Source of the DNA: Herbaspirillum sp. CF444
GTDB taxonomy: Bacteria; Pseudomonadota; Gammaproteobacteria; Burkholderiales; Burkholderiaceae_D
Assembly: GCF_000282135.1 (NCBI RefSeq)
Contig: NZ_AKJW01000018.1
Coordinates: 186,001-250,000, forward strand
Length of the DNA: 64,000 nucleotides
Reading direction: 5' to 3'
Shown: in pieces, positions 1 to 64,000 of the stretch
How the letters are laid out: each line of letters starts with the position of its first letter
Numbering within the stretch: position 1 is the first letter of the stretch
The notes under the pieces: generated by a model
Database searches by the model: none
What the model was told of the DNA's origin: nothing
The model's input: the letters and a program-made list of their open reading frames with translations, nothing else
Program-made: the position numbers and the translations under genes

Positions 1-585
1 GAGATCGAGTTCACCGTCGGCCTGACTCAGTTCGAGCCGTGCAGAAGCAGCGGCAACGCGCGCCCGAGTTTCTTCGACCGGCGAGATCTTGCCGGCCGTG
101 ACGCGGCGGCCGGTGGCGTCGGCTGCGCTACGGGCAAGGTCGGCGGATTCCTGCGCCAGGCGCCGGCGTTCCTGTGCCGTCAGTACGGCGAAGAACGCAG
201 AGGTAGCGGCGATGCGGATTTCGTCGCGCCTGATCGCCAGTTCGATACGGGCGGCGTCGCGTGACCGTTCGGCGGCGCCGATGCGGGCATCGCGCTTGCC
301 GCCGAGTTCGATCGGCTGATTGAGCTGGATGGTCGTGGTGCGCGTGCTTTTGCGCGTGTCTTCCATCAGCGTCGACAGTTCGGGATTGGGGCGTGCGCCG
401 GCTTGCAGGACCGCGGCGTCAACCGCTTCGAGTTCGTGCCGGGCGGAGGACAGTTCAGGGTTGTTGTCGAGCGCGAGCGCGACGGCGTTGCTTAGCGTGA
501 GGGGCGTTGCCGCCTCCTGCGCATGCGTGTAGGCAGGACAGGCGAGCAGAAGCGCCAGTCCCAGCGGATAGAAACGGGTGTACAT
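1..585 (-). CDS. czcC: CzcC-type outer membrane efflux protein (TolC family), 3' part outside window
   Basis: The minus-strand frame opens at an ATG at 585 and stays open to base 1, giving the first 195 residues; the C-terminal half lies left of the window. It starts with a cleavable signal sequence ending near ...YTHAQE. A TolC/OEP-type helical region follows, with the features LSNAVALALDNNPEL near residue 30 and QLNQPIELGGKRDARI near residue 90, typical of CzcC/CusC outer-membrane components of RND heavy-metal exporters. It would form the outer-membrane channel of a CzcCBA pump for Co, Zn or Cd. It follows a czcI-like gene with a 121-bp gap that holds a strong hairpin. The metal specificity is inferred from that neighbour, not seen directly. 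Confidence 0.85.
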   Translation of the reverse strand, partial: MYTRFYPLGLALLLACPAYTHAQEAATPLTLSNAVALALDNNPELSSARHELEAVDAAVLQAGARPNPELSTLMEDTRKSTRTTTIQLNQPIELGGKRDARIGAAERSRDAARIELAIRRDEIRIAATSAFFAVLTAQERRRLAQESADLARSAADATGRRVTAGKISPVEETRARVAAASARLELSQADGELDL

Positions 586-664
586 CGAATTCTCCGATTA
601 AAGGGAAGGAATTCGGCGAGCGCTCAGCAGTGGTGAGGTAAAGAGAAAGACGGCTCGCCGGCGC

Positions 665-707
665 AGAACCTGTTCAAGGTCTCGCAGCAAGACCTTGAGC
701 AGGTTCT
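665..707 (-). other. Intercistronic hairpin between czcI and czcC
   Basis: Two 18-base arms (665-682 and 690-707) are complementary with a single mismatch around a 7-base loop. The structure touches the czcI stop codon. No T-run follows on the minus strand, so it is not a classical terminator. RNA stabilisation or attenuation between czcI and czcC is an inference. Confidence 0.6.
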
Positions 708-1057
708 CAGGCGGTGAGTTTCCAGTCGGGCTCTTCGGGGGATTCTCCGATGTGGGAGAGATAGCGGGCAGGAGTTGATACGGTAAAGCGGTCTTTGTCA
801 GCGGCGGCGGGCGCCCAGGTCACGAGCGGATTCAGCGGCTTGCTGCAGGAAAAATGGCAAAAGCTGCAATCGGCGTCGTCGCCTTCGCTCAGTTTTTTTT
901 CCGGAGTCTGGTCCTGCTTGCTGCCGGCATCGGCTTCATGGTGACCGAGATGCTGCGTGCTGCTTTCAGTTTCATGCTGGCAATACGACGCGACCGCCGC
1001 CCAGGAGAACTGGAACGGCAGGAGCAGCAGCAGGAAAATGATCAGGTAGCGTCGCAT
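707..1057 (-). CDS. czcI: CzcI-like metal-resistance protein
   Basis: This is a 116-residue secreted or membrane-anchored protein. It has an N-terminal signal segment (MRRYLIIFLLLLLPFQFSWA) and a His/Cys-rich centre: CQHE near residue 27, HLGHHE near 37 and CSFCHFSC near 64. That layout matches CzcI, the small periplasmic protein found ahead of czcCBA in Burkholderiales and thought to modulate czc expression or bind metal. It is followed directly on the same strand by the czcC-type gene, so the two look like the start of a czcICBA operon. Family membership is recognised from composition and context; its precise molecular role is not well established. Confidence 0.78.
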   Translation of the reverse strand: MRRYLIIFLLLLLPFQFSWAAVASYCQHETESSTQHLGHHEADAGSKQDQTPEKKLSEGDDADCSFCHFSCSKPLNPLVTWAPAAADKDRFTVSTPARYLSHIGESPEEPDWKLTA

Positions 1058-1336
1058 GGCGCGGCAATTATAGCCGTACTTGTCGAGAGGGTGCTCAAAT
1101 ATGAATGACTCCTGAACGAAGCATTTATTTTTGATGAGTAAATAGAAAATTCGCGATTAAAAGAATGGATTTCAATCTCTTACAACTGCGTCGTCAACAC
1201 GCGCCGTCAGGACATCGTTGTTGGTCCAGTCCTTGGGAGCGGAGCTGTGCAAGGCAGAGGATGTCTCTCAGGCAAGGCGTCGATTGCAGACTTTCCCGGG
1301 TCGATCGACATGTTAGTTATTTTTCGAAGGTAAATC

Positions 1337-1588
1337 ATGCATTACATTTTGATGTTTATCGTTGGTATTGTCGTTGGCGCGATTGCTCGCCTTGTTGTTC
1401 CGGGGAGCGAGCATTTCGGCATCTTGCTGACCGGAGTGTTGGGTATCGTCGGTTCGGTCGTCGGCGGCCTGATCGCCCGTCTGTTCAGCAAGCCTGTCGA
1501 TGGGGCGTTCTTCCATCCGGCAGGCTTGATCCTGTCGGTGATCGGTGCGGTGGTGGTTCTGCTGGCCTATAACCACTTTCTCCGTTGA
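1337..1588 (+). CDS. GlsB/YeaQ/YmgE family stress-response membrane protein
   Basis: This is a complete 83-residue, very hydrophobic protein. It has three glycine-rich membrane segments (about residues 2-20, 27-48 and 60-80) and the family signature around GIVVGAIARLVVPG and GVLGIVGSVVGGLIARLF. The family was once called transglycosylase-associated protein; members are small inner-membrane proteins induced in stress or stationary phase, with no proven enzymatic role. A good ribosome site (GAAGG) lies a few bases before the ATG. It is monocistronic and ends at the bidirectional terminator shared with the facing MFS gene. Confidence 0.85.
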   Translation: MHYILMFIVGIVVGAIARLVVPGSEHFGILLTGVLGIVGSVVGGLIARLFSKPVDGAFFHPAGLILSVIGAVVVLLAYNHFLR

Positions 1589-1627
1589 TGCGTTATTGAT
1601 GGCGCTGTTGTTTCCGGCCGCGTGACG

Positions 1628-1664
1628 AAAAACGCCCCCGGGCAAAATTGCCAGGGGGCGTTTT
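1628..1664. terminator. Bidirectional rho-independent terminator
   Basis: The stem AACGCCCCC/GGGGGCGTT is flanked by an A-run on the left and a T-run on the right. It sits between the plus-strand YeaQ-like gene and the minus-strand MFS gene, which converge here, so it can end both transcripts. Confidence 0.85.
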
Positions 1665-1688
1665 CATTGATGCGTCGGCAGGGCTGTT

Positions 1689-2849
1689 TTATGCCAGCGC
1701 TCTCGCAGCGCGACGGTCCAGCAGCGCCGAGGTCAGCACGGTCAGAAAACCCAGCACCGATACGCTTGCGCCCAGCAGCGGCAAATCGGTGAGCGGCAAG
1801 CCTGCAGAAATCGCCAGGCCGCCCAGCCATGCACCCGTCGCATTCCCTACATTGAAGGCGCCCTGGTTGAGCGTCGACGCCAGGTTCGGCGCATCCTTGG
1901 CCTTGTCCAGCACGCGGATCTGCGCCGCCGGCACGACGGCGAACGAAAAAGCGCCCCAGATGAACATGGTGATCAGCGTCGGCAATTGATAATGGCTGCT
2001 CCACGAAAACTGGACCAGGATCAGCGCGATGCAGACGAACATCGAAAAGAGCACCGGCATCAGGCGCCAGTCCGCCAGACGTCCGCCGATCAGGCCGCCG
2101 ACCGTGATGCCGGCGCCGAACAGCAGCAGCACCCAGCTTTCTTCGTGCGCGGTGAAGCCGGTGACGTCGAGCAGGATGTAAGCGATGTAGGTCAACACGC
2201 TGAACATGCTGACCGAGGCCAGCGTGCTGGTCAGCAGCGCCAGTTGCACTTGCGGATGGACGATGGCGCGGAATTCCTTGAAGATGCTGCCGCCTTGCAT
2301 GGCGATCTTTTTCGGCAGGCAGACCCACAGCATGATGACGGCGGCCAGGCCGATCAGCGTGATCGCGCCGAAGGTCGAGCGCCAGCCGGCGGCGTGACCC
2401 AGTGCGGTGCCGAAGGGCACGCCGAGAATGTTGGCGACGGTCAGGCCGGTGAACATCAGCGCCACGGCTTGCGCGCGCTTCTCGCGCGGCACCAGTTCGG
2501 CGGCGACCACGGCGCCGATGCCGAAGAATGCAGCGTGACAGAATGCCGTCACCACGCGCGCCACCATCAGGAAGTTGTAGTTGGGCGCAATCGCGCACAG
2601 CACGTTGCCGAGAATGAACAGGCACATCAGGCCGACCAGCGCGCGCTTGCGCTGCCATTTTGCGGTGAGGATCGCCAGCACCGGCGCGCCGGCCGCCACG
2701 CCGAGCGCATAGCCGGACACCAGCATGCCGGCCGCCGGAGCGGAAACGCCGAGATCGCGCGCGACATCAGGCAACAGCCCCATGATCACGAATTCTGTAG
2801 TACCGATGCCGAAGGCGGCAACGGCGAGGGCGAAGAGGGGCCAATGCAT
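1689..2849 (-). CDS. MFS transporter (DHA1, AraJ-like)
   Basis: This is a complete 386-residue major facilitator protein. It begins MHWPLFALAVAAFGIGTTEF, with the TTEFVIMGLLPDVA first-helix signature of AraJ/YdhP/PbuE-type drug:H+ antiporters. The A-motif-like loop is replaced by ILTAKWQRKRAL after helix 2, and about twelve hydrophobic segments are visible. The ATG at 2849 is preferred because AGGA lies 7-9 bases before it; the frame continues 50 residues upstream, but that stretch is basic low-complexity and unlike the family. Substrate is unknown; members export sugars, purines or drugs. It lies 228 bp downstream of dgoD on the same strand, so co-transcription is possible but not shown. Confidence 0.85.
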   Translation of the reverse strand: MHWPLFALAVAAFGIGTTEFVIMGLLPDVARDLGVSAPAAGMLVSGYALGVAAGAPVLAILTAKWQRKRALVGLMCLFILGNVLCAIAPNYNFLMVARVVTAFCHAAFFGIGAVVAAELVPREKRAQAVALMFTGLTVANILGVPFGTALGHAAGWRSTFGAITLIGLAAVIMLWVCLPKKIAMQGGSIFKEFRAIVHPQVQLALLTSTLASVSMFSVLTYIAYILLDVTGFTAHEESWVLLLFGAGITVGGLIGGRLADWRLMPVLFSMFVCIALILVQFSWSSHYQLPTLITMFIWGAFSFAVVPAAQIRVLDKAKDAPNLASTLNQGAFNVGNATGAWLGGLAISAGLPLTDLPLLGASVSVLGFLTVLTSALLDRRAARALA

Positions 2850-2930
2850 GATGAATCCTGTGGAGTTGCTGCGGAGGAGAAACGCTATTTTACTTGGCAA
2901 ACGTTTTTTCAGTGCGGCGAACGCCGCTGG

Positions 2931-2950
2931 GTCCTGACGTTCGTCAGGAC
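2931..2950. repeat. Short perfect palindrome between dgoD and the MFS gene
   Basis: GTCCTGACG and CGTCAGGAC are separated by TT, a perfect 9-bp inverted repeat in the 228-bp gap (2850-3077). It has no T-run on the minus strand and a T-run only some 15 bases later on the plus strand. It may be an operator for the MFS gene or a weak transcript-end structure. Nothing else was identified in the gap. Confidence 0.4.
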
Positions 2951-3077
2951 GACGACGTTTTTTCGATTTCAGATTGCGTCGTCGCGTCGCAGAAATCAAA
3001 AATGCCGTCGTCCCGGCGCACGCTGGGGGACCCAGTGTCGTGAAGGCGGTTGGTGCTACATCAGGGAATGGTTTTTC

Positions 3078-4226
3078 TCACCACTCTGCGAAGCTGCCGT
3101 CCTTATGTCGCCAGATCGGATTGCGCCAGCGATGCCCCACTTCCGCGCGCTGCTTCACATACTCTTCATTGATCTCGATGCCCAGTCCCGGGCCGTTCGG
3201 AATTGTCACATAGCCATCCTTGTAGCTGAATACTTCCGGCTTGGTGACGTAGTCGAGCAAGTCGTTGCTTTCGTTGTAATGGATGCCCAGGCTTTGCTCC
3301 TGGATGAAGGCGTTGTACGAAATCGCATCGACCTGCAGGCAGGCCGCCAGCGCAATCGGTCCGAGCGGGCAATGCAGCGCCAGCGCGACGTCGTAGGCTT
3401 CGGCCATGGTGGCGATCTTGCGCGTTTCGGTGATGCCGCCGGCGTGCGAGACGTCGGGCTGGATGATGTCGACATAGCCTTCGCTGAGGATGCGCTTGAA
3501 ATCCCAGCGTGAATACAGGCGCTCGCCCAGCGCGATCGGCGTGGCGGTCAGATGGGCGATTTCCTTCAGGGCTTCGTAGTTTTCGCTGAGCACCGGTTCT
3601 TCGATGAACATCAGCTTGTACGGCTCCAGTTCCTTGATCAGGACCTTGGCCATCGGCTTGTGCACGCGGCCGTGGAAGTCGACGCCGATGCCGATGTTGG
3701 GGCCGACGGCGTCGCGCACGGCGGCGACGTTGGCCAGCGTCGCTTCGATCTTGTCCCAGGTGTCGATGAATTGCAGTTCTTCGGTGCCGTTCATCTTGAC
3801 GGCGGTGAAGCCGCGCGCCACCGCATCCTCGGCGGCCTTGGCCGTGTCGGCCGGGCGATCGCCGCCGATCCACGAATACACGCGGATGCTGTCGCGCACC
3901 GGACCGCCCAGCAATTCGCTGACCGGAACGCCGAGCGCCTTGCCCTTGATGTCCCACAAGGCCTGGTCGATGCCTGCCAGCGCGCTCATGTGGATGGCGC
4001 CGCCGCGGTAGAAGCCGCCGCGATAGAGGACGGTCCAGTGGTCTTCGATGTGGCGCGGATCCTTGCCGATCAGGTAGTCGGCAAGTTCTTCGACGGCGGC
4101 GGCGACGCTGTGGGCGCGGCCTTCGACGACCGGTTCGCCCCAGCCGACGATGCCTTCGTCGGTTTCGATCTTCAGGAAGCACCAGCGCGGTGGAACGATA
4201 AAGGTGGTCAGTTTGGTGATTTTCAT
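3078..4226 (-). CDS. dgoD: D-galactonate dehydratase
   Basis: The protein is 382 residues, the same length as Escherichia coli DgoD, and collinear with it. It removes water from D-galactonate to give 2-keto-3-deoxy-D-galactonate in the DeLey-Doudoroff route. It is an enolase-superfamily (mandelate racemase group) protein: metal ligands D183, E209 and E235 and catalytic H185 and H285 are all present (DFHGR, FIEEPV, GERLYSR, HCPLGP). The C-terminus [11 protein letters not shown] also matches the family. A ribosome site (GGAGA on a TCTCTCCG complement) precedes the ATG. It is the last gene of the epimerase-dgoK-dgoA-dgoD run; a 104-bp gap with a hairpin separates it from dgoA. Confidence 0.96.
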
Positions 4227-4254
4227 CGGAGAGATATCCGTTTCTCTGGGTAGC

Positions 4255-4279
4255 GTCCTGCCATGATCGATGGCAGGAC
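4255..4279 (-). other. Hairpin between dgoA and dgoD
   Basis: Two perfect 10-base arms (GTCCTGCCAT/ATGGCAGGAC) enclose a 5-base loop in the 104-bp spacer. It lacks a following T-run, so a processing or stability role for the polycistronic RNA is more likely than termination. This is inference. Confidence 0.45.
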
Positions 4280-4330
4280 TGGTTAAATGCTTGGCCGGCT
4301 CCGGCTGTTGCGGCGGCGGCTGTTATCTGT

Positions 4331-4978
4331 TTACTTCACGCTGGCTGCCGCGCGGGTTTGCCAGGCGCTGACGAAGGCCTTGGCGTTTTCGCCGACGGCC
4401 GCAGCCGTCAGGCCCGGCTTGTACAGCGCCGATCCGAGGCCGAAGCCGGACGCGCCGGCATCGATGAAGACCGAGACGCTGCTCGGCAGGATGCCGCCCA
4501 CCGGCAGCAATGCCACCGATGCCGGGATGACCGCGCGCCAGGCCTTGACGACATGCGGTCCGAGTTGCTCGGCCGGAAACATCTTCAGCACGTCGGCGCC
4601 TGCCGCCAGCGCGGCAAAGGCTTCGGTGACCGTCGCCACGCCCGGCGCGCAGCACAGTCCGGCTTCCTTGGCGGCGGCGATGACGCGCGCGTCGCTGTGC
4701 GGCATGACGATCAGTTCGCCGCCGGCCTCCCTGACTTCCAAGACGGCTTCGGGACTGAGCACGGTGCCCGCGCCGATGACGCAATCTGCAGGCAGCGTGC
4801 GGCGCAGGGTGGCGATGCTTTGCAAGGGCTCCGGCGAATTGAGCGGCACTTCGATGATGCGGAAACCGGCTTCATATAAGGCGCTGCCGATGGCTTCGAC
4901 TTCGTCGGGACGCACGCCGCGCAGGATGGCGATCAGGCCGCAATCTCTGAGCGCGTGTTGGAAAAGATTCTTCAGCAT
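4331..4978 (-). CDS. dgoA: 2-dehydro-3-deoxy-6-phosphogalactonate aldolase
   Basis: This is a 215-residue class I KDPG/KDPGal aldolase. It cleaves 2-keto-3-deoxy-6-phosphogalactonate to pyruvate and glyceraldehyde 3-phosphate. Family landmarks are LIAILRGV near residue 15, IIEVPLNSP (E43, general acid/base), IGAGTVL near 68, APGVATVTEAF, and VLKMFPAEQLGP with Schiff-base lysine K132. The phosphate-binding GGI and GLGS segments follow. The ATG at 4978 is chosen because AGGAAAA lies about 7 bases before it; a TTG eight codons upstream has no ribosome site. It lies 30 bp downstream of dgoK on the same strand and should be co-transcribed with it. Confidence 0.94.
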   Translation of the reverse strand: MLKNLFQHALRDCGLIAILRGVRPDEVEAIGSALYEAGFRIIEVPLNSPEPLQSIATLRRTLPADCVIGAGTVLSPEAVLEVREAGGELIVMPHSDARVIAAAKEAGLCCAPGVATVTEAFAALAAGADVLKMFPAEQLGPHVVKAWRAVIPASVALLPVGGILPSSVSVFIDAGASGFGLGSALYKPGLTAAAVGENAKAFVSAWQTRAAASVK

Positions 4979-5008
4979 GGTTCGGTTTTCCTGGTGACGC
5001 AATGATGG

Positions 5009-5998
5009 TCAGGCAATCAGGCCGGCGTGCCGGGCAAGTTTCCACAGACCGTGTTCGGTGGCCGCGGGAGCGATCTCGACCTGCGTGACGCCGTACAGCG
5101 CCAGCACCTGGAGATAGCGCCGGCACAGCATGTCGTCGCCGATCAGGGCGACGCGCGCATGCAGCCGGCCATCGGCCAATGCCAGCAGCGCGGCGATTTC
5201 GTGGCCGATCAGCAGGCCCGACAAATAATCGGCCTGGGCGCGCGGCGACAGTTCGCCGGTCAGGCCCAGCGTGCGGCTGCTGAAGATGTTCGACAGCATG
5301 CCGGCGCGGCCGTCGACCGTTTTCGCCACGCCTGCGCCGCGCAGGAAGGCCGCATCGTCAGGCGCGCCGTCGCGTTGCATGGTGCGGCCGAGGATGGTGT
5401 GGTTGGACAGCGCGGCATACATTTCGCCGGTCATGAAGGTGTCGAAATGCGTGATGCGACGCGCATGCACATGTACCCATTTTGAATGCGTGCCGGGCAG
5501 GCCGATCAGCAACTCGTCGACTTGCAACTGGTCGATGATGCCGGCGACCTGCGTCTCCTCGCCGCGGATCACGTTGGGCAGGGCCGAGCGTTGCAGCAGG
5601 CCCGGCACGATGTGCAACGGCGCGCCGAGGCCGCTGTCGACGGTGGTCAGCGTCTTGCCGATATCGCCGACGGCCAGCGGCACGTCCACATACGGCGCTT
5701 CGCGCCAGCCTTGTTTGCTGCCGACCATGCCGGCGGCGATCAGCGGCGTGCCGGGAGCCTCGCGCAGCCAGTCGCCGCAAGCGGCTTGCAGCGCGCGCCG
5801 GAAGCCGGCGTCGGCGCTGTCGTCGATGGTAGTGTCCGCGCCGCTTTCTGCGGGCGGCAGATTCATGATGCCCCAAGGCAGCGCGCGTCTGTCGACGACC
5901 TTGCCCTGTTTATCGAAACGATAGGCGCGCAGGGACGACGTGCCCCAGTCGAGCGCGATCAGGCCGGTGGATGAAGGTGTTTGCATTGCTTGTGTCAT
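5009..5998 (-). CDS. dgoK: 2-dehydro-3-deoxygalactonokinase
   Basis: This is a 329-residue sugar-acid kinase that phosphorylates 2-keto-3-deoxy-D-galactonate at C6 with ATP. The N-terminal phosphate-binding loop LIALDWGTSSLRAYRFD (from about residue 13) and the segments GMVGSKQGW, RGEETQ and LPGTHSKWV are characteristic of the DgoK family. The frame stays open 121 codons upstream through the aldose epimerase gene, but the kinase homology starts just after the ATG at 5998. That ATG lies 2 bp after the epimerase stop, with AAGGTGA about 13 bases before it. The tight spacing on both sides supports translational coupling in an epimerase-dgoK-dgoA-dgoD operon. Confidence 0.94.
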   Translation of the reverse strand: MTQAMQTPSSTGLIALDWGTSSLRAYRFDKQGKVVDRRALPWGIMNLPPAESGADTTIDDSADAGFRRALQAACGDWLREAPGTPLIAAGMVGSKQGWREAPYVDVPLAVGDIGKTLTTVDSGLGAPLHIVPGLLQRSALPNVIRGEETQVAGIIDQLQVDELLIGLPGTHSKWVHVHARRITHFDTFMTGEMYAALSNHTILGRTMQRDGAPDDAAFLRGAGVAKTVDGRAGMLSNIFSSRTLGLTGELSPRAQADYLSGLLIGHEIAALLALADGRLHARVALIGDDMLCRRYLQVLALYGVTQVEIAPAATEHGLWKLARHAGLIA

Positions 5999-6000
5999 GT

Positions 6001-6930
6001 TCAGAGTTCGTTCACCTTGAAATGCGTGAGCAGTCGCATCGAAGCGCCGGGTTGCAGGTCGACCAGGCCGGGACGGCCCGGCATGTGGAAGGCATCGATG
6101 GGATGCGTGATCGGTTCCAGGCAAAAATAGTCGAGGCCGGGCGGGCGATACATCAGGCTGTAGCCGTTGCAGTCTTCCATGCGCATCTCGATGCGCAGGC
6201 CGCGATCGGGATAGTCGATGCGGGAGACGCCGTCCCAGCCGGTGAAACAATTGTCGATCAGCGGGCCGTCGAAAGGAAAATCCACGGCCGCCAACCGGTT
6301 GTAGTCGAAGGTCGCCGGGAAGTCTTGCGTATGTTCGGTCGGAATCGGATCGGCGCCGCACAGCCAGACGCCGTCGGCGCGCGATTGCAACCGCGTCGCT
6401 GCATTGCGCGGAAAGTAGGGATGCAGGCCGAGGCCGAAGGGCAGTTCATCGGCGCCGCGATTGGTGACTTGCAGGTCGATTTCCAGTCCGTCGTCATGCA
6501 GGGTCAGCGTCTGCGTCGCGGAATAAGTGTAGGGATCGCCGTCGTATTGTTCCGAATTCAGCGTCAGCACCACGCTGTTGTCGGTATAGGCCTCGGCTTG
6601 CCATGCCTGCAGCCAGCCGTCGCCATGGATCGGGTAGTTTTCGCCGGCACGGTTTTGCAGCACCGGATAGTGCATGCCCTTGTGCATGAAGCCGCCTTCG
6701 CTGATGCGGTTGGACCAGGGCACCAGCGGAAAACACGCCGTCGTATAGAGATCGCTGCTGCCCGCCCAAGGACGAAACAGCGGCGTCCATTGCCCGCGCC
6801 ACTGCAGATCCCAGGCCGCGACGCTTGCTCCCAGCGTCGGCAGGACGCTCAGGCGCTGCCGCCCGGATTGCAGGGTGAGCGTCTCAATGGCTGACGCGCC
6901 GCCGCGCTGCGGTGCTGGAGATGTGGTCAT
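6001..6930 (-). CDS. Aldose 1-epimerase (mutarotase)
   Basis: This is a 309-residue galactose-mutarotase-like protein that interconverts alpha and beta anomers of free hexoses or pentoses. Catalytic residues can be placed: H102 in NYPIHGDGW, H170 in GLGLHPYF and E272 in FCLEPITHP. ACFPLVPWSNRI near residue 65 is also typical of this bacterial subfamily (COG2017). It is the first gene of the dgo operon, which suggests it supplies the anomer used by the sugar 1-dehydrogenase. The galactose dehydrogenase itself is not in this operon. It faces the ytfQ gene across a 436-bp divergent promoter region. Confidence 0.9.
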   Translation of the reverse strand: MTTSPAPQRGGASAIETLTLQSGRQRLSVLPTLGASVAAWDLQWRGQWTPLFRPWAGSSDLYTTACFPLVPWSNRISEGGFMHKGMHYPVLQNRAGENYPIHGDGWLQAWQAEAYTDNSVVLTLNSEQYDGDPYTYSATQTLTLHDDGLEIDLQVTNRGADELPFGLGLHPYFPRNAATRLQSRADGVWLCGADPIPTEHTQDFPATFDYNRLAAVDFPFDGPLIDNCFTGWDGVSRIDYPDRGLRIEMRMEDCNGYSLMYRPPGLDYFCLEPITHPIDAFHMPGRPGLVDLQPGASMRLLTHFKVNEL

Positions 6931-7366
6931 GGCGTCTCGGTTGCTTGTCTCGATTATCGGGGCGGATGCTGTGCGGTCTGCTCCGCTTGGGGCCTTGTCA
7001 GGCCGAATAAAAACAGGGCCGATCCTAACATCGGCTACCGATGCGGAATAATGAAATATTTATAAAGATCGATATCAAAAATGATCTGGATTTCAGCATT
7101 CCGTCACGGATGTAGTGAGATAAAACATCATGCCTGTTTCGGTATCGGAAAGCATTAAAAATTCATTGGATAGATATTTCTCACGCTCCTAATATTGATC
7201 GGCACATTGCGCAGGATGCAAGGTCCTGGCGAATACGCAAAGAAGTGGAAACAGGTCGTAAAAACAAATGGGCGGCCTGCAAAGAGCACGCACCAATCCA
7301 TAACAAAAGAATCAGTACTGTGGATCTGTCATGCAGATCCGTGATTCAACATACCGGAGACAAGCA
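6931..7366. promoter_or_regulatory. Divergent promoter region between the dgo operon and ytfQRT-yjfF
   Basis: This 436-bp gap has no convincing gene. It is markedly AT-rich between about 7000 and 7200, unlike its surroundings. The stretch TCATTGGATAGATATTTC at 7163-7180 resembles motifs at 12328 and 21891 in front of the chvE operon and the LysR/porin pair. A possible plus-strand promoter is TTGGAT at 7167 with TAATAT 18 bases later. These features fit joint control by the GguR-like regulator encoded at 20885, which is an inference. Confidence 0.5.
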
Positions 7367-8338
7367 ATGAAAATGACACGCAGAACACTATTGGGCGCCG
7401 CAATCTGCATGGGGCTGGGCTGGGGCGTGATGTCCTCCGCCATGTCCGCGGACAAACCGCTGACGATGGGCTTTTCGCAAGTGGGCGCCGAAAGCGAATG
7501 GCGCACCGCCAATACCGTTTCGATCAAGGATGCCGCCAAGAAGGCCGGCGTCAACCTGAAGTTCGCCGATGCGCAGCAAAAGCAGGAGAACCAGGTCAAG
7601 GCGATCCGCTCCTTCATCGCGCAAAAGGTCGACGTGATCGCCTTCTCGCCGGTGGTGGAGTCGGGCTGGGATACCGTCCTGCGCGAAGCCAAGGCCGCCA
7701 AGATCCCGGTGATCCTGACTGACCGCGCCGTCAACGTGACCGACAAGTCGCTGTACGTGACCTTCATCGGTTCCGATTTCGTCGAAGAAGGCCGCCGCGC
7801 CGCGCGCTGGCTGCTGGAGCGCGCCAAGACCATGCCGGCCGGCGACATCAACATCGTCGAACTGCAAGGCACCGTCGGTTCGGCCCCGGCAATCGACCGC
7901 AAGGCAGGCTTCGAACAAGAGATCAAAGCCAATCCGAACCTGAAGATCATCCGCTCGCAAACCGGCGACTTCACCCGCGCCAAGGGCAAGGAAGTCATGG
8001 AAGCTTTCCTCAAGGCCGACGGCAAGAAGATCAACGTGCTCTACGCGCATAACGACGACATGGCCATCGGCGCCATCCAGGCCATCGAAGAAGCCGGCCT
8101 GAAACCGGGCAAGGACATCCTTGTGATCTCCATCGACGGCGTGAAGGGCGCGTTTGAAGCCATGATGGCCGGCAAGCTCAACGTCACCGTCGAGTGCAGC
8201 CCGCTGCTCGGACCGCAATTGATGTCGATCGCCAAGGATGTGAAGGCAGGCAAGGAAGTGCCGAAGCGCATCACGACGGAAGAAAGCGTATTTCCTGCGG
8301 AAGTGGCCGCCAAGGAATTTCCTAATCGTAAATATTGA
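7367..8338 (+). CDS. ytfQ: Sugar ABC transporter periplasmic binding protein (YtfQ type)
   Basis: This is a 323-residue periplasmic-binding protein collinear with E. coli YtfQ, which binds galactofuranose and other galactose forms. Diagnostic blocks are TMGFSQVGAESEWR, DAQQKQENQVKAIRSF, ELQGTVGSAPAIDRK and the near-identical KIIRSQTGDFTRAKGKEVMEAF. The export signal TRRTLLGAA resembles a twin-arginine motif, unusual for this family and worth a look. The ATG at 7367 is chosen over one 12 codons upstream because GGAGA lies 6 bases before it. It heads a four-gene transporter operon, with a hairpin plus T-run separating it from the ATPase gene. Confidence 0.92.
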   Translation: MKMTRRTLLGAAICMGLGWGVMSSAMSADKPLTMGFSQVGAESEWRTANTVSIKDAAKKAGVNLKFADAQQKQENQVKAIRSFIAQKVDVIAFSPVVESGWDTVLREAKAAKIPVILTDRAVNVTDKSLYVTFIGSDFVEEGRRAARWLLERAKTMPAGDINIVELQGTVGSAPAIDRKAGFEQEIKANPNLKIIRSQTGDFTRAKGKEVMEAFLKADGKKINVLYAHNDDMAIGAIQAIEEAGLKPGKDILVISIDGVKGAFEAMMAGKLNVTVECSPLLGPQLMSIAKDVKAGKEVPKRITTEESVFPAEVAAKEFPNRKY

Positions 8339-8459
8339 TCCGCGGTGATTCAGGGACTACTCTGAATCAGTGCTGATCGTATCGCCGGGGGCGGCGACGC
8401 TCCCGGTTGTTCTCCTCCTCTGGAGTATCCCCCTGGGCCTTCATTAAAAAAGGCTTTAC

Positions 8460-8498
8460 GCGGCGGGCTCAGGCTCTGGGCCCGCCGCCTTTTCTTTT
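8460..8498 (+). terminator. Terminator/attenuator between ytfQ and ytfR
   Basis: Arms GCGGCGGGC (8460-8468) and GCCCGCCGC (8480-8488) pair perfectly around an 11-base loop and are followed by CTTTTCTTTT. It is a rho-independent terminator by form. It lies only 12 bp ahead of the ATPase start, so partial readthrough would make much more binding protein than ATPase and permease. Confidence 0.75.
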
Positions 8499-8509
8499 CT
8501 GGAACAGCC

Positions 8510-10096
8510 ATGTCTGGAGTTGCCATGTCTGCCGTAACCGGTAGCGCCGAACCGGCGCTGGAACTGAGCGGCATCCACAAAGCATTCCCCGGCGTCAAGG
8601 CCCTGACCGATGTCGGCCTGCGCCTCTATCCCGGCGAAGTTCATACCCTGATGGGACAAAACGGCGCCGGCAAGTCGACCCTGATCAAAGTGCTGACCGG
8701 CGTGTACCCACCCGACAGCGGCCGCATCCTGCTCAAGGGCCGCGCGATCCAGCCCGGATCCACGCTGGATGCGCAGCAGCTCGGCATCAGCACGGTGTAT
8801 CAGGAAGTGAACCTGTGCCCGAATTTGTCCGTGGCCGAGAATGTTTTCATCGGCCGCTATCCACGCAAGTGGGGCGGCTTCGGTCCCATCGACTGGACCA
8901 CGATGCAGCGCCGCGCGACCAAATTGCTGGCCAGGCTCGATTTGCATATCGACGTGCAAAAGCCGCTGTCCTCGTATCCCTTGGCGATCCAGCAGATGGT
9001 GGCGATCTCGCGCGCGGTGAGCGTGTCGGCCAGCGTGCTGATCCTTGACGAACCTACATCCAGCCTTGACGAGGCGGAAGTGCAGTTGCTGTTCAAAGTC
9101 CTGCGCAGCCTGCGCGACGAAGGCATGGCGATCCTGTTCGTCACGCACTTCCTCGACCAGACCTACGACATCTCGGATCGCATCACCGTGCTGCGCAACG
9201 GCGTGCGCGAAGGCGAGTATGCCGCCAGCGAACTGTCGCGCCTCGACCTCGTCAACAAGATGGTCGGCACGCAGATCGATGCCACTGCAGCAGGCAATGC
9301 CTTGGCTGCCAACGCCCACATCACGCCGGCCGCCGGCGACGGCGAAGTGTTCCTGCAAGCGCGCGGACTCGGCCGCAAGGGCGCGCTCGCGCCGCAGGAC
9401 CTGGATTTGCGCGCCGGCGAAGTGTTCGGCCTGTGCGGCTTGCTCGGTTCGGGACGCACCGAGACGGCGCGCTTGCTGTTCGGCGCCGACAAGGCGGACA
9501 GCGGCACCATCAGCATCAAGGGCGAGGCGCTGAAGTTCTCGACGCCGCGCGATGCGATTTCGGCCGGCATCGGTTTCTGCTCCGAAGACCGCAAGACAGA
9601 AGGCGCGATACTGGAATTGTCGGTACGCGAAAACATCATCCTCGCGCTACAGGCGCGCAACGGTTTGCTGCACGTGATTCCGCGCAAGCGCCAGCAGCAG
9701 ATCGCCGCCGACTACGTCAAATGGCTGGGCATCAAGACGCCCGACATCGATACCCCGATCGGCTCGCTGTCCGGCGGCAATCAGCAAAAGGCATTGCTGG
9801 CGCGCTGGCTGGCGACCGATCCCGACATGCTGATCCTGGACGAACCGACGCGCGGCATCGACGTGCGCGCCAAGCAGGAGATCATGGATTTCGTCATGGC
9901 GCTGTGCCATAAAGGCATGGCGATTCTTTTCATTTCTTCCGAAATTCCCGAAGTCCTGCGCTGCAGCGATCGCATGCTGGTGTTGCGCGACCGCGAGGGT
10001 TGTGGCGAGTACCTGCGCGGCGAGCTCGACGATGCGTCGGTGCTGCAGGTGATTGCGGGCGAGAGCGTCGGCAAGAGCGTGGGAGAAGCAGCGTGA
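8510..10096 (+). CDS. ytfR: Sugar ABC transporter ATP-binding protein (YtfR type)
   Basis: This is a 528-residue tandem ABC ATPase of the sugar (Mgl/Rbs/Ytf) class. The first domain has Walker A GQNGAGKST near residue 51 and Walker [13 protein letters not shown]; it lacks a canonical LSGGQ, with SSYPLAIQQMVAISRA in that place. The second domain has a degenerate Walker A (GLLGSGRTE), the signature [15 protein letters not shown] and Walker [13 protein letters not shown]. This asymmetry is normal for the family. The ATG at 8510 or the one at 8525 could each start it, both with a GGAA/GGAG five bases ahead. Its stop overlaps the start of the permease gene. Confidence 0.93.
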   Translation: MSGVAMSAVTGSAEPALELSGIHKAFPGVKALTDVGLRLYPGEVHTLMGQNGAGKSTLIKVLTGVYPPDSGRILLKGRAIQPGSTLDAQQLGISTVYQEVNLCPNLSVAENVFIGRYPRKWGGFGPIDWTTMQRRATKLLARLDLHIDVQKPLSSYPLAIQQMVAISRAVSVSASVLILDEPTSSLDEAEVQLLFKVLRSLRDEGMAILFVTHFLDQTYDISDRITVLRNGVREGEYAASELSRLDLVNKMVGTQIDATAAGNALAANAHITPAAGDGEVFLQARGLGRKGALAPQDLDLRAGEVFGLCGLLGSGRTETARLLFGADKADSGTISIKGEALKFSTPRDAISAGIGFCSEDRKTEGAILELSVRENIILALQARNGLLHVIPRKRQQQIAADYVKWLGIKTPDIDTPIGSLSGGNQQKALLARWLATDPDMLILDEPTRGIDVRAKQEIMDFVMALCHKGMAILFISSEIPEVLRCSDRMLVLRDREGCGEYLRGELDDASVLQVIAGESVGKSVGEAA

Positions 10097-11205
10097 GTGC
10101 ATCAATGAATTCAAATCTGGTTTCCGGGCAGGACAAGAACGATACCGCCGGCTGGCGTGGCCTGCTGTCGGGGTTGCGTCATGCTTTGCGCCACCCGCTG
10201 GCGCGTCCGCTGGGAGCGCTGGCGGTGCTGCTGCTGATCGACTTCTTCATGATCCCGGGTTTCTTCCGCATCGAGTTCAAGGACGGCCATCTCTACGGCA
10301 GCGTGATCGACATCGTCAACCGCGCGGCGCCGCTGATGCTGGCGGCGCTGGGCATGACACTGGTGATCGCGACGCGCGGCATCGATATTTCGGTGGGCGC
10401 GGTGGTGGCGATTTCCGGCACGGTCGCGGCGATGCTGATCGGCGGCACCATGGTGATGCACAACGGCGTGCAGGAATATGCCAGCAATATTCCCATGGGC
10501 TGGGCGATTGCCGCCGCCATGGGGGCGGCGATCCTGTGCGGCGCGTGGAACGGCCTGCTGGTGGCGACGCTGGGTCTGCAGCCCATCATCGCGACGCTGA
10601 TCCTGATGGTGGCCGGGCGCGGCCTGGCGCAGCTGATGACGGACGGCCAGATCATCACGGTGTACTACAAGCCGTTCTTCTATCTCGGCAGCGGCTATCT
10701 GTTCGGGTTGCCGTTTTCGCTGTTCATCGTGGCCGGCATGTTCATCGTGCTGGCGCTGCTGATGCGCAAGACGGCGCTGGGGCTGTTCATCCAGTCGGTC
10801 GGCATCAACCCCGTGGCGTCGCGCCTGGCGGGCATCCGCACGGCGGCGCTGATCTTTTTCGTCTACATCTTTTGCAGTGCCTGCGCCGGCATGGCGGGGC
10901 TGATGATCAGCGCCAACATCAAGAGCGCCGACGCCAACAATGCCGGTCTGCTGCTGGAACTGGACGCCATCCTGGCCGTGACGCTGGGCGGCACCTCGCT
11001 GGCGGGCGGCAAGTTCAGCCTGGTCGGCAGCGTGATCGGCGCACTGATCATCCAGGCGCTGACTTACACCATCTACTCATTGGGCGTGCCGCCGGAAGTC
11101 AATATGGTGGTCAAGTCGGTGGTGGTGTTCCTGGTATGCCTGTCGCAGTCGCCGGAGTTTCGCCGCCTGCGTTTTCCCTCTTTTGCAAGCAAGTCGGTGA
11201 AATGA
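10093..11205 (+). CDS. ytfT: Sugar ABC transporter permease (YtfT type)
   Basis: This is a 370-residue BPD_transp_2 permease with about ten membrane segments. It carries the family blocks MLAALGMTLVIATRGIDISVGAVVAISGTVAAML and LAVTLGGTSLAGGKFSLVGSVIGALIIQ (quoted in parts of the read-through). The GTG at 10093 is the likely start: it overlaps the ATPase stop in a GTGA arrangement and has GGGAGAA five bases before it. An ATG four codons later (10105) is the alternative. It pairs with the YjfF-type permease to form the membrane channel; the 3' end overlaps yjfF by 4 bp. Confidence 0.92.
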   Translation: MSASMNSNLVSGQDKNDTAGWRGLLSGLRHALRHPLARPLGALAVLLLIDFFMIPGFFRIEFKDGHLYGSVIDIVNRAAPLMLAALGMTLVIATRGIDISVGAVVAISGTVAAMLIGGTMVMHNGVQEYASNIPMGWAIAAAMGAAILCGAWNGLLVATLGLQPIIATLILMVAGRGLAQLMTDGQIITVYYKPFFYLGSGYLFGLPFSLFIVAGMFIVLALLMRKTALGLFIQSVGINPVASRLAGIRTAALIFFVYIFCSACAGMAGLMISANIKSADANNAGLLLELDAILAVTLGGTSLAGGKFSLVGSVIGALIIQALTYTIYSLGVPPEVNMVVKSVVVFLVCLSQSPEFRRLRFPSFASKSVK

Positions 11206-12248
11206 TGAAAAGCGCTTCTTTTTCTTTCCGTAGCCTGCTGGCGACGCCGTACTTCACCTCGCTGATCACCGTCGCCTTGCTGGTGGTGTTGTTCGCGATG
11301 GGCTCGGTCGCCTACGACGGTTTCTTTTCGGTACAGGTGGTGTTGAACCTGCTGATCGACAACGCCTTCCTGCTGGTGATCGGCATCGGCATGACCTTCG
11401 TCATCCTGTCCGGCGGCATCGATCTGTCGGTCGGTTCGGTGCTGGCCCTGACCACGATGATTTCGGCCTGGCTGCTGCAGTCGTGGCACTGGCATCCGCT
11501 GCTGGTGATCGTCTGCGTCCTGGCGCTGGGCGGCCTGTTCGGCGCGGCGATGGGCATGCTGATCCATTTCTTCAAGCTGCAGCCCTTCATCGTCACGCTG
11601 GCCGGGATGTTCCTGGCGCGCGGGCTGTGTTATCTGATCAGCATCAATTCCATCACTATCGACGATCCCTTGTATGTGGCGATGTCGCAGACGCGGCTGG
11701 AGTTGGGGTTCGGCGACGCCTTCGTCTCGCCCAGCGTGGCGATTGCGGTGCTGATGCTGGCGCTGGCGATCTATCTGGCGCATTACACGCGTTTCGGCCG
11801 CGCCGTCTACGCCATCGGCGGCAACGAGCATTCGGCCTTGCTGATGGGTTTGCCGGTCGGCCGCACCAAGATAGCGATTTACGCATTCAGCGGTTTCTGC
11901 GCGGCGCTGGCGGGTGTATTGTTCTCTTTCTATATGTTGTCCGGTTACGGCTTGCATGCGCAGGGCACGGAGCTGGATGCCATCGCCGCGGTGGTGATCG
12001 GCGGCACCTTGCTCACCGGCGGCTACGGTTATGTGGCCGGGACGCTGACCGGGGTGCTGATCCTGGGCGTGATCCAGACCTTGATCGCCTTTGACGGCAC
12101 GCTCAGCTCGTGGTGGACCAAGATCGTGATCGGCGTGCTGCTGTTCGTGTTCTGCCTGGCGCAAAGGTTGATGTCGCTGGGCGCGGCCAGGGCTTCAGAT
12201 GCGAATGCCGGCGGCGGTTCCGTCAAGCCGGCCGCGCAGGCAGCGTAG
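11202..12248 (+). CDS. yjfF: Sugar ABC transporter permease (YjfF type)
   Basis: This is a 348-residue second permease of the YtfQRT-YjfF system. The family core IGIGMTFVILSGGIDLSVGS, the cytosolic loop RAVYAIGGNEHSALLMGLPV and the late-membrane block VVIGGTLLTGGYGYVAGT are all present. The start is the first ATG of ATGATGAAA at 11202, overlapping the ytfT stop (ATGA), so translation is coupled. The reading frame stays open some 380 codons upstream through ytfT, but that part is an antisense-like Ala/Arg/Gly-rich read-through, not a fusion. The last 25 residues are an Ala/Gly-rich tail. Confidence 0.92.
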   Translation: MMKSASFSFRSLLATPYFTSLITVALLVVLFAMGSVAYDGFFSVQVVLNLLIDNAFLLVIGIGMTFVILSGGIDLSVGSVLALTTMISAWLLQSWHWHPLLVIVCVLALGGLFGAAMGMLIHFFKLQPFIVTLAGMFLARGLCYLISINSITIDDPLYVAMSQTRLELGFGDAFVSPSVAIAVLMLALAIYLAHYTRFGRAVYAIGGNEHSALLMGLPVGRTKIAIYAFSGFCAALAGVLFSFYMLSGYGLHAQGTELDAIAAVVIGGTLLTGGYGYVAGTLTGVLILGVIQTLIAFDGTLSSWWTKIVIGVLLFVFCLAQRLMSLGAARASDANAGGGSVKPAAQAA

Positions 12249-12327
12249 AAGAAAAACGCTGCAGACGCGAGTTAGGGCATTTGCGCAAAAAGTGATGTTG
12301 AAAACAATATTGGTTTCATGAAAAAAA

Positions 12328-12342
12328 TCATTAGAAATGTAT
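12328..12342. promoter_or_regulatory. Candidate GguR-type operator ahead of chvE
   Basis: TCATTAGAAATGTAT lies about 100 bp before the chvE start in a 193-bp gap (12249-12441). A 13-of-15 match occurs at 21891-21905 beside the LysR gene and a weaker one at 7163. The conserved placement suggests a regulator site, but this is pattern matching by eye. Confidence 0.4.
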
Positions 12343-12441
12343 TGCTCTAGTGGTTATCGTAGAGGCCTTGCAGAACATTAAGCCTTCCCCGCATGTTTTG
12401 CATTGCCAGTAAAACAACAAACAACTTAGGAGACAAGAAGC

Positions 12442-13515
12442 ATGAAACTCAAATCGGTATTGGCCGGGCTGACACTCGGCCTGAGCATGGGTCTGATGGC
12501 TGTGAGCGCGCAAGTCAGCGCCCAGACCAAGGGCCTGATCGGGATTTCCATGCCGACCAAATCGTCGGCGCGCTGGATCGCCGACGGCAACAACATGGTC
12601 AAGGTATTCAAGGAAAAGGGCTACCAGACCGACCTGCAATATGCGGAAGACGACATCCCGAATCAGCTGGCGCAGATCGAGAACATGGTGACCAAGGGCG
12701 TCAAAGTGCTGGTCATCGCGGCAATTGACGGCACCACGCTGTCCGACGTGCTGCAAAAAGCCGCCGACAAGGGCATCAAGGTCATCGCGTATGACCGCCT
12801 GATCCGCAACTCCAAGAACGTCGACTACTACGCGACTTTCGATAACTACCAGGTCGGCGTGCTGCAGGCTTCGTACATTGAAAAGGCGCTGGACCTGAAG
12901 GCAGGCAAGGGCCCGTTCAACATCGAACTGTTCGGCGGTTCGGCTGACGACAACAACGCCTTCTTCTTCTACAACGGCGCCATGTCGGTGCTCAAGCCAT
13001 ACATCGACAAGGGCAAGCTGGTCGTGCGCAGCAAGCAAATGGGCATGGACAAGGTGGCGACCCTGCGTTGGGACGGCGCGACTGCGCAAGCCCGCATGGA
13101 CAACCTGCTGAGCGCCTATTACGGCAATGCCCACGTCGACGCAGTGCTGTCGCCGTATGACGGCATCAGCATCGGCATCATCTCTTCGCTCAAGGGCGTC
13201 GGCTACGGTACGCCGAAGCTGCCGATGCCGGTCGTGACCGGCCAGGATGCGGAAGTGCCTTCGGTCAAGTCCATCATCCGCGGCGAACAACGTTCGACCA
13301 TCTTCAAGGACACGCGTGAACTGGCCAAGGTCACCGTTTCCATGGTGGACGCCGTATTGTCGGGCAAAGCGCCAACCATCAACGACACCAAGACCTATAA
13401 CAATGGCGTCAAGGTCGTGCCTTCCTACCTGTTGAAGCCGGTCAGCGTCGACGTCAGCAACTGGAAAGAAGTGCTGGTCGGCAGCGGCTACTACACCGAA
13501 GCGCAAGTGAAGTAA
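12442..13515 (+). CDS. chvE: ChvE-type multiple-sugar-binding periplasmic protein
   Basis: This is a 357-residue periplasmic sugar-binding protein with a Sec signal ending at SAQVSAQT. It matches ChvE of Agrobacterium and SbpA of Azospirillum in order and wording: [20 protein letters not shown] at the mature N-terminus, then [20 protein letters not shown] and [15 protein letters not shown]. These proteins bind galactose, arabinose, xylose and glucose, and deliver them to GguAB; ChvE also serves chemotaxis. AGGAGA lies about 9 bases before the ATG. It is separated from gguA by 214 bp that contain a GC-rich hairpin, so binding protein and transporter proper are probably expressed at different levels. 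Confidence 0.93.
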
Positions 13516-13575
13516 TTCGCTTGTTCGGCTAAGTGAGTGTGGTCCGGTAGGCGCATGTCGGCCGGACAAAAAAGC

Positions 13576-13600
13576 AGCCCCGCGCCGCGCGCGCGGGGTT
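13576..13600 (+). other. GC-rich hairpin between chvE and gguA
   Basis: CCCCGCGC (13578-13585) pairs with GCGCGGGG (13591-13598) over a 5-base loop, with AG/TT able to extend the stem. Only a weak T-tract follows. It mirrors the hairpin between ytfQ and ytfR and could act as an attenuator or RNA-decay barrier. Confidence 0.55.
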
Positions 13601-13729
13601 GGTGTTTCCGGAGACGGCATCGCCGCCATTTTTTGACGGCAGATTTTTGACGGCAGATACGACCGGGAAAAACGGCCCGTGGCATCCCATCACAACGGCA
13701 GGCCGGAGCAGAAGAAGAGGTCAGAACAC

Positions 13730-15277
13730 ATGAGTACAATTCTGGAAATGCGCGGAATTGAAAAGACATTCCCGGGTGTCAAGGCGCTCAACAACGTCAA
13801 CCTGGCAGTGCGCACCGGCGAAATCCACGCCGTGGTCGGCGAGAACGGCGCCGGCAAATCCACCCTGATGAAAGTCCTCAGCGGCGTTTATCCGCACGGC
13901 ACCTATTCCGGCGACATCGTCTATCAGGGGCAGACCCGCGAATTCAAGGATATCGTCGACAGCGAAAGCGTCGGCATCATCATCATCCATCAGGAGCTGG
14001 CCTTGGTGCCGCTGCTGTCGATCACCGAAAACCTGTTTCTCGGCAACGAACAAGCCAGCGGCGGCGTGATCGACTGGGAAGTGTCTTACGCCAAAGCCAA
14101 GGAGCTGCTGGCCAAGGTCGGCCTCAAGGATCCGCCGTCGACGCTGATCACCAACCTCGGCGTCGGCAAGCAGCAACTGATCGAGATCGCCAAGGCCTTG
14201 TCGAAAGAGGTCAAGCTGCTGATCCTCGACGAGCCCACCGCCAGCCTCAACGAAAGCGACAGCGACGCCTTGCTCGAACTGCTGCTGGAACTGAAGGCGC
14301 AGGGTATTTCGTCGATCCTGATTTCGCACAAGCTCAACGAAATTTCGAAGGTCGCCGATTCCATCACCGTGCTGCGCGACGGCGCCACGGTCGATACCTT
14401 CGATTGCCGCAAGGAAGCCATCAGCGAAGACCGCATCATCCAGAACATGGTCGGCCGCGAGATGGCGGACCGCTACCCCAAGCGCGAGCCGCAGATCGGC
14501 GAGACCATTTTCGAGGTCAAGCAGTGGCGCGTGCATCATCCGATTCATCCCGAACGCGTGGTGATCAAGGACATCGACTTCAACGTGCGCAAGGGTGAGA
14601 TCGTCGGCATCGCCGGCCTGATGGGCGCCGGTCGCACCGAACTGGCCAAGAGCATCTTCGGCCGTGCTTACGGCGCCAAGATCAGCGGCGAAGTCCATCT
14701 GCACGGCAAGAAGATCGACGTCGGCACGATCCAGAAAGCCATCAACCACGGCATCGCCTACGTGACCGAAGACCGCAAGGGCGACGGCCTGGTGCTGGAT
14801 GAAGACATCAAGAAGAACATCTCGCTGGCGAACCTCGGTGCGGTTTCCGACAAGTCGGTGATCGACGAGGCGCGCGAGTTCAAAGTGGCGGACGATTTCC
14901 GCAGCAAGATGCGCATCCGCTGTTCCAGCGTGCTGCAGCGCGTGGTCAATCTGTCCGGCGGCAATCAGCAAAAGGTGGTGCTCAGCAAATGGCTGTTCTC
15001 CAATCCGGAAGTATTGATCCTGGACGAACCGACGCGCGGCATCGACGTCGGCGCCAAGTTCGAGATCTACACGCTGATCAACCAGCTGGCCGCGGAAGGC
15101 AAGTGCATCATCATGATCTCGTCGGAAATGCCGGAACTGCTGGGCATGTGCGACCGGATCTATGTCATGAACGAAGGGCAGTTCGTCGGCCAGTTCGACG
15201 CCGTGGAAGCATCGCAAGAAAAAATCATGCGTGCCATCGTAAGAAACGAGAGGAACGTGAAGAATGGAGAACACTGA
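13730..15277 (+). CDS. gguA: Sugar ABC transporter ATP-binding protein GguA
   Basis: This is a 515-residue duplicated ABC ATPase. Domain 1 has Walker [10 protein letters not shown] near residue 38 and Walker [14 protein letters not shown]. Domain 2 has the degenerate P-loop GLMGAGRTE, signature [15 protein letters not shown] and Walker [13 protein letters not shown]. The insert [20 protein letters not shown] between the domains is typical of the xylose/ChvE-linked group (XylG/GguA). The ATG at 13730 is used because the homology [20 protein letters not shown] begins there and AAGAGG precedes it. It energises uptake of sugars captured by ChvE. Its 3' end overlaps gguB by 14 bp. Confidence 0.93.
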
Positions 15278-16478
15278 AATGAGCAAGAAGCCCGCATTGG
15301 AAACGATTCCTGAAGTGAAGAAGGAATACGTTGGTTTTCTCAAGAACAACATGCGCGAATACGGCATGCTGCTGTCGCTGGTCGCCATCATGGCCTTCTT
15401 CCAGGTCATGACCGACGGCACGCTGATGCAGCCGCTCAACCTGACCAACCTGGTGCTGCAGAACAGCTACGTGGTGATCATGGCGCTGGGCATGCTGATG
15501 GTGATCGTGGCCGGCCACATCGACTTGTCGGTGGGCTCGGTGGTCGGTTTCATCGGCGCGCTGGCGGCGGTGCTGATGGTCAATTATGAGATGAACTTCA
15601 TCCTCACCACCATCATCTGCCTGATCGCCGGTGCGGCCATCGGCGCGGCGCAAGGTTACTGGGTGGCGTTCTTCCGCATCCCGTCCTTCATCGTCACGCT
15701 GGCCGGCATGCTGGTGTTCAAGGGACTGACGCTGGCGTTGCTGGAAGGCCAGTCGGTCGGTCCGTTCCCGCGCGGCTTCCAGTTGCTGAGCTCGGGTTTC
15801 ATTCCTGAATTCTTTGCCGATACCGGCAGCGTGCGCCTGACTTCGCTGCTGGTCGGCGTGGCGGCGGCAGCAATCCTGTTGGCGGTGAAAGTCCACGGTC
15901 GCAGCAAGCAGGTCAAGCATGGCATGGAAGAAGAACCGGCCGTGTTCTTCCTGCTGAAGAATATCCTGTTCGCGGCGGCGATCATCGCCTTCAGCTACCT
16001 GATGGCGTCCTACAAGGGTATGCCGAACGTGCTGATCATCATGTTCGCACTGATGGTGATCTACACCTTCGTCACCAACCGCACCACCATCGGCCGTCGC
16101 GTGTACGCCGTCGGCGGCAATGAAAAAGCCGCCAAGCTGTCCGGCATCAAGACCGAGCGCGTGAGCTTCTACACCTTCGTCAACATGGGCATGCTGGCGG
16201 CGCTGGCCGGCCTGATCTTCGCCGCGCGCCTGAATACGGCGACGCCGAAAGCCGGCACCGGCTTTGAGCTGGACGTGATCGCGGCCTGTTTCATCGGCGG
16301 CGCATCGGCATCGGGCGGCGTCGGCAAGGTGATGGGCGCGGTCATCGGCGCCTTCGTCATGGGCGTCATGAACAACGGCATGTCCATCATGGGTATCGGC
16401 ATCGATTACCAGCAGGTGATCAAGGGCCTGGTGTTGCTGGCGGCCGTGTTCTTCGACGTCTACAACAAAAATAAATAA
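15264..16478 (+). CDS. gguB: Sugar ABC transporter permease GguB
   Basis: This is a 404-residue permease of the XylH/GguB type, with about twelve membrane stretches. Landmarks are [38 protein letters not shown] and [20 protein letters not shown]. The charged cytoplasmic insert near residue 220 ([17 protein letters not shown]) is usual for this group. It overlaps gguA by 14 bp. Starts at 15264 or 15279 are both possible; GGAGA lies ahead of the second. The gene is followed by a rho-independent terminator, so the dehydratase gene downstream is reached by readthrough or by its own promoter. Confidence 0.93.
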
Positions 16479-16500
16479 CAAGAATTCTGCTAGAGGGGGT

Positions 16501-16534
16501 GGCTGCAAGAACATATGTTTGCAGCCGTTTTTTT
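16501..16534 (+). terminator. Rho-independent terminator after gguB
   Basis: GGCTGCAA pairs with TTGCAGCC around a short AT-rich loop and is followed by GTTTTTTT. It lies between gguB and the dehydratase gene. Since the neighbouring genes share a pathway, partial termination that sets transporter:enzyme ratios is plausible. Confidence 0.82.
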
Positions 16535-16586
16535 CAGCGTCGCCACGTCGGGAGGTGGCGATCGCACTATTCCAATGGATGAGTAA

Positions 16587-18335
16587 ATGACTATCGACAA
16601 GAAGCGTACGCTGCGTTCGGCAGCCTGGTTCGGTACGGCCGACAAGAACGGCTTCATGTATCGCAGCTGGATGAAGAATCAAGGCATTCCCGATCACGAG
16701 TTCCAAGGCAAGCCGGTCATCGGCATCTGCAACACCTGGTCCGAACTGACGCCGTGCAATGCGCACTTCCGCAAGATCGCCGAACACGTCAAGCGCGGCA
16801 TCATCGAGGCCGGCGGTTTCCCGGTGGAGTTTCCGGTGTTTTCCAACGGCGAGTCCAACCTGCGTCCGACCGCCATGCTCACGCGCAACCTCGCCAGCAT
16901 GGACGTCGAAGAATCGATACGCGGCAATCCGCTCGATGCGGTGGTGTTGCTGGTCGGCTGCGACAAGACCACGCCGGCGCTGCTGATGGGCGCGGCCAGT
17001 TGCGACGTGCCGGCGATCGTCGTCACCGGCGGCCCGATGCTGAACGGCAAGCACGAGGGCAAGGACATCGGCTCCGGCACGGTGGTCTGGCAACTGAGCG
17101 AGCAGGTCAAGGCGGGCAAGATTTCCATCCACGAATTCATGGCGGCTGAAGCCGGCATGTCGCGCTCGGCCGGCACCTGCAACACCATGGGCACCGCCTC
17201 GACCATGGCTTGCATGGCCGAAGCGCTGGGTACATCCTTGCCGCACAACGCGGCGATTCCCGCCGTCGACTCGCGCCGCTATGTGCTCGCCCACATGTCC
17301 GGCATGCGCATCGTCGACATGGTGTGGGAAGGCCTGACCTTGTCCAAGATCCTGACGCGCGAAGCGTTTGAAAACGCCATTCGCGTGAATGCCGCCATCG
17401 GCGGATCGACCAACGCGGTCATCCATCTGAAGGCAATCGCCGGTCGCATCGGCGTCGATCTGGAACTGGAAGACTGGACCCGCGTCGGCCGCGGCACGCC
17501 CACCATCGTCGACTTGCAGCCTTCGGGGCGCTTCCTGATGGAAGAGTTTTATTATGCCGGCGGCTTGCCTGCGGTACTGCGCCGTCTCGGCGAGGCCGAT
17601 CTGATCCCGCACAAGAACGCGCTGACCGTCAACGGCAAGACGCTGTGGGAAAACAACCGGGACGCGCCGATCTACAACGATGAAGTCGTGCGCCGGCTCG
17701 ACAATCCGCTGATCGACGACGGCGGCATCTGCATCCTGCGCGGCAATCTGTCGCCGCGCGGCGCGGTGTTGAAACCGTCTGCCGCTTCACCGGAACTGAT
17801 GAAGCATCGCGGCAAGGCCGTCGTGTTCGAAGACTTTGCGCACTACAAGGAACGCATCAACGATCCCGATCTGGACGTCGATGCCAGCTCGGTGCTGGTC
17901 ATGAAGAACTGCGGCCCCAAGGGGTATCCCGGCATGGCCGAAGTCGGCAACATGGGGCTGCCGCCCAAGCTGCTGGCGCAAGGCGTCAAGGACATGGTGC
18001 GCATTTCCGATGCGCGCATGAGCGGCACCGCCTACGGCACCGTGGTGTTGCACGTGGCGCCGGAAGCCGCTGCCGGCGGTCCGCTGGGCATCGTGCAGGA
18101 CGGCGACTGGATCGAGATGGATTGCGCCGCAGGCCGTCTGCATCTGGACATCAGCGATGCAGAAATGGCGCAGCGCCAGACCGCGCGCGCCGAGAAGCTG
18201 GCGCAAGTCAAACCGGCAATGCAGGGCGGCTATCAGTCGCTGTACATCGACCGCGTGTTACAAGCTGACGAAGGCTGCGATTTCGATTTCCTGGTTGGTT
18301 GCCGCGGCGCAGCCGTTCCCAAGCATTCCCATTAA
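16587..18335 (+). CDS. IlvD/Edd-family L-arabinonate (pentonate) dehydratase
   Basis: This is a 582-residue member of the iron-sulfur dehydratase family, closest in length and wording to L-arabinonate dehydratase of Rhizobium. Cluster ligands are C57 (TPCNAH), C125 (GCDKTTP) and C198 (GTCNTMGTAS). The C-terminal KNCGPKGYPGMAEVGNMGLP and RMSGTAYGTVVLH blocks are intact. It should dehydrate L-arabinonate, and perhaps D-fuconate or D-galactonate, to the 2-keto-3-deoxy acid. Its place between the ChvE/GguAB transporter and gguC supports an arabinose-type oxidative pathway. Substrate choice within IlvD/Edd sugar-acid enzymes cannot be settled from sequence alone. Confidence 0.87.
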   Translation: MTIDKKRTLRSAAWFGTADKNGFMYRSWMKNQGIPDHEFQGKPVIGICNTWSELTPCNAHFRKIAEHVKRGIIEAGGFPVEFPVFSNGESNLRPTAMLTRNLASMDVEESIRGNPLDAVVLLVGCDKTTPALLMGAASCDVPAIVVTGGPMLNGKHEGKDIGSGTVVWQLSEQVKAGKISIHEFMAAEAGMSRSAGTCNTMGTASTMACMAEALGTSLPHNAAIPAVDSRRYVLAHMSGMRIVDMVWEGLTLSKILTREAFENAIRVNAAIGGSTNAVIHLKAIAGRIGVDLELEDWTRVGRGTPTIVDLQPSGRFLMEEFYYAGGLPAVLRRLGEADLIPHKNALTVNGKTLWENNRDAPIYNDEVVRRLDNPLIDDGGICILRGNLSPRGAVLKPSAASPELMKHRGKAVVFEDFAHYKERINDPDLDVDASSVLVMKNCGPKGYPGMAEVGNMGLPPKLLAQGVKDMVRISDARMSGTAYGTVVLHVAPEAAAGGPLGIVQDGDWIEMDCAAGRLHLDISDAEMAQRQTARAEKLAQVKPAMQGGYQSLYIDRVLQADEGCDFDFLVGCRGAAVPKHSH

Positions 18336-18348
18336 GGAGTAACAAGCT

Positions 18349-19347
18349 ATGTTGCTGGTGCAATTCAAACAAGCCGACGGCAGCCGCCAGGTCGGCGTTC
18401 TCGAAGACGACGGCAAGAAGATCCGCGTCGTCGACGGCTATCGCAGCACCTATGCTCTGGCGCGCGCCGCCATTGCAAAGAAGAGTTCCCTGCAGGAGTT
18501 CGCCACCGCGGCGCTCGGCTCGACGGTGGTCGACTACGCTCCCGTCGCGGAAAGCGGCCGCCTGCTGGCGCCGCTGGACCATGAAGACACGGCGCACTGC
18601 TACGTCACCGGCACCGGCCTGACCCATCTGGGCAGCGCCGACGGTCGCGACGCCATGCACAAGAAACTGGACGGCGCCGCCGACAACCTGACCGACAGCA
18701 TGAAGATGTTCCGCATGGGCCTGGAAGGCGGCAAGCCTGCGGCCGGCAAGATCGGCGTGCAGCCGGAATGGTTCTACAAGGGCGACGGTTCCATCGTGCG
18801 CGCGGCGGAAGAAGCGCTGGCGATGCCGCACTTCGCGCTCGACGGTGGCGAAGAGCCGGAGATCGCAGGGCTCTACATCATCGGCGACAACGGCCAGCCG
18901 TATCGCCTCGGTTTCGCGATCGGCAATGAATTTTCGGACCACGTGACGGAACGCCAGAACTACCTGTTCCTGGCGCACTCCAAATTGCGTGTCTGTTCGG
19001 TCGGTCCGGCGTTGTTGGTGGGCGAGCTGCCTGCGCACGTGCAGGGCATGTCGCGCATCCGCGCGCAAGACGGCAAGGTCCGCTGGGAGAAGCCCTTCCT
19101 CAGCGGTGAAGACAACATGTCGCACACGGTCGCCAATCTTGAGTACCATCACTTCAAGTATCCGCTGTTCCGCCGTCCCGGCGATGTGCACATCCACTTC
19201 TTCGGCACGGCGACGCTGAGCTGTTCGGACAACATCACCGTCGCGCCGGGCGAGACGTTTGAAATCGACGTCGCCGCCTTCGGCCCGGCGCTGCGCAATC
19301 GCCTGAGCCTGGACGACGTGCCGCATCCGCAGGTCAACGTGCTCTGA
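18349..19347 (+). CDS. gguC: GguC (AraD1-family) protein
   Basis: This 332-residue protein is the GguC/AraD1 family member long known to sit beside chvE-gguAB. The middle and C-terminal part shows FAH-superfamily character: GVQPEWFYKGDGSIV, the acidic GLYIIGDNGQPYRLGFAIGNEFSD segment, and HIHFFGTATLSCSDN near the end. RegPrecise-type reconstructions place this family in L-arabinose oxidation. I infer that it processes 2-keto-3-deoxypentonate or its 4-keto derivative, because no DHDPS-type KDA dehydratase or semialdehyde dehydrogenase lies nearby in the pathway block. It follows the dehydratase by 13 bp and precedes the SDR by 24 bp, so the three form one operon. Confidence 0.82.
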   Translation: MLLVQFKQADGSRQVGVLEDDGKKIRVVDGYRSTYALARAAIAKKSSLQEFATAALGSTVVDYAPVAESGRLLAPLDHEDTAHCYVTGTGLTHLGSADGRDAMHKKLDGAADNLTDSMKMFRMGLEGGKPAAGKIGVQPEWFYKGDGSIVRAAEEALAMPHFALDGGEEPEIAGLYIIGDNGQPYRLGFAIGNEFSDHVTERQNYLFLAHSKLRVCSVGPALLVGELPAHVQGMSRIRAQDGKVRWEKPFLSGEDNMSHTVANLEYHHFKYPLFRRPGDVHIHFFGTATLSCSDNITVAPGETFEIDVAAFGPALRNRLSLDDVPHPQVNVL

Positions 19348-19371
19348 GCAACATCTCATTCTGGAGAAATC

Positions 19372-20148
19372 ATGTCTGCAACATACCAACTGGCGAGTTA
19401 TCCCAGCCTCAAGGACAAGCGCGTGTTCGTCACCGGCGGCGGCACGGGCATCGGCGCGGCCATTGTCGGCGCCCTGGCTGAACAGGGCGCCGTCGTCGCT
19501 TTTGTCGACATCGCCAAGGACGCCAGCGAAGCGCTGTGCAAGAAGATCGCCGACGCCGGTTTCACCGCGCCGTCGTTCCGCTATTGCGACTTGCGCGACA
19601 TCGCGTCGCTGCAAAACACCATCAAGGACCTGGCCGCGCAGCTCGGCGACTTCGACGTGCTGGTGAACAACGCCGCCAACGATGAGCGCCACAAGCTGGA
19701 AGACGTGACGCAGGAATACTGGGACAACCGCATCGCCATCAATCAGCGTCCCTCGTTCTTCGCCGTGCAGGCCGTCGCGCCGGGCATGATCAGGAAGAAG
19801 GCCGGTTCCATCATCAACTTCAGCTCGATCAGCTGGCATACTTCCAGCGGCGGTTTCCCGGTCTACACCACGGCCAAGTCGTCGGTGCTGGGTCTGACGC
19901 GCGGCCTGGCGCGCGACCTCGGCGCGCACAACATCCGCGTCAACACCGTGACGCCGGGCTGGGTCATGACGGAGCGCCAGATCGAGTTGTGGCTGGATGA
20001 AAAGGGCAAGGAAGACATCAAGCGCAATCAGTGTCTGCAGGGCGAATTGCTGCCGTGGCATCTGGCGCGGATGGTGCTGTTCCTGGCATCGGATGAAAGT
20101 GTCATGTGTACAGCGCAGGAGTTTATCGTCGACGCCGGCTGGGCGTAA
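19372..20148 (+). CDS. SDR-family sugar 1-dehydrogenase (XylB-like)
   Basis: This is a 258-residue short-chain dehydrogenase. The nucleotide site FVTGGGTGIGAA is near residue 20, NNAANDERH is the NNAG-type segment, S-Y-K catalysis is visible as SSISW...VYTTAKSS, and the end is DAGWA. Several stretches (ASYPSLKDKRV, NDERHKLEDVT, INFSSISWHTSS, HLARMVLFLASDES) closely follow Caulobacter XylB, which oxidises D-xylose or L-arabinose to the lactone with NAD+. It is therefore the likely first enzyme for arabinose and, given the dgo operon, galactose. An alternative is a 2-keto-3-deoxypentonate 4-dehydrogenase, also SDR. GGAG precedes the ATG by several bases. Confidence 0.85.
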   Translation: MSATYQLASYPSLKDKRVFVTGGGTGIGAAIVGALAEQGAVVAFVDIAKDASEALCKKIADAGFTAPSFRYCDLRDIASLQNTIKDLAAQLGDFDVLVNNAANDERHKLEDVTQEYWDNRIAINQRPSFFAVQAVAPGMIRKKAGSIINFSSISWHTSSGGFPVYTTAKSSVLGLTRGLARDLGAHNIRVNTVTPGWVMTERQIELWLDEKGKEDIKRNQCLQGELLPWHLARMVLFLASDESVMCTAQEFIVDAGWA

Positions 20149-20203
20149 GCTGATGACTAAGCACCGTTAGCGGTGCAGCTGCATTGTTTCAAATGAGACC
20201 GTC

Positions 20204-20265
20204 ATTCATTTATTGTGCATACAATAAATGAATTGACGGTTTTATTTTTTGTGCATACAATAAAT
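20204..20265 (+). promoter_or_regulatory. brnTA promoter and autoregulatory operator
   Basis: A perfect 13-bp inverted repeat around GCAT occupies 20204-20233. A second partial copy sharing TTGTGCATACAATAAAT lies at 20244-20265. A near-consensus sigma70 promoter, TTGACG (20233-20238) and TACAAT (20256-20261) with a 17-bp spacer, sits between and within the repeats. BrnA-type antitoxins repress their own promoter, so the repeats are the expected operator. The predicted start of transcription falls at the brnT ATG (20268). Confidence 0.78.
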
Positions 20266-20267
20266 AG

Positions 20268-20534
20268 ATGGAGATCACGTACGACGCCGACAAGAATAAT
20301 CGCAACATTGAAGAACGCAGATTGTCATTCGACCGCGTTGCAGACTTCGATTTCGAAACCGCGTTGTATGCCGTTGATGATCGCCACGAATACGGAGAAA
20401 CCCGTATTGTCGCCATCGGCCGTCTCGAAGATCGTCTGCATGTGCTGTGTTTCGTTGAAACTGAGAGTGGTATTCGTGTGATCAGTTTCCGCAAGGCAAA
20501 CTCAAGGGAGGTAAAACACTATGAATCGCAATAA
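20268..20534 (+). CDS. brnT: BrnT-family toxin
   Basis: This is an 88-residue protein of the BrnT family, ribonuclease-like toxins of type II toxin-antitoxin systems that inhibit translation. It opens MEITYDADKNNRNIEERRLSF, the YD-x-x-K-N-xx-N-IxxR hallmark, and ends VISFRKANSREVKHYE, where the R, K, R and Y residues are conserved. No Shine-Dalgarno sequence can be placed ahead of the ATG, because promoter elements run right up to it; the message is probably leaderless. It overlaps the antitoxin gene by 14 bp. The pair lies between the sugar dehydrogenase and the LysR regulator, with no visible function in sugar use. Confidence 0.9.
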   Translation: MEITYDADKNNRNIEERRLSFDRVADFDFETALYAVDDRHEYGETRIVAIGRLEDRLHVLCFVETESGIRVISFRKANSREVKHYESQ

Positions 20535-20808
20535 GCCATTGACCGGCAAGGACGGCGAAGTCCGTTCGCTGGGTAAGAGCGACGTTGCCGGCATGAAAAA
20601 AGTGTCGGCACTGACGGCATCGTTGAAGGCGAAATTGAAACCGCGCGGTCGCCCGATCGCAGAGACGACGAAAGAACGCATCACGATCCGCCTGTCGCCT
20701 GATGTCGTCGACAAATTCCGCGCCACCGGACCAGGCTGGCAAACACGTGTAGACGCGGCATTGACCGACTGGCTCAGGGAGCATTCGCCGGACGATGTTG
20801 CTGCATGA
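20521..20808 (+). CDS. brnA: BrnA-family antitoxin
   Basis: This is a 95-residue BrnA-type antitoxin. The C-terminal ribbon-helix-helix part RITIRLSPDVVDKFRATGPGWQTRVDAALTDWL (split here as motif TIRLSPDVVDKF and GPGWQTRVDAAL) is the classic BrnA DNA-binding and dimerisation module. The basic N-terminal half (KLKPRGRPIAETTKE) should bind the toxin. The ATG at 20521 has GGGAGG about 9 bases upstream inside brnT. It neutralises BrnT and represses the operon. A rho-independent terminator follows at 20832. Confidence 0.9.
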   Translation: MNRNKPLTGKDGEVRSLGKSDVAGMKKVSALTASLKAKLKPRGRPIAETTKERITIRLSPDVVDKFRATGPGWQTRVDAALTDWLREHSPDDVAA

Positions 20809-20831
20809 ATAACGGTTACGATATTGAAAAC

Positions 20832-20860
20832 AAAAAGCGAGACTTCCGTCTCGCTTTTTT
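20832..20860. terminator. Terminator between brnA and the LysR gene
   Basis: AAAAAGCGAGAC/GTCTCGCTTTTTT with a TTCC loop. It ends brnTA on the plus strand and, having an A-run on the left, can also end the convergent LysR gene. Confidence 0.88.
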
Positions 20861-20884
20861 CATGGCTGTGATTTTCGCAATCAG

Positions 20885-21826
20885 TCAGTAAATCGTTTTC
20901 GCCACATCCCTGATCGCTTGTTGCAAGATCACCGCGCCCGGCGACAGCAAATGTTCGCGGCGGGTGATGATGCCGAAACCGTCCATCTTGCACGGCAACT
21001 CGATCGGCAGGATGTCCATCAGGCGCGCCTGGGTGTAATAGCGCGCGACTTCGGTCGGCATGGCGTACAGGAAATCGGTCTGCTGCAGCAGGCTGGTGAT
21101 GGTCAGGATGGCGGTGGTGTCGACCACGTTGGCCGGAGGCGTCAGGCCGCTCTTGCGGAACATCAGGTCGACGCGGCTGCGCAGGATGCTGCCCTTGGGC
21201 GCCATGATCCACGGGTCGTCGACGATGTCGTTCAAGGTCAGGTTCTTGTGCTCGTGGAGCGGGTGGCCGACGCGGGCGACGGCGCAGATCGGCTCGTCGG
21301 ACAATTCTTCGTAGTGCAGGTTGTGGCTGACTTCTTCGTCGAGGATGCGCGCCACCAGGAAATCCAGGTCGCCGCGCAACAGGCGCGCCAGCAGGATGTT
21401 GCTGCTTTCGACTTCGACGCCGATGCGCAACATCGGCGAGTGTTCCTTGACGCGCGCAATGGCGGCGGGAATCAGCGACATGCCCGGCGACAGGATGACG
21501 CCGACGTCGACCTGGCCGGACAGGCCGGACTTCAGCGCGACGATGTCTTCATGCGCTTTCGACAGGCTGGTGAGGGCCATGCGCGAGTGGCGGATCATGG
21601 CTTCGCCGTAGATGGTCGGGCGCATGCCGCGCGGCAGGCGATCGAACAGCGTGACGCCGAGCGTGTCTTCCAGATCCTTGAGCTGCTTGGACGCTGCTGG
21701 TTGCGTCATGTTGAGTTCGTTGGCTGCGCGATGGATATTTCGTTCGTCATCCAGCGCGATCAACAGCAAGAGTTGCCGTGTTTTCAGACGCGCACGCAGA
21801 AACCAGTTCGGGTCGCTGTTCTTCAT
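20885..21826 (-). CDS. gguR: LysR-family regulator (GguR/GbpR-like)
   Basis: This is a 313-residue LysR regulator. The N-terminal winged helix LLIALDDERNIHRAANELNMTQPAASKQLKDLEDTLG (core NMTQPAASKQLKDLE) is followed by an effector domain beginning VDVGVILSPGMSLIPAAI. It belongs to the group that controls sugar-binding-protein and sugar-acid genes, such as GbpR of Azospirillum and Agrobacterium and GguR in Burkholderiales reconstructions; linkage to chvE, dgo and arabinose genes supports this. GGTGGAGA lies 5 bases before the ATG. It diverges from a porin across 293 bp that contain a motif shared with the chvE promoter. Effector is presumably a keto-deoxy sugar acid, which is inference. Confidence 0.75.
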   Translation of the reverse strand: MKNSDPNWFLRARLKTRQLLLLIALDDERNIHRAANELNMTQPAASKQLKDLEDTLGVTLFDRLPRGMRPTIYGEAMIRHSRMALTSLSKAHEDIVALKSGLSGQVDVGVILSPGMSLIPAAIARVKEHSPMLRIGVEVESSNILLARLLRGDLDFLVARILDEEVSHNLHYEELSDEPICAVARVGHPLHEHKNLTLNDIVDDPWIMAPKGSILRSRVDLMFRKSGLTPPANVVDTTAILTITSLLQQTDFLYAMPTEVARYYTQARLMDILPIELPCKMDGFGIITRREHLLSPGAVILQQAIRDVAKTIY

Positions 21827-21890
21827 TTGTCTCCACCTTTTTTTATATCTTTCGATGATATCAAATCAAGTATCGGCTTAGGCAAATAAT

Positions 21891-21905
21891 TCATTAGAAA
21901 TATAT
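21891..21905. promoter_or_regulatory. Candidate operator between the LysR gene and the porin
   Basis: TCATTAGAAATATAT is nearly the same as the site ahead of chvE (12328) and lies in the divergent gap 21827-22119. Autoregulation of the LysR gene and control of the porin would fit. Experimental support is not visible from sequence. Confidence 0.42.
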
Positions 21906-22119
21906 GTCGTGAATCCTTAGTATCTAGGCCATCACAAGGTATTCGCGTTGTGATTTTCACGTTGAAACGGAGCGTATCGAACGGTTATCGAAACCGGTCT
22001 CGAGGAGATTTTTTGCGCGCCGATTTGATGTGACGTAAGAAAAGTAAAAATGCAAAAAAGTGCGGGTGCGGCAATCGACTGCATCCTGTTAAAACTACAA
22101 AGATCTACGGAGACCTCAG

Positions 22120-23229
22120 ATGACTCAGTCCATCTCAACCAAAACCATTCTCAAGGCCTTGGGCACGGCCTCGTTGTTCGGCGCATGCCTGGCATCCGCG
22201 CAGGCGGAAGACAGCGTCACCATTTACGGTCGCGTCGTCGCCGGCGTTGACGTCCAGACCAACGTGCACCAGGCCAACGGCGCCACCGGCACACAAGTGC
22301 GCGCTGCCAGCAATCAGTGGGGCACCAGCATGATCGGCTTCAAGGGCAAGGAAGATCTGGGCGGCGGTCTCAACAGCTTCTTCCTGCTGGAGTCGGGTTT
22401 CGGCGCGACCAAAGGCGCGACCAACGGCACCGCGCTGTTCAATCGCCGTTCGTATGTCGGCTTGAACGGCAGCGCCGGTTCGGTCAAGGTCGGCAAGAAC
22501 CTGTTCATCGACAATGACGTCTGGTTCCTCGATCCGACCGGCCAGCAATGGATCGGCACGGCCAATCTGGTGCACGGTCGCAACTGGGGCGGCGCCAATA
22601 ACGTGATCGAATACCAGACGCCAACCTGGGGCGGTTTCAACGCTACCTTCCAGACCAGCCTGGGCGAGCAGGCCGGTTCGACGACCAAGGGCCGCAAGGA
22701 TGGCGTGTCGCTGGTCTATCAGAATCAAGGTCTGGAACTGCGCGCGATCTACGATCTGGTGCGCGACGCCAACGGCAAGTACGGCAGCGTGACGACGAAC
22801 TCGGCCGGCGCCACGGTCCCGGGCAATATCTATGACTCCTCCAAGGAGCTGATCCTGGGCGGTACGTACACCATCGACAAACTGAAGATGTACCTGGGTT
22901 ATGAAAACCTGAAAGCGCCGGATGTGGCAGCTGGTTCGACGGACAAGGTCAATCATTACTGGATCGGCGCCAACTACGAGGTTTCGCCTGCGCTGACGCT
23001 GATCGGTTCAGCCTTCCACGTCAATGCCAACAAGAACGGCGGTTCGGCCAACCTGTTCATGGTCGGCCTGAACTACAACCTGTCCAAGCGCACCTTGCTG
23101 TACGTCGGCGCCGGCACGGTACGCAACAGCGGCAACGGCACCTTCTCGCTGGAAGCCGACGAAGCCGGTGCGCCACTGGCGGGTCAAAGCCAGACCGGCG
23201 GCTACTTCGGTATCGCTCACTCGTTCTGA
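22120..23229 (+). CDS. Gram-negative trimeric porin
   Basis: This is a 369-residue outer-membrane porin. The signal peptide ends at SAQA, and the mature protein starts EDSVTIYGRVVAGVDVQTN, the first strand of Burkholderia/Bordetella general porins. The RRSYVGLNGSAGSVKVGKN block (loop 3 approach) and terminal GYFGIAHSF, with the aromatic final residue needed for outer-membrane assembly, are present. It passes small hydrophilic solutes; its site beside the sugar regulator suggests sugar or sugar-acid entry. GGAG lies about 9 bases before the ATG, and a terminator follows at 23290. Confidence 0.93.
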   Translation: MTQSISTKTILKALGTASLFGACLASAQAEDSVTIYGRVVAGVDVQTNVHQANGATGTQVRAASNQWGTSMIGFKGKEDLGGGLNSFFLLESGFGATKGATNGTALFNRRSYVGLNGSAGSVKVGKNLFIDNDVWFLDPTGQQWIGTANLVHGRNWGGANNVIEYQTPTWGGFNATFQTSLGEQAGSTTKGRKDGVSLVYQNQGLELRAIYDLVRDANGKYGSVTTNSAGATVPGNIYDSSKELILGGTYTIDKLKMYLGYENLKAPDVAAGSTDKVNHYWIGANYEVSPALTLIGSAFHVNANKNGGSANLFMVGLNYNLSKRTLLYVGAGTVRNSGNGTFSLEADEAGAPLAGQSQTGGYFGIAHSF

Positions 23230-23289
23230 TCGTATGAGGATCCGGTCATAACGTGCAGCAGAGCGTAGTAAAACGCAGCAAGGAAAGAG

Positions 23290-23314
23290 GGCAAGCCACG
23301 GCTTGCCTTTTTTC
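23290..23314 (+). terminator. Rho-independent terminator after the porin gene
   Basis: GGCAAGCC/GGCTTGCC with a short loop followed by TTTTTT, 60 bp after the porin stop. Confidence 0.88.
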
Positions 23315-23369
23315 GTTTAAAGTTAATTCACCAGAGTGTTCTTAAAAGTAAAGACGGAGACGATGTCCC

Positions 23370-24251
23370 ATGCAAGCAAGCCTGATCGTTGATGGAAAAT
23401 GTGAGCTCGGCGAATGCGCGATCTGGTGCGATCGCACGCAGTCGGTGTTCTGGACGGATATCCAGGCCGCGGTATTGTGGAACTATCGTCCTGCCGATGG
23501 CGCCGTGCGCAGCTGGGCCATGCCGGAGCGGCTGTCGGTTTTTGCGCTGACGGCGCAAACCAATCGCCTGCTGATCGGGCTGGCTTCGCGGCTGGCGTTT
23601 TTCGATCTCGACACGCAGGCCGTCACGCCGATCTGCCGCATCGAAGACGAGCTGCCGACCACGCGCCTGAACGACGGCCGTTGCGATCGCCAGGGTCGCT
23701 TCGTGTTCGGCACCCTGAACGAAGACAAGGGGCGCGCGCCGATCGGCAGCTACTATCGCCTCAACGCCGATCTCAGCCTGGAGCGTTTGCCGCTGCCGGG
23801 CGTGGCCATTCCCAACAGCGTGTGCTTCAGTCCCGATGGCGCGCGCATGTATTACTGCGACACGATGCAGGGCAAGATCATGTGTTGCGACTACGATGTC
23901 GCGACCGGTGCAATCAGCGGGCAGCGTTTGTTCGTTGACCTGAGCAGCGAGCAGGGCAGCCCTGACGGTTCCGCCATCGACAGCCGCGGATATCTCTGGA
24001 ATGCGCAGTGGGGCGGTGCGCGCGTGGTGCGTTATGCACCCGATGGGCTGGTCGACAGAATCATCGCGGTGCCGGTATCGCAGCCGAGTTGTCCGACGTT
24101 CGGTGGTCCTGCGTTGGATACTTTGTACGTGACGACGGCGCATGAAGGCATGGACGCAGCACGGCGTGAGCGCGAGCCGTTGTCGGGGGGATTGTTCGCT
24201 GTCGTGCTGGATGGCGTGAAAGGTATTCCGGAAGTGCGATTTGGCGGATGA
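23370..24251 (+). CDS. SMP-30/gluconolactonase-family sugar lactonase
   Basis: This is a 293-residue six-bladed beta-propeller lactonase. Metal-ligand segments are LGECAIW (E15), RLNDGRCDRQGRF, PNSVCFSPDG and SPDGSAID. The protein opens sugar 1,4-lactones made by the SDR dehydrogenase, giving L-arabinonate, D-galactonate or similar. It resembles L-arabinonolactonase AraB of Azospirillum and XylC. It has its own position downstream of the porin, 140 bp away after a terminator, with GGAG about 11 bases before the ATG. Together with the SDR and the two dehydratases it completes the oxidative entry steps. Confidence 0.87.
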   Translation: MQASLIVDGKCELGECAIWCDRTQSVFWTDIQAAVLWNYRPADGAVRSWAMPERLSVFALTAQTNRLLIGLASRLAFFDLDTQAVTPICRIEDELPTTRLNDGRCDRQGRFVFGTLNEDKGRAPIGSYYRLNADLSLERLPLPGVAIPNSVCFSPDGARMYYCDTMQGKIMCCDYDVATGAISGQRLFVDLSSEQGSPDGSAIDSRGYLWNAQWGGARVVRYAPDGLVDRIIAVPVSQPSCPTFGGPALDTLYVTTAHEGMDAARREREPLSGGLFAVVLDGVKGIPEVRFGG

Positions 24252-24271
24252 CGCCGAGGCGCGTTGCAGGA

Positions 24272-24309
24272 ACAAGAAAGCCCGGCGCGGTTGCCGGGCT
24301 TTCTTGTTG
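24272..24309. terminator. Bidirectional terminator with 16-bp perfect arms
   Basis: AACAAGAAAGCCCGGC pairs perfectly with GCCGGGCTTTCTTGTT. A-rich and T-rich outer ends serve the convergent lactonase (plus) and TPR-glycosyltransferase (minus) genes. Confidence 0.9.
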
Positions 24310-24327
24310 TAAGAGCGCGATCCGCGC

Positions 24328-26163
24328 TCAGCGCTGCGTTTGCTGCTGCAGTTCCGTACGGACGTCTTCGATGACCTTGTTCCAGTCGCCGGGTTGGTCC
24401 TGGCGGAAGATCCGCATGCTCGGATACCACGGCGAGTCGTTGCGGCCCAGCAGCCAGCGCCAGTCGGTGTTGTAGCGATTGAGCAGCCAGACCGGCTTGC
24501 CGAGCGATCCTGCCAGATGGGCGACGGCGGTATCGACCGAAATCACCAGATCGAGATTGTCGATCAATGCCGCCGTATCGGAGAAATCGCGCAGGTCGCG
24601 CGTGTAGTCGACGAGACGCGGACCACCGATGTTGAGTCCCGATGATTGGCCGCCGAGGTTGAAGCTCAGGGAAGTCAGGGTGCTGTTCTGCGGTTGCACG
24701 GCAAAGAATTCTATCTGGTCGTTTTGCAGCAGCGGCGACAGCGCACTGAACGGGATCGAACGCGCGGCGTCGAGTCGTTTGGTCGCCGGGCTGTTGACGC
24801 GCGGGTTGCTGCCGGACCAGACGAGGCCGACGCGCGGCTTGCGTTTTTCGCCGAGGCGCACTTTCCAGCTTGCGGATTTGGCCGGATCTTGTTGCAGGTA
24901 ATTCGCGCCGGGGATGTCGTTGAGCGCAAACGTCTCGCAGGCCAGCGGCAGGCTCATCAGCGGGCAATGCAGGTCGAACGGCGGCAGTTGCTCGCCGGTC
25001 GCCAGCACGGCGCCGACGCCTCTGACGTTTGCCATCAAGGTCTTGAGCGCCGGCTGGACCTGCAGGATGACGCGCGCGCCGCGGTCGGCCAGCAGGGGAG
25101 CATAGCGGGCGAACTGCAAGGTGTCGCCGAAGCCTTGTTCCGAGTGCAGCAGGATCGTTTTGCCGAGCAGTGCTTCCTGGCCGAGCCACAGCGGTTGAGT
25201 GAAGTAGCGCAGGGTCTTGCGCATTTGTTCGGTTTGCCAGCGCTGCTCGTACTGGCGCCAGCCGGCTTCCAGATTGCCCAGCTTCAGATTGCATAGCGCC
25301 GTGTTCCAGCGTGCCGACTGAAAGTTGGGATCGTTGGCGGGCACCTTGGCGTAGCCGGCGATGGCTTCATCGTAGCGTTGCAGCTCTTCCAGCGTGACGG
25401 CGCGGTTGTAGGCCATGTCGGGATAGTCCGGCAGCAGCTCGATGGCGCGGTCGTAGCCGGCGAGCGCTTCTTCCAGTCGGTTTTTGCCGGCCAGCAGATA
25501 GGCGCGGTTGGCGATCGCTTCGGCGAAGTCCGGTTCGATTTCCAGCACCTTGTCGTAGGTCGCCATGGCTTCGTCGATGCGGTCGAATTCCTTGAGCGTA
25601 TTGGCCAGGTTGAACAGCGCTTCCGGATATTCCGGCGAGACTTCCACGGCTTTTTCGTAGCAGGTAAGCGCTTCGCGCAGACGGCCCAGGTCGTTGAGCG
25701 AGTTGCCCTGCTTGAGCCAGGCCTGGGCATGGTCGGGTTGGACGGCCAGCACGCGCTTGTAACAATCCAGCGCTTCCATGTGGCGCTTCGTCGCGCGCAG
25801 CACATTGCCGCGGCGGTACAGTGCTTCGGTGAAATCGGATTGCAGCGCCAGCACCAGGTCGTAGCTGCGCAGGGCTTCGGTGTAGCGTTCCAGGTCTTCC
25901 AGCGCGGTGGCGCGGTCGAATTGCGCATCGGCGTGGGCCGGGTTGATCTTGAGCGCCTGATCGATCCATTCGATGGCGCCGGCCGGATTTTCGCGATGCA
26001 ACTCCAGCATGCCCATCAGGTAGAGCGCCTGGAAATGTCGGGGCGCTTTGGCCAGGACTTTCTTGTACAAGGCTTCGGCCTTGTCATAGTCGCCGCGTTG
26101 CTGCAGGACGACGGCTTGCTGAATTTGTGCTGCGATGGCTGGATTCTGAGGTGATGGCCGCAT
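24328..26163 (-). CDS. TPR protein with C-terminal glycosyltransferase-9/ADP-heptose-type domain
   Basis: This 611-residue two-part protein has about nine tetratricopeptide repeats over residues 1-290 (34-residue units of the form A-x-x-x-Y-D-x-A-x-x-x-Y-x-x-x-L-x-x-x-P). A C-terminal domain of roughly 300 residues resembles heptosyltransferase-like TPR proteins: GKTILLHSEQGFGDTLQFARY, KPRVGLVWSGSNPR, DLVISVDTAVAHLAGSLGKPVW and WRWLLGRNDSPWYPSMRIFRQ. Such proteins are cytoplasmic and are often linked to protein or envelope glycosylation; the acceptor is unknown. The ATG at 26163 is preferred over a TTG three codons upstream. The gene is monocistronic. Confidence 0.82.
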   Translation of the reverse strand: MRPSPQNPAIAAQIQQAVVLQQRGDYDKAEALYKKVLAKAPRHFQALYLMGMLELHRENPAGAIEWIDQALKINPAHADAQFDRATALEDLERYTEALRSYDLVLALQSDFTEALYRRGNVLRATKRHMEALDCYKRVLAVQPDHAQAWLKQGNSLNDLGRLREALTCYEKAVEVSPEYPEALFNLANTLKEFDRIDEAMATYDKVLEIEPDFAEAIANRAYLLAGKNRLEEALAGYDRAIELLPDYPDMAYNRAVTLEELQRYDEAIAGYAKVPANDPNFQSARWNTALCNLKLGNLEAGWRQYEQRWQTEQMRKTLRYFTQPLWLGQEALLGKTILLHSEQGFGDTLQFARYAPLLADRGARVILQVQPALKTLMANVRGVGAVLATGEQLPPFDLHCPLMSLPLACETFALNDIPGANYLQQDPAKSASWKVRLGEKRKPRVGLVWSGSNPRVNSPATKRLDAARSIPFSALSPLLQNDQIEFFAVQPQNSTLTSLSFNLGGQSSGLNIGGPRLVDYTRDLRDFSDTAALIDNLDLVISVDTAVAHLAGSLGKPVWLLNRYNTDWRWLLGRNDSPWYPSMRIFRQDQPGDWNKVIEDVRTELQQQTQR

Positions 26164-26337
26164 AAGCTTCAAGTCTGGTTGGCGATTCGTGATACAACAT
26201 TAAGTAAGCGTTAAGTTTCACGATGCTACACAAAAAACCCCCCCTCATGTCGGATTTCGCCGCCTGCCGCCAGCATGGCGCGGCGTTTTCTTTTACACTC
26301 CCATGGCCCTAGAACATTTATAGCCGGAGTTTTCGCC

Positions 26338-27021
26338 ATGACTTACGCCATACCCGTTCCCGCCATCACTACCGTCCCGGTCGTCGGCGGCGATCCATTC
26401 CCGGTGCGCCGCATCTATTGCGTCGGCCGCAACTACGCCGCGCACGCGCGCGAAATGGGCCACGATCCGAACCGCGAACCGCCGTTTTTCTTCATGAAGC
26501 CGACCGACACCATCGTGCCGACCGACAGCGAGGTGCCGTATCCGGTCAAGACCAACGACTACCAGCACGAGATCGAAATGGTGGTCGCGCTGGGCAAGGG
26601 CGGGCGCGACATTCCGGTGGAAAAGGCGCTGGAGCTGGTGTTCGGCTATGCCGTCGGGCTCGACATGACGCGCCGCGACCTGCAGGGCGAGGCTAAAAAG
26701 CTGGCGCGTCCCTGGGACATGGGCAAGGGCTTCGATCATTCGGCGCCGTGCGCGCCGCTGCAACCGGTGTCGAAGGTCGGCCACCCCGACAAGGGCGCGA
26801 TCTGGCTCAAGGTCAACGGCGAAGTGCGCCAGCAAGGCGACCTGTCGGACCTGATCTGGAACGTGGCCGAGACCATTTCCTATCTGTCCGGCCTGGTGGA
26901 ACTGTTCCCGGGCGACCTGATTTATACCGGCACGCCGGAAGGCGTCGGCGCCGTGGTCAAAGGCGACAAGTTGCACGGCCACGTCGACGGTCTGGTCGAC
27001 CTGAACGTCACGATTGTCTGA
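26338..27021 (+). CDS. Fumarylacetoacetate-hydrolase-family protein
   Basis: This is a 227-residue FAH-superfamily enzyme. The start RRIYCVGRNYAAHAREMG is the standard family opening. Metal-binding acidic residues sit in HEIEMVV and in GLDMTRRDLQ, and GDLIYTGTPEGVG closes the active site. The length and the FFFMKPTDTIVP segment point to the fumarylpyruvate/acylpyruvate hydrolase subgroup. It should hydrolyse a C-C bond of a beta-diketo acid. No aromatic-catabolism genes are nearby, so the natural substrate is unclear. GGAG lies 8 bases before the ATG at 26338. Confidence 0.86.
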   Translation: MTYAIPVPAITTVPVVGGDPFPVRRIYCVGRNYAAHAREMGHDPNREPPFFFMKPTDTIVPTDSEVPYPVKTNDYQHEIEMVVALGKGGRDIPVEKALELVFGYAVGLDMTRRDLQGEAKKLARPWDMGKGFDHSAPCAPLQPVSKVGHPDKGAIWLKVNGEVRQQGDLSDLIWNVAETISYLSGLVELFPGDLIYTGTPEGVGAVVKGDKLHGHVDGLVDLNVTIV

Positions 27022-27367
27022 TTTTTTCTTGTTTTTTCCTATGGGAGCCGTCCTTTCCGCGACTGCGGGCGGGATGGCCTCATTGTCATTTTCATATCGC
27101 CCTGTCGACGTGACATTAAACTGTCATGAAGCCAAATTGCCGGGCGGCGTATAATAGCGGTCTGCCGGTCGGTTTCTGCCCGGCAACCTCTTGACGCGGG
27201 CATCCTGTTTTTCATGCAGGATCGGCGCCGTGTGATATGTCAAACATCCGTTATTACTGAAAGCAACAGAGCCTCTTCGCGAATGTGTCAGCCGCAATCT
27301 GCCGTGCAGAACATTGTGTCGCATTGCATTGATTCACGCAGGGTTCGCCTGAGGACTCACCCAAACC
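27022..27367 (+). promoter_or_regulatory. Promoter and long leader of rhlE
   Basis: This 346-bp gap contains no gene. A perfect TATAAT is at 27150-27155 with only a poor -35. That would start a transcript near 27162 and give a leader of about 200 nt before rhlE. The leader contains a hairpin, ATCCTG/CAGGAT, near 27203-27223, and other GC stems around 27160-27190. Long structured leaders are common for cold-induced DEAD-box helicases; regulation here is inferred. Confidence 0.45.
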
Positions 27368-28882
27368 ATGCCCGAGCAACTGCCTGAAACCGCAACACCT
27401 GAAACGCCGGAAGTCCGCTTCGAAGACTTCGGCCTGTCGCCCGACATCCTGAAAGCGCTGTCGGCGCAGGGATACATTCATCCGACGCCGATCCAGGCGC
27501 AGGCGATTCCCGTCGTGCTGCAGGGACGCGACGTCATGGGGGCGGCGCAGACCGGCACCGGCAAGACGGCGGGCTTCTCGTTGCCGATCATCCAATTGCT
27601 GCTGGCCCACGCCAGCACCAGCATGTCGCCGGCGCGTCATCCGGTGCGCGCGCTGATCCTGACGCCGACGCGCGAACTGGCCGATCAGGTCGCCGACAAC
27701 GTCAAGGCCTATTCGCGCTTCACGCCGCTGCGTTCCACCGTCGTGTTCGGCGGTGTCGACATGGCGCCGCAAACGGCGACTTTGCGCGGCGGCGTTGAAA
27801 TCGTTATCGCGACGCCGGGCCGTCTGCTCGACCACGTCCAGCAAAAGACCGTGAACCTGTCGCAGACCCAGATCCTGGTCATGGACGAAGCCGACCGCAT
27901 GCTCGACATGGGCTTCCTGCCGGACTTGCAGCGCATCATCAACCTGCTGCCCAAGCAACGCCAGAATCTGATGTTCTCGGCGACCTTCTCGCCGGAAATC
28001 AAGAAGCTGGCCGCCAGTTTCCAGAACAACCCGGTCACCATCGAAGTGGCGCGCAGCAACGCCACCGCCGAGCGCGTGACCCAGACCATTTACAAAGTCG
28101 ACGAAGACGCCAAGAGCGATGCCGTCGCGCATATCATCCGCGAGCGCAAGCTGAAGCAGGTGATCGTGTTTTCGAACACCAAGATCGGCGCTTCCAAGCT
28201 GGCGCGCCAGTTGGAAAACGACGGCGTCAACGCCTCCGCGATCCACGGCGACAAATCCCAGGGCGAGCGCATGGCGGCGCTGGAAGCCTTCAAGCAAGGC
28301 CAGGTCGAAGTGCTGGTGGCGACCGACGTCGCGGCGCGCGGCCTGGACATCACCGATCTGCCCTGCGTGATCAACATCGATCTGCCGTACAACGCCGAAG
28401 ACTATGTCCACCGCATCGGCCGCACCGGTCGCGCGGGAGCATCGGGCGATGCGATTTCGCTGTTCTCGGACAAGGACGAGCGCCTGTTGGTCGATATCGA
28501 AAAGCTGATCAAGATCAAGTTCGTGCGTTCCGAATTGACCGGTTTCGTGCCGCGTCAGCGTGGTGAGCGCGGTGAGCGTTCCGAACGTGGCGAAAGAGGC
28601 GATCGTGGCGACCGAGGCGGTGACCGCAACGGCAGCCGTGGCAATGGTGGCGACCGTAGCGAGCGCTCCAGTGCGCCGCGCGAGACGCAATCTTACGGCC
28701 GCAGCAACGGCGGCGGTCGCAAGGAAAAGGTGGATCCGTGGTTCCTGAAACCGTACGAGCCGACTGCCGCACCGGCGCCGCTGGAAGCCGGCGCTGCTGT
28801 TGCCAAGCCGGCGGCAAGCAGCAAGCCTCCGAAGCACAAAGTCGCAGCGCTGCTGGGCGGCATGCCCAAGCGTCAGGCTTGA
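27368..28882 (+). CDS. rhlE: DEAD-box ATP-dependent RNA helicase (RhlE type)
   Basis: This is a 504-residue RNA helicase that remodels structured RNA in ribosome assembly and mRNA decay. All core motifs are visible: Q-motif FGLSPDILKALSAQGYIHPTPIQ, motif I AQTGTGKT, PTRELADQ, TPGRLLDH, DEADRMLDMGF, SATF, then VATDVAARGLDI and HRIGRTGRAG. After residue about 385 comes an RGE/RGD-rich basic tail (GERGERSERGERGDRGDRGG), built from repeated GAR/GGY-type codons, typical of RhlE C-termini that bind RNA. The gene end overlaps the convergent gluQ end by 10 bp. Confidence 0.92.
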   Translation: MPEQLPETATPETPEVRFEDFGLSPDILKALSAQGYIHPTPIQAQAIPVVLQGRDVMGAAQTGTGKTAGFSLPIIQLLLAHASTSMSPARHPVRALILTPTRELADQVADNVKAYSRFTPLRSTVVFGGVDMAPQTATLRGGVEIVIATPGRLLDHVQQKTVNLSQTQILVMDEADRMLDMGFLPDLQRIINLLPKQRQNLMFSATFSPEIKKLAASFQNNPVTIEVARSNATAERVTQTIYKVDEDAKSDAVAHIIRERKLKQVIVFSNTKIGASKLARQLENDGVNASAIHGDKSQGERMAALEAFKQGQVEVLVATDVAARGLDITDLPCVINIDLPYNAEDYVHRIGRTGRAGASGDAISLFSDKDERLLVDIEKLIKIKFVRSELTGFVPRQRGERGERSERGERGDRGDRGGDRNGSRGNGGDRSERSSAPRETQSYGRSNGGGRKEKVDPWFLKPYEPTAAPAPLEAGAAVAKPAASSKPPKHKVAALLGGMPKRQA

Positions 28883-29784
28883 GTTTGTAGCTGTTCCAGT
28901 CGGTATTGCCATGCCGACGTAGCAAGCTCCCAGAATGCGGCGACTTCGGTCGCTGTTGTTATCTCCCTCGTTTTCAGCCCCAGAAATTCTGCCGCCTTGT
29001 GCAATTCGTCGAGCGGGCGCGTGAGATCCAGTTCTTGCGCGCCGTTTTGCTTGGACAGCTTTTCTCCATCCGTATGCCTGACCAGCGGCACGTGCAGATA
29101 GGACGGCATCGGATAGCCGAGCAAGCGTTGCAGGTAAATCTGCCGCGCCGTCGAGTCCAGCAGATCGGCGCCGCGCACGATGTGCGTCACGCCTTGTTCG
29201 GCATCGTCGACCACGACCGCCAGTTGATACGCCCAGAAACCGTCCGCGCGCTTCAGGACGAAGTCGCCGGCCTCGCTCGCCAGATGCTGGTTTTGCCGGC
29301 CCAGCCAGCGATCTTCGAATGCGATCTCTTCACCTTCCCGCCCCTGATCCGGCACGCGCAGGCGCAGCGCGCGCGCGATTTTTCCCGGCGCCAGTCCGTT
29401 GCGGCAGGTGCCGGGATAGATGGCGGCGCCGTCCGTCGCGACGCCCAGCCGCGAATCGGCGATCTCCTTGCGCGAGCAGCCGCAGGCGTAGACATGTGAA
29501 CCCAGCTTGTCGCAGGCATCGCGATAGTGTTGTTTGCGTTGGCTCTGCACCAGCACGGAGCCATCCCAGCGCATGCCGAGCGTGTGCAGCGCGGCTTCGA
29601 TGTCTTGCGCCGCGCCGGTGACGGTGCGCGCCTCGTCGATGTCTTCGATGCGCAGCAACCATTGCCCCTGATGCGCGCGCGCGTCCAGATAACTGGCCAT
29701 GGCGGCCACCAGCGAACCGGCATGCAAGGGGCCGGAAGGAGAGGGAGCGAAACGGCCGACGTAGAGGGAAGATGCGGACTTCAT
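28873..29784 (-). CDS. gluQ: Glutamyl-Q tRNA(Asp) synthetase
   Basis: This is a 303-residue truncated glutamyl-tRNA synthetase homologue lacking the anticodon-binding domain. It attaches glutamate to queuosine 34 of tRNA(Asp). The N-terminal RFAPSPSGPLHAGSLVAA holds the HIGH-type motif and LLRIEDIDEART follows. Cysteines in YACGCSRKEI and the later PGTCRNG form the zinc site of this group, and KLSKQNGA is the KMSKS equivalent. Its ATG overlaps the stop of an upstream LysR gene (ATGA, 29781-29784), so translation is coupled. Convergent with rhlE. Confidence 0.93.
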   Translation of the reverse strand: MKSASSLYVGRFAPSPSGPLHAGSLVAAMASYLDARAHQGQWLLRIEDIDEARTVTGAAQDIEAALHTLGMRWDGSVLVQSQRKQHYRDACDKLGSHVYACGCSRKEIADSRLGVATDGAAIYPGTCRNGLAPGKIARALRLRVPDQGREGEEIAFEDRWLGRQNQHLASEAGDFVLKRADGFWAYQLAVVVDDAEQGVTHIVRGADLLDSTARQIYLQRLLGYPMPSYLHVPLVRHTDGEKLSKQNGAQELDLTRPLDELHKAAEFLGLKTREITTATEVAAFWELATSAWQYRLEQLQTQA

Positions 29785-30707
29785 GGCGTGACGGGGCCCA
29801 GCAGCGCCTGCTGGATTTCAGGTTGCGACAGTTGATGGAGGAACCATTTGAGCGACTTGCCCTGATTGGCCTTGGGCCAGGCGATCAGGAAGTTTTCGTG
29901 GGGTTTGCTCATGATGGTTTGTTTTTCGAGCAAGGCGCCGTTGTCGAGGTAATGCTGGGCCCAGAAGCGCGGCAGATGGCCGCAACCCAATCCCGCCAGC
30001 TGCGCCCGCAGTTTGTCGTCGACGCTCGGCACGGTCAGCGTTTCCTGTCCGGCCAGCAAGCCCATGGTAATGCCGGGATGGCTGCGGCTGCTGTCGCCGA
30101 CCGCGATCGCGCGATGCTGCCTGACCAGTTCGGGAGGGAGCGGTTCCGGTGCGTCTGCCAGCGGGTGGCTCGGCGCCACCGCAAAGGCCCAGTCGACCAT
30201 GCCCAGCGGACGTGTCTGGAAGCGGCCGCTGGTGCGCACGATTTCCGGTCCGTCGAGCGTGGCGCCGATGACCAGGTCGGCGCGCCCGGCCATGAGTTCT
30301 TCCCAGGTGCCCGACAGCACGCCGGGGACGAAGCGCAGCCTGGTGCCGCCGGCTTCGCGGTCGAAGGCGGCGATCAGCGGCAGCATCTTGGCGAACGGGA
30401 TGATGCTGTTGAGGACGATGCGCAATTCGGTTTCGCGGCCGGTGGCGGTGCGCCTGACGCGCTGTTCCAGGTCGTCGGCGGCATGCAGCAGATGGCGTCC
30501 CTCGGTGAGCAGCTCCAGGCCGGCCGCCGTCAGTTTGGCGCGATGGCCGCGGCGGTCGAACAACAGCACGTCGAGGTCGTCTTCCAGTTTGCGCACGCTG
30601 TAGGTCAGGGCCGAGGGCACGCGGTCGAGCGCCAGCGCGGCAGCGGCGAAGCTGCCCTTGCGGTCGATCATGTCGAGGATTTGCAGGGCTTCCAGCGTCA
30701 GATTCAT
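29781..30707 (-). CDS. LysR-family transcriptional regulator
   Basis: This is a 308-residue LysR regulator. The helix-turn-helix MNLTLEALQILDMIDRKGSFAAAALALDRVPSALTYSVRKLEDDL (core FAAAALALDRVPSALTYSVRKLE) is at the N-terminus, and a substrate-binding domain starts ELRIVLNSIIPFAKMLPLIAAF. The same frame is open 55 codons further upstream, but that stretch is Cys/Tyr-rich and not LysR-like, so the ATG at 30707 is used. It is transcribed away from the flavodoxin-like gene (30949) across 241 bp, the usual LysR arrangement for controlling a neighbour, and it overlaps gluQ by 4 bp. Confidence 0.87.
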   Translation of the reverse strand: MNLTLEALQILDMIDRKGSFAAAALALDRVPSALTYSVRKLEDDLDVLLFDRRGHRAKLTAAGLELLTEGRHLLHAADDLEQRVRRTATGRETELRIVLNSIIPFAKMLPLIAAFDREAGGTRLRFVPGVLSGTWEELMAGRADLVIGATLDGPEIVRTSGRFQTRPLGMVDWAFAVAPSHPLADAPEPLPPELVRQHRAIAVGDSSRSHPGITMGLLAGQETLTVPSVDDKLRAQLAGLGCGHLPRFWAQHYLDNGALLEKQTIMSKPHENFLIAWPKANQGKSLKWFLHQLSQPEIQQALLGPVTP

Positions 30708-30948
30708 GCGGCGAAGATTATCGGCAAGGGAATGCCGGCAGGATTGTTTAAATTTTTTGAACGATATGTCTGAATTAACGAGCTTATCTCGGTAAGAGTA
30801 AGTGGATATAGTGTAGTGCACGCACAGAAAATTTGTACAAGCGCCTGAAAATACCCGGGATGCGACCGTCAAAAGACGTTATTCTTTTCCGGGCTTTTCG
30901 CTGTCGTCAAGGCGTCCGTTTTCCCTCTCACCCAACAAGGAAACCAAC

Positions 30949-31524
30949 ATGAGCAAAGTCGCAATCGTTTACCACTCCGGCTACGGCCACACCAAAAAGC
31001 AGGCGGAAGCCGTCCAGGCAGGCGCCGCCTCCGCTGCCGGCGCCACCGTCGACCTGATCGCCATCAACGCCGAAGGCAACATCACCGACGCCGACTGGGC
31101 CACGCTGGATGCCGCCGACGCCATCATCTTCGGTTCGCCGACCTACATGGGTTCGGTGTCCTGGCAATTCAAGAAATTTGCCGACGCCAGCTCCAAGCCG
31201 TGGTTTACGCAAAAGTGGAAAGACAAGATCGGCGCCGGTTTCACCAATTCGGCGACGATGAACGGCGACAAGCTGTCGACGCTGCACTATTTCTTCACGC
31301 TGGGCATGCAGCACAGCATGATCTGGGTCGGCACCGGCCTGATGCCGTCCAACTCCAAGGCGGCGCAACGCAACGACATCAACTTCGTCGGCTCTTTTTC
31401 CGGCCTGATGGCGCAAAGCCCGTCGGATTCTTCGCCGGAAGAAGGTCCGCTGCCGGGCGATCTGGAAACCGCCAAGCTGTTCGGCAAGCGTGTCGCCGAA
31501 ACTGCGGCGCAGTTCAAGAAATAA
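30949..31524 (+). CDS. Flavodoxin-like NAD(P)H:quinone oxidoreductase family protein
   Basis: This is a 191-residue flavodoxin-fold protein. The FMN phosphate loop is VAIVYHSGYGHTKKQAEAV at the N-terminus, and the FGSPTYMGSVSWQFKKF segment matches WrbA-like and FMN-reductase-like flavoproteins. The second flavin loop FTNSATMNGDKLSTLHYFFT is clear. Such enzymes reduce quinones by two electrons and protect against redox cycling. AAGGA lies about 8 bases before the ATG. Probably controlled by the divergent LysR protein. It ends at the terminator at 31549. Confidence 0.87.
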   Translation: MSKVAIVYHSGYGHTKKQAEAVQAGAASAAGATVDLIAINAEGNITDADWATLDAADAIIFGSPTYMGSVSWQFKKFADASSKPWFTQKWKDKIGAGFTNSATMNGDKLSTLHYFFTLGMQHSMIWVGTGLMPSNSKAAQRNDINFVGSFSGLMAQSPSDSSPEEGPLPGDLETAKLFGKRVAETAAQFKK

Positions 31525-31548
31525 GATTGACGTTTCAGCCTCTCCATG

Positions 31549-31578
31549 CAAAAAGCCCACCTTGCGGTGGGCTTTTTG
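31549..31578. terminator. Bidirectional rho-independent terminator
   Basis: CAAAAAGCCCACC/GGTGGGCTTTTTG with a TTGC loop lies between the convergent flavodoxin-like gene and trhO. Confidence 0.92.
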
Positions 31579-31609
31579 TTTATGCGCAGACTGAGGGCGC
31601 GAAAAGCGA

Positions 31610-32512
31610 TCAGGCAACGGCGCCGGCATTCGGGGCCGGAACTGCCGACGCAGCCGCCGGTTCCGGCGCGCAATGCGGACAGGATTTGCCGGGCACATAC
31701 GCCGGCGACAATTGTTCGCGCGGCGTCACCACGGCGCGGCAGGCGAAGCATTGTGCGGTTTGCGTTTCCTGCAACTGCGGATTGAGCGCGGTGCGGTAGT
31801 CGAAGACGAAGCAGTCGCCCTGATAGTGCGCGCCGCCGACTTCCTCGAAGTACTTGAGGATGCCGCCTTCGAGCTGGTAGACGCTGTCGTAGCCGATGTT
31901 TTGCATGTGGATGGCGGCCTTTTCGCAGCGGATGCCGCCGGTGCAGAAAGTCACCACGGTCTTGTCGTTCAGTTCGTCCTTGTGGTCGGCGATGACTTGC
32001 GGAAACTCGGTGAATTTCTCGATGCGGTAGTCGATGGTGTTTTCAAAGGTGCCGACATCGACTTCAAAGGCGTTGCGCGTATCGACCATGACCACCGGTT
32101 TGCCGTTGTCGTCGTGGCCCTGGTCGAGCCAGCGCTTGAGCGTCCTGGCTTCGACGAAGGGCGCGCGGCCTTCTTCCGGCTTGATCAGCGGATGCTTCAT
32201 GGTGATGATCTCGGCCTTGAGCTTGACCAGCATGCGGTTGAACGGCTGGTGCCCGGAAAAACTTTCCTTGACCTGGATATCGGCAAAACGCGCGTCGGCG
32301 CGCAGCCAGGTCAAAAAGGCATCGATATCGGCGCGCTTGCCGGCCAGGAACAGGTTGATGCCTTCCGGGCTCAGGATGACGGTGCCGCGCAACTGATGTT
32401 GCCGGCAGAATTCCAGGAACACCGGGCGCTTTTCGACGGTGTCATTGAAGGTGATGAATTTATAGGCCGCGATGTTGACGTACGAATTTGCGGATTCTTG
32501 CATTTGTTGCAT
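31610..32512 (-). CDS. trhO: tRNA uridine(34) hydroxylase, rhodanese-like (TrhO/YceA)
   Basis: This is a 300-residue protein of the TrhO family, which hydroxylates U34 of certain tRNAs on the way to 5-methoxyuridine or cmo5U. It has an N-terminal ferredoxin-like domain ([12 protein letters not shown]...[16 protein letters not shown]) and a central rhodanese domain with active-site C190 in [15 protein letters not shown]-terminal pair of CxxC motifs (CFAC and CPHC) probably binds zinc. After those comes a short Ala/Pro tail. A tRNA target is known for the family, not visible here. Confidence 0.92.
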
Positions 32513-32617
32513 GGTGATATTGCCTAAGTCTTTGAATTAACAGCATTATAAACGCGTCAGGCCGGTTCTGCGCCGCCAGTGCGCCGCAATTTGCGCGAAG
32601 CATGATGCAAATCAAAT

Positions 32618-32642
32618 GGCAAGGTAGGCTGCCTACTTGCCG
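32618..32642. repeat. Near-perfect inverted repeat ahead of dnaE
   Basis: GGCAAGGTAGGC is followed by its complement with one base deleted (TGCCTACTTGCC). It lies about 80 bp upstream of dnaE in the 206-bp gap shared with trhO. It may be an operator or the remains of a terminator; no function can be assigned. Confidence 0.4.
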
Positions 32643-32718
32643 GTATGGTGTTGCTTAGTGATTTCCAATCGTAAATTCCACCTGAGCGGCATGTCACGGC
32701 ACGGTAAAATATCGTCCT

Positions 32719-35700
32719 ATGACTACACCGCAATTCGTTCATCTTCGACTTCATTCCGAGTACTCCATCGTTGACGGCCTGGTCCGCATCGACGATGTTG
32801 TCAAAGCAGCAGCAAAAGACGGCCAAGCGGCCCTGGCGATCACCGACCTGGCGAACCTGTTCGGCATGGTCAAGTTTTACAAAGGCGCGCGCGGCAAGGG
32901 CGTCAAGCCGATCGCCGGTTGCGACGTCTGGGTCAGCAACGACGATGACCGCGACAAGCCCTCGCGCCTGTTGCTGCTGGTCAAGAACCATCACGGCTAT
33001 TTGCAGCTGTGCGACCTGCTCAGCAAAGCCTGGCTCACCAACCTGCATCGCGGTCGCGCCGAAATTCGCCCTGAATGGCTGGAGCAATTGCGCCACGAAG
33101 AGGGCGGCAACGGCCTGATCGCGCTGTCGGGCGCGCATTTCGGCGACATCGGCATCGCCATCGAAAACGGCAACGTGGCCGCGGCCGAACGTTGCGCCCA
33201 ACGCTGGAGCGACTATTTCCCCGGCGCGTTTTACGTTGAAATCCAGCGCGCCAACCAGCCCAACATGGATATCCAGGTGCGTCAGTCGGTCGCCCTGGCG
33301 GCGCGTCTCGGCTTGCCGGTGGTGGCGACGCATCCGATCCAGTTCCTGTCGCAGGACGAATTCATTGCCCACGAGGCGCGCACTTGTATCGCCGAAGGTG
33401 AAATCCTGGCCAACGCGCGCCGCGTGCGTCGCTTCAACGAGCAGCAGGAGTTCAAGTCCCAGGCCGAGATGGCGGCGCTGTTCGCCGATTTGCCGGGCGC
33501 CGTGCAAAACACCATCGAAATCGCCAAGCGCTGCAACCTGACGCTGACGCTGGGCAAGCCGCAGCTGCCGAACTTTCCGACACCGGACGGCATGACCATC
33601 GACGACTTCCTCGTCGCGGAAACCAAGCTCGGTCTGGAAGCGCGCCTCAAGCATTTGTTCCCCGACGAAGCACGGCGCGAGAAGGAGCGTCCTCGTTACG
33701 AGGCGCGCCTGAAGTTCGAGAACGACACCATCATCAAGATGAAATTCCCGGGCTACTTCCTGATCGTGGCCGACTTTATCCAGTGGGCCAAGAACAACGG
33801 CGTGCCGGTCGGTCCGGGCCGGGGGTCGGGCGCCGGTTCGCTGGTGGCGTATTCGCTGTCGATTACCGACCTGGATCCGTTGCAATACAACCTGCTGTTC
33901 GAGCGCTTCCTTAATCCTGAACGGGTTTCCATGCCCGACTTCGATATCGACTTTTGCCAGGAAGGCCGCGACCGCGTCATTCAGTACGTGAAGGATCGCT
34001 ACGGCAAGGAGGCGGTCTCGCAGATCGCCACCTTCGGCACCATGGCGGCCAAGGGCGCGGTGCGCGACGTCGGCCGCGTGCTCGATCTGGGCTACAACTT
34101 CTGCGACGGCATTTCCAAACTGATCCCGTTCAAGCCGGGCAAGCTGGTGACGCTGGCCGATGCGATTGAAGAAGAGCCGCTGCTCAAGGAGCGGCTGGAA
34201 AACGAAGAAGAAGTGAAGCAGTTGATGGGCCTGGCCCAGCAGGTCGAAGGCATCGCCCGCAATATCGGCATGCACGCGGGGGGCGTGTTGATCGCCCCGG
34301 GCAAGCTGACCGACTTCTGCCCGCTGTACACGCAGGGCGGCGACGCCGGCGTGGTGTCGCAATACGACAAGGACGACGTCGAAGCCGTCGGTCTGGTGAA
34401 GTTCGACTTTCTGGGGTTGACCACGCTGACCATCCTCGACCGCGCGGTGCGCTACATCAAGCAGCTCGATCCGAACATGGCCGATTTCGATCTGGCCAAA
34501 CTGCCGCTGACCGACCGCGCCTCGTACGACCTGTTGACCAAGGCCAAGACGGTCGCCGTGTTCCAGCTTGAAAGCCGCGGCATGCAAGGCATGCTCAAGG
34601 ATGCGCGTCCCGACCGCTTCGAAGACATTATTGCGCTGGTGGCGCTGTACCGTCCGGGTCCGATGGACCTGATTCCCGACTTCTGTAAACGCAAGCACGG
34701 CGAAAAATTCGACTATCCCGATCCGCGCACCGAAGGCATTCTGTCCGAAACCTACGGCATCATGGTGTATCAGGAGCAGGTGATGCAGATGGCGCAGGTG
34801 GTCGGCGGCTATTCGCTCGGCGGCGCCGACTTGCTGCGCCGCGCGATGGGCAAGAAGAAGGCCGAAGAGATGGCGGAGCACCGCAACATCTTCCGTGCCG
34901 GCGCCGCCAAAGACGGCCTGTCGCAGGAAAAGGCCGATGACATCTTCGACCTGATGGAAAAGTTCGCGGGCTACGGCTTCAACAAGTCGCATGCCGCGGC
35001 CTATGCGCTGCTGTCGTATCACACGGCTTACCTCAAGGCCCATCACCCCGCAGCGTTCATGGCAGCCAACTTGTCGCTCGCCATGGACGACACCGAAAAG
35101 ATCAAGATCCTGGTCGAAGACGCACTCGATGTCTGTGGCCTGGGTTTGCTGCCGCCCGACATCAACCTGTCGGACTACCGCTTCACGCCGGTCGGCGAAC
35201 CGGGCAAGAAGGCCATGCAAATTCGCTACGGCCTTGGCGCCGTCAAGGGCTCAGGCCAGAGCGCGATCGAAGCCATCATCGCCGCGCGTCAGGAAGGCGG
35301 CGCGTTCAAGGACTTGTTCGATTTCGCCAAGCGCGTCGACAAGAAGCAGATTAACCGTCGCACGGTCGATTCGCTGATCCGCGCCGGCGCCTTCGACTGC
35401 TTCGGCGTGGATCGCGCGATCCTGCAGGCATCCGTCGGTCTGGCATGGGAAAACGCCGAGCAACTGGAAGCCTCCGCCAATCAGGTCAGCCTGTTCGGTG
35501 GCGACGACAGCGATCTCGAAACGCCGCTCGAGTACGTTGACGTGCGTCCATGGACCGACAAGCAACGTCTTACCGAAGAAAAGACGGCGCTCGGTTTCTA
35601 CCTCTCCGGCCATCTGTTCGATGCCTATGAAAAGGAAGTGCGCCAGTTCGTGCGCGCCAAGATTTCCAGCCTCGAACCCTCGCGCGACCCGCGTTCGCTG

Positions 35701-36180
35701 GCCGGCATCATTACCGGCATCCGCGTGCAGATGACCCAGCGCGGCAAGCTGCTGATCGTCTCGCTCGACGACGGCAGCGGTACCGTCGACGTCACCGTCT
35801 ACGGCGAACTGGCCGAGCCGAACAAGGCCTTCTTCAAGGAAGACGAATTGCTGATCGTGCAGGGCAAGGTGTCGGAAGACCGCTTCAACGGCGGCTTGCG
35901 CATCTCCGCCGAGAAGGTCATGGACATCGGCGCCGCGCGTATTCAGTACGGGCAGCGGGTGGTGGTGTCGCTCGACAAGGCAGTCGATCCGGCGTATTTG
36001 CGCGACACGCTGTCATCCTATCGTCAGGCGCAGGGTTTACCTTTCGTCATGAAATATGTGCAATCGGGCGTGGGTTGCGAAGTGATGCTCGGTGATTCCT
36101 GGCGCGTGGTTCCCAGCGACGGCTTGCAGTCTTCGTTGAAGGAGTCGTTCGGGCAGGAAGCCGTGGTTGTTGAATATTAA
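32719..36180 (+). CDS. dnaE: DNA polymerase III alpha subunit
   Basis: This is an 1153-residue replicative DNA polymerase, close to the E. coli length. The N-terminal PHP domain starts FVHLRLHSEYSIVDGLV, with some PHP metal residues altered as in other proteobacterial DnaE proteins. The palm carries catalytic aspartates D407 and D409 in MPDFDIDFCQEGR and D563 in KFDFLGL. The finger segment GPGRGSGAGSLVAYSL and the helix-hairpin-helix and OB-fold parts (residues about 880-1080, ITGIRVQMTQRGKLLIVSLDDGSGT) follow. The start at 32719 agrees with the family N-terminus, although only a weak ribosome site is visible. Single-gene unit. Confidence 0.97.
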   Translation: MTTPQFVHLRLHSEYSIVDGLVRIDDVVKAAAKDGQAALAITDLANLFGMVKFYKGARGKGVKPIAGCDVWVSNDDDRDKPSRLLLLVKNHHGYLQLCDLLSKAWLTNLHRGRAEIRPEWLEQLRHEEGGNGLIALSGAHFGDIGIAIENGNVAAAERCAQRWSDYFPGAFYVEIQRANQPNMDIQVRQSVALAARLGLPVVATHPIQFLSQDEFIAHEARTCIAEGEILANARRVRRFNEQQEFKSQAEMAALFADLPGAVQNTIEIAKRCNLTLTLGKPQLPNFPTPDGMTIDDFLVAETKLGLEARLKHLFPDEARREKERPRYEARLKFENDTIIKMKFPGYFLIVADFIQWAKNNGVPVGPGRGSGAGSLVAYSLSITDLDPLQYNLLFERFLNPERVSMPDFDIDFCQEGRDRVIQYVKDRYGKEAVSQIATFGTMAAKGAVRDVGRVLDLGYNFCDGISKLIPFKPGKLVTLADAIEEEPLLKERLENEEEVKQLMGLAQQVEGIARNIGMHAGGVLIAPGKLTDFCPLYTQGGDAGVVSQYDKDDVEAVGLVKFDFLGLTTLTILDRAVRYIKQLDPNMADFDLAKLPLTDRASYDLLTKAKTVAVFQLESRGMQGMLKDARPDRFEDIIALVALYRPGPMDLIPDFCKRKHGEKFDYPDPRTEGILSETYGIMVYQEQVMQMAQVVGGYSLGGADLLRRAMGKKKAEEMAEHRNIFRAGAAKDGLSQEKADDIFDLMEKFAGYGFNKSHAAAYALLSYHTAYLKAHHPAAFMAANLSLAMDDTEKIKILVEDALDVCGLGLLPPDINLSDYRFTPVGEPGKKAMQIRYGLGAVKGSGQSAIEAIIAARQEGGAFKDLFDFAKRVDKKQINRRTVDSLIRAGAFDCFGVDRAILQASVGLAWENAEQLEASANQVSLFGGDDSDLETPLEYVDVRPWTDKQRLTEEKTALGFYLSGHLFDAYEKEVRQFVRAKISSLEPSRDPRSLAGIITGIRVQMTQRGKLLIVSLDDGSGTVDVTVYGELAEPNKAFFKEDELLIVQGKVSEDRFNGGLRISAEKVMDIGAARIQYGQRVVVSLDKAVDPAYLRDTLSSYRQAQGLPFVMKYVQSGVGCEVMLGDSWRVVPSDGLQSSLKESFGQEAVVVEY

Positions 36181-36249
36181 TAAAGATAAAGCCGGGGTCG
36201 GGACACGACGCCGAAATATAAGGACGGTCGGTAATGCCGGCAAGGATAT

Positions 36250-37251
36250 ATGAACATGAGTGATTCTTTGAGTACCGCGGGTGCATCGTCGGGGGACGAC
36301 GTCCTGCATATCGCTTTCGGTGTGGACAGCAGCTATTTTCGCGGCATGGGCGTGGCGATTGCTTCGGTCATCAAGAACAATCCCGCCATGCGTTTCGTCT
36401 TCCACGCATTCGCCTTCTCGGTGTCGGACGACAGTCGTCGTCGCATCGTGCAACTGGAAGCGCAATACGCGATCGAGATCCGCATTCATGTGCTGGATCC
36501 GCACGTGCTGGACGAGTTCAGGAATTTTCCCTGCTTTGCGCAGCATCACCTCGGCACCTTCATCCGCCTGCTGATTCCCGATCTGTTGCAAGGCGTCGCC
36601 AAACGCGTGCTCTATCTCGATGCCGATCTGCTGTGCCTGGGCAAGATGGACGAGTTGCTGTCGATGGACATTGACGACTGCATTGCCGCCGCCGTGCACG
36701 ACCAGATCGAGACTACCGCCAGGACACAGATCGCCGCGCTCGGCTTGCCGGTGCAGGAATATTTCAACGCCGGCGTCATGTATATCAACGTCGACAACTG
36801 GGTCTCCAACAACACGCAAATGCGCGCGCTCACCGTCTTGTCGACGCAGGAATTGGTCTTTGCGGATCAGGATGCGTTGAATGTTGCGTTGAACGGGCGC
36901 ATCAAATTCATCGACGACAAATGGAATTACCGCTATCACCTGGTGGATTTCCTCAGCAAAGGCAAGTCGAAGCTGGAGGTGACGGCGCCGGTGGTGTTCA
37001 TGCATTTCACCGGCCCGGTCAAGCCCTGGCACGACTGGTGCCTGCATGAGGCGAAGCCGATCTTCATCGGCTATCAGAATTTGTCTGCGTGGGCGGATAT
37101 GCCCCTGGATCAACCCAGGAGCGCCAGGGAATTGAAGTTGTTTTCCAAGTTCCTGGTCCGGCAAGGAAGAACCCTGGAAGGCACTGCCTGGCATGCGAAG
37201 TATTTGTGGAAACGCTCTCTCGGCCGTTTTCATTCCCGCGGCAAAAAATGA
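36250..37251 (+). CDS. Glycosyltransferase family 8
   Basis: This is a 333-residue retaining glycosyltransferase of the WaaJ/WaaI (RfaJ) type that adds glucose or galactose to LPS core. Family blocks are LHIAFGVDSSYFRGMGVAIASVI at the N-terminus, the metal-binding DxD in RVLYLDADLLCLGKMDEL, then YFNAGVMYINVDNW and FADQDALNVALNG, ending with FMHFTGPVKPWHDW. It is cytoplasmic and peripheral. AAGGAT precedes the ATG at 36250; a second ATG two codons later is possible. It is 70 bp downstream of dnaE and is followed by an O-antigen-ligase-like gene; this begins the envelope glycan region. Confidence 0.88.
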   Translation: MNMSDSLSTAGASSGDDVLHIAFGVDSSYFRGMGVAIASVIKNNPAMRFVFHAFAFSVSDDSRRRIVQLEAQYAIEIRIHVLDPHVLDEFRNFPCFAQHHLGTFIRLLIPDLLQGVAKRVLYLDADLLCLGKMDELLSMDIDDCIAAAVHDQIETTARTQIAALGLPVQEYFNAGVMYINVDNWVSNNTQMRALTVLSTQELVFADQDALNVALNGRIKFIDDKWNYRYHLVDFLSKGKSKLEVTAPVVFMHFTGPVKPWHDWCLHEAKPIFIGYQNLSAWADMPLDQPRSARELKLFSKFLVRQGRTLEGTAWHAKYLWKRSLGRFHSRGKK

Positions 37252-37381
37252 GCCGAAACGTATGTGTGGCCGTCGACCGTAACGTATTTTTCCCTGGCGG
37301 TGTTTCCGTCAGATGGCTTTCCCGGTGCTTCAGGTATTTTTTTAGCGTTCTCCGGACGCATTTTTGAACGCGGAGTATTGA

Positions 37382-38644
37382 TTGAAATATTTAAAACTGC
37401 CAGTCGTTATTCTGGTGACATTATTTTATGCGCTCGTACTGGTGATGGATCGGTCCGCGGGCATCATCTATTCCTTGCTGCTGCTCCTGGCGCTTGTCGG
37501 CATCATCGGCCGCGCCCGACCCGAAGGAAAGACCCTTCTCAGCCTGGCGAAAGAGTACTGGCCTCTTCTCGCCGCCATGAGCGCGCCGCTGATCGCCGTG
37601 CTGGCCAATCAGCTGGCGACAGGGCATTTCGCGGGCAGAAGTTACGATTCTCAATCACGTCTCGCCTTGTTCGGACTGGTTTTCTGGGTCATGTTGCTGG
37701 TGCCGCTCAACTATCTCAAGCAAGTGCAGTGGGGATTGATCGTGGGTGCCTGCCTGGCGATCGTGAAAATCTATACGCTCACCGCAGGAGGGGAAAAGCG
37801 CTACGGTACGGACTTCATCCCGATCATTATTTTTGCGGAACTGGTATTGCTGCTGGGTGTATTTTCCCTCTTTTCAATCGCCTGGGACAAGCGCCATTCC
37901 TGGTTGCTCATGGGATTGAAAATCATGGCGGCCGGCGCCGGCGTTTACGCCGCGTATTTGTCGCAATCGAGAGGGACGTGGGTGACGATCGTCGTCTTTG
38001 CGATATTGGGCGGCGTGGTGGTCAAGCATATTCCCCGGGCGTACAAGATCGGCGCCGCCATTGTCTTTGCCGTCGTCGTCGCCGGCGCCTTTCAGCACAG
38101 CAGTATTTTGAAGGAACGGCTGGCCGTTGCAGAAAAAGATATCCAGCTATATACGACCGGCGCGGATCGCGATACTTCGCTCGGGATTCGTTTTCAGCTG
38201 TGGCATGGATCGTGGATCCTGTTCAAGGAACACCCCTTGTTCGGCGTCGGTGTAGAACAGTATCAGGGCGCGTTGCAGGAACTTGCCGAGCGCAAGATCA
38301 TCAGCCCTTTCTCCGCGAGTCTGCCGCATTCGCACAATGAGATCCTGTTCATGATGGCAAGGCTTGGCGTGTTGGGATTGCTGGCGATTCTGGCAGTGTA
38401 CTTTGTCCCTTTCTATTATTTCATCCGGGATGCGCGTCATGCCGATATTGAGATTCGTTGTGTGGCGGGAATGGGGATGGCCTTGTCGCTGGGATTTTTT
38501 ACGCTCGGTCTGGTCGACGTGGTGTTCCTGTGGTGGGAGTGCTATCCGTTTTATGCCATCAGTACGGCGTTTTGCATGGTCTATGTGATCAAACGCAAGA
38601 GTTTCCTGGCGCAGCAAGCGCCGGGGCAGGCATCGATGGCCTGA
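37382..38644 (+). CDS. O-antigen ligase/polymerase-like membrane protein (Wzy_C/WaaL family)
   Basis: This is a 420-residue integral membrane protein with about ten hydrophobic segments. It has the Wzy_C large periplasmic loop landmarks: SQSRGTWVTIVVFAILGG, then DTSLGIRFQLWHGSWILFKEHPLFGVGVEQY and LPHSHNEILFMMARLGVLGLL. The H-N-E pair is typical of WaaL ligases and related polymerases. It uses undecaprenyl-linked glycan as donor. The TTG at 37382 is the probable start, with GGAG six bases ahead; the first in-frame ATG would cut off the first membrane helix. The surrounding DNA is more AT-rich than average. Ligase or polymerase cannot be told apart by sequence. Confidence 0.82.
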   Translation: MKYLKLPVVILVTLFYALVLVMDRSAGIIYSLLLLLALVGIIGRARPEGKTLLSLAKEYWPLLAAMSAPLIAVLANQLATGHFAGRSYDSQSRLALFGLVFWVMLLVPLNYLKQVQWGLIVGACLAIVKIYTLTAGGEKRYGTDFIPIIIFAELVLLLGVFSLFSIAWDKRHSWLLMGLKIMAAGAGVYAAYLSQSRGTWVTIVVFAILGGVVVKHIPRAYKIGAAIVFAVVVAGAFQHSSILKERLAVAEKDIQLYTTGADRDTSLGIRFQLWHGSWILFKEHPLFGVGVEQYQGALQELAERKIISPFSASLPHSHNEILFMMARLGVLGLLAILAVYFVPFYYFIRDARHADIEIRCVAGMGMALSLGFFTLGLVDVVFLWWECYPFYAISTAFCMVYVIKRKSFLAQQAPGQASMA

Positions 38645-38687
38645 TGTCGCGCCGGCCGTGCGGCCGCTAGGCGTTTCCGTCCAAAAA

Positions 38688-38718
38688 AAACTGACGACCC
38701 GGCTGGGTTCGTCAGTTT
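38688..38718. terminator. Bidirectional terminator
   Basis: AAACTGACGA and TCGTCAGTTT pair, with CCC/GGG inside the stem, an A-run to the left and convergent genes on either side (ligase-like on plus, GT9 on minus). Confidence 0.82.
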
Positions 38719-38736
38719 CCGGTGAGCGAGGCAAGC

Positions 38737-39777
38737 TTACCTGCCGGCGGCCTGTTTTTCCTCAATCCAACCACGCACCACTTCCATCACCGCTTGCGGC
38801 GTGATCGCGCGCATGCAGTCGCAGGTGACCTTGTCGCGCGCGCTGCAGCCCACGCAGCCGGCTTCGGCCAGGCACAGGTTGCTGGCGCGTTTGCCGATGG
38901 CGGCCCAGCGGCCGGGATGCATGGGGCGAGTAGGCGGAAACAAGCCCAGCGTACGCTGGCCGATTGCCGCCGACAGATGCAAGGGGCCGGTGCCGCTGGC
39001 GATCAGGCCGTCGGCCTGGTGGATGAAACTGGTGAGCTGGGCCAGTGTTTGCGTGCCGCAGACATTGCTGACATTCGGCAAACCGACCAGTTCCGGCGCA
39101 TTTTCCTTGAGCCACTCTCCTTCTTTCGGGCTGCCGGTGAGCCAGACATGCACGCCCGGCTGCCGGCGCAACTCCTGCGCCAGCGCCAGGTAGGATTCAA
39201 TCGGCCATTCCCGGCCGTGACCGTTGGATTTCGCGTGCAGGATCAGGTTGAACGCATGCGGCGCCAACAGCGCGTTGCTGGCTTCGTCTTGCGGGATGCT
39301 GAAATGGTAGAACGATGGAATCGCGGCGCGCTCCGGAATGTGTTTGTCGCCGTAAGGGCGTAAAAACTCGAAGTTGATCTGCGACTCGTGATGTTCCGAC
39401 AGTCCTTTGCTGAAGCGCACGCGGCGATTGCAGTAGATCAGTTGATAGATCTTCTGGCGTGCGTTGCCGATGCGATGACGGATGCCGGCGCGAAACGCGG
39501 CAATGGCCAGCGCGCGATCGGGCTGGGCCAGGATCACGGTGTCGATATCCGATTGCTTCAGGTAGCCGGGCAGGTCGTTTTCTATGGTTTCGATCTCGAC
39601 CACGTCGTCGATGTCGTCGCAGTAGCGCACCACTTCGGCGGCATAGGCGCGGCACAGCAGCGTGATGCGCACGCCCGGATTGAGTTGCTTCAGGCGCGCC
39701 GCCATCGGCAGCGTCAGGATGACGTCGCCGATATTGTCCTGGCGACTGATGAGTATGTGTTTGCTGGTGATGGACAT
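38737..39777 (-). CDS. Glycosyltransferase family 9 (heptosyltransferase-like)
   Basis: This is a 346-residue GT9 enzyme. The N-terminal HILISRQDNIGDVILTLPMAARLKQLNPG is the WaaF/WaaC opening, and the late block HQADGLIASGTGPLHLSAAIGQRTLGLFPPTRPMHPGRW carries the donor-binding region (core ASGTGPLHLSAAIG). A cysteine cluster near the end, CVGCSARDKVTCDC, is an unusual addition. It should transfer heptose or another sugar to LPS inner core. It lies 47 bp downstream of the GT8 gene on the same strand and is the last gene of the minus-strand run. Confidence 0.88.
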   Translation of the reverse strand: MSITSKHILISRQDNIGDVILTLPMAARLKQLNPGVRITLLCRAYAAEVVRYCDDIDDVVEIETIENDLPGYLKQSDIDTVILAQPDRALAIAAFRAGIRHRIGNARQKIYQLIYCNRRVRFSKGLSEHHESQINFEFLRPYGDKHIPERAAIPSFYHFSIPQDEASNALLAPHAFNLILHAKSNGHGREWPIESYLALAQELRRQPGVHVWLTGSPKEGEWLKENAPELVGLPNVSNVCGTQTLAQLTSFIHQADGLIASGTGPLHLSAAIGQRTLGLFPPTRPMHPGRWAAIGKRASNLCLAEAGCVGCSARDKVTCDCMRAITPQAVMEVVRGWIEEKQAAGR

Positions 39778-39824
39778 GTCTGTCGGCAGATCGGGTAGCG
39801 TTGTTCTTCAGGCAGGTACGTGGC

Positions 39825-40865
39825 CTATTTGGCGGCGCGCTTGCGCAGGTAGCGGATGTACCACTTCAGGCTTTCCAGCGGTCGTCCCTGGCGGTACATG
39901 AAGCGCGAATGCATGCGCATTTCCTTGGTGTTCTTCGGCTCGGGATCGAGCGGCATGTCCGACCACGGCGACAGCGACAGGTATTTGCGGAACAGGTGGC
40001 GCGCATCGTGGCCGCTCCAGTCGGTCCATGGCTTGACGGCGCCGGCGAAGTGGATGAACACCGCCTTGCCCACCGGACGCAGCGCGAACTTGTTGACGTT
40101 GAGGTCGTGGATCAGGTCGTACAGGTAGTTCCAGCGCGGCGAGACATAACGTGCGCGGCCGTTGAGCACGATGTTGAGCGCATCCTGGTCGTTGAAACGC
40201 ATGTCGGTCTTGCTGTCGAGCAGCGCGTCCAGGGTTTGCTGCGTGATGTCTTCGCTGATCCACTTGGCGATGTTGATGAAGATCACGCCGCCGTTGAAGT
40301 ATTCATTGTGCTTCAGACCCAGCGCGGCGACGCGGCGCTGCAGCGTCACCGGCGCATCCGGCACCACCACGGCGATGTCGCCGCTGATGTCCATGTCGAC
40401 CATTTCATCGAGCTTGTTGACGCACAGGATGTCGGCGTCCAGGTACAGCACGCGGTCGGTCTGGCCTTGCAGCACGGTCGGGATCACCAGGCGCGTGAAG
40501 ATCGACAGCGAATAGTGCGAGTGGCCGAGGAAATGCGAGAACTGCGTGAACGATGCCAGGTCCAGCAGATGCAGTTGCGTGCTGACAGCATACATGTCTT
40601 CCAGCTGTTTCAGGCGGCGCTGATGGTCGTCGGACACTTCAAACGCCAGCACGTGGAAGGTGAAATGCTGTCCCGGGTTGTTGTCGATGATGGAGGCGAT
40701 CGTGCCGCCCATCGCGCGGAAATAATTGTTGTCCACGCAGAACGCGATGTGGAAGGAGGGCTTGCCGTTGCTGCCGACGGCAGGCGCCGTTGCTTGCGGA
40801 TTCGCTGCCTGGCTCACGTACTGATTTACGGGCTGGTTTACGGATTGATTCACGGGTTGGCTCAT
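39825..40865 (-). CDS. Glycosyltransferase family 8
   Basis: This is a 346-residue retaining glycosyltransferase paralogous to the one at 36250. It has FHIAFCVDNNYFRAMGGTIASII, the DxD in RVLYLDADILCVNKLDEM, YFNGGVIFINIAKW, FNDQDALNIVLNG and FIHFAGAVKPWTDW. The first 22 residues are a low-complexity stretch of four-residue units of the form x-V-N-Q (QPVNQSVNQPVNQ) that has no counterpart in the paralogue. The ATG at 40865 overlaps the GT9 stop upstream (ATGA), so the pair is translationally coupled. The frame is open far upstream through the GT9 gene, but that is read-through in another frame. Confidence 0.87.
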   Translation of the reverse strand: MSQPVNQSVNQPVNQYVSQAANPQATAPAVGSNGKPSFHIAFCVDNNYFRAMGGTIASIIDNNPGQHFTFHVLAFEVSDDHQRRLKQLEDMYAVSTQLHLLDLASFTQFSHFLGHSHYSLSIFTRLVIPTVLQGQTDRVLYLDADILCVNKLDEMVDMDISGDIAVVVPDAPVTLQRRVAALGLKHNEYFNGGVIFINIAKWISEDITQQTLDALLDSKTDMRFNDQDALNIVLNGRARYVSPRWNYLYDLIHDLNVNKFALRPVGKAVFIHFAGAVKPWTDWSGHDARHLFRKYLSLSPWSDMPLDPEPKNTKEMRMHSRFMYRQGRPLESLKWYIRYLRKRAAK

Positions 40866-41974
40866 TGCATGGCTTTCATGACTTGTTCGACGGTGACGGC
40901 CTTGACCCAGTCGCGGCGGCTTGGCGCTGTGATGACGGTGCTGTTGGCGCGGTCGATCGGGACCCACTCCGGATTCTTCTGGCGCATCAGCGCGATCACC
41001 GGAACGTGCACGGCATTGGCCAGGTGCATGACGGCGGTTTCCACCGAGATGATCAGGTCGCATCGTTCCAGGATCGCCGGCAACTGGAAGAAGTTTTCTT
41101 CGGCGCTGAACAATTCGGTGCGTTCCAGCCGGTAGCTGCTGATCACCTGGCGCGCATGGGCCAGTTCCTGCGGCACGGCGTTGACGATGAAGCAGCTGTC
41201 GCGCCATTTGTCCTGCTGCTTCATGGCGATGATCAGTTCGGCCACATGCTCCAGCGGCCAGCAGCGTTTTTTTGTTTTGGCGTACGGGTTGATGAAGACC
41301 AGTTTGCCTTGGTTGCCCTCGGCATTCCTGAAACCCCAGGCAGCCAGTTTTTCCTGGGCGTACTGCTTCCACTGCGCCGGAATGTCGACAAACGGAAAGC
41401 GTTCCGCCGCACCGACTTCCAGGCCGCTGAGTTGATGGAACCAGTGCGCGTAGACATCGCTGATGTGCTGCGGATTGCTGCGATCGACGGTGTAGGGCGG
41501 AATCGCGGCGTCCAGCTTGCGGTACGCCAGCCGGTGATGCGGCTGGTAGAACTTCACCCGTTTCTTCATGCCGACGACCAGTCCGTCGGGGCTGATGCTG
41601 CGCGCCAGCGATGCGTACAGATGGGGACGCAGGGTCGCCAGCGAGACGACGATCGGATAGTGCTCCTGCTGCGCTTCGATGATCGATTCCTGATACAGCG
41701 CCGGGCTGTAGGTGCGGGTATAGATCTTGTCGAAGAAAGGGCAGGCTGCGACCCAGTCGTACAGCGAATATTTTTGCAGGTGCTTCCATTGCGACTCGTC
41801 GCCGGTGCGGCGCACCTCGTCAACCCAGAGATGCACCTTCAGGTGCGGATTGGCTTGTTTGAACGCCTGGAAGAAATTCTGCAGGTAAGTGAAATCGCCC
41901 AGCGCCAGGTGGGCGATGAACAGGATCTTGTCCGACTTTTTCAGCAGCTCTGCTGGAATCAGTGTCTGGGGCAT
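40862..41974 (-). CDS. Glycosyltransferase family 9-like protein
   Basis: This is a 370-residue protein of the heptosyltransferase superfamily, more divergent than the copy at 38737. The opening KILFIAHLALGDFTYLQNFFQAFKQANP corresponds to the usual GDxxLTLP segment but reads GDFTYL. LVFINPYAKTKKRCWPLEHVAELI is the middle domain, and CDLIISVETAVMHLANAVHVPVIALMRQKNPEW the donor site (core SVETAVMHLANA). The product is probably an LPS core or O-chain sugar transferase. It starts 64 bp downstream of msbA on the same strand and overlaps the GT8 gene by 4 bp. Confidence 0.8.
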   Translation of the reverse strand: MPQTLIPAELLKKSDKILFIAHLALGDFTYLQNFFQAFKQANPHLKVHLWVDEVRRTGDESQWKHLQKYSLYDWVAACPFFDKIYTRTYSPALYQESIIEAQQEHYPIVVSLATLRPHLYASLARSISPDGLVVGMKKRVKFYQPHHRLAYRKLDAAIPPYTVDRSNPQHISDVYAHWFHQLSGLEVGAAERFPFVDIPAQWKQYAQEKLAAWGFRNAEGNQGKLVFINPYAKTKKRCWPLEHVAELIIAMKQQDKWRDSCFIVNAVPQELAHARQVISSYRLERTELFSAEENFFQLPAILERCDLIISVETAVMHLANAVHVPVIALMRQKNPEWVPIDRANSTVITAPSRRDWVKAVTVEQVMKAMQ

Positions 41975-42038
41975 GGTTGAGGTTTTTTCTCCGATGCTTC
42001 GCTATGTTCTTCTGTGCTTGCCGGCAGGTGCAACGGTT

Positions 42039-43778
42039 TCAGGCGCCAGCCTGCTGCGAGAATTGTAAACGGTAGAGGTTCGCGTACACGCCTTCATTGG
42101 CCAGCAACTGCTGATGGCTGCCGACTTCGACGATCTGGCCATGCGACAGCACGACGATGCGGTCGGCGCGTTCGATGGTCGACAGGCGGTGCGCAATCAC
42201 GAACGTGGTGCGGCCTTCCATCAGGCGATCCAGCGCGGCCTGGACCGCGCGTTCGGATTCGGTGTCGAGCGCCGAGGTGGCTTCGTCGAGGATCAGGATG
42301 GGCGCATCCTTGTAGATCGCGCGGGCGATCGCCACGCGCTGGCGCTGGCCGCCTGACAGGCGCGAGCCGTTGTCGCCGATGCGGGTTTCCAGGCCTTCCG
42401 GCATGCCTTCCACGACATCGGTCAGATGCGCGGCGACAACCGCCGCACGCACGCGTTCGGCATCGGGATGGGCGTCGCCGTAGGCAATGTTGGCCGCCAG
42501 CGTGTCGTCGAACAGCACGGTGTTCTGGCTGACCATGGCGATCTGCTGGCGCAGGCTGGTCAGCGAAATCGACTCGATCGGCTTGCCGTCGAGCAGGATT
42601 TCGCCACTTGTTGCGGAGTAGAAGCCCGGGATCAGGCTCACCAGCGTCGACTTGCCGCCACCGGACATGCCGACGAAGGCGATGGCCTCGCCCGGCTGCA
42701 CGTTCAGGTTGATGTTTTGCAGCGCCAGCTGGGTATGGCCGGGGTAGGAGAAGTTGACGTTGACCAGATCCAGCTTGCCGCTGCTGCGCGCCGGCAGAGT
42801 CTCGCCGCCGGTGCGTTCGACGGGTTTGTCGATCAGGATGTAGACTTCTTCGGCCGCCGCCATGCCGCGTTGCAGGGGGCCGTTGATTTCCGCCAGTTGC
42901 TTGAGCGGCGCCAGCAGCATCAGCATCGCGGTCAGGAAGGACACGAAGCCGCCGACCGTGATCTGGCCGTTGCCCGACTGGATCAGCGCCATCACGATCA
43001 CGATCGCCACCGCGCAGGCGGTCATCAGCTGCGTGATCGGCACCGTGGCGGAAAACGCGGTGGTCATGCGCATGGTGTAGCGGCGCAGGTTCTCGGCGCG
43101 CTCGTGGAAACGGCCTTTTTCGTAATCATGGCCGCCGAAGATCTTGATCACTTGCTGCGCGCGCGTGGTTTCTTCGATGACTTGCGTGAGTTCGGCATTG
43201 ACGGCCAGCGAATCGCGATTGAGTTTCTTGAGGCGTTTGCCGGTGGTGCGCACGACCACGGACACCAGCGGCAGCAGCACCAGCGTGACGATGGTCAGTG
43301 CCCAGTTCAGATACAGCAGCCACGCCAGCAGGCCCAGCACGGTCAGCGCCGAGCGCACGATGGACGTGAATACCTTGGTCACCATGTCGATGATCTGTTG
43401 CACTTCAAACATCATCGAGTTGATCACCTTGCCGACGGTGTTGGTGGCGTAGAAGTTGACCGGCAGGTCCAGCATGCGCGCAAACATCTGGCGGCGCAGT
43501 TCGTTGAGGATGCGCGTCGTCACCCAGGTCATCATGTACGAGCTGGTGAACGTCGCGATGCCGCGGATGAAGAAAATGCCGATCACCGCCACCGGCACCA
43601 GCCACAGCGAGAATGTCGGCTTGCCGACGAAGCCCTTGTCCAGCAGCACCTGAAAGATATACGGCACCACCGGTTCAGTCGCCGCCGTGACGATCATGGC
43701 GAGGAAAGCCACCGCCAGGCGCTTCTTGTGAGGCCAGTGCAGAGCGGCGAGGCGCTTCATATTGTGCGACAAAAACAT
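42039..43778 (-). CDS. msbA: Lipid A export ATP-binding/permease protein MsbA
   Basis: This is a 579-residue ABC half-transporter fused to its ATPase. Residues about 1-310 hold six membrane helices (VAFLAMIVTAATEPVVPYIF and others). The nucleotide domain has Walker A FVGMSGGGKSTLV, signature RLSGGQRQRVAIARA, Walker B ILILDEATSALD and H-loop IAHRLSTIERAD. It flips lipid A-core across the inner membrane; placement inside an LPS glycosyltransferase cluster supports this over a drug-export role. The ATG at 43778 has AAGGA six bases before it. A TTG eight codons upstream is also open but has no ribosome site. Confidence 0.9.
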   Translation of the reverse strand: MFLSHNMKRLAALHWPHKKRLAVAFLAMIVTAATEPVVPYIFQVLLDKGFVGKPTFSLWLVPVAVIGIFFIRGIATFTSSYMMTWVTTRILNELRRQMFARMLDLPVNFYATNTVGKVINSMMFEVQQIIDMVTKVFTSIVRSALTVLGLLAWLLYLNWALTIVTLVLLPLVSVVVRTTGKRLKKLNRDSLAVNAELTQVIEETTRAQQVIKIFGGHDYEKGRFHERAENLRRYTMRMTTAFSATVPITQLMTACAVAIVIVMALIQSGNGQITVGGFVSFLTAMLMLLAPLKQLAEINGPLQRGMAAAEEVYILIDKPVERTGGETLPARSSGKLDLVNVNFSYPGHTQLALQNINLNVQPGEAIAFVGMSGGGKSTLVSLIPGFYSATSGEILLDGKPIESISLTSLRQQIAMVSQNTVLFDDTLAANIAYGDAHPDAERVRAAVVAAHLTDVVEGMPEGLETRIGDNGSRLSGGQRQRVAIARAIYKDAPILILDEATSALDTESERAVQAALDRLMEGRTTFVIAHRLSTIERADRIVVLSHGQIVEVGSHQQLLANEGVYANLYRLQFSQQAGA

Positions 43779-43821
43779 GTTGTTCCTTACTGATTGCTGC
43801 AATTGAAAATGCGATGGGCGA

Positions 43822-45039
43822 TCATGCCACGGCCAGCCGCATCCGGGTGCGTAAATTGGCCCAGAGTATGACCGTCATGAACGCAAAAATCATGACCCCG
43901 TTATTGTGCGTCAAAAAAGCCTGCGTCAGGCCGAACGCCAGGTAGCTGACCACGAGCAGCGTACCGGCGAGCGCATAGTCGCGAACGGCATTGTCCGGGT
44001 GTCGCAAGTGGCGCGCAAACAGCCGCAGCGGCGCCAGGTAGAGCGCCAACACCGCCAGCAGGCCAGGCAGGCCGTGCTTGACGAGGGCGTCGAGGTATTC
44101 GTTGTGCAAATGGGTGTGTTCTTCGATGGACGGCGCCGCCGCACCTTGCCGGACCAGTTCCGCCTTGCCATCGAGCATGCCTTGCTTGCCCCAGCCCAAT
44201 AGCCAGTGTCCCGGCAACATGGCCACGCCGGCGCGCCACATCTCCAGGCGGGCGCCGACGGAGGAGTCGGCATTGCCGTGCGCCATATAATCGCCGGCTT
44301 CGGTTACCGCCAGTTGAGTGCGCGCCTTCAGGCCCGATTGCGGGACCATCCATAGCATGGCAAGAGCGACGCAGAAAGCGATAACACCGCCGCGCAGCAG
44401 ACGCCTGCTGGCGGTACCTGCATGGTGCATCAGGAAGATAATCAGGCAAACCGGCAGTCCCAGCCAACTGCCGCGGCTGCCGGTCAGCAACGACCCGGCC
44501 AGGCCGGCGAGCATGCCCGCGCCGAGAATACACGTCCAGAAGGATCGATGGGGCTGCCGTTGCGCCCAGGACAAGCCGCACAGGCAGAGAACGCCAAGCA
44601 CCATGCTGATGTTGCCGTACTGGATCGGATTGGTGGTTCCACCCGGACGCATCTCGCCGCCGACGAAGAACTGCCATGTGCTGAACAGACCGGCGCCGAT
44701 GCCGCCCAGCGCCAGGCCGGACCAGAACGCCGTCGGACGCGGCGGGTACGCCAGCAGCAACAGCAGTGCAGGAATCGCCAGCAGGAAGCGCAGCGGCGCG
44801 TCGTATTCGCGTGTCGGCGCGGCGTGAATCAGGTTGGATGCGATGCTGACCGCAAAGTAAATCGCCAGCACCGCAATCAGGAAGCCGTCTTGCCTTTCCA
44901 GTCCGAACGGCGCGGGACGACGCGCCAGCAAGGCCATGCTGCCCAACACCAGCATGCCCGCACCCAGCGAAAAACCGCTCGCCACCACCAGCGCAATGGC
45001 AGAAAACAAAAACACGGCGACAGAGGTGAATACAAGCAT
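43822..45039 (-). CDS. O-antigen ligase/polymerase-like membrane protein (WaaL family)
   Basis: This is a 405-residue multi-spanning protein with about eleven hydrophobic segments. The Wzy_C signature is SLLTGSRGSWLGLPVCLIIFL, followed by SVGARLEMWRAGVAMLPGHWLLGWGKQGM and the histidine-rich periplasmic EEHTHLHNEYLDALVKHGLPGLL. These features are shared with WaaL ligases, which join O-chain to lipid A-core. The ATG at 45039 has AAGGA eight bases before it and is preferred over a GTG at 45144. It precedes msbA by 43 bp on the same strand. A second protein of this class lies at 37382. Confidence 0.84.
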   Translation of the reverse strand: MLVFTSVAVFLFSAIALVVASGFSLGAGMLVLGSMALLARRPAPFGLERQDGFLIAVLAIYFAVSIASNLIHAAPTREYDAPLRFLLAIPALLLLLAYPPRPTAFWSGLALGGIGAGLFSTWQFFVGGEMRPGGTTNPIQYGNISMVLGVLCLCGLSWAQRQPHRSFWTCILGAGMLAGLAGSLLTGSRGSWLGLPVCLIIFLMHHAGTASRRLLRGGVIAFCVALAMLWMVPQSGLKARTQLAVTEAGDYMAHGNADSSVGARLEMWRAGVAMLPGHWLLGWGKQGMLDGKAELVRQGAAAPSIEEHTHLHNEYLDALVKHGLPGLLAVLALYLAPLRLFARHLRHPDNAVRDYALAGTLLVVSYLAFGLTQAFLTHNNGVMIFAFMTVILWANLRTRMRLAVA

Positions 45040-45208
45040 CCAGACAGTCCTTGGAGCATCCTGAATTGGCCCGCAAGGGCGCAGCCAGGCCGCAAATTGG
45101 AGAAACCGCACATTGTAATGCAAGGGCCGGCCGAATTGATTCACGCCGCATGTAAAGCAGACGGGAATGGAATTGTCTGAATGATAATTTTCCGATGCCG
45201 AAGGGCGA

Positions 45209-45787
45209 TCAGCGACGCACCAGAGCGATCAGGTATTTGCAGGCTTTGTTGCCGGGATTGGTAAACACGCAATCCATCGGCGGACCAAGCTGGAGGCAGT
45301 CGCCCGGATTGAGCTGGTGCTCCTGTTCGCCCTCGCGGAACAGCAGGCGGCCCTCAACCATCAGGATCTGTTCATGCTGGAAGGTGAAGGCGCTGGCAGG
45401 ATAGGGCACGCTGACCTTGGCCGGCAGGACGATTTCCAGCAACTCCAGCATCCCGCCGGCAGGCGGCGACAAGGTGCGGCGGGTATAGCCGGTTTCGGGA
45501 TCGGTCCAGACGTTCTGGTGCGCGTGCTGGTTCAGACGGTTGTCGTTCTGTTCCGCCAGCGACAGCAGCATCGACAGCGCCAGCCCGAACGCTCCCGACA
45601 AGCGGCCCAGCACTGTGGCGGTAGGGCTGGCCTCGCCACGCTCGATCTTGCTGATCATTGCCTTTGACACGCCGGAGCGCTCGGACAGTTCCGCCAGCGA
45701 CCAGCCTCTGCTGCCACGCTCGATCTTGATGCGGGTGGAAATGGCCTGGGTGGGGTCTTCTGCGATGAGGGCGTGAGAGGTATTCAA
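45209..45787 (-). CDS. XRE-family regulator with C-terminal cupin domain
   Basis: This protein of about 192 residues has an N-terminal helix-turn-helix (GWSLAELSERSGVSKAMISKIERGEASPTATVLGRL, core SGVSKAMISKIERG) and a cupin barrel (VPYPASAFTFQHEQILMVEG...LNPGDCLQLGPP). PuuR and similar regulators share this plan and often bind polyamine, amino-acid or aldehyde-related effectors through the cupin. The start is uncertain: the frame is open to a GTG at 45871, but a TATAAT on the minus strand at 45826-45821 lies inside that extension, so the TTG at 45787 is preferred. It diverges from the catabolic genes to the right and is the likely local regulator. Confidence 0.75.
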   Translation of the reverse strand: MNTSHALIAEDPTQAISTRIKIERGSRGWSLAELSERSGVSKAMISKIERGEASPTATVLGRLSGAFGLALSMLLSLAEQNDNRLNQHAHQNVWTDPETGYTRRTLSPPAGGMLELLEIVLPAKVSVPYPASAFTFQHEQILMVEGRLLFREGEQEHQLNPGDCLQLGPPMDCVFTNPGNKACKYLIALVRR

Positions 45788-45820
45788 GCGAATGAAAAGA
45801 TCGATGTCGGTAAGGCTCGG

Positions 45821-45826
45821 ATTATA
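45821..45826 (-). promoter_or_regulatory. Candidate -10 box of the XRE-cupin gene
   Basis: A perfect TATAAT read on the minus strand, about 35 bases upstream of the TTG start. The -35 region is weak (TTTCCC at a 17-bp spacing), consistent with an activated or weak promoter. Confidence 0.4.
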
Positions 45827-45922
45827 ACCGCTGCACCTATCAGGGGAAACCAGGAAGGGCGCGCGCACCACGGCCGGGCTTGATCCGGATCAATGTGGGG
45901 TATCTGTATTTAGTCTAAAAAA

Positions 45923-45965
45923 TATGCAAAATATTCTTGCATAGTGTATTTTTGTCCAATATAGT
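45923..45965 (+). promoter_or_regulatory. Promoter and operator of the monooxygenase cluster
   Basis: TTGCAT (45937-45942) and TATAGT (45960-45965) with a 17-bp spacer form a sigma70-type promoter about 100 bp before the monooxygenase ATG. The inverted repeat TATGCAA-N7-TTGCATA (45923-45943) overlaps the -35. It is a good candidate operator for the divergent XRE-cupin regulator. Confidence 0.65.
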
Positions 45966-46066
45966 AAACGACAGGTAAGTAGGAAAAACACGATTCAACA
46001 GCAGCTTATGCGCTGGATTGCATCGCCAGCAGCGACAAGAAAAGCATTCACTATCGAGGAGACAGG

Positions 46067-47434
46067 ATGTCCAGGGAAATCCATTTCAACGCATTCGACA
46101 TGAACTGCGTCGGTCATATTCAGCAAGGCCTGTGGCGCCATCCGCGCGATCGTTCCGCCGATTATCGTGATATCCACTATTGGATGGACTACGCGAAAAA
46201 GCTGGAGAAGGGCTTGTTCGACGGCATCTTCTTCGCCGACGTGATCGGTGTCTACGATGTGTACGCCGGCAACCCGGACGCCGCCATCCGCGGCGCGGTG
46301 CAGGTACCGGTCAATGATCCGACCATGCTGATTCCGGCCATGGCGGGCGTGACCACCCACCTCGGTTTCGGCGTCACCAGCAATCTGGTCTATGAGTCGC
46401 CATTCCTGTTTGCGCGCCGCATGTCGACGCTGGATCACCTGACCGGTGGCCGCGTCGGCTGGAATATCGTGACCGGTTATCTGGACAGCGCTGCACGGGC
46501 GATCGGCCTTTCCGGCCAGATGGCGCATGACGACCGCTACGACCTGGCGGACGAATACATGGAGCTGGTCTACAAGCTCTGGGAAGGCAGCTGGGAAGAC
46601 GGCGCCGTGCAGGTCAACCGCGCCGACGGCTTCTACGCCGACCCGTCCAAGGTGCATGTCGTCCATCATCGAGGACGCCAGTATCAGGTCGACGCCATGC
46701 ATTTGTCGGAGCCGTCGCCGCAACGCACGCCGGTGCTGTACCAGGCCGGCTCTTCCATGCGCGGCCGCCAGTTCGCCGCCACGCACGCCGAATGCGTCTT
46801 CGTCAATGGCCAGAGCAAGGACGGCGTCAAGAACATCGTCGACGACATCCGCGCACAAGCGGTGGCATTGGGACGTGCCGCGGCCGACATCAAGGTCTTC
46901 CTCGGCGCCACCATCGTCACGGCCAAGACCGAAAGCCAGGCCAAGGAAAAATTCGCCGAGTACCAGCGCTACGTCAGTTCGGAAGCGGCGCTGGTGCACG
47001 CCGCCGCCTCCATGGGCATCGACTTCGCCAAGTACGACATGGACGAACCGATCGAAACCGGCAAGAGCCAGGCGATCGTCTCCAACGTCGAAGCCATGAC
47101 GCGCAGCGCCGGTCCGCAATGGACCAAGCGCAAGCTGCTGGAACAAATGACGCTCGGCAGCCGCCAGCCGCCACTGGTGGGGTCGGCGGAGCAGGTGGCC
47201 GACGCGCTGATGGACTGGTCGGAGCAGGCCGGCGTCGACGGTTTCAACCTGTCGCGCACCGTGGTGCCGGAATGCTTCGACGACATCATCGAGCTGGTGG
47301 TGCCGATTCTTCAGGAGCGCGGCGTCTACAAGACCGCCTACAAGCAGGGACCGTTGCGCGAGAAACTGTTCGGCACGGCACGTCTGCCGGGCAGCCATAG
47401 CGCCAATCAGTACCGGATTCACCCGAAGCCGTAA
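46067..47434 (+). CDS. FMN-dependent monooxygenase, NtaA/SnaA/DszA family
   Basis: This is a 455-residue flavin-dependent oxygenase of the bacterial-luciferase superfamily, NTA-monooxygenase subgroup. It uses reduced FMN from a partner reductase to cleave C-N or C-S bonds. Typical blocks are HFNAFDMNCVGHIQQGLWRHP at the N-terminus, FDGIFFADVIGVYD, LIPAMAGVTTHLGFGVTSNLVYESPFLFARRMSTLDHLTGGRVGWNIVTGY (core LDHLTGGRVGWNIVT) and QAGSSMRGRQFAATHAECVF. GAGGAGA precedes the ATG. The gene is first of a plus-strand run with flavin reductase, MFS, aldehyde dehydrogenase, symporter and amidohydrolase genes. The substrate is unknown; nitrilotriacetate, dibenzothiophene-sulfone and pristinamycin are only known relatives' substrates. 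Confidence 0.88.
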   Translation: MSREIHFNAFDMNCVGHIQQGLWRHPRDRSADYRDIHYWMDYAKKLEKGLFDGIFFADVIGVYDVYAGNPDAAIRGAVQVPVNDPTMLIPAMAGVTTHLGFGVTSNLVYESPFLFARRMSTLDHLTGGRVGWNIVTGYLDSAARAIGLSGQMAHDDRYDLADEYMELVYKLWEGSWEDGAVQVNRADGFYADPSKVHVVHHRGRQYQVDAMHLSEPSPQRTPVLYQAGSSMRGRQFAATHAECVFVNGQSKDGVKNIVDDIRAQAVALGRAAADIKVFLGATIVTAKTESQAKEKFAEYQRYVSSEAALVHAAASMGIDFAKYDMDEPIETGKSQAIVSNVEAMTRSAGPQWTKRKLLEQMTLGSRQPPLVGSAEQVADALMDWSEQAGVDGFNLSRTVVPECFDDIIELVVPILQERGVYKTAYKQGPLREKLFGTARLPGSHSANQYRIHPKP

Positions 47435-47593
47435 CACCGGGCAAAGCAAGGCTCGTTCTCCCGTTCAATGATTCTGCCGGCGCCTCGTGGTCTAGCCACG
47501 ATGCACCGCGGGAGAGCGTGCGTCCAAAGATTCAGGCATCAGATTCCCATCGAGCAATCCGTTCCACCGGTTCCACCACAGAGAAGGCCCGTC

Positions 47594-48088
47594 ATGATCG
47601 ATAAAGCCATTTTCCGCGAAGCCATGTCCAGCTTCGGCGCCGCCGTCAACGTCATCACCAGCGACGGTCCTGCCGGTCTGGCCGGATGCACCGTGTCCGC
47701 CGTCTGCAGCGTCACCGACGAGCCGCCGACGCTGATGCTGTGCATCAACCGCGACAGCCGCAACAACGCCATCTTCAAAGAGAATGGCGCCTTGTGCATC
47801 AACGTGCTGTCGGCCAGCCAGCAGCAACTGGCGGTGCTGTTTTCAAGCAAGGGCGTCGACGTCAGGGAACGCTTCCTGTCCGCCGAGTGGGAACGTCTCG
47901 ATACCGGCGCGCCGGTGCTGGTCGATGCGCTGGTTGCACTCGATTGCAAGATCGATTCGGTATCGGAAGTCGGCACCCACAGCGTGTTCTTTTGCTCGGT
48001 GCAGGCAGCGCGCAGCAACAAGGGCATGGAGGCGCTGATTTATCTGGGCCGCAATTTCCATCGCCTGCCGACTGCGCTCGCGGCCTGA
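47594..48088 (+). CDS. FMN reductase component (flavin reductase-like domain)
   Basis: This is a 164-residue flavin reductase of the HpaC/NtaB/RutF class that supplies reduced FMN to the adjacent monooxygenase. It has the family blocks FREAMSSFGAAVNVITSDGPAGLAGCTVSAVCSVTDEPPTLMLCINRDSR (core GCTVSAVCSVTDEPP) and FKENGALCINVLSASQ. The ATG at 47594 has AGAAGG seven bases before it. It follows the oxygenase by 159 bp and is separate, making a two-component system. Its presence supports catalytic use of FMNH2 by the oxygenase. Confidence 0.88.
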   Translation: MIDKAIFREAMSSFGAAVNVITSDGPAGLAGCTVSAVCSVTDEPPTLMLCINRDSRNNAIFKENGALCINVLSASQQQLAVLFSSKGVDVRERFLSAEWERLDTGAPVLVDALVALDCKIDSVSEVGTHSVFFCSVQAARSNKGMEALIYLGRNFHRLPTALAA

Positions 48089-48150
48089 CAGGACTGAGTG
48101 CGAAATTGAACGCGAAAGTACACATCGGCACACCCACCGATACACCCGCC

Positions 48151-49377
48151 ATGCCGTCTCCCCAGACCACCGCGCTGCCCGGCAAGATGCGCTCCCTGAT
48201 CATCTTGCTGCTGTGTGAAATCGGCGCCATGGCGGTGTGGTTTTCTTCCGTCTCGGTGGTGGCCACCATCAAGCGCACGCAGTCCATCCCCGCGCTGGAC
48301 CAAGCCCTGCTGACCAGCTCCGTGCAGTTCGGCTTTGTCGCCGGCACGGTGATCAGCGCCTTGCTGTCGCTGGCTGATCGCTACGACCCGCGCCGCCTGT
48401 TCATGGTGTCCGCGTTGGTTGCAGCGGCGGCCACCGGGTTGTTGGCGCTTATGCCGCCGGTCGGACCGGCCGTGTTCCTGCTGCGCTTCGTCACCGGCAT
48501 GTGCATGGCCGGCGTGTATCCGGTCGGCATGCGGCTCGCGGTGACGTGGGCGCAACGCGACATGGGTTTGCTGATCGGCTTGCTGGTGGGCGGACTGACG
48601 TTCGGTTCGGCCAGCCCGCATCTGTTGGCGGCTCTGGGGGGTATCGACTGGCGCGCAATCTATGCAACTGCGGCGGCTTGCGCGGCCTTGTCCGGCATCT
48701 GCATCCTGTTCTGCGGACTCGGTCCCAACATGGCGCGCAGCAGCCGTATCGATTTCAACTACATGGCCCAGGCCTGGCGCAATCCGGCGATTCGCCTGGC
48801 CAACCTCGGTTATCTCGGACACATGTGGGAGCTGTACGCCATGTGGGCCTGGCTGGCGGCTTTTCTGGCGGCGAGTTTTGCAGCGGCAGGCATGGGACGT
48901 GCGGATCACTTCGCCAGCCTGTGGACGTTTGCCGCGATTGCCATCGGCGCTATCGGCGCCGGCGGCGGCGGCTGGCTGGCGGATCGCTTCGGGCGCACCA
49001 CGCTGACCATCGCAGCGATGGCGACCAGCGCCTGCTGCGCGGTGCTCATTGCCTTCCTGTTCGGCCTGACACCATGGCTGGTGGTGCCGGTTGCGCTGGC
49101 ATGGGGGATTTCGGTGATCGCGGATTCCGCCCAGTTCTCCGCCAGCGTCGCCGAGCTGGGCGACGCGTCCATGACGGGAACGCTGCTGACGGTGCAGACC
49201 TGCGCCGGATTTCTGCTGACGCTGGCGAGCATTCACCTGGTGCCGGAAATGGTGGCATGGGCAGGCTGGCGCGCCGGCTTCTGCATGCTGGCGATCGGGC
49301 CCGCACTCGGCTGCGTCGCCATGTACCGCCTGCGCTTGCGGCCGGAAGCAATGCGCTTGGCGAACGGAAAAAGATAG
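48151..49377 (+). CDS. MFS transporter
   Basis: This is a 408-residue major facilitator with about twelve membrane segments. It has the motif-A-like ALLSLADRYDPRRLFMVSALVA between helices 2 and 3 and the second-half equivalent GWLADRFGRTTLTIAAM. The start at 48151 is where the membrane homology begins, but no clear ribosome site is present there, and a TTG about 45 bases upstream is an alternative. It follows the flavin reductase by 62 bp. It probably imports the substrate or exports a product of the pathway; direction cannot be inferred. Confidence 0.85.
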   Translation: MPSPQTTALPGKMRSLIILLLCEIGAMAVWFSSVSVVATIKRTQSIPALDQALLTSSVQFGFVAGTVISALLSLADRYDPRRLFMVSALVAAAATGLLALMPPVGPAVFLLRFVTGMCMAGVYPVGMRLAVTWAQRDMGLLIGLLVGGLTFGSASPHLLAALGGIDWRAIYATAAACAALSGICILFCGLGPNMARSSRIDFNYMAQAWRNPAIRLANLGYLGHMWELYAMWAWLAAFLAASFAAAGMGRADHFASLWTFAAIAIGAIGAGGGGWLADRFGRTTLTIAAMATSACCAVLIAFLFGLTPWLVVPVALAWGISVIADSAQFSASVAELGDASMTGTLLTVQTCAGFLLTLASIHLVPEMVAWAGWRAGFCMLAIGPALGCVAMYRLRLRPEAMRLANGKR

Positions 49378-49451
49378 TCGCCACAAATTTCAGAAACATA
49401 TTCAGCAACGGATGCAGCGCACCAGCGCGTGTCATTTCATAAGGTCGAGCG

Positions 49452-50882
49452 ATGAACAACTATCCTGAAATTCAATTCCTGATCAACGGCAACTGGATCC
49501 ACTGCGCCGGCAAGCCCGTCCTCAATCCGGCCGACGAAAGCGTGATCGGCAGCGTGCCGATGGCCACGCCGCTGCATCTGGAACTGGCGCTGCAGGCCGC
49601 CGACGCCGGCTTTCATATCTGGAAGAACATGGCGCCCGCCAAGCGCGCAGAAATCATGCTGCGCGCCTGCGACCTGATGCGCGAACGCGTTGATGTCATC
49701 GCCGCCGCGATCACGCTGGAGCAAGGCAAGACGCTGGCGCAGGCGCGCGCCGAAGTGCTGCGCGGCTGCGACCTGATCGCCTGGGACGCCAACGAAGGAC
49801 GTCGTTTGTACGGTCGCCTGATTCCCGCCGAACCGGAGATGCGGCATACCGTATTCCGCGAACCGGTCGGCGTGGTTGCCGCCTTCACACCGTGGAATTT
49901 TCCATTGAGTTCGCCGGCGCGCAAGGTTGGCGGTGCACTGGCCGCAGGTTGTTCGATCATCCTCAAGGCAGCGGAAGAAACGCCTGCCGGCGCCGTCATG
50001 CTGGCGCGCGCCTTCACCGATGCGGGTTTGCCACCGGGAGTGCTTAATCTGGTGTTCGGCGATCCGGCGCAGATTTCGGAAACGCTGATTTGTCATCCGC
50101 TGGTGCGCCTGGTGACCTTCACCGGCTCGACCGCCGTCGGCAAGCAATTGGCGTCGATGGCCGCGCGCCACATGAAGCCGGTCATCATGGAACTCGGCGG
50201 ACACGCGCCGGTGATCGTCTGCGAAGACGCCAATCCCGAGTTGGCGGCAACCATCTCCTTGCAGGGGAAGCTCAACAACGGCGGCCAGGTGTGCGTGGCG
50301 CCGACACGCTTCTTCGTCCATCGAGCAATCTACGATCGTTTCGTCGCCGCCTGCGCCGCCTTCGGTGAAAAGATCCGCGTCGGCGACGGCATGCGCGAAG
50401 ACGTGCAGATTGGCCCGGTCACCAACGTGCGCCGGGTACAGGCTCTGGACGCCATGGTCGACGATGCGCTGCTGTACGGCGCGCGCATCGTGTGCGGCGG
50501 CAAGCGTTTGCCCGGCGCCGGCTATCACTTCCCGTTCACCGTGCTGGCCGATGTGCCGGTGACGGCGCTGGCGATGCGTGAAGAACCGTTCGGGCCGCTC
50601 TGCCTGATCAGCCCGGTCGACAACATCGACGAAGCCATCGACAAGGCCAACGCGCTGCCGTTCGGCCTGGCCGGTTACGCCTTCACCGAATCGGCCAACT
50701 ACGCCCACAAGCTGGCGACCGAACTGGAAGTCGGCAACCTGGCCATCAATCACATGGTGTCCGCCGTGTCGGAGACGCCGTTCGGCGGTGTCAAGGACAG
50801 CGGTTACGGACGCGAAGGCGGCACCGAAGGACTGGAGCATTACACCCACGTCAAATCGGTTTCGCACAAGTTGCTGGGCTAA
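49452..50882 (+). CDS. Aldehyde dehydrogenase (succinate-semialdehyde dehydrogenase type)
   Basis: This is a 476-residue NAD(P)-dependent aldehyde dehydrogenase. Catalytic C281 lies in NNGGQVCVAPTRFF and general-base E247 in VIMELGGHAP; cofactor segments FTPWNFPLS, FTGSTAVGK and PFGPL are present. GabD-type family features (EPFGPLCLI, ETPFGGVKDSGYG) suggest it oxidises a C3-C5 semialdehyde. In this cluster it would use the aldehyde released when the FMN oxygenase cleaves a C-N bond. AAGG is 8 bases before the ATG; it follows the MFS gene by 74 bp. Confidence 0.9.
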   Translation: MNNYPEIQFLINGNWIHCAGKPVLNPADESVIGSVPMATPLHLELALQAADAGFHIWKNMAPAKRAEIMLRACDLMRERVDVIAAAITLEQGKTLAQARAEVLRGCDLIAWDANEGRRLYGRLIPAEPEMRHTVFREPVGVVAAFTPWNFPLSSPARKVGGALAAGCSIILKAAEETPAGAVMLARAFTDAGLPPGVLNLVFGDPAQISETLICHPLVRLVTFTGSTAVGKQLASMAARHMKPVIMELGGHAPVIVCEDANPELAATISLQGKLNNGGQVCVAPTRFFVHRAIYDRFVAACAAFGEKIRVGDGMREDVQIGPVTNVRRVQALDAMVDDALLYGARIVCGGKRLPGAGYHFPFTVLADVPVTALAMREEPFGPLCLISPVDNIDEAIDKANALPFGLAGYAFTESANYAHKLATELEVGNLAINHMVSAVSETPFGGVKDSGYGREGGTEGLEHYTHVKSVSHKLLG

Positions 50883-51120
50883 GCCCTAAGTCCCGCCATC
50901 GTTCCGGAGGAGGCGCCATGTAGCCGGTCCGTGTCCTTCCGTTTCGTTCTGCATTTTAGTTGTTGAGTTTAGTTCGTCAGTCCGGTTCGCCAGTCAATCT
51001 GAGCGGGGAACCTTGCAGTCCGTCGTCGCCTGTTTCTGCTGCCCGCACGTCGTTGTATCGGCGGCAGACCACGCTTGTTGTCGTTTGCATTTGTCAATTG
51101 TCAATTCAAGGGGGGATTCA

Positions 51121-51339
51121 ATGAGTGCAGTCCGGTATCTTGCTTTAGTGCCCGTAGCGTCCGTCATGCTCGGGCCATTTTTCTGCAATCGCGTCACGCC
51201 GTTTTTGTTCGGCCTGCCGTTTCTGCTGTCGTGGATGGCGCTGTCGCTGGCGATGACCTCGGTGGTGATGTACATCGTGTATCGCTTCGACCCGCGTAAT
51301 GCGCCGGGTTACGTTGAATACACCGAGCAAGGAGAGTGA
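51121..51339 (+). CDS. DUF3311-like small membrane protein
   Basis: This is a 72-residue protein with two membrane segments. It reads LALVPVASVMLGPFFCNRVTPFLFGLPFLLSWMALSLAMTSVVMYIVYRFDP near residues 5-60 (core PFFCNRVTPFLFGLPFLL). Small proteins of this DUF3311 form regularly precede sodium:solute symporter genes and are thought to be a companion subunit. GGGGGG lies just before the ATG, and the symporter starts one base after its stop. Function is unproven. Confidence 0.8.
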   Translation: MSAVRYLALVPVASVMLGPFFCNRVTPFLFGLPFLLSWMALSLAMTSVVMYIVYRFDPRNAPGYVEYTEQGE

Positions 51340-51340
51340 C

Positions 51341-52840
51341 ATGAATATTTCCCTGATCCTTATTTTCGGCACCATGCTGCTGGCCTTGTGGCTCGGCATC
51401 CGCGCACAGCGCGGCAAGGACATGAGCCTGGAGCAATGGACCGTGGCTGGACGCGGCTTCGGCGCCGGGCTGGTGTTCCTGCTGATGGCGGGCGAGATCT
51501 ACACGACCTTCGTGTTCCTCGGCGGCAGCGGTTTTGCCTACGGCGTCGGCGGTCCGGCATATTACATGCTGGGTTTCGGCAGCCTGAGTTTCGTGCTGTC
51601 CTACTGGTTGCTGCCGCCGATCTGGCGCTTCGCCAAGACGCACAGCCTGCTGTCGCAACCGGACTTCTTCGCCAAGAAATTCAACAGCCCCGCACTCGGC
51701 ATCCTGGTGGCGCTGGTGGGCGTGGTCGCGCTGATGCCTTACCTGGTCCTGCAACTCAAGGGCCTGGGCATCATCGTGAGCGTGGCTTCGTATTCCGGCC
51801 TGAGCTCAACCCAGGGCGTCTGGATCGGTGCCATCGTGACCGTGATCTACGTGATGGTCTCCGGCGTGCACGGCTCAGCCTGGACCTCGGTGCTGAAAGA
51901 TTTCCTGGTGCTGGCGGTGGCGATCTTCCTCGGCCTGTATCTGCCATGGCATTACTACGGCGGCATCACGTCGATGTTTGAGGCTATCGAACACGCCAAG
52001 CCCGGCTTCCTGGCGCTGCCCGCGACCGGCAAGAGCGCGGTGTGGATGACGTCCACCGTACTGCTGACGACGCTGGGTTTCTACATGTGGCCGCACATGT
52101 TCATGGCGTCGTTCACCGCCAAGAGCGAACAGAACCTGCGCCGCAACGCCTACACCTTGCCGATCTACCAGATGATGCTGTTGTTCGTGTTCTTCGTGGG
52201 CTTTGCCGCGGTATTGCAGATTCCGGGCCTGACCGGTCCCGACATCGATCTGGCGCTGTTCAAGATTTCGCTTGCGACCTTCGATCCCTGGGTGGTCGGC
52301 ATCATCGGTGCTGCCGGCGTGCTGACGGCGATTGTTCCCGGTTCGATGATTCTGATGGCGGTGTCGACGCTGCTGGCCAACAACGTCTATCGCGCCTGGC
52401 GCACATCGACCGGCAACGCCGAAGCCGACAACCAGCACATCGGTCGCGTCGCCAAACTGGCGGCGCCGCTGGTGATGCTGGCCGGCCTGTGGTTCACCCT
52501 GCAAGGCGGACAGACCATCGTGTCGCTGCTGCTGATGGCCTACAGCCTGGTTACGCAATTGTTCCCGGCGCTGCTGGCGAGCCTGTTGCCGTCGAAACCG
52601 GTCAGCAAGGCCGGCGCCATCACCGGCATCCTGGTGGGTGAAGCAACCGTGGCGGCGCTGTCGGTGACCAAGATGACGATCGCCGATCTGATTCCCTTCA
52701 TTCCGGATGCGTTGAAGGACACCAATGTCGGCGTCGTGGCTCTGGCGTTGAATGTGGTCGCGATGCTGCTGGTCTCCGTCGTGACCCGTTCAGGCGTCAA
52801 GCAAGGCAGCCAGTCCTTGCAGGCTGATTCGGTGGCATAA
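51341..52840 (+). CDS. Sodium:solute symporter family transporter
   Basis: This is a 499-residue SSS-family symporter with about thirteen membrane segments. The SSS core GRGFGAGLVFLLMAGEIYTTFVFLGGSGFAYGVG (core LLMAGEIYTTFVFLGGSG) and SQPDFFAKKFNSPALGI near residue 110 are visible. It probably carries an organic acid, amino acid or pantothenate-like anion with Na+. A strong AAGGAG 6 bases before the ATG at 51341 supports the start. It is coupled to the DUF3311-like protein and precedes the amidohydrolase by 76 bp, so import followed by hydrolysis is a reasonable inference. Confidence 0.9.
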   Translation: MNISLILIFGTMLLALWLGIRAQRGKDMSLEQWTVAGRGFGAGLVFLLMAGEIYTTFVFLGGSGFAYGVGGPAYYMLGFGSLSFVLSYWLLPPIWRFAKTHSLLSQPDFFAKKFNSPALGILVALVGVVALMPYLVLQLKGLGIIVSVASYSGLSSTQGVWIGAIVTVIYVMVSGVHGSAWTSVLKDFLVLAVAIFLGLYLPWHYYGGITSMFEAIEHAKPGFLALPATGKSAVWMTSTVLLTTLGFYMWPHMFMASFTAKSEQNLRRNAYTLPIYQMMLLFVFFVGFAAVLQIPGLTGPDIDLALFKISLATFDPWVVGIIGAAGVLTAIVPGSMILMAVSTLLANNVYRAWRTSTGNAEADNQHIGRVAKLAAPLVMLAGLWFTLQGGQTIVSLLLMAYSLVTQLFPALLASLLPSKPVSKAGAITGILVGEATVAALSVTKMTIADLIPFIPDALKDTNVGVVALALNVVAMLLVSVVTRSGVKQGSQSLQADSVA

Positions 52841-52916
52841 CGTTGTGGCGGCGCGGCAAGGGGAAGATTTTTTCCACCATGTTGCGCCGTTTTTTCATGA
52901 TTTCGATTCCATTACC

Positions 52917-54122
52917 ATGACCTCTATCGACGCTCCGGCTTTTTCCGACAGTCAGATGCTGCGCGCCATGATTGCCGCCAACCTGCCTTTTCTGAGCAGC
53001 TTCCGGCGCGATCTGCATCGTCATCCCGAATTACGGTTTGAAGAACATCGGACCGCAGCAGCAGTTGCCGCAGAATTGCAAAACGCCGGTTACACCGTGC
53101 GTCAGGGCATGGGCGGCACCGGTGTCGTCGCCACGCTCAAAGGCCGGCGCGACGGTCCGGGAATCGTCCTGAGGGCGGATATGGACGCCTTGCCGATCCG
53201 CGAAAAGAATGTCTTCGCACATAGTTCCACCTGCGAAGGCCGCATGCACGCTTGCGGTCATGACGGCCACACCACGATGCTGCTGGGCGCAGCCTTGTTG
53301 ATGAAAACGTTGACGGCGCCGGAGCATGACGTGCACTTCGTGTTCCAGCCGGGTGAAGAGGGCGGCGCCGGTGCGCGTAAGATGATGGATGACGGCTTGT
53401 TCGAGGAATTCCCGACGGCGGCGGTATTTGGCATGCACAACTGGCCGGACTTGCCGGCCGGTCAGTTCGGTTTGCGCGTGGGGCCGATCATGGCGGCCGG
53501 CCAGCGCTTCCGGATTACCGTCAACGGACGCGGCGCACATGCCGCGCAACCGCAGCTGGGCATCGATCCTATCCCGATCGCCTGCGCCATCGTCCAGCAA
53601 TTCCAGACACTGATCGCGCGGCACAAGAGTGCGGTCGATCCGGCGGTGATCTCGGTGTGCATGTTCAATGCCGGCGAGACCGACAACGTCATCCCGGACA
53701 ACGCCGAACTGCGCGGCACGGTGCGCACCTTGTCCTCGTCCCTGCTGAAGAAATTGCAGGGTGAAATGGCGAGCATCGCCGAAGCAATTGCATCGATGCA
53801 CGGCGCCAAGGCAGTCTTGGATTTCTTTCAATACTATCCGGCAACGGTCAATACCGCCGCCGAGACCGCATTCTGCCAACGCGTGCTGGAGTCCTGCTTC
53901 GGTGCGGAGCAGGTGCACGGCGATGTGCCGGCGAACATGACCTCGGAGGATTTCGGCTTCATGCTGGAAGAGCGTCCCGGCGCTTACATCCTGCTCGGCA
54001 ATGCCGCGCAGGGCAACAATCATCGGCTGCACAATGCTCACTACGACTTCAACGACGACGTCATCGCCTACGGTGTGGAGTACTGGATACGGCTGGCGCA
54101 AAGCTACGCGCCGCCGGGATGA
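52917..54122 (+). CDS. M20-family amidohydrolase (hippurate hydrolase/aminoacylase type)
   Basis: This is a 401-residue zinc-type peptidase M20D amidohydrolase that hydrolyses N-acyl amino acids or related amides. The metal ligands are H111/C113/H115 in RMHACGHDGHTTM, E147-E148 in QPGEEGGAGA, a dimerisation loop NGRGAHAAQPQLGIDP, and a late HNAHYDFNDDV. The start at 52917 begins just before the homology but lacks a clear ribosome site; GTG at 52845 would add 24 residues. It is the last gene of the plus-strand run, and likely supplies or removes an acyl group from the pathway substrate. Confidence 0.88.
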   Translation: MTSIDAPAFSDSQMLRAMIAANLPFLSSFRRDLHRHPELRFEEHRTAAAVAAELQNAGYTVRQGMGGTGVVATLKGRRDGPGIVLRADMDALPIREKNVFAHSSTCEGRMHACGHDGHTTMLLGAALLMKTLTAPEHDVHFVFQPGEEGGAGARKMMDDGLFEEFPTAAVFGMHNWPDLPAGQFGLRVGPIMAAGQRFRITVNGRGAHAAQPQLGIDPIPIACAIVQQFQTLIARHKSAVDPAVISVCMFNAGETDNVIPDNAELRGTVRTLSSSLLKKLQGEMASIAEAIASMHGAKAVLDFFQYYPATVNTAAETAFCQRVLESCFGAEQVHGDVPANMTSEDFGFMLEERPGAYILLGNAAQGNNHRLHNAHYDFNDDVIAYGVEYWIRLAQSYAPPG

Positions 54123-54264
54123 GCGGCGATACGTCAGCGTGACGGGCATGCTGTTGTTGTCGGCTGTACATCAATCCTGAGGGAAAATCTGTACTCCAAC
54201 CGAGGCGCCGTTTGAGCGTATTCTGTGGCGCATAGAGTCCTTCACGTCGCCGAGAGAGTCCAAC

Positions 54265-55185
54265 ATGATTGTCCGCCCGCAGCAAAACTGGTTTCGGATG
54301 CTTCTGGTCTGGGATGGCTCGGTGCTGCCGTCCATCCTGCCGCAGATGGCGCTGATGACGATCGTGTCGACGCTGGCGGTGGTCACGAAGGGCAGTGTGC
54401 TGGGCGAAAAGTTGCCGCTCAATATCGCCTCCTTCACCTTGCTGGGGCTGGCCCTGGCGATCTTCCTTGCGTTCAGGAACAACGCCAGCTACGAGCGCTT
54501 CTGGGAAGCGCGCAAGATGTGGGGGCAGTTGCTTATTTCGGCACGCACGCTGACATCGCAGGCGCAGCGCTACGGCAATCCCGGTACCGGCGAGTTCGAT
54601 CAGGCGCTGTTTGAAAATCGTCTGATTGCGTTCGTGTATGCACTGAAGCATCAGTTGCGCCACAGCGCGTGGAATGAGGATCTGGGCCGCCTGTTGTCCG
54701 GCGAGGATCTGACGAAGTGCGGACAGGTGCAGTATCGTCCGGTCATGCTGCTCGACCGCCTGCGCGACATGATTGCGGTTGCGCATCGCAGCGGCCATCT
54801 GTGCAGCGAACAATTGTGGATGCTGGACCACCAGCTCAACGAACTCAGCGTCATCCTCGGCGCCTGCGAGCGCATCGCCTCGACCCCGATTCCCTATCCC
54901 TACAGCGTGTTGCTGCATCGAACCGTGTATGTGTACTGCCTGCTGCTGCCGTTCGGGCTGGTCGATACGATAGGCATTGCGACGCCGGTGATTTCGGTTT
55001 TTGTTTCGTATACCTTTCTGGCGCTGGAAGCGATTGCCAGCGAGATCTCCGAGCCTTTCGGCACTGCTCCCAATTGCCTGGCGCTGGACGCCATCGCGAC
55101 CGAGATCGAGCGCACGGTGCTGGAACTGGGTGGTCGGGAAATTCCTCCTTCCGCCGCAGTGGGCAAGAACTTTCAGCTCAGTTGA
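54265..55185 (+). CDS. Bestrophin-family ion channel (UPF0187)
   Basis: This is a 306-residue member of the bacterial bestrophin family, membrane proteins that form pentameric channels. It opens MIVRPQQNWFRMLLVWDGSVLPSILPQ, has FLAFRNNASYERFWEARKMWGQLL near residue 68 (the N-S-Y-x-R-F-W-E-A signature), and a late EISEPFGTAPNCLALDAIATEIE acidic-proline cluster. Permeant ion and gating are unknown. Its last 13 bases overlap the convergent mug gene. A ribosome site is weakly visible. Confidence 0.9.
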   Translation: MIVRPQQNWFRMLLVWDGSVLPSILPQMALMTIVSTLAVVTKGSVLGEKLPLNIASFTLLGLALAIFLAFRNNASYERFWEARKMWGQLLISARTLTSQAQRYGNPGTGEFDQALFENRLIAFVYALKHQLRHSAWNEDLGRLLSGEDLTKCGQVQYRPVMLLDRLRDMIAVAHRSGHLCSEQLWMLDHQLNELSVILGACERIASTPIPYPYSVLLHRTVYVYCLLLPFGLVDTIGIATPVISVFVSYTFLALEAIASEISEPFGTAPNCLALDAIATEIERTVLELGGREIPPSAAVGKNFQLS

Positions 55186-55706
55186 TTCGCGGATATGTCG
55201 TAACGCAATTCCTGATACGCCTGCACCAGATTATCCAGGCTGAATCCACGATTCAATCCGCTCGGATTCGGCAAGACCCAAACCATTGCTCCGCCAAAAG
55301 GCTCCGGCTGCTTTCCCCAAGTAATCTTCGGTTTTCCCGAGATGGCCTGATAGGCAGGCTTGCCTAAAAAGGCCAGGCATTTAGGCTTCAGCTTTTCAAT
55401 CTTCTCGCTTAACTTTGCGGATGCGAGAAGATATTCTTCCCGGAGCAATTCATCAGCGCGCGCGGTCGGGCGTTCGACAACGGTCGTCAGGCCGCAGCGA
55501 TGCTCAAGTATCTTGCGGTCGTCGAACGGATCAATGAGCGTCGGTGTAAAGCCTGCAAGATGAATGGTTTTCCAGAAGCGATTGCTGCGACCCATGAAAT
55601 GGTGGCCGGCGGCAGCCGCAGACATCCCGGGATTGATGCCGCAGAAAACCACATCGAGTCCGGGAGCCAGAAGATCCGGAAGAGAATTCCCCGCAGGTGG
55701 CGTCAT
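55173..55706 (-). CDS. mug: G/U mismatch-specific uracil-DNA glycosylase
   Basis: This is a 177-residue Mug/TDG-family glycosylase that removes uracil or ethenocytosine opposite G. The active-site segment VVFCGINPGMSAAAAGHHFMGRSNRFWK holds N-P-G (core GINPGMSAAAAG), and VWVLPNPSGLNRGFS is the second conserved block. The gene has a lower GC content than its neighbours and overlaps the bestrophin gene end by 13 bp. It stands alone on the minus strand upstream of the rng gene end. Confidence 0.92.
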   Translation of the reverse strand: MTPPAGNSLPDLLAPGLDVVFCGINPGMSAAAAGHHFMGRSNRFWKTIHLAGFTPTLIDPFDDRKILEHRCGLTTVVERPTARADELLREEYLLASAKLSEKIEKLKPKCLAFLGKPAYQAISGKPKITWGKQPEPFGGAMVWVLPNPSGLNRGFSLDNLVQAYQELRYDISANQLS

Positions 55707-55737
55707 GATTGATGCTGCTCAGACATGTGGTGACGGA

Positions 55738-57210
55738 TCACATCAAAATGATGTCGTACTGCTCCTGCTGATAATCGGTCTGCACCTGCAGTGAAATCGG
55801 TTTCTGGATGAAGTCGCCGAGCATCGCCAGGTGCTGGGATTCTTCTTCCAGGAACATGTCGACCACCACTTGCGCCGCCAGGATGCGGAACTCGCGCGGG
55901 TTGAATTGCTTGGCCTCGCGCAATACCTCGCGCAGGATTTCGTAGCAGACCGTGCGCGAAGTCTTGACCTGGCCCTTGCCTTTGCAGGCCGGGCAGGTTT
56001 CGCACAGGATGTGGGCCAGCGATTCGCGCGTGCGCTTGCGCGTCATTTCCACCAGGCCCAGCGTGGAGAAACTGGAGACTGAAATCTTGGTGCGGTCGCG
56101 TTGCAGCGCCTTGTTCAATTCGCTGAGCACGGCGGTGCGGTGCTCGAGGTTTTCCATGTCGATGAAATCGAGGATGATGATGCCACCCAGATTGCGCAGG
56201 CGCAGCTGGCGCGCGATGGCATGCGCGGCTTCCAGGTTGGTCTTGAAGATGGTGTCGTCGAAATTGCGGCCGTTGACGAAGCTGCCGGTGTTGACGTCGA
56301 TGGTGGTCATTGCTTCGGTCTGGTCGACGATCAGGTAGCCGCCGGACTTGAGGTCGACGCGGCGGCCCAGTGCGCGTTCGATTTCTTCTTCCACGCCGTA
56401 CAGGTCGAACAGCGGACGTTCGCCGCGATAGTGCATCAGCTTGGGCAGGACCGACGGCGTGTAGAGCGTGCCGAACTCTTGCAGCATCTGGAAGTTCTCG
56501 CGCGAGTCGACCTGGATGTTCGAGGTGTCGTCGCTGACGAAATCGCGCAGCACGCGCTGGGCCAGGCTCAGGTCCTGATACATCAGCGTCGCCGCGGGTT
56601 TGGTCTTGGTCTGGGCGACGATGCTGGCCCAGGTCTTGCGCAAATATTCCACGTCCATCTGCAGGTCGGCGTCGGAAGCATCTTCGGCCATGGTGCGGAT
56701 GATGAAGCCGCCTTTTTCTTCCGGTGGCAGCAGGCTTTGCACCTTGCTGCGCAGCAGTTCGCGTTCGGCTTCGTTTTCGATGCGCTGGGAAATGCCGATG
56801 TGCTTGTCCTGCGGCAGGTAGACCAGCATGCGGCCGGCGATGGAAATTTGCGTCGACAGGCGCGCGCCCTTGGTGCCGATCGGGTCCTTGATGACCTGGA
56901 CGGTGATGGTCTGGCCGTCGAACAGCAGTTTTTCGATCGGGATTTGCGGCACGTTCTGGCCATGCTGGCCGTCGTGCGGTTTGGCTTCCCAGATGTCGGC
57001 GACGTGCAGGAAGGCTGCGCGTTCGAGGCCGATGTCGATGAAGGCCGACTGCATGCCCGGCAGCACGCGCACGACCTTGCCGAGGTAGATGTTGCCGGCC
57101 AGGCCGCGCGAGAGCGTGCGTTCGATGTGCAATTCTTGCACCGCGCCCTGCAGGATGAGCGCCACGCGCGTCTCCTGCGGCGTGATGTTGATCAGGATGT
57201 CTTCGTTCAT
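55738..57210 (-). CDS. rng: Ribonuclease G
   Basis: This is a 490-residue endoribonuclease of the RNase E/G family that matures 16S rRNA 5' ends and starts mRNA decay. It has an N-terminal S1 domain (LAGNIYLGKVVRVLPGMQSAFIDIGLERAAFLHVADI, core GKVVRVLPGMQSAFIDIG), the catalytic region AMTTIDVNTGSFVNGRN with IIILDFIDMEN carrying the two metal-binding aspartates, and the zinc-link CETCPACKGKGQV. No C-terminal scaffold is present, hence RNase G rather than E. It follows the maf gene by 46 bp on the same strand. Confidence 0.94.
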   Translation of the reverse strand: MNEDILINITPQETRVALILQGAVQELHIERTLSRGLAGNIYLGKVVRVLPGMQSAFIDIGLERAAFLHVADIWEAKPHDGQHGQNVPQIPIEKLLFDGQTITVQVIKDPIGTKGARLSTQISIAGRMLVYLPQDKHIGISQRIENEAERELLRSKVQSLLPPEEKGGFIIRTMAEDASDADLQMDVEYLRKTWASIVAQTKTKPAATLMYQDLSLAQRVLRDFVSDDTSNIQVDSRENFQMLQEFGTLYTPSVLPKLMHYRGERPLFDLYGVEEEIERALGRRVDLKSGGYLIVDQTEAMTTIDVNTGSFVNGRNFDDTIFKTNLEAAHAIARQLRLRNLGGIIILDFIDMENLEHRTAVLSELNKALQRDRTKISVSSFSTLGLVEMTRKRTRESLAHILCETCPACKGKGQVKTSRTVCYEILREVLREAKQFNPREFRILAAQVVVDMFLEEESQHLAMLGDFIQKPISLQVQTDYQQEQYDIILM

Positions 57211-57256
57211 GGTCCGGTGACCCTAAAATGTGAATTCTTGGAAGAGCGGAGGCGGC

Positions 57257-57874
57257 TCACAGCGTGGCCGGCGGCAAGATGCGCAAGCCGGTGTTTTGCA
57301 GCAGTTGCGCCGTCTCGAACAGCGGCAGGCCCATGATGCCGGAGTGGCTGCCGGCGATGTCCTTGATGAAAATCGACGCCAGTCCCTGGATGCCGTAGCC
57401 GCCGGCCTTGTCGTAGGGTTCCTGGGTGGAGCAATAGGCGCGGATCATGTCGTCGGTCAGCGATTCGAAGACGACGTCGGAGTATTGCGTGGTCTGCCAC
57501 ATTTGTTCCTGGAAGGCGACGGCGATGCTGGTGAGCACCTGGTGCGTGCGGCCGGACAGGCGCGTGATCATCTCAACCGCTTCTTTCACGTCGGCGGGTT
57601 TGCCGAGGATCAGGTCGTCGACGACGACGGTGGTGTCGGCCGCCAGGATGGGGCGCATCGGCAATTGCCGGTACAGCATGGTCTGGCGCGCGCTCATGAG
57701 CTTGTCGCGCGTGACGCGGGCGACATAGGCCGCCGGTTTTTCGTGGGGGAGGACTTGCTCGTCGACTTCCTTGTCGTTGAGCAGCAATTCGAAATCGATG
57801 CCGATCTGGCGCAGCAGTTCGCGCCGACGCGGGCTTTTGGAGGCGAGGTAGATTTTTTTGTCAGCAAGTTTCAT
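57257..57874 (-). CDS. maf: Maf-like nucleoside triphosphate pyrophosphatase
   Basis: This is a 205-residue Maf/YhdE protein that hydrolyses non-canonical or dTTP/UTP nucleotides. KKIYLASKSPRRRELLRQIGIDF is the conserved nucleotide loop, and the ILAADTTVVVDDLILGKP and DKAGGYGIQGLASIFIKDIAGSHSGIMGLPL blocks (core GGYGIQG) complete the family pattern. The ATG at 57874 is where homology begins; an open stretch upstream runs into the palindromic element and is not maf. It opens the maf-rng unit, downstream of the repeat element. Confidence 0.92.
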   Translation of the reverse strand: MKLADKKIYLASKSPRRRELLRQIGIDFELLLNDKEVDEQVLPHEKPAAYVARVTRDKLMSARQTMLYRQLPMRPILAADTTVVVDDLILGKPADVKEAVEMITRLSGRTHQVLTSIAVAFQEQMWQTTQYSDVVFESLTDDMIRAYCSTQEPYDKAGGYGIQGLASIFIKDIAGSHSGIMGLPLFETAQLLQNTGLRILPPATL

Positions 57875-57885
57875 GAAGCAACACT

Positions 57886-58245
57886 TAGAACTCATTTCAT
57901 AAATAGCTGCGAGTGCGAACGATCCTGTTTGGGAGGTAGTGCAAGGCGCGTCGCGCAGCCAAGGGTGCCCCTTGCTGGTCGCGTTCACGCTTGCAAGCGT
58001 GAACCGTTAAGCAGGCGGACAGCATGCTGTCCGAATTCCCTGCTACACCCCGTGGCAAGCGGCGCAACGCAGCAATACACCCAAACAGGACGTTCCCGAA
58101 GGGTTTGTCTCAGAAAGGGCGCTGGCCGCGTTGCGCTCCTTGCAGGAGTTTGCACATTCGGCACCGCTACGCGACGCGTCACGCGCCTTGCCAGCGCCCT
58201 TTCTGAGACAAACGCATCTCACAGCTATTTATGAAATGAGTTCTA
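57886..58245. repeat. MITE-like palindromic element between maf and rlmH
   Basis: A 360-bp segment is bounded by perfect 24-bp inverted repeats (57886-57909 and 58222-58245), each ending in TA. A second perfect 24-bp inverted repeat is nested inside (58103-58126 and 58190-58213). Two perfect palindromes (22 bp at 57983-58004 and 18 bp at 58016-58033) occupy the centre. It contains no protein-coding frame of family type. Partial copies of the same motif on both strands suggest internal rearrangement. A non-autonomous mobile element or large extragenic palindrome is the best reading; nothing identifies the parent transposase. Confidence 0.7.
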
Positions 58246-58328
58246 GTATTTATCCGTACATCAGTGAGATGTTTCCATCTGCCCGATGTGCTTGCTTGTG
58301 TTCTTTTCCGACTCTGGTCTTTTACGCC

Positions 58329-58799
58329 TCATACGCGGTGATAAGGATGATTCTGCGTAATCGACCAGGCGCGATACAACTGTTCGGCCAGCAGTACGCG
58401 CACCATGCCGTGCGGCAGCGTCAGGCTGGAAATGCGCACCAGCATGTCGGCATTGGCCTTGAGACCGGGATCGAGTCCGTCGGCGCCGCCGATCACGAAG
58501 GCGACATCGCGGCCGTCCTGCTGCCACTGCGTCAGCAACTGCGACAACTGTACCGAGGTGATGTCCTTGCCGTGCTCGTCCAGCGCGATGATGCGGGCGC
58601 CTTTCGGCAGGGCCGCTTCGATCTTGCTGCGTTCCTGCGACATCACGGTTTCTGCGGTCCTGCTGCCGGAGCGTTCTATCGGTTTGATTTCTTTCAACAG
58701 AACCCGGCACTCGGCCGGCATTCTCTTGGCGTATTCGTTAAATCCCGATGCTATCCATTCCGGCATTTTGTGGCCGACGGCGGTAATGATGAGCTGCAT
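58329..58799 (-). CDS. rlmH: 23S rRNA (pseudouridine1915-N3)-methyltransferase
   Basis: This is a 156-residue SPOUT-family methyltransferase, the normal RlmH length. It opens [27 protein letters not shown] and holds the SAM knot [13 protein letters not shown] (near residue 105) plus the terminal [16 protein letters not shown] motif that binds cofactor. It methylates pseudouridine 1915 of 23S rRNA. It lies 17 bp after rsfS on the same strand, a standard order; the element between it and maf separates them. Confidence 0.95.
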
Positions 58800-58816
58800 G
58801 GCTCACACGACCGGCG

Positions 58817-59554
58817 TCAGGCCTTGGCTTTGGGACGTGCCGGACGCTTGGCGGCCGCTGCCTTTTTCGACGCGACGGCGCTTTTCGGCGTGGCGACCTT
58901 CACGGTTTTTCCGACCGCTTTTGAAGCCGGCGCCTTGCGCTTGACGGCAGTGCCGGTACCGGCGGCAGCCTTGGTCTTGGCGGCGCTGAGCGTGGTCGAT
59001 GCACGCGGTGCACGTGTTGTCTTCGGCGCGGGTTTGGCTTCAGCAGTTGCCGCGGTGGCGCGCGGCTTGCGTGCCGGCTTCTTCGGTGCTTCGTCGTCGT
59101 CGATCGCCTGGCTGGCTTCAACCGCCTCGGCTTGCTCGCGGGTGCGGCGCATCTTGGTCGGCTTTTCGTCTTCGGCGGCCTTCTTGGCGGCGGCGGTGGA
59201 GGCCACGCGCTTGGCGGCGCCCATCTTCACTTCCTTGTCGCCCCAGATTTCTTCCAGGCGGTAGTAAGCGCGGATGGCCGGTTGCATGATGTGGACGATC
59301 ATGTCGCCCAGATCGACCAGCACCCATTCGCCGGTGTCTTCGCCTTCGACGCTGACGACGTGGCCGCCCTTGGCCTTGACCTTGTCGCGTACCGATGCGG
59401 CCAGTGCCTTGGTCTGGCGGTTCGAGGTACCGGAGGCGATCGCCACGCGGTCGAACAGGCTGGTCAGATGAGTGGTGTCATAGATCTTGATGTCCTGAGC
59501 TTTGACGTCTTCCAGCGCGTCGACGACGGCTGTTTGCAGTTTTTTGATATCCAT
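58817..59554 (-). CDS. rsfS: Ribosome silencing factor RsfS with long basic tail
   Basis: This is a 245-residue protein. Residues 1-110 match RsfS/Iojap, which binds ribosomal protein uL14 and blocks subunit joining on starvation: DIKIYDTTHLTSLFDRVAIASGTSNRQ, GEDTGEWVLVDLGDMIVHIM and FYRLEEIW-type YYRLEEIWGD. Residues about 111-245 form an Ala/Lys/Pro/Arg-rich tail with many KPA, KAA, RAP repeats resembling histone H1-like proteins. The family is usually about half this length, so the tail is unusual. The start overlaps the nadD stop by one base (TAATG). Confidence 0.92.
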   Translation of the reverse strand: MDIKKLQTAVVDALEDVKAQDIKIYDTTHLTSLFDRVAIASGTSNRQTKALAASVRDKVKAKGGHVVSVEGEDTGEWVLVDLGDMIVHIMQPAIRAYYRLEEIWGDKEVKMGAAKRVASTAAAKKAAEDEKPTKMRRTREQAEAVEASQAIDDDEAPKKPARKPRATAATAEAKPAPKTTRAPRASTTLSAAKTKAAAGTGTAVKRKAPASKAVGKTVKVATPKSAVASKKAAAAKRPARPKAKA

Positions 59555-60246
59555 TAGTTTTGATAGAGATGATGTTGTTCGATATAGTCTAGCACCCTCG
59601 CCGGGATCAGCGACTCCGGTCTTTCGCCGCGTTGCAGCAAGGACCGGATCTCGGTCGACGAAATGTCGACCTCGAGACTGGATGCCAGATAGGCTTTGCC
59701 GTGCGAGGTGGTGCGTATTTCCTTTTCAGTGCCGGCACGGCGTGTGAATTCCTGCATGACAACGTCCGGCACCTGCGCGGAGTCGATGCCGAAACCGGGG
59801 CGCGAAGCGGCGCACAGGTGGGCGTAATCGAACAGCTGTTGCCAGCCTTGCCAGGTGTCCAGATGCTGCAATTGGTCTGCGCCCATCAGGAAAACGATGG
59901 AGACCTCGGGACCGAGCTCGGCCCGCAAGGCCTGCAAGGTATCGATGGTGTAAGTTGCCGTCGTGCGGCGGATTTCCTGTTGGTCGATCACCACAGGCAC
60001 GTGTCCATGGCCGAACGCCAGCCGGACCATGTCCACGCGTTGCGCCGGCGTGGCTTGCAGGCCATGCTTTTGCCACGGGTTGCCCGCCGGAATGACGCGC
60101 AGTTCGTCCGGCCGCAGCAGTTCGACGAAATGATCGCCCAGCGCGACATGGCCGTTGTGGACCGGATCGAAGCTGCCGCCCAGGATGGCGATGCAGCGCG
60201 AAGCCGTGGTGGGCGGCGTAGGCAGAGCGGCCGCCACTAGATCCAT
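59554..60246 (-). CDS. nadD: Nicotinate-nucleotide adenylyltransferase
   Basis: This is a 230-residue NadD that makes deamido-NAD+ from NaMN and ATP. The H-x-G-H motif is in [19 protein letters not shown] and the [11 protein letters not shown] motif is near the C-terminus. The ATG at 60246 is 10 bp inside the end of hemF, so translation of the two is probably coupled. A long upstream extension of this frame through hemF is not NadD-like and was dropped. Confidence 0.94.
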
Positions 60247-61148
60247 TCCTTGTGCGGCAGGAAATCGGTATAGAGCCGTGCTTCCGGGCTGCCGTCCTCG
60301 GGCTGCCAGTTGTAGCGCCACTTCACCACCGGCGGCATCGACATCAGGATCGACTCGGTGCGCCCGCCCGATTGCAGGCCGAACAACGTGCCGCGGTCGA
60401 ACACCAGGTTGAACTCGACATAGCGTCCGCGCCGATAAGCCTGGAAGTCGCGTTCGCGTTCGCCGTAAGGCGTGTCCTTGCGCTGCTGCAGGATAGGCAG
60501 GTAGGCATCGAGGAAGCGATCGCCGACGCTGCGGATCAGTGCAAAACTGTCGTCGAACGGCAGCGCATTGAAATCGTCGAAGAAAATCCCGCCGACGCCG
60601 CGCGCTTCCTTGCGATGCTTCAGATAAAAATACTCGTCGCACCACTTCTTGAAGCGCGGATGCAGTTCGTCGCCGAACGGCGCCAGCGCATCGCGGCAGC
60701 TGCGATGGAAATGCGTCGCGTCTTCCGCGAAGCCATAGTAAGGCGTCAGGTCCATGCCGCCGCCGAACCACCAGACCGGCTCCTGGCCTTCCGCCTTGGT
60801 CGTGAAGAAGCGCACGTTCATGTGCACGGTAGGCGCGTAAGGATTGCGCGGATGCAGCACCAGCGACACGCCCATGGCTTCCCATTCGCGGCCGGCGATT
60901 TCCGGGCGGTTGGCGGCAGCCGAGGGCGGCAGGTTCTTGCCCATCACGTGGGAGAAGCCGACGCCGCCGCGTTCCAGCGCATTGCCTTCCTCGATGATGC
61001 GCGAGGTCCCGCCGCCGCCTTCGGGGCGTTCCCAGGAGTCGGTCAGGAAGGTCTTGCCGTCGACATTTTCCAACGCCGCGACGATGCGGTGCTGGAGGTC
61101 TTGCAGATAGGCTTTAACGATAGAAGCGTTAGCGGATGATGATGTCAC
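60237..61148 (-). CDS. hemF: Oxygen-dependent coproporphyrinogen III oxidase
   Basis: This is a 303-residue HemF, the aerobic enzyme that decarboxylates coproporphyrinogen III to protoporphyrinogen IX in haem synthesis. Family blocks are [30 protein letters not shown] (core GGGGTSRI), [34 protein letters not shown] and [35 protein letters not shown] (core [15 protein letters not shown]). The start is a GTG at 61148 because no upstream ATG exists in frame; the ribosome site is weak. It is the first gene of the hemF-nadD-rsfS-rlmH unit. Confidence 0.95.
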
Positions 61149-61350
61149 GGGGTGTCGTCGGTAGGGGGCGTGGCGGCAGCCGCAAAGGCGCTCTTTGGTG
61201 CACGCAAGAAAAATTACCCCCGCGATTGTACCCTGACAGGGGCTTCAGCGGATAGCCCGGAGCGCTTTTGGCGGCTCCGGAACAGGCTTGGCGAGGGAAT
61301 TATGAGCAGATTGTCGCGAAAAGCGCGCACCTCAGGCGCACTCAGGCTGC

Positions 61351-62193
61351 TTATGCCTGCGGGGCAGCTTTGTCGGCGGTCGGATTGGCGACGCTGACCT
61401 GATACGTCGCCGGCGCCGGCCAGCCGGCTTCGGCGCATGTCTGGGCGATGGCCTGGTTGGTGTCGTTGTAGACCTGGCCGAAGTTCGGCGTCGGCGCATA
61501 CAGGCGTACGGCCAGCAGCGTGCCAATGGCGTTGAACTCCAGGATAACGACGGCGACGGGCGGGTCGACCAGTACATTCGGAATGCGCGACACCTTGTCG
61601 GTCAGGCGCGCGATCGCCTCGGCCGGATCGACGCCGTAGGCAATCTGGCAACGCAGATCGACGCGGCGGGTCGGGTGGACGTTGTAGTTGGTGATGATGT
61701 CCGAGAACAGTTTGTTGTTGCCGATGATCACGCGCAGGTTGTTGTCGGTCAGCAGGGTGGTCGTCACCAGGCCGATGTCGGTCACGGTGCCGGTCTGGCC
61801 GGCTGCCGTGATGTAGTCGCCGACCTTGAACGGACGCAGCACCACCAGGAAGATGCCGGCGGCGAAGTTCGACAGCAGGCCCGACCAGGCCACGCCCAGC
61901 GCCACGCCGACGGCGCCGATCATGGCGGCGAACGAGGTGGTCGGCACGCCGCAGACTTCGAGGATGCCCATCACCAGCAGCACGCGCAAGATCACGTGAA
62001 TCGCCGAAATGGCGTAGTTGATCAGCGTCGCGTCCACCTGGCGCGCCGTCAGCACGCGCCGCACGACCTTGGCGAAGGTGGCGATCAGCATGCCGCCGAC
62101 GATCCAGATGACCAGTGCGGCCAGGACCTTGAGGCCGAACGGCACCAGATAGAGATTGATCAGGGTGTCCAGATTGAGCAGATGTTGTTGCAT
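61351..62193 (-). CDS. Small-conductance mechanosensitive channel (MscS family)
   Basis: This is a 280-residue MscS-type channel protein that opens under membrane tension in hypo-osmotic shock. There are three N-terminal membrane helices (LVPFGLKVLAALVIWIVGGML and others), then the pore-lining AAMIGAVGVALGVAWSGLLSNFAAGI with the characteristic Gly/Ala pattern and the beta domain RPFKVGDYITAAGQTGTVTDIGL. AAAGGAA lies 8 bases before the ATG. It stands alone between hemF and purD; 202 bp without a gene separate it from hemF. Confidence 0.93.
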   Translation of the reverse strand: MQQHLLNLDTLINLYLVPFGLKVLAALVIWIVGGMLIATFAKVVRRVLTARQVDATLINYAISAIHVILRVLLVMGILEVCGVPTTSFAAMIGAVGVALGVAWSGLLSNFAAGIFLVVLRPFKVGDYITAAGQTGTVTDIGLVTTTLLTDNNLRVIIGNNKLFSDIITNYNVHPTRRVDLRCQIAYGVDPAEAIARLTDKVSRIPNVLVDPPVAVVILEFNAIGTLLAVRLYAPTPNFGQVYNDTNQAIAQTCAEAGWPAPATYQVSVANPTADKAAPQA

Positions 62194-62368
62194 GCGTGTT
62201 CCTTTCTTGTATGCGTTGCGCGGATGGGGGACTTACGGCTTGCTTTGCGTCCCTGTCCACGTCGTCTGTGCGCGGTAATTGCCGGAGTTAGTTCTCCGCC
62301 GGCGCAATTTGTTGCAAACTCGTTGCAGATTCGGTGCGATTTTATGCAAAACGGCGGGATACAAAGAA

Positions 62369-62403
62369 AAAACCTCGCAAAACACGGGATTTTGCGAGGT
62401 TTT
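62369..62403. terminator. Bidirectional rho-independent terminator after purD
   Basis: AAAACCTCGCAAAA pairs perfectly with TTTTGCGAGGTTTT across a 7-base loop. It lies just past the purD stop and should end purD mRNA on the minus strand. Confidence 0.88.
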
Positions 62404-62426
62404 CCGCTGTTTCGCGTTTTACGGCA

Positions 62427-63695
62427 TCAGCGCTTGATGGCGCGCCAGCCGATGTCGCGGCGCAGCTGCGCGCCTTCGAAATGGATCAGGTCGGCGGCGG
62501 CATAAGCCTGTTTCTGCGCAACCTTGACGCTGTCGCCCAGGCCCACGACGCACAGCACGCGGCCGCCGGCCGTGGTCAGCTTGCTGCCGTTCAGGACGGT
62601 GCCTGCGTGGAACGTGACACAGTCATCGGTTTCCGCCGGGATGTCGGTGATCAGGTCGCCCTTGCGCGGCGCATCCGGATAACCGGCGGCGGCCATCACC
62701 ACGCCCAGCGCGGTGCGGCGGTCCCATTCCAGCTCGATGGTGTCCAGCGTTCCGGCCACGGCGTGTTCCATCACGGTCAGCAGGTCGGTCTTCAGACGCG
62801 CCATGATCGGCTGCGTTTCCGGATCGCCCATGCGGCAGTTGAATTCCAGCGTCTTCGGGTTGCCCTTGTCGTCGATCATCAGGCCGGCATACAGGAAACC
62901 GGAGAACGGGATGCCGTCCTTGGCCATGCCTTGCACGGTCGGCACGATGATTTCGCGCATCACGCGGGCGTGCAGCGCCGGCGTCACGATCGGCGCCGGA
63001 GAGTAGGCGCCCATGCCGCCGGTGTTCGGGCCCTGGTCGTTGTCCTGCAGGCGCTTGTGGTCCTGGCTGGTGGCCAGCGGCAGGATGTTCTTGCCGTCGA
63101 CCATGACGATGAAGCTGGCTTCTTCGCCGGCCAGGAATTCTTCGATCACCACGCGCGCGCCGGCGTCGCCGAGCTTGTTGTCCGACAGCATCATGTCGAC
63201 CGCGCCGTGCGCTTCTTCCAGCGTCAGTGCGACCACCACGCCCTTGCCGGCAGCCAGGCCGTCGGCCTTGATCACGATAGGGGCGCCCTTTTGATTGACG
63301 TAGTCGTGGGCCGCCTTGACGTCGGAGAAGGTCTGGTATTCCGCCGTCGGGATCGCATGGCGCTTCATGAAGGACTTGGAAAAATCCTTCGAGCTTTCCA
63401 GCTGTGCGGCTTCCTTCGTGGGGCCGAAAATCTTCAGGCCGCGCGCGCGGAACAGGTTGACGATGCCGGCGGCCAGCGGCACTTCCGGGCCGACCACGGT
63501 CAGCGCGACGTGTTCTTTTTCGACGAAATCGGCGAGTTCGTTGAGATCGGTGATCGCAACGTTTTCCAGGCGTTCGTCGAGCGCGGTGCCGCCGTTGCCC
63601 GGCGCAACGTAGACGGTTTGGATGCGTGGGGATTGGGCGATTTTCCAGGCCAGTGCGTGTTCACGACCGCCGGAGCCAACAACGAGGATTTTCAT
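62427..63695 (-). CDS. purD: Phosphoribosylamine-glycine ligase
   Basis: This is a 422-residue ATP-grasp enzyme joining glycine to phosphoribosylamine in purine synthesis. MKILVVGSGGREHALAWKI is the standard N-terminus, GAPIVIKADGLAAGKGVVVA binds ATP, GPNTGGMGAYSPAPIV is the PurD loop, and EFNCRMGDPETQ holds metal-binding acidic residues. It lies 32 bp after the YebC-family gene on the same strand. No anomalies were seen. Confidence 0.97.
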   Translation of the reverse strand: MKILVVGSGGREHALAWKIAQSPRIQTVYVAPGNGGTALDERLENVAITDLNELADFVEKEHVALTVVGPEVPLAAGIVNLFRARGLKIFGPTKEAAQLESSKDFSKSFMKRHAIPTAEYQTFSDVKAAHDYVNQKGAPIVIKADGLAAGKGVVVALTLEEAHGAVDMMLSDNKLGDAGARVVIEEFLAGEEASFIVMVDGKNILPLATSQDHKRLQDNDQGPNTGGMGAYSPAPIVTPALHARVMREIIVPTVQGMAKDGIPFSGFLYAGLMIDDKGNPKTLEFNCRMGDPETQPIMARLKTDLLTVMEHAVAGTLDTIELEWDRRTALGVVMAAAGYPDAPRKGDLITDIPAETDDCVTFHAGTVLNGSKLTTAGGRVLCVVGLGDSVKVAQKQAYAAADLIHFEGAQLRRDIGWRAIKR

Positions 63696-63727
63696 GGGAT
63701 GGACTGATTAAGTTAAGTTGGCCGGCT

Positions 63728-64000
63728 TTATTCTTCGATGACGGCGTTGCTGTAAATCTCTTGCACGTCGTCGAGGTTTTCCAAAGCATCCAGCAGTTTT
63801 TGCATCTTGACGGCGTCGTCGCCGGTGAAGACGGTTTCGGTCGCGGGCTTCATGATGATTTCGGCCATCTCGGCCTTGAAGCCGGCCTTTTCCATCGCAG
63901 CCTTGACGACGGCGAAGTCATGCGGCGGCGTCAACACTTCGATGCCGCCTTCTTCGTCGGTGATGACGTCATCGGCGCCGGCTTCGAGGGCGGCTTCCAT
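63728..64000 (-). CDS. yebC: YebC/PmpR-family transcriptional regulator, C-terminal part
   Basis: The final 90 residues of a YebC/TACO1-family protein run to the right edge of the window, and the gene continues beyond it. [52 protein letters not shown] (core [13 protein letters not shown]) and the end [12 protein letters not shown] are typical. The ATG at 64000 is an internal methionine, not the start. In recent work the family also acts on ribosome stalling at proline stretches. It precedes purD, an order kept in many Burkholderiales. Confidence 0.9.

Follow-up and report, generated by a model that had tools for sequence, protein, structure and literature searches.

A strongly palindromic, gene-free stretch lying between two genes poses a question about its nature; namely, whether it is a mobile element inserted into a conserved gene order or a structured leader or extragenic palindrome of another kind. 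We addressed this for an element in a 64,000-nucleotide stretch of the genome of Herbaspirillum sp. CF444 (the window; Table 1). Its outer arms are identical as reverse complements over 24 bp, TA included, and when extended they match over 28 nt at 96%. A second perfect 24-bp inverted repeat (58103–58126 and 58190–58213) closes arm 2, and both inner palindromes are exact. The perfect outer and inner repeats and the two palindromes had been described in the first-pass annotation, as had the gene-free interior. Only mechanical ORFs cross the element. In being short and without coding capacity, the element resembles a MITE. Its predicted fold is far more stable than that of shuffled sequences (z = −13.6 on the plus strand and −15.8 on the minus strand; none of 100 shuffles reached the same stability on either).

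Table 1 Coordinates of the element, its parts and the neighbouring genes in the window
Feature	Position	Strand	Remark
rlmH homologue, upstream neighbour	58329..58799	-	
maf homologue, downstream neighbour	57257..57874	-	
Whole element with both target TA copies	57886..58245	.	356 bp + 2 TA
Left terminal inverted repeat including TA	57886..57909	+	
Right terminal inverted repeat including TA	58222..58245	-	
Arm 1 of Y fold	57917..58095	.	GAAC...GTTC; extra module at tip
Junction mini-hairpin CC-GAA-GG between arms	58096..58102	.	CC/GG conserved, loop variable
Arm 2 of Y fold	58103..58213	.	Related to arm 2 of sister MITE family
22-bp perfect palindrome	57983..58004	.	Hairpin 1 of two-hairpin module
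18-bp perfect palindrome	58016..58033	.	Hairpin 2 of two-hairpin module
Two-hairpin module	57967..58052	+	Covariance-model bounds; absent from standard copies

Further copies, which the annotation had expected, are plentiful. A search of the same genome with the element returned 104 pieces, including many sub-pieces and self-palindromes, and the 21-base end motif occurs 49 times at up to three mismatches (26 exact), compared with 0 occurrences of the motif read backwards. Fifteen of the 26 exact hits lie no more than 115 bp from the end of a contig; recognizing these repeats at many contig ends of the draft genome has value for annotation. Across 61 genomes, DNA matches were found in 27 (26 of the 34 congeneric ones, that of the window included, and 1 of the 27 others), part of which (for example, G026 and G029) reflect the core shared with a sister family, here called B as opposed to family A with the ends of the window copy. 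An end-motif scan of named genomes yielded at least 93 stretches, and the 80 listed come from Herbaspirillum, Undibacterium, Noviherbaspirillum, Herminiimonas, Keguizhuia and unclassified Burkholderiales or Betaproteobacteria. As is expected of a MITE, the element is multicopy and polymorphic in position. Phage records contained no match to the element at megablast sensitivity, plasmid records gave only chance matches (no more than 23 of the 32 query bases, E values of 3 to 9) and the end motif was not matched exactly in any viral contig.

Read on the minus strand, the element stands after rlmH and before maf (both genes named after their protein families), and 11 nt separate it from the maf ATG. 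The gap between the two genes is 454 nt here compared with 22–131 nt in all 20 same-genus relatives read, measured as distances between BLAST ends in same-genus relatives of the rlmH search only; at three loci (L212, L213 and L214) the maf match starts 14–21 nt inside the gene. The element is absent from all four relatives aligned at the junction, and the flanks align up to the element on both sides. The proposed insertion into a conserved gene order is thereby supported. At the joint the relatives have CTTCTCAG, three bases more than the CTTAG formed by the joined flanks of the window; given these additional bases, no single TA is preserved at the window's own site. In the minus direction the element's left end also supplies an ATG (57895–57893), in frame with that of maf and seven codons ahead of it. 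The TGAGAAG ahead of the maf start of the relatives is a possible ribosome-binding site, which is altered in the window copy (57872–57895).

A clean empty site exists elsewhere. Genome G025 reads AT-TA, element, TA-CAAAATC, and Herbaspirillum sp. GW103 reads AT-TA-CAAAATC, with the left BLAST match stopping six bases short of the TA. A second insertion site in the window's own genome is empty in two aligned relatives, at a joint too diverged to read. Comparison with strains lacking the element, as the annotation had proposed, thus yielded empty sites, including a precise one with a single TA. When copies were located with a pattern that omits the TA, it was present on both sides in all 6 complete copies of the window's genome and in 16 of the 25 complete copies found in other genomes (missing on one or both sides in the other 9); with a pattern that includes the TA, it was found at both ends of 69 of 90 family-A insertions. 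Among the TA-flanked family-A insertions, 86% have a pyrimidine before and a purine after the TA (strands pooled). TA flanks in most copies, together with the empty site with a single TA, agree with the suggestion that TA is the insertion target. Terminal inverted repeats with a target duplication, another feature of MITEs, are therefore present, the single TA being unreadable in the relatives at the window's own site. An ORF of at least 450 nt spans only 21 of 66 insertion sites compared with 1,053 of 1,320 control positions, so either insertion is biased away from genes or the copies that persist are mostly intergenic.

To identify a partner we searched for PF13340 in 41 genomes and for the end motifs in six genomes. 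GW103 carries the same 19-bp ends 855 bp apart, flanked by TA and enclosing a PF13340 match, and GAACTCATTTCATAAATAG in the left terminal repeat of the window copy is identical to the ends of this IS5-family element. The anticipated transposase with matching ends therefore exists. It is encoded in two overlapping frames, the second of which has its stop codon within the right end, and a run of seven A near the frame border suggests frameshifting. The two halves match PF13340 and PF01609, and both exceed the cutoff of the NF033580 IS5 family. The partner transposase belongs to IS5, as expected for a dependent of that family (possibly of the subgroup IS427), and the MITE ends match those of an autonomous element.

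Copies of the IS at 98% are found nine times in G025, a 75% relative with the same ends occurs in G035 and partial copies lie in G019 and G029; the IS has no match at E 1e-10 in 56 of the 61 genomes, among them that of the window. No IS copy was found in the window's own assembly, which is a draft with breaks at these repeats. The single-contig genome with nine IS copies has the most ends of the six genomes scanned (82 including IS ends, among the matches listed). A further IS-sized end pair was found in L119 (Noviherbaspirillum malthae), and one in L148, which is probably the G035 contig. Separately, G019 contains a 528-bp internal-deletion derivative of the IS (L082, 501–1028) that keeps both ends and parts of both transposase halves.

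Hits of arm 2 outside family-A copies, where aligned, proved to belong to a second MITE, family B, of about 268 bp with ends beginning with GGGCCTGTTAAC. The two families are alike in length, in the YTAR target (10 insertions in B), in the subterminal GCGAGTGCGAAC/AACGCATCTCGC, in the junction and in arm 2 (68–74% identity), but B has other ends and another arm 1. The distance from the TA to the subterminal GCGAG/GTGAG is 21 nt in both. The window's own genome contains 17 exact B ends compared with 0 for the control, which gave one hit across seven genomes, in G001. Examples of B include L264, L272 and L274 and, in the window's genome, C35, C57, C82, C88 and C111. Neither lone B ends in seven genomes nor the PF13340 loci revealed a B transposase. 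The B ends either were exchanged or have diverged with different transposases. In GW103, an IS left end is followed directly by GGGTCTGTTAAC, which is near the family-B ends (L083, 501–535).

The interiors share an architecture. We extracted 89 distinct family-A and 15 family-B elements from the loci, and single linkage of their interiors placed 98 of the 104 in one group, leaving five interiors of 38–87 bp and one of 170 bp. Family-A elements are mostly 264–303 bp long, TA included, with 268–273 bp the commonest lengths. Their fold has a closing stem formed by the two ends, followed by arm 1, a very small hairpin (CC-NNN-GG) and then arm 2. Several palindromic elements of 22–60 bp consist of nearly only the two ends (L294, 150–171; L106, 6056–6093; L139, 3787–3838; L145, 3216–3275; L193, 6023–6073); these are possibly remnants or minimal elements.

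We examined covariation in two alignments, hand-chosen from full-length rows, with structures derived from those same alignments. In A2 (26 copies, 25 of the window's genus), pairing holds in 98.0% of cells. Two-sided changes occur at 40 of 103 pairs, a number that none of 500 shuffles reached (mean 16.5) and that compares with 10 or fewer in slid structures. In A4 (21 copies, 19 from Undibacterium), pairing holds in 98.1% of cells and two-sided changes occur at 23 of 98 pairs, again not reached by any of 500 shuffles (mean 13.3), with 6 or fewer in slid structures; further pair types in A4 did not rise above the shuffles (39 of 500). The changes on both sides in A2 and A4 include transversions, for example C-G to G-C, which cannot pass via G-U. 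One-sided changes outnumber two-sided ones in the most similar pairs of copies (11 versus 4 in A2, 3 versus 0 in A3 and 18 versus 10 in A4), and two-sided changes rise only with divergence between copies. Homogenization is therefore not instantaneous: single copies decay while lineages stay paired. We considered a simultaneous origin of both-side changes and rejected it on the same dominance of one-sided changes. Neither strand of 69 family-A copies is preferred by minimum free energy (36 versus 33, P = 0.89). G-U and A-C number 35 and 25 in A2 (P = 0.25), 9 and 9 in A3, and 27 and 13 in A4 (P = 0.04), and in family B the minus-strand fold is slightly better (lower in 9 of 13, P = 0.03). The strand tests thus do not favour RNA in family A and give weak signals in B and A4.

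The window copy has an additional part. Element residues 84–165 (about 82 bp), which form a two-hairpin module, are missing in standard copies. In the window copy and in L036 (G023) the module occupies the tip of arm 1. In L098 (G001) it lies close to the 3′ base of arm 2, whereas L097 and L149 have it outside every recognized end pair. A covariance model built from nine copies, including ones from G000, G001 and G017, matches 12 of 34 genomes at E 0.01, three of them from other families. Since the module is found by itself as well, and at a different place in another copy, the window copy is a composite of different repeats. The earlier suggestion that it was built from more than one copy therefore holds as to its composite nature but not as to its parts, which are a foldback core and a different 82-bp module rather than two copies of the same element. 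Three stretches enclosed by family-A ends (L058, 283–559; L240, 1423–1661; and L191, 7016–7248, the shorter of the pairs at that locus) have no match to a standard copy although they are among the 98 linked interiors; each has the module. Family-A ends thus enclose other interiors too. At four of nine module loci read further (L300, L301, L303 and L305) the module adjoins the 3′ end of tmRNA (L300, 1324–1581; L303, 1332–1581; L305, 1501–1581; L301, 1501–1594), in tandem at two of the four, and these modules sit within apparent partial tmRNA 3′ ends.

Taken together, copy number, TA duplication, empty sites and a transposase with the same ends uphold the reading as a MITE-like element. The outcomes named beforehand as fatal to it (a single copy, no empty site and no transposase with matching ends) all failed to appear. 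We consider it very probable that the element is a MITE, of a family spread over several Oxalobacteraceae genera, that is moved in trans by an IS5-family transposase with the same 19-bp ends. It qualifies as a MITE on every feature that could be checked, its transposase is known from relatives, and, judging from the sequences, the element can probably be moved by the enzyme of that jumping gene. The transposase would bind the ends, insert the element at YTAR and duplicate the TA; the shared ends and the TA duplication are observed, and transposition in trans is what they point to. The window copy is a chimeric MITE of unusual architecture, combining a covarying Y core common to two end sets with an embedded module, and is nearest to the form of about 270 bp in H. 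rhizosphaerae and relatives, to which the 82-bp module would have been added at the tip of arm 1. The gene-free interior is a foldback Y with complementary arms, which may be maintained by template switching during replication, by selection for a needed structure, or by both; multibase compensatory changes can, according to published work, arise through template switching (PMC8794818). As the element sits 11 nt upstream of maf, a strong hairpin is predicted in the rlmH–maf message, and maf and the next gene downstream may be expressed at a lower level.

A selected structured RNA, or a regulatory leader of maf in which the long inverted repeats are incidental, could also account for a very stable, conserved and covarying Y fold so close to a start codon, and the minus-strand bias of B and the G-U excess of A4 lean the same way. 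We regard this as very unlikely, given that the 20 same-genus relatives read lack the element at the locus, that copies stand at many unrelated sites, that the 69 family-A copies show no strand preference and A2 and A3 no significant excess of G-U over A-C, and that the window and four related loci match no Rfam family above chance (chance-level matches only for the window, no match at E 0.1 for the four loci). The bias of sites away from ORFs, like the palindromic, multicopy nature of the element, would suit a REP/ERIC-type extragenic palindrome moved by something other than a classical IS transposase; ends identical to those of an IS5-family element, the TA duplication and the precise empty site make that extremely improbable. 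The element is almost certainly not an IS copy that has decayed through deletion: such forms exist, as in G019, but beyond the 19–20-bp ends the window copy and one standard, one family-B and one Undibacterium copy all match the IS at chance level only.

A more far-reaching account, which we hold to be unlikely, extends the MITE reading. The Y core itself would be the selfish unit, its arms renewed by hairpin-templated replication and not by stepwise compensation. On this account, the core would have carried at least two unrelated end sets (A and B) and so would ride on different IS5-type transposases across Oxalobacteraceae, and the A ends on other interiors (L058, L240 and L191) would mean that cores and ends are exchanged in both directions.

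The family, whichever way its arms are kept, offers natural material for weighing template-switch repair against selection on structure, since its foldback arms have changed in concert over dozens of copies in at least two genera. A further suggestion is that a non-autonomous core can swap its transposase ends; if true, this would help to explain why MITE families persist longer than the elements on which they depend. In the literature searched, outside subscription journals and ISfinder, no paper joins the 13-base start of the ends with inverted repeats, none treats an Oxalobacteraceae MITE together with a transposase and none combines bacterial MITEs with compensatory change and cruciforms. 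Among the matches listed, none of the titles and abstract openings on Herbaspirillum or Burkholderiales MITEs, IS5-family MITEs or Herbaspirillum insertion sequences points to this element.

Among known systems, the closest is the IS5-family IS of GW103, which has the same 19-bp terminal repeats and TA flanks but, unlike the MITE, codes for a transposase in two frames and has no Y core. Bacterial MITEs such as that of Porphyromonas gingivalis are likewise short, gene-free and multicopy with inverted ends (PMC4596501); the present element differs in its covarying Y interior, which is common to a family with other ends. The Tn3-derived TIMEs are likewise non-autonomous and mosaic-forming, with a simplest form of 262 bp, but they have 38-bp Tn3-type ends (PMC4133298) and 5–6-bp duplications, in contrast to the IS5-type ends of 19–24 bp and the TA found here.
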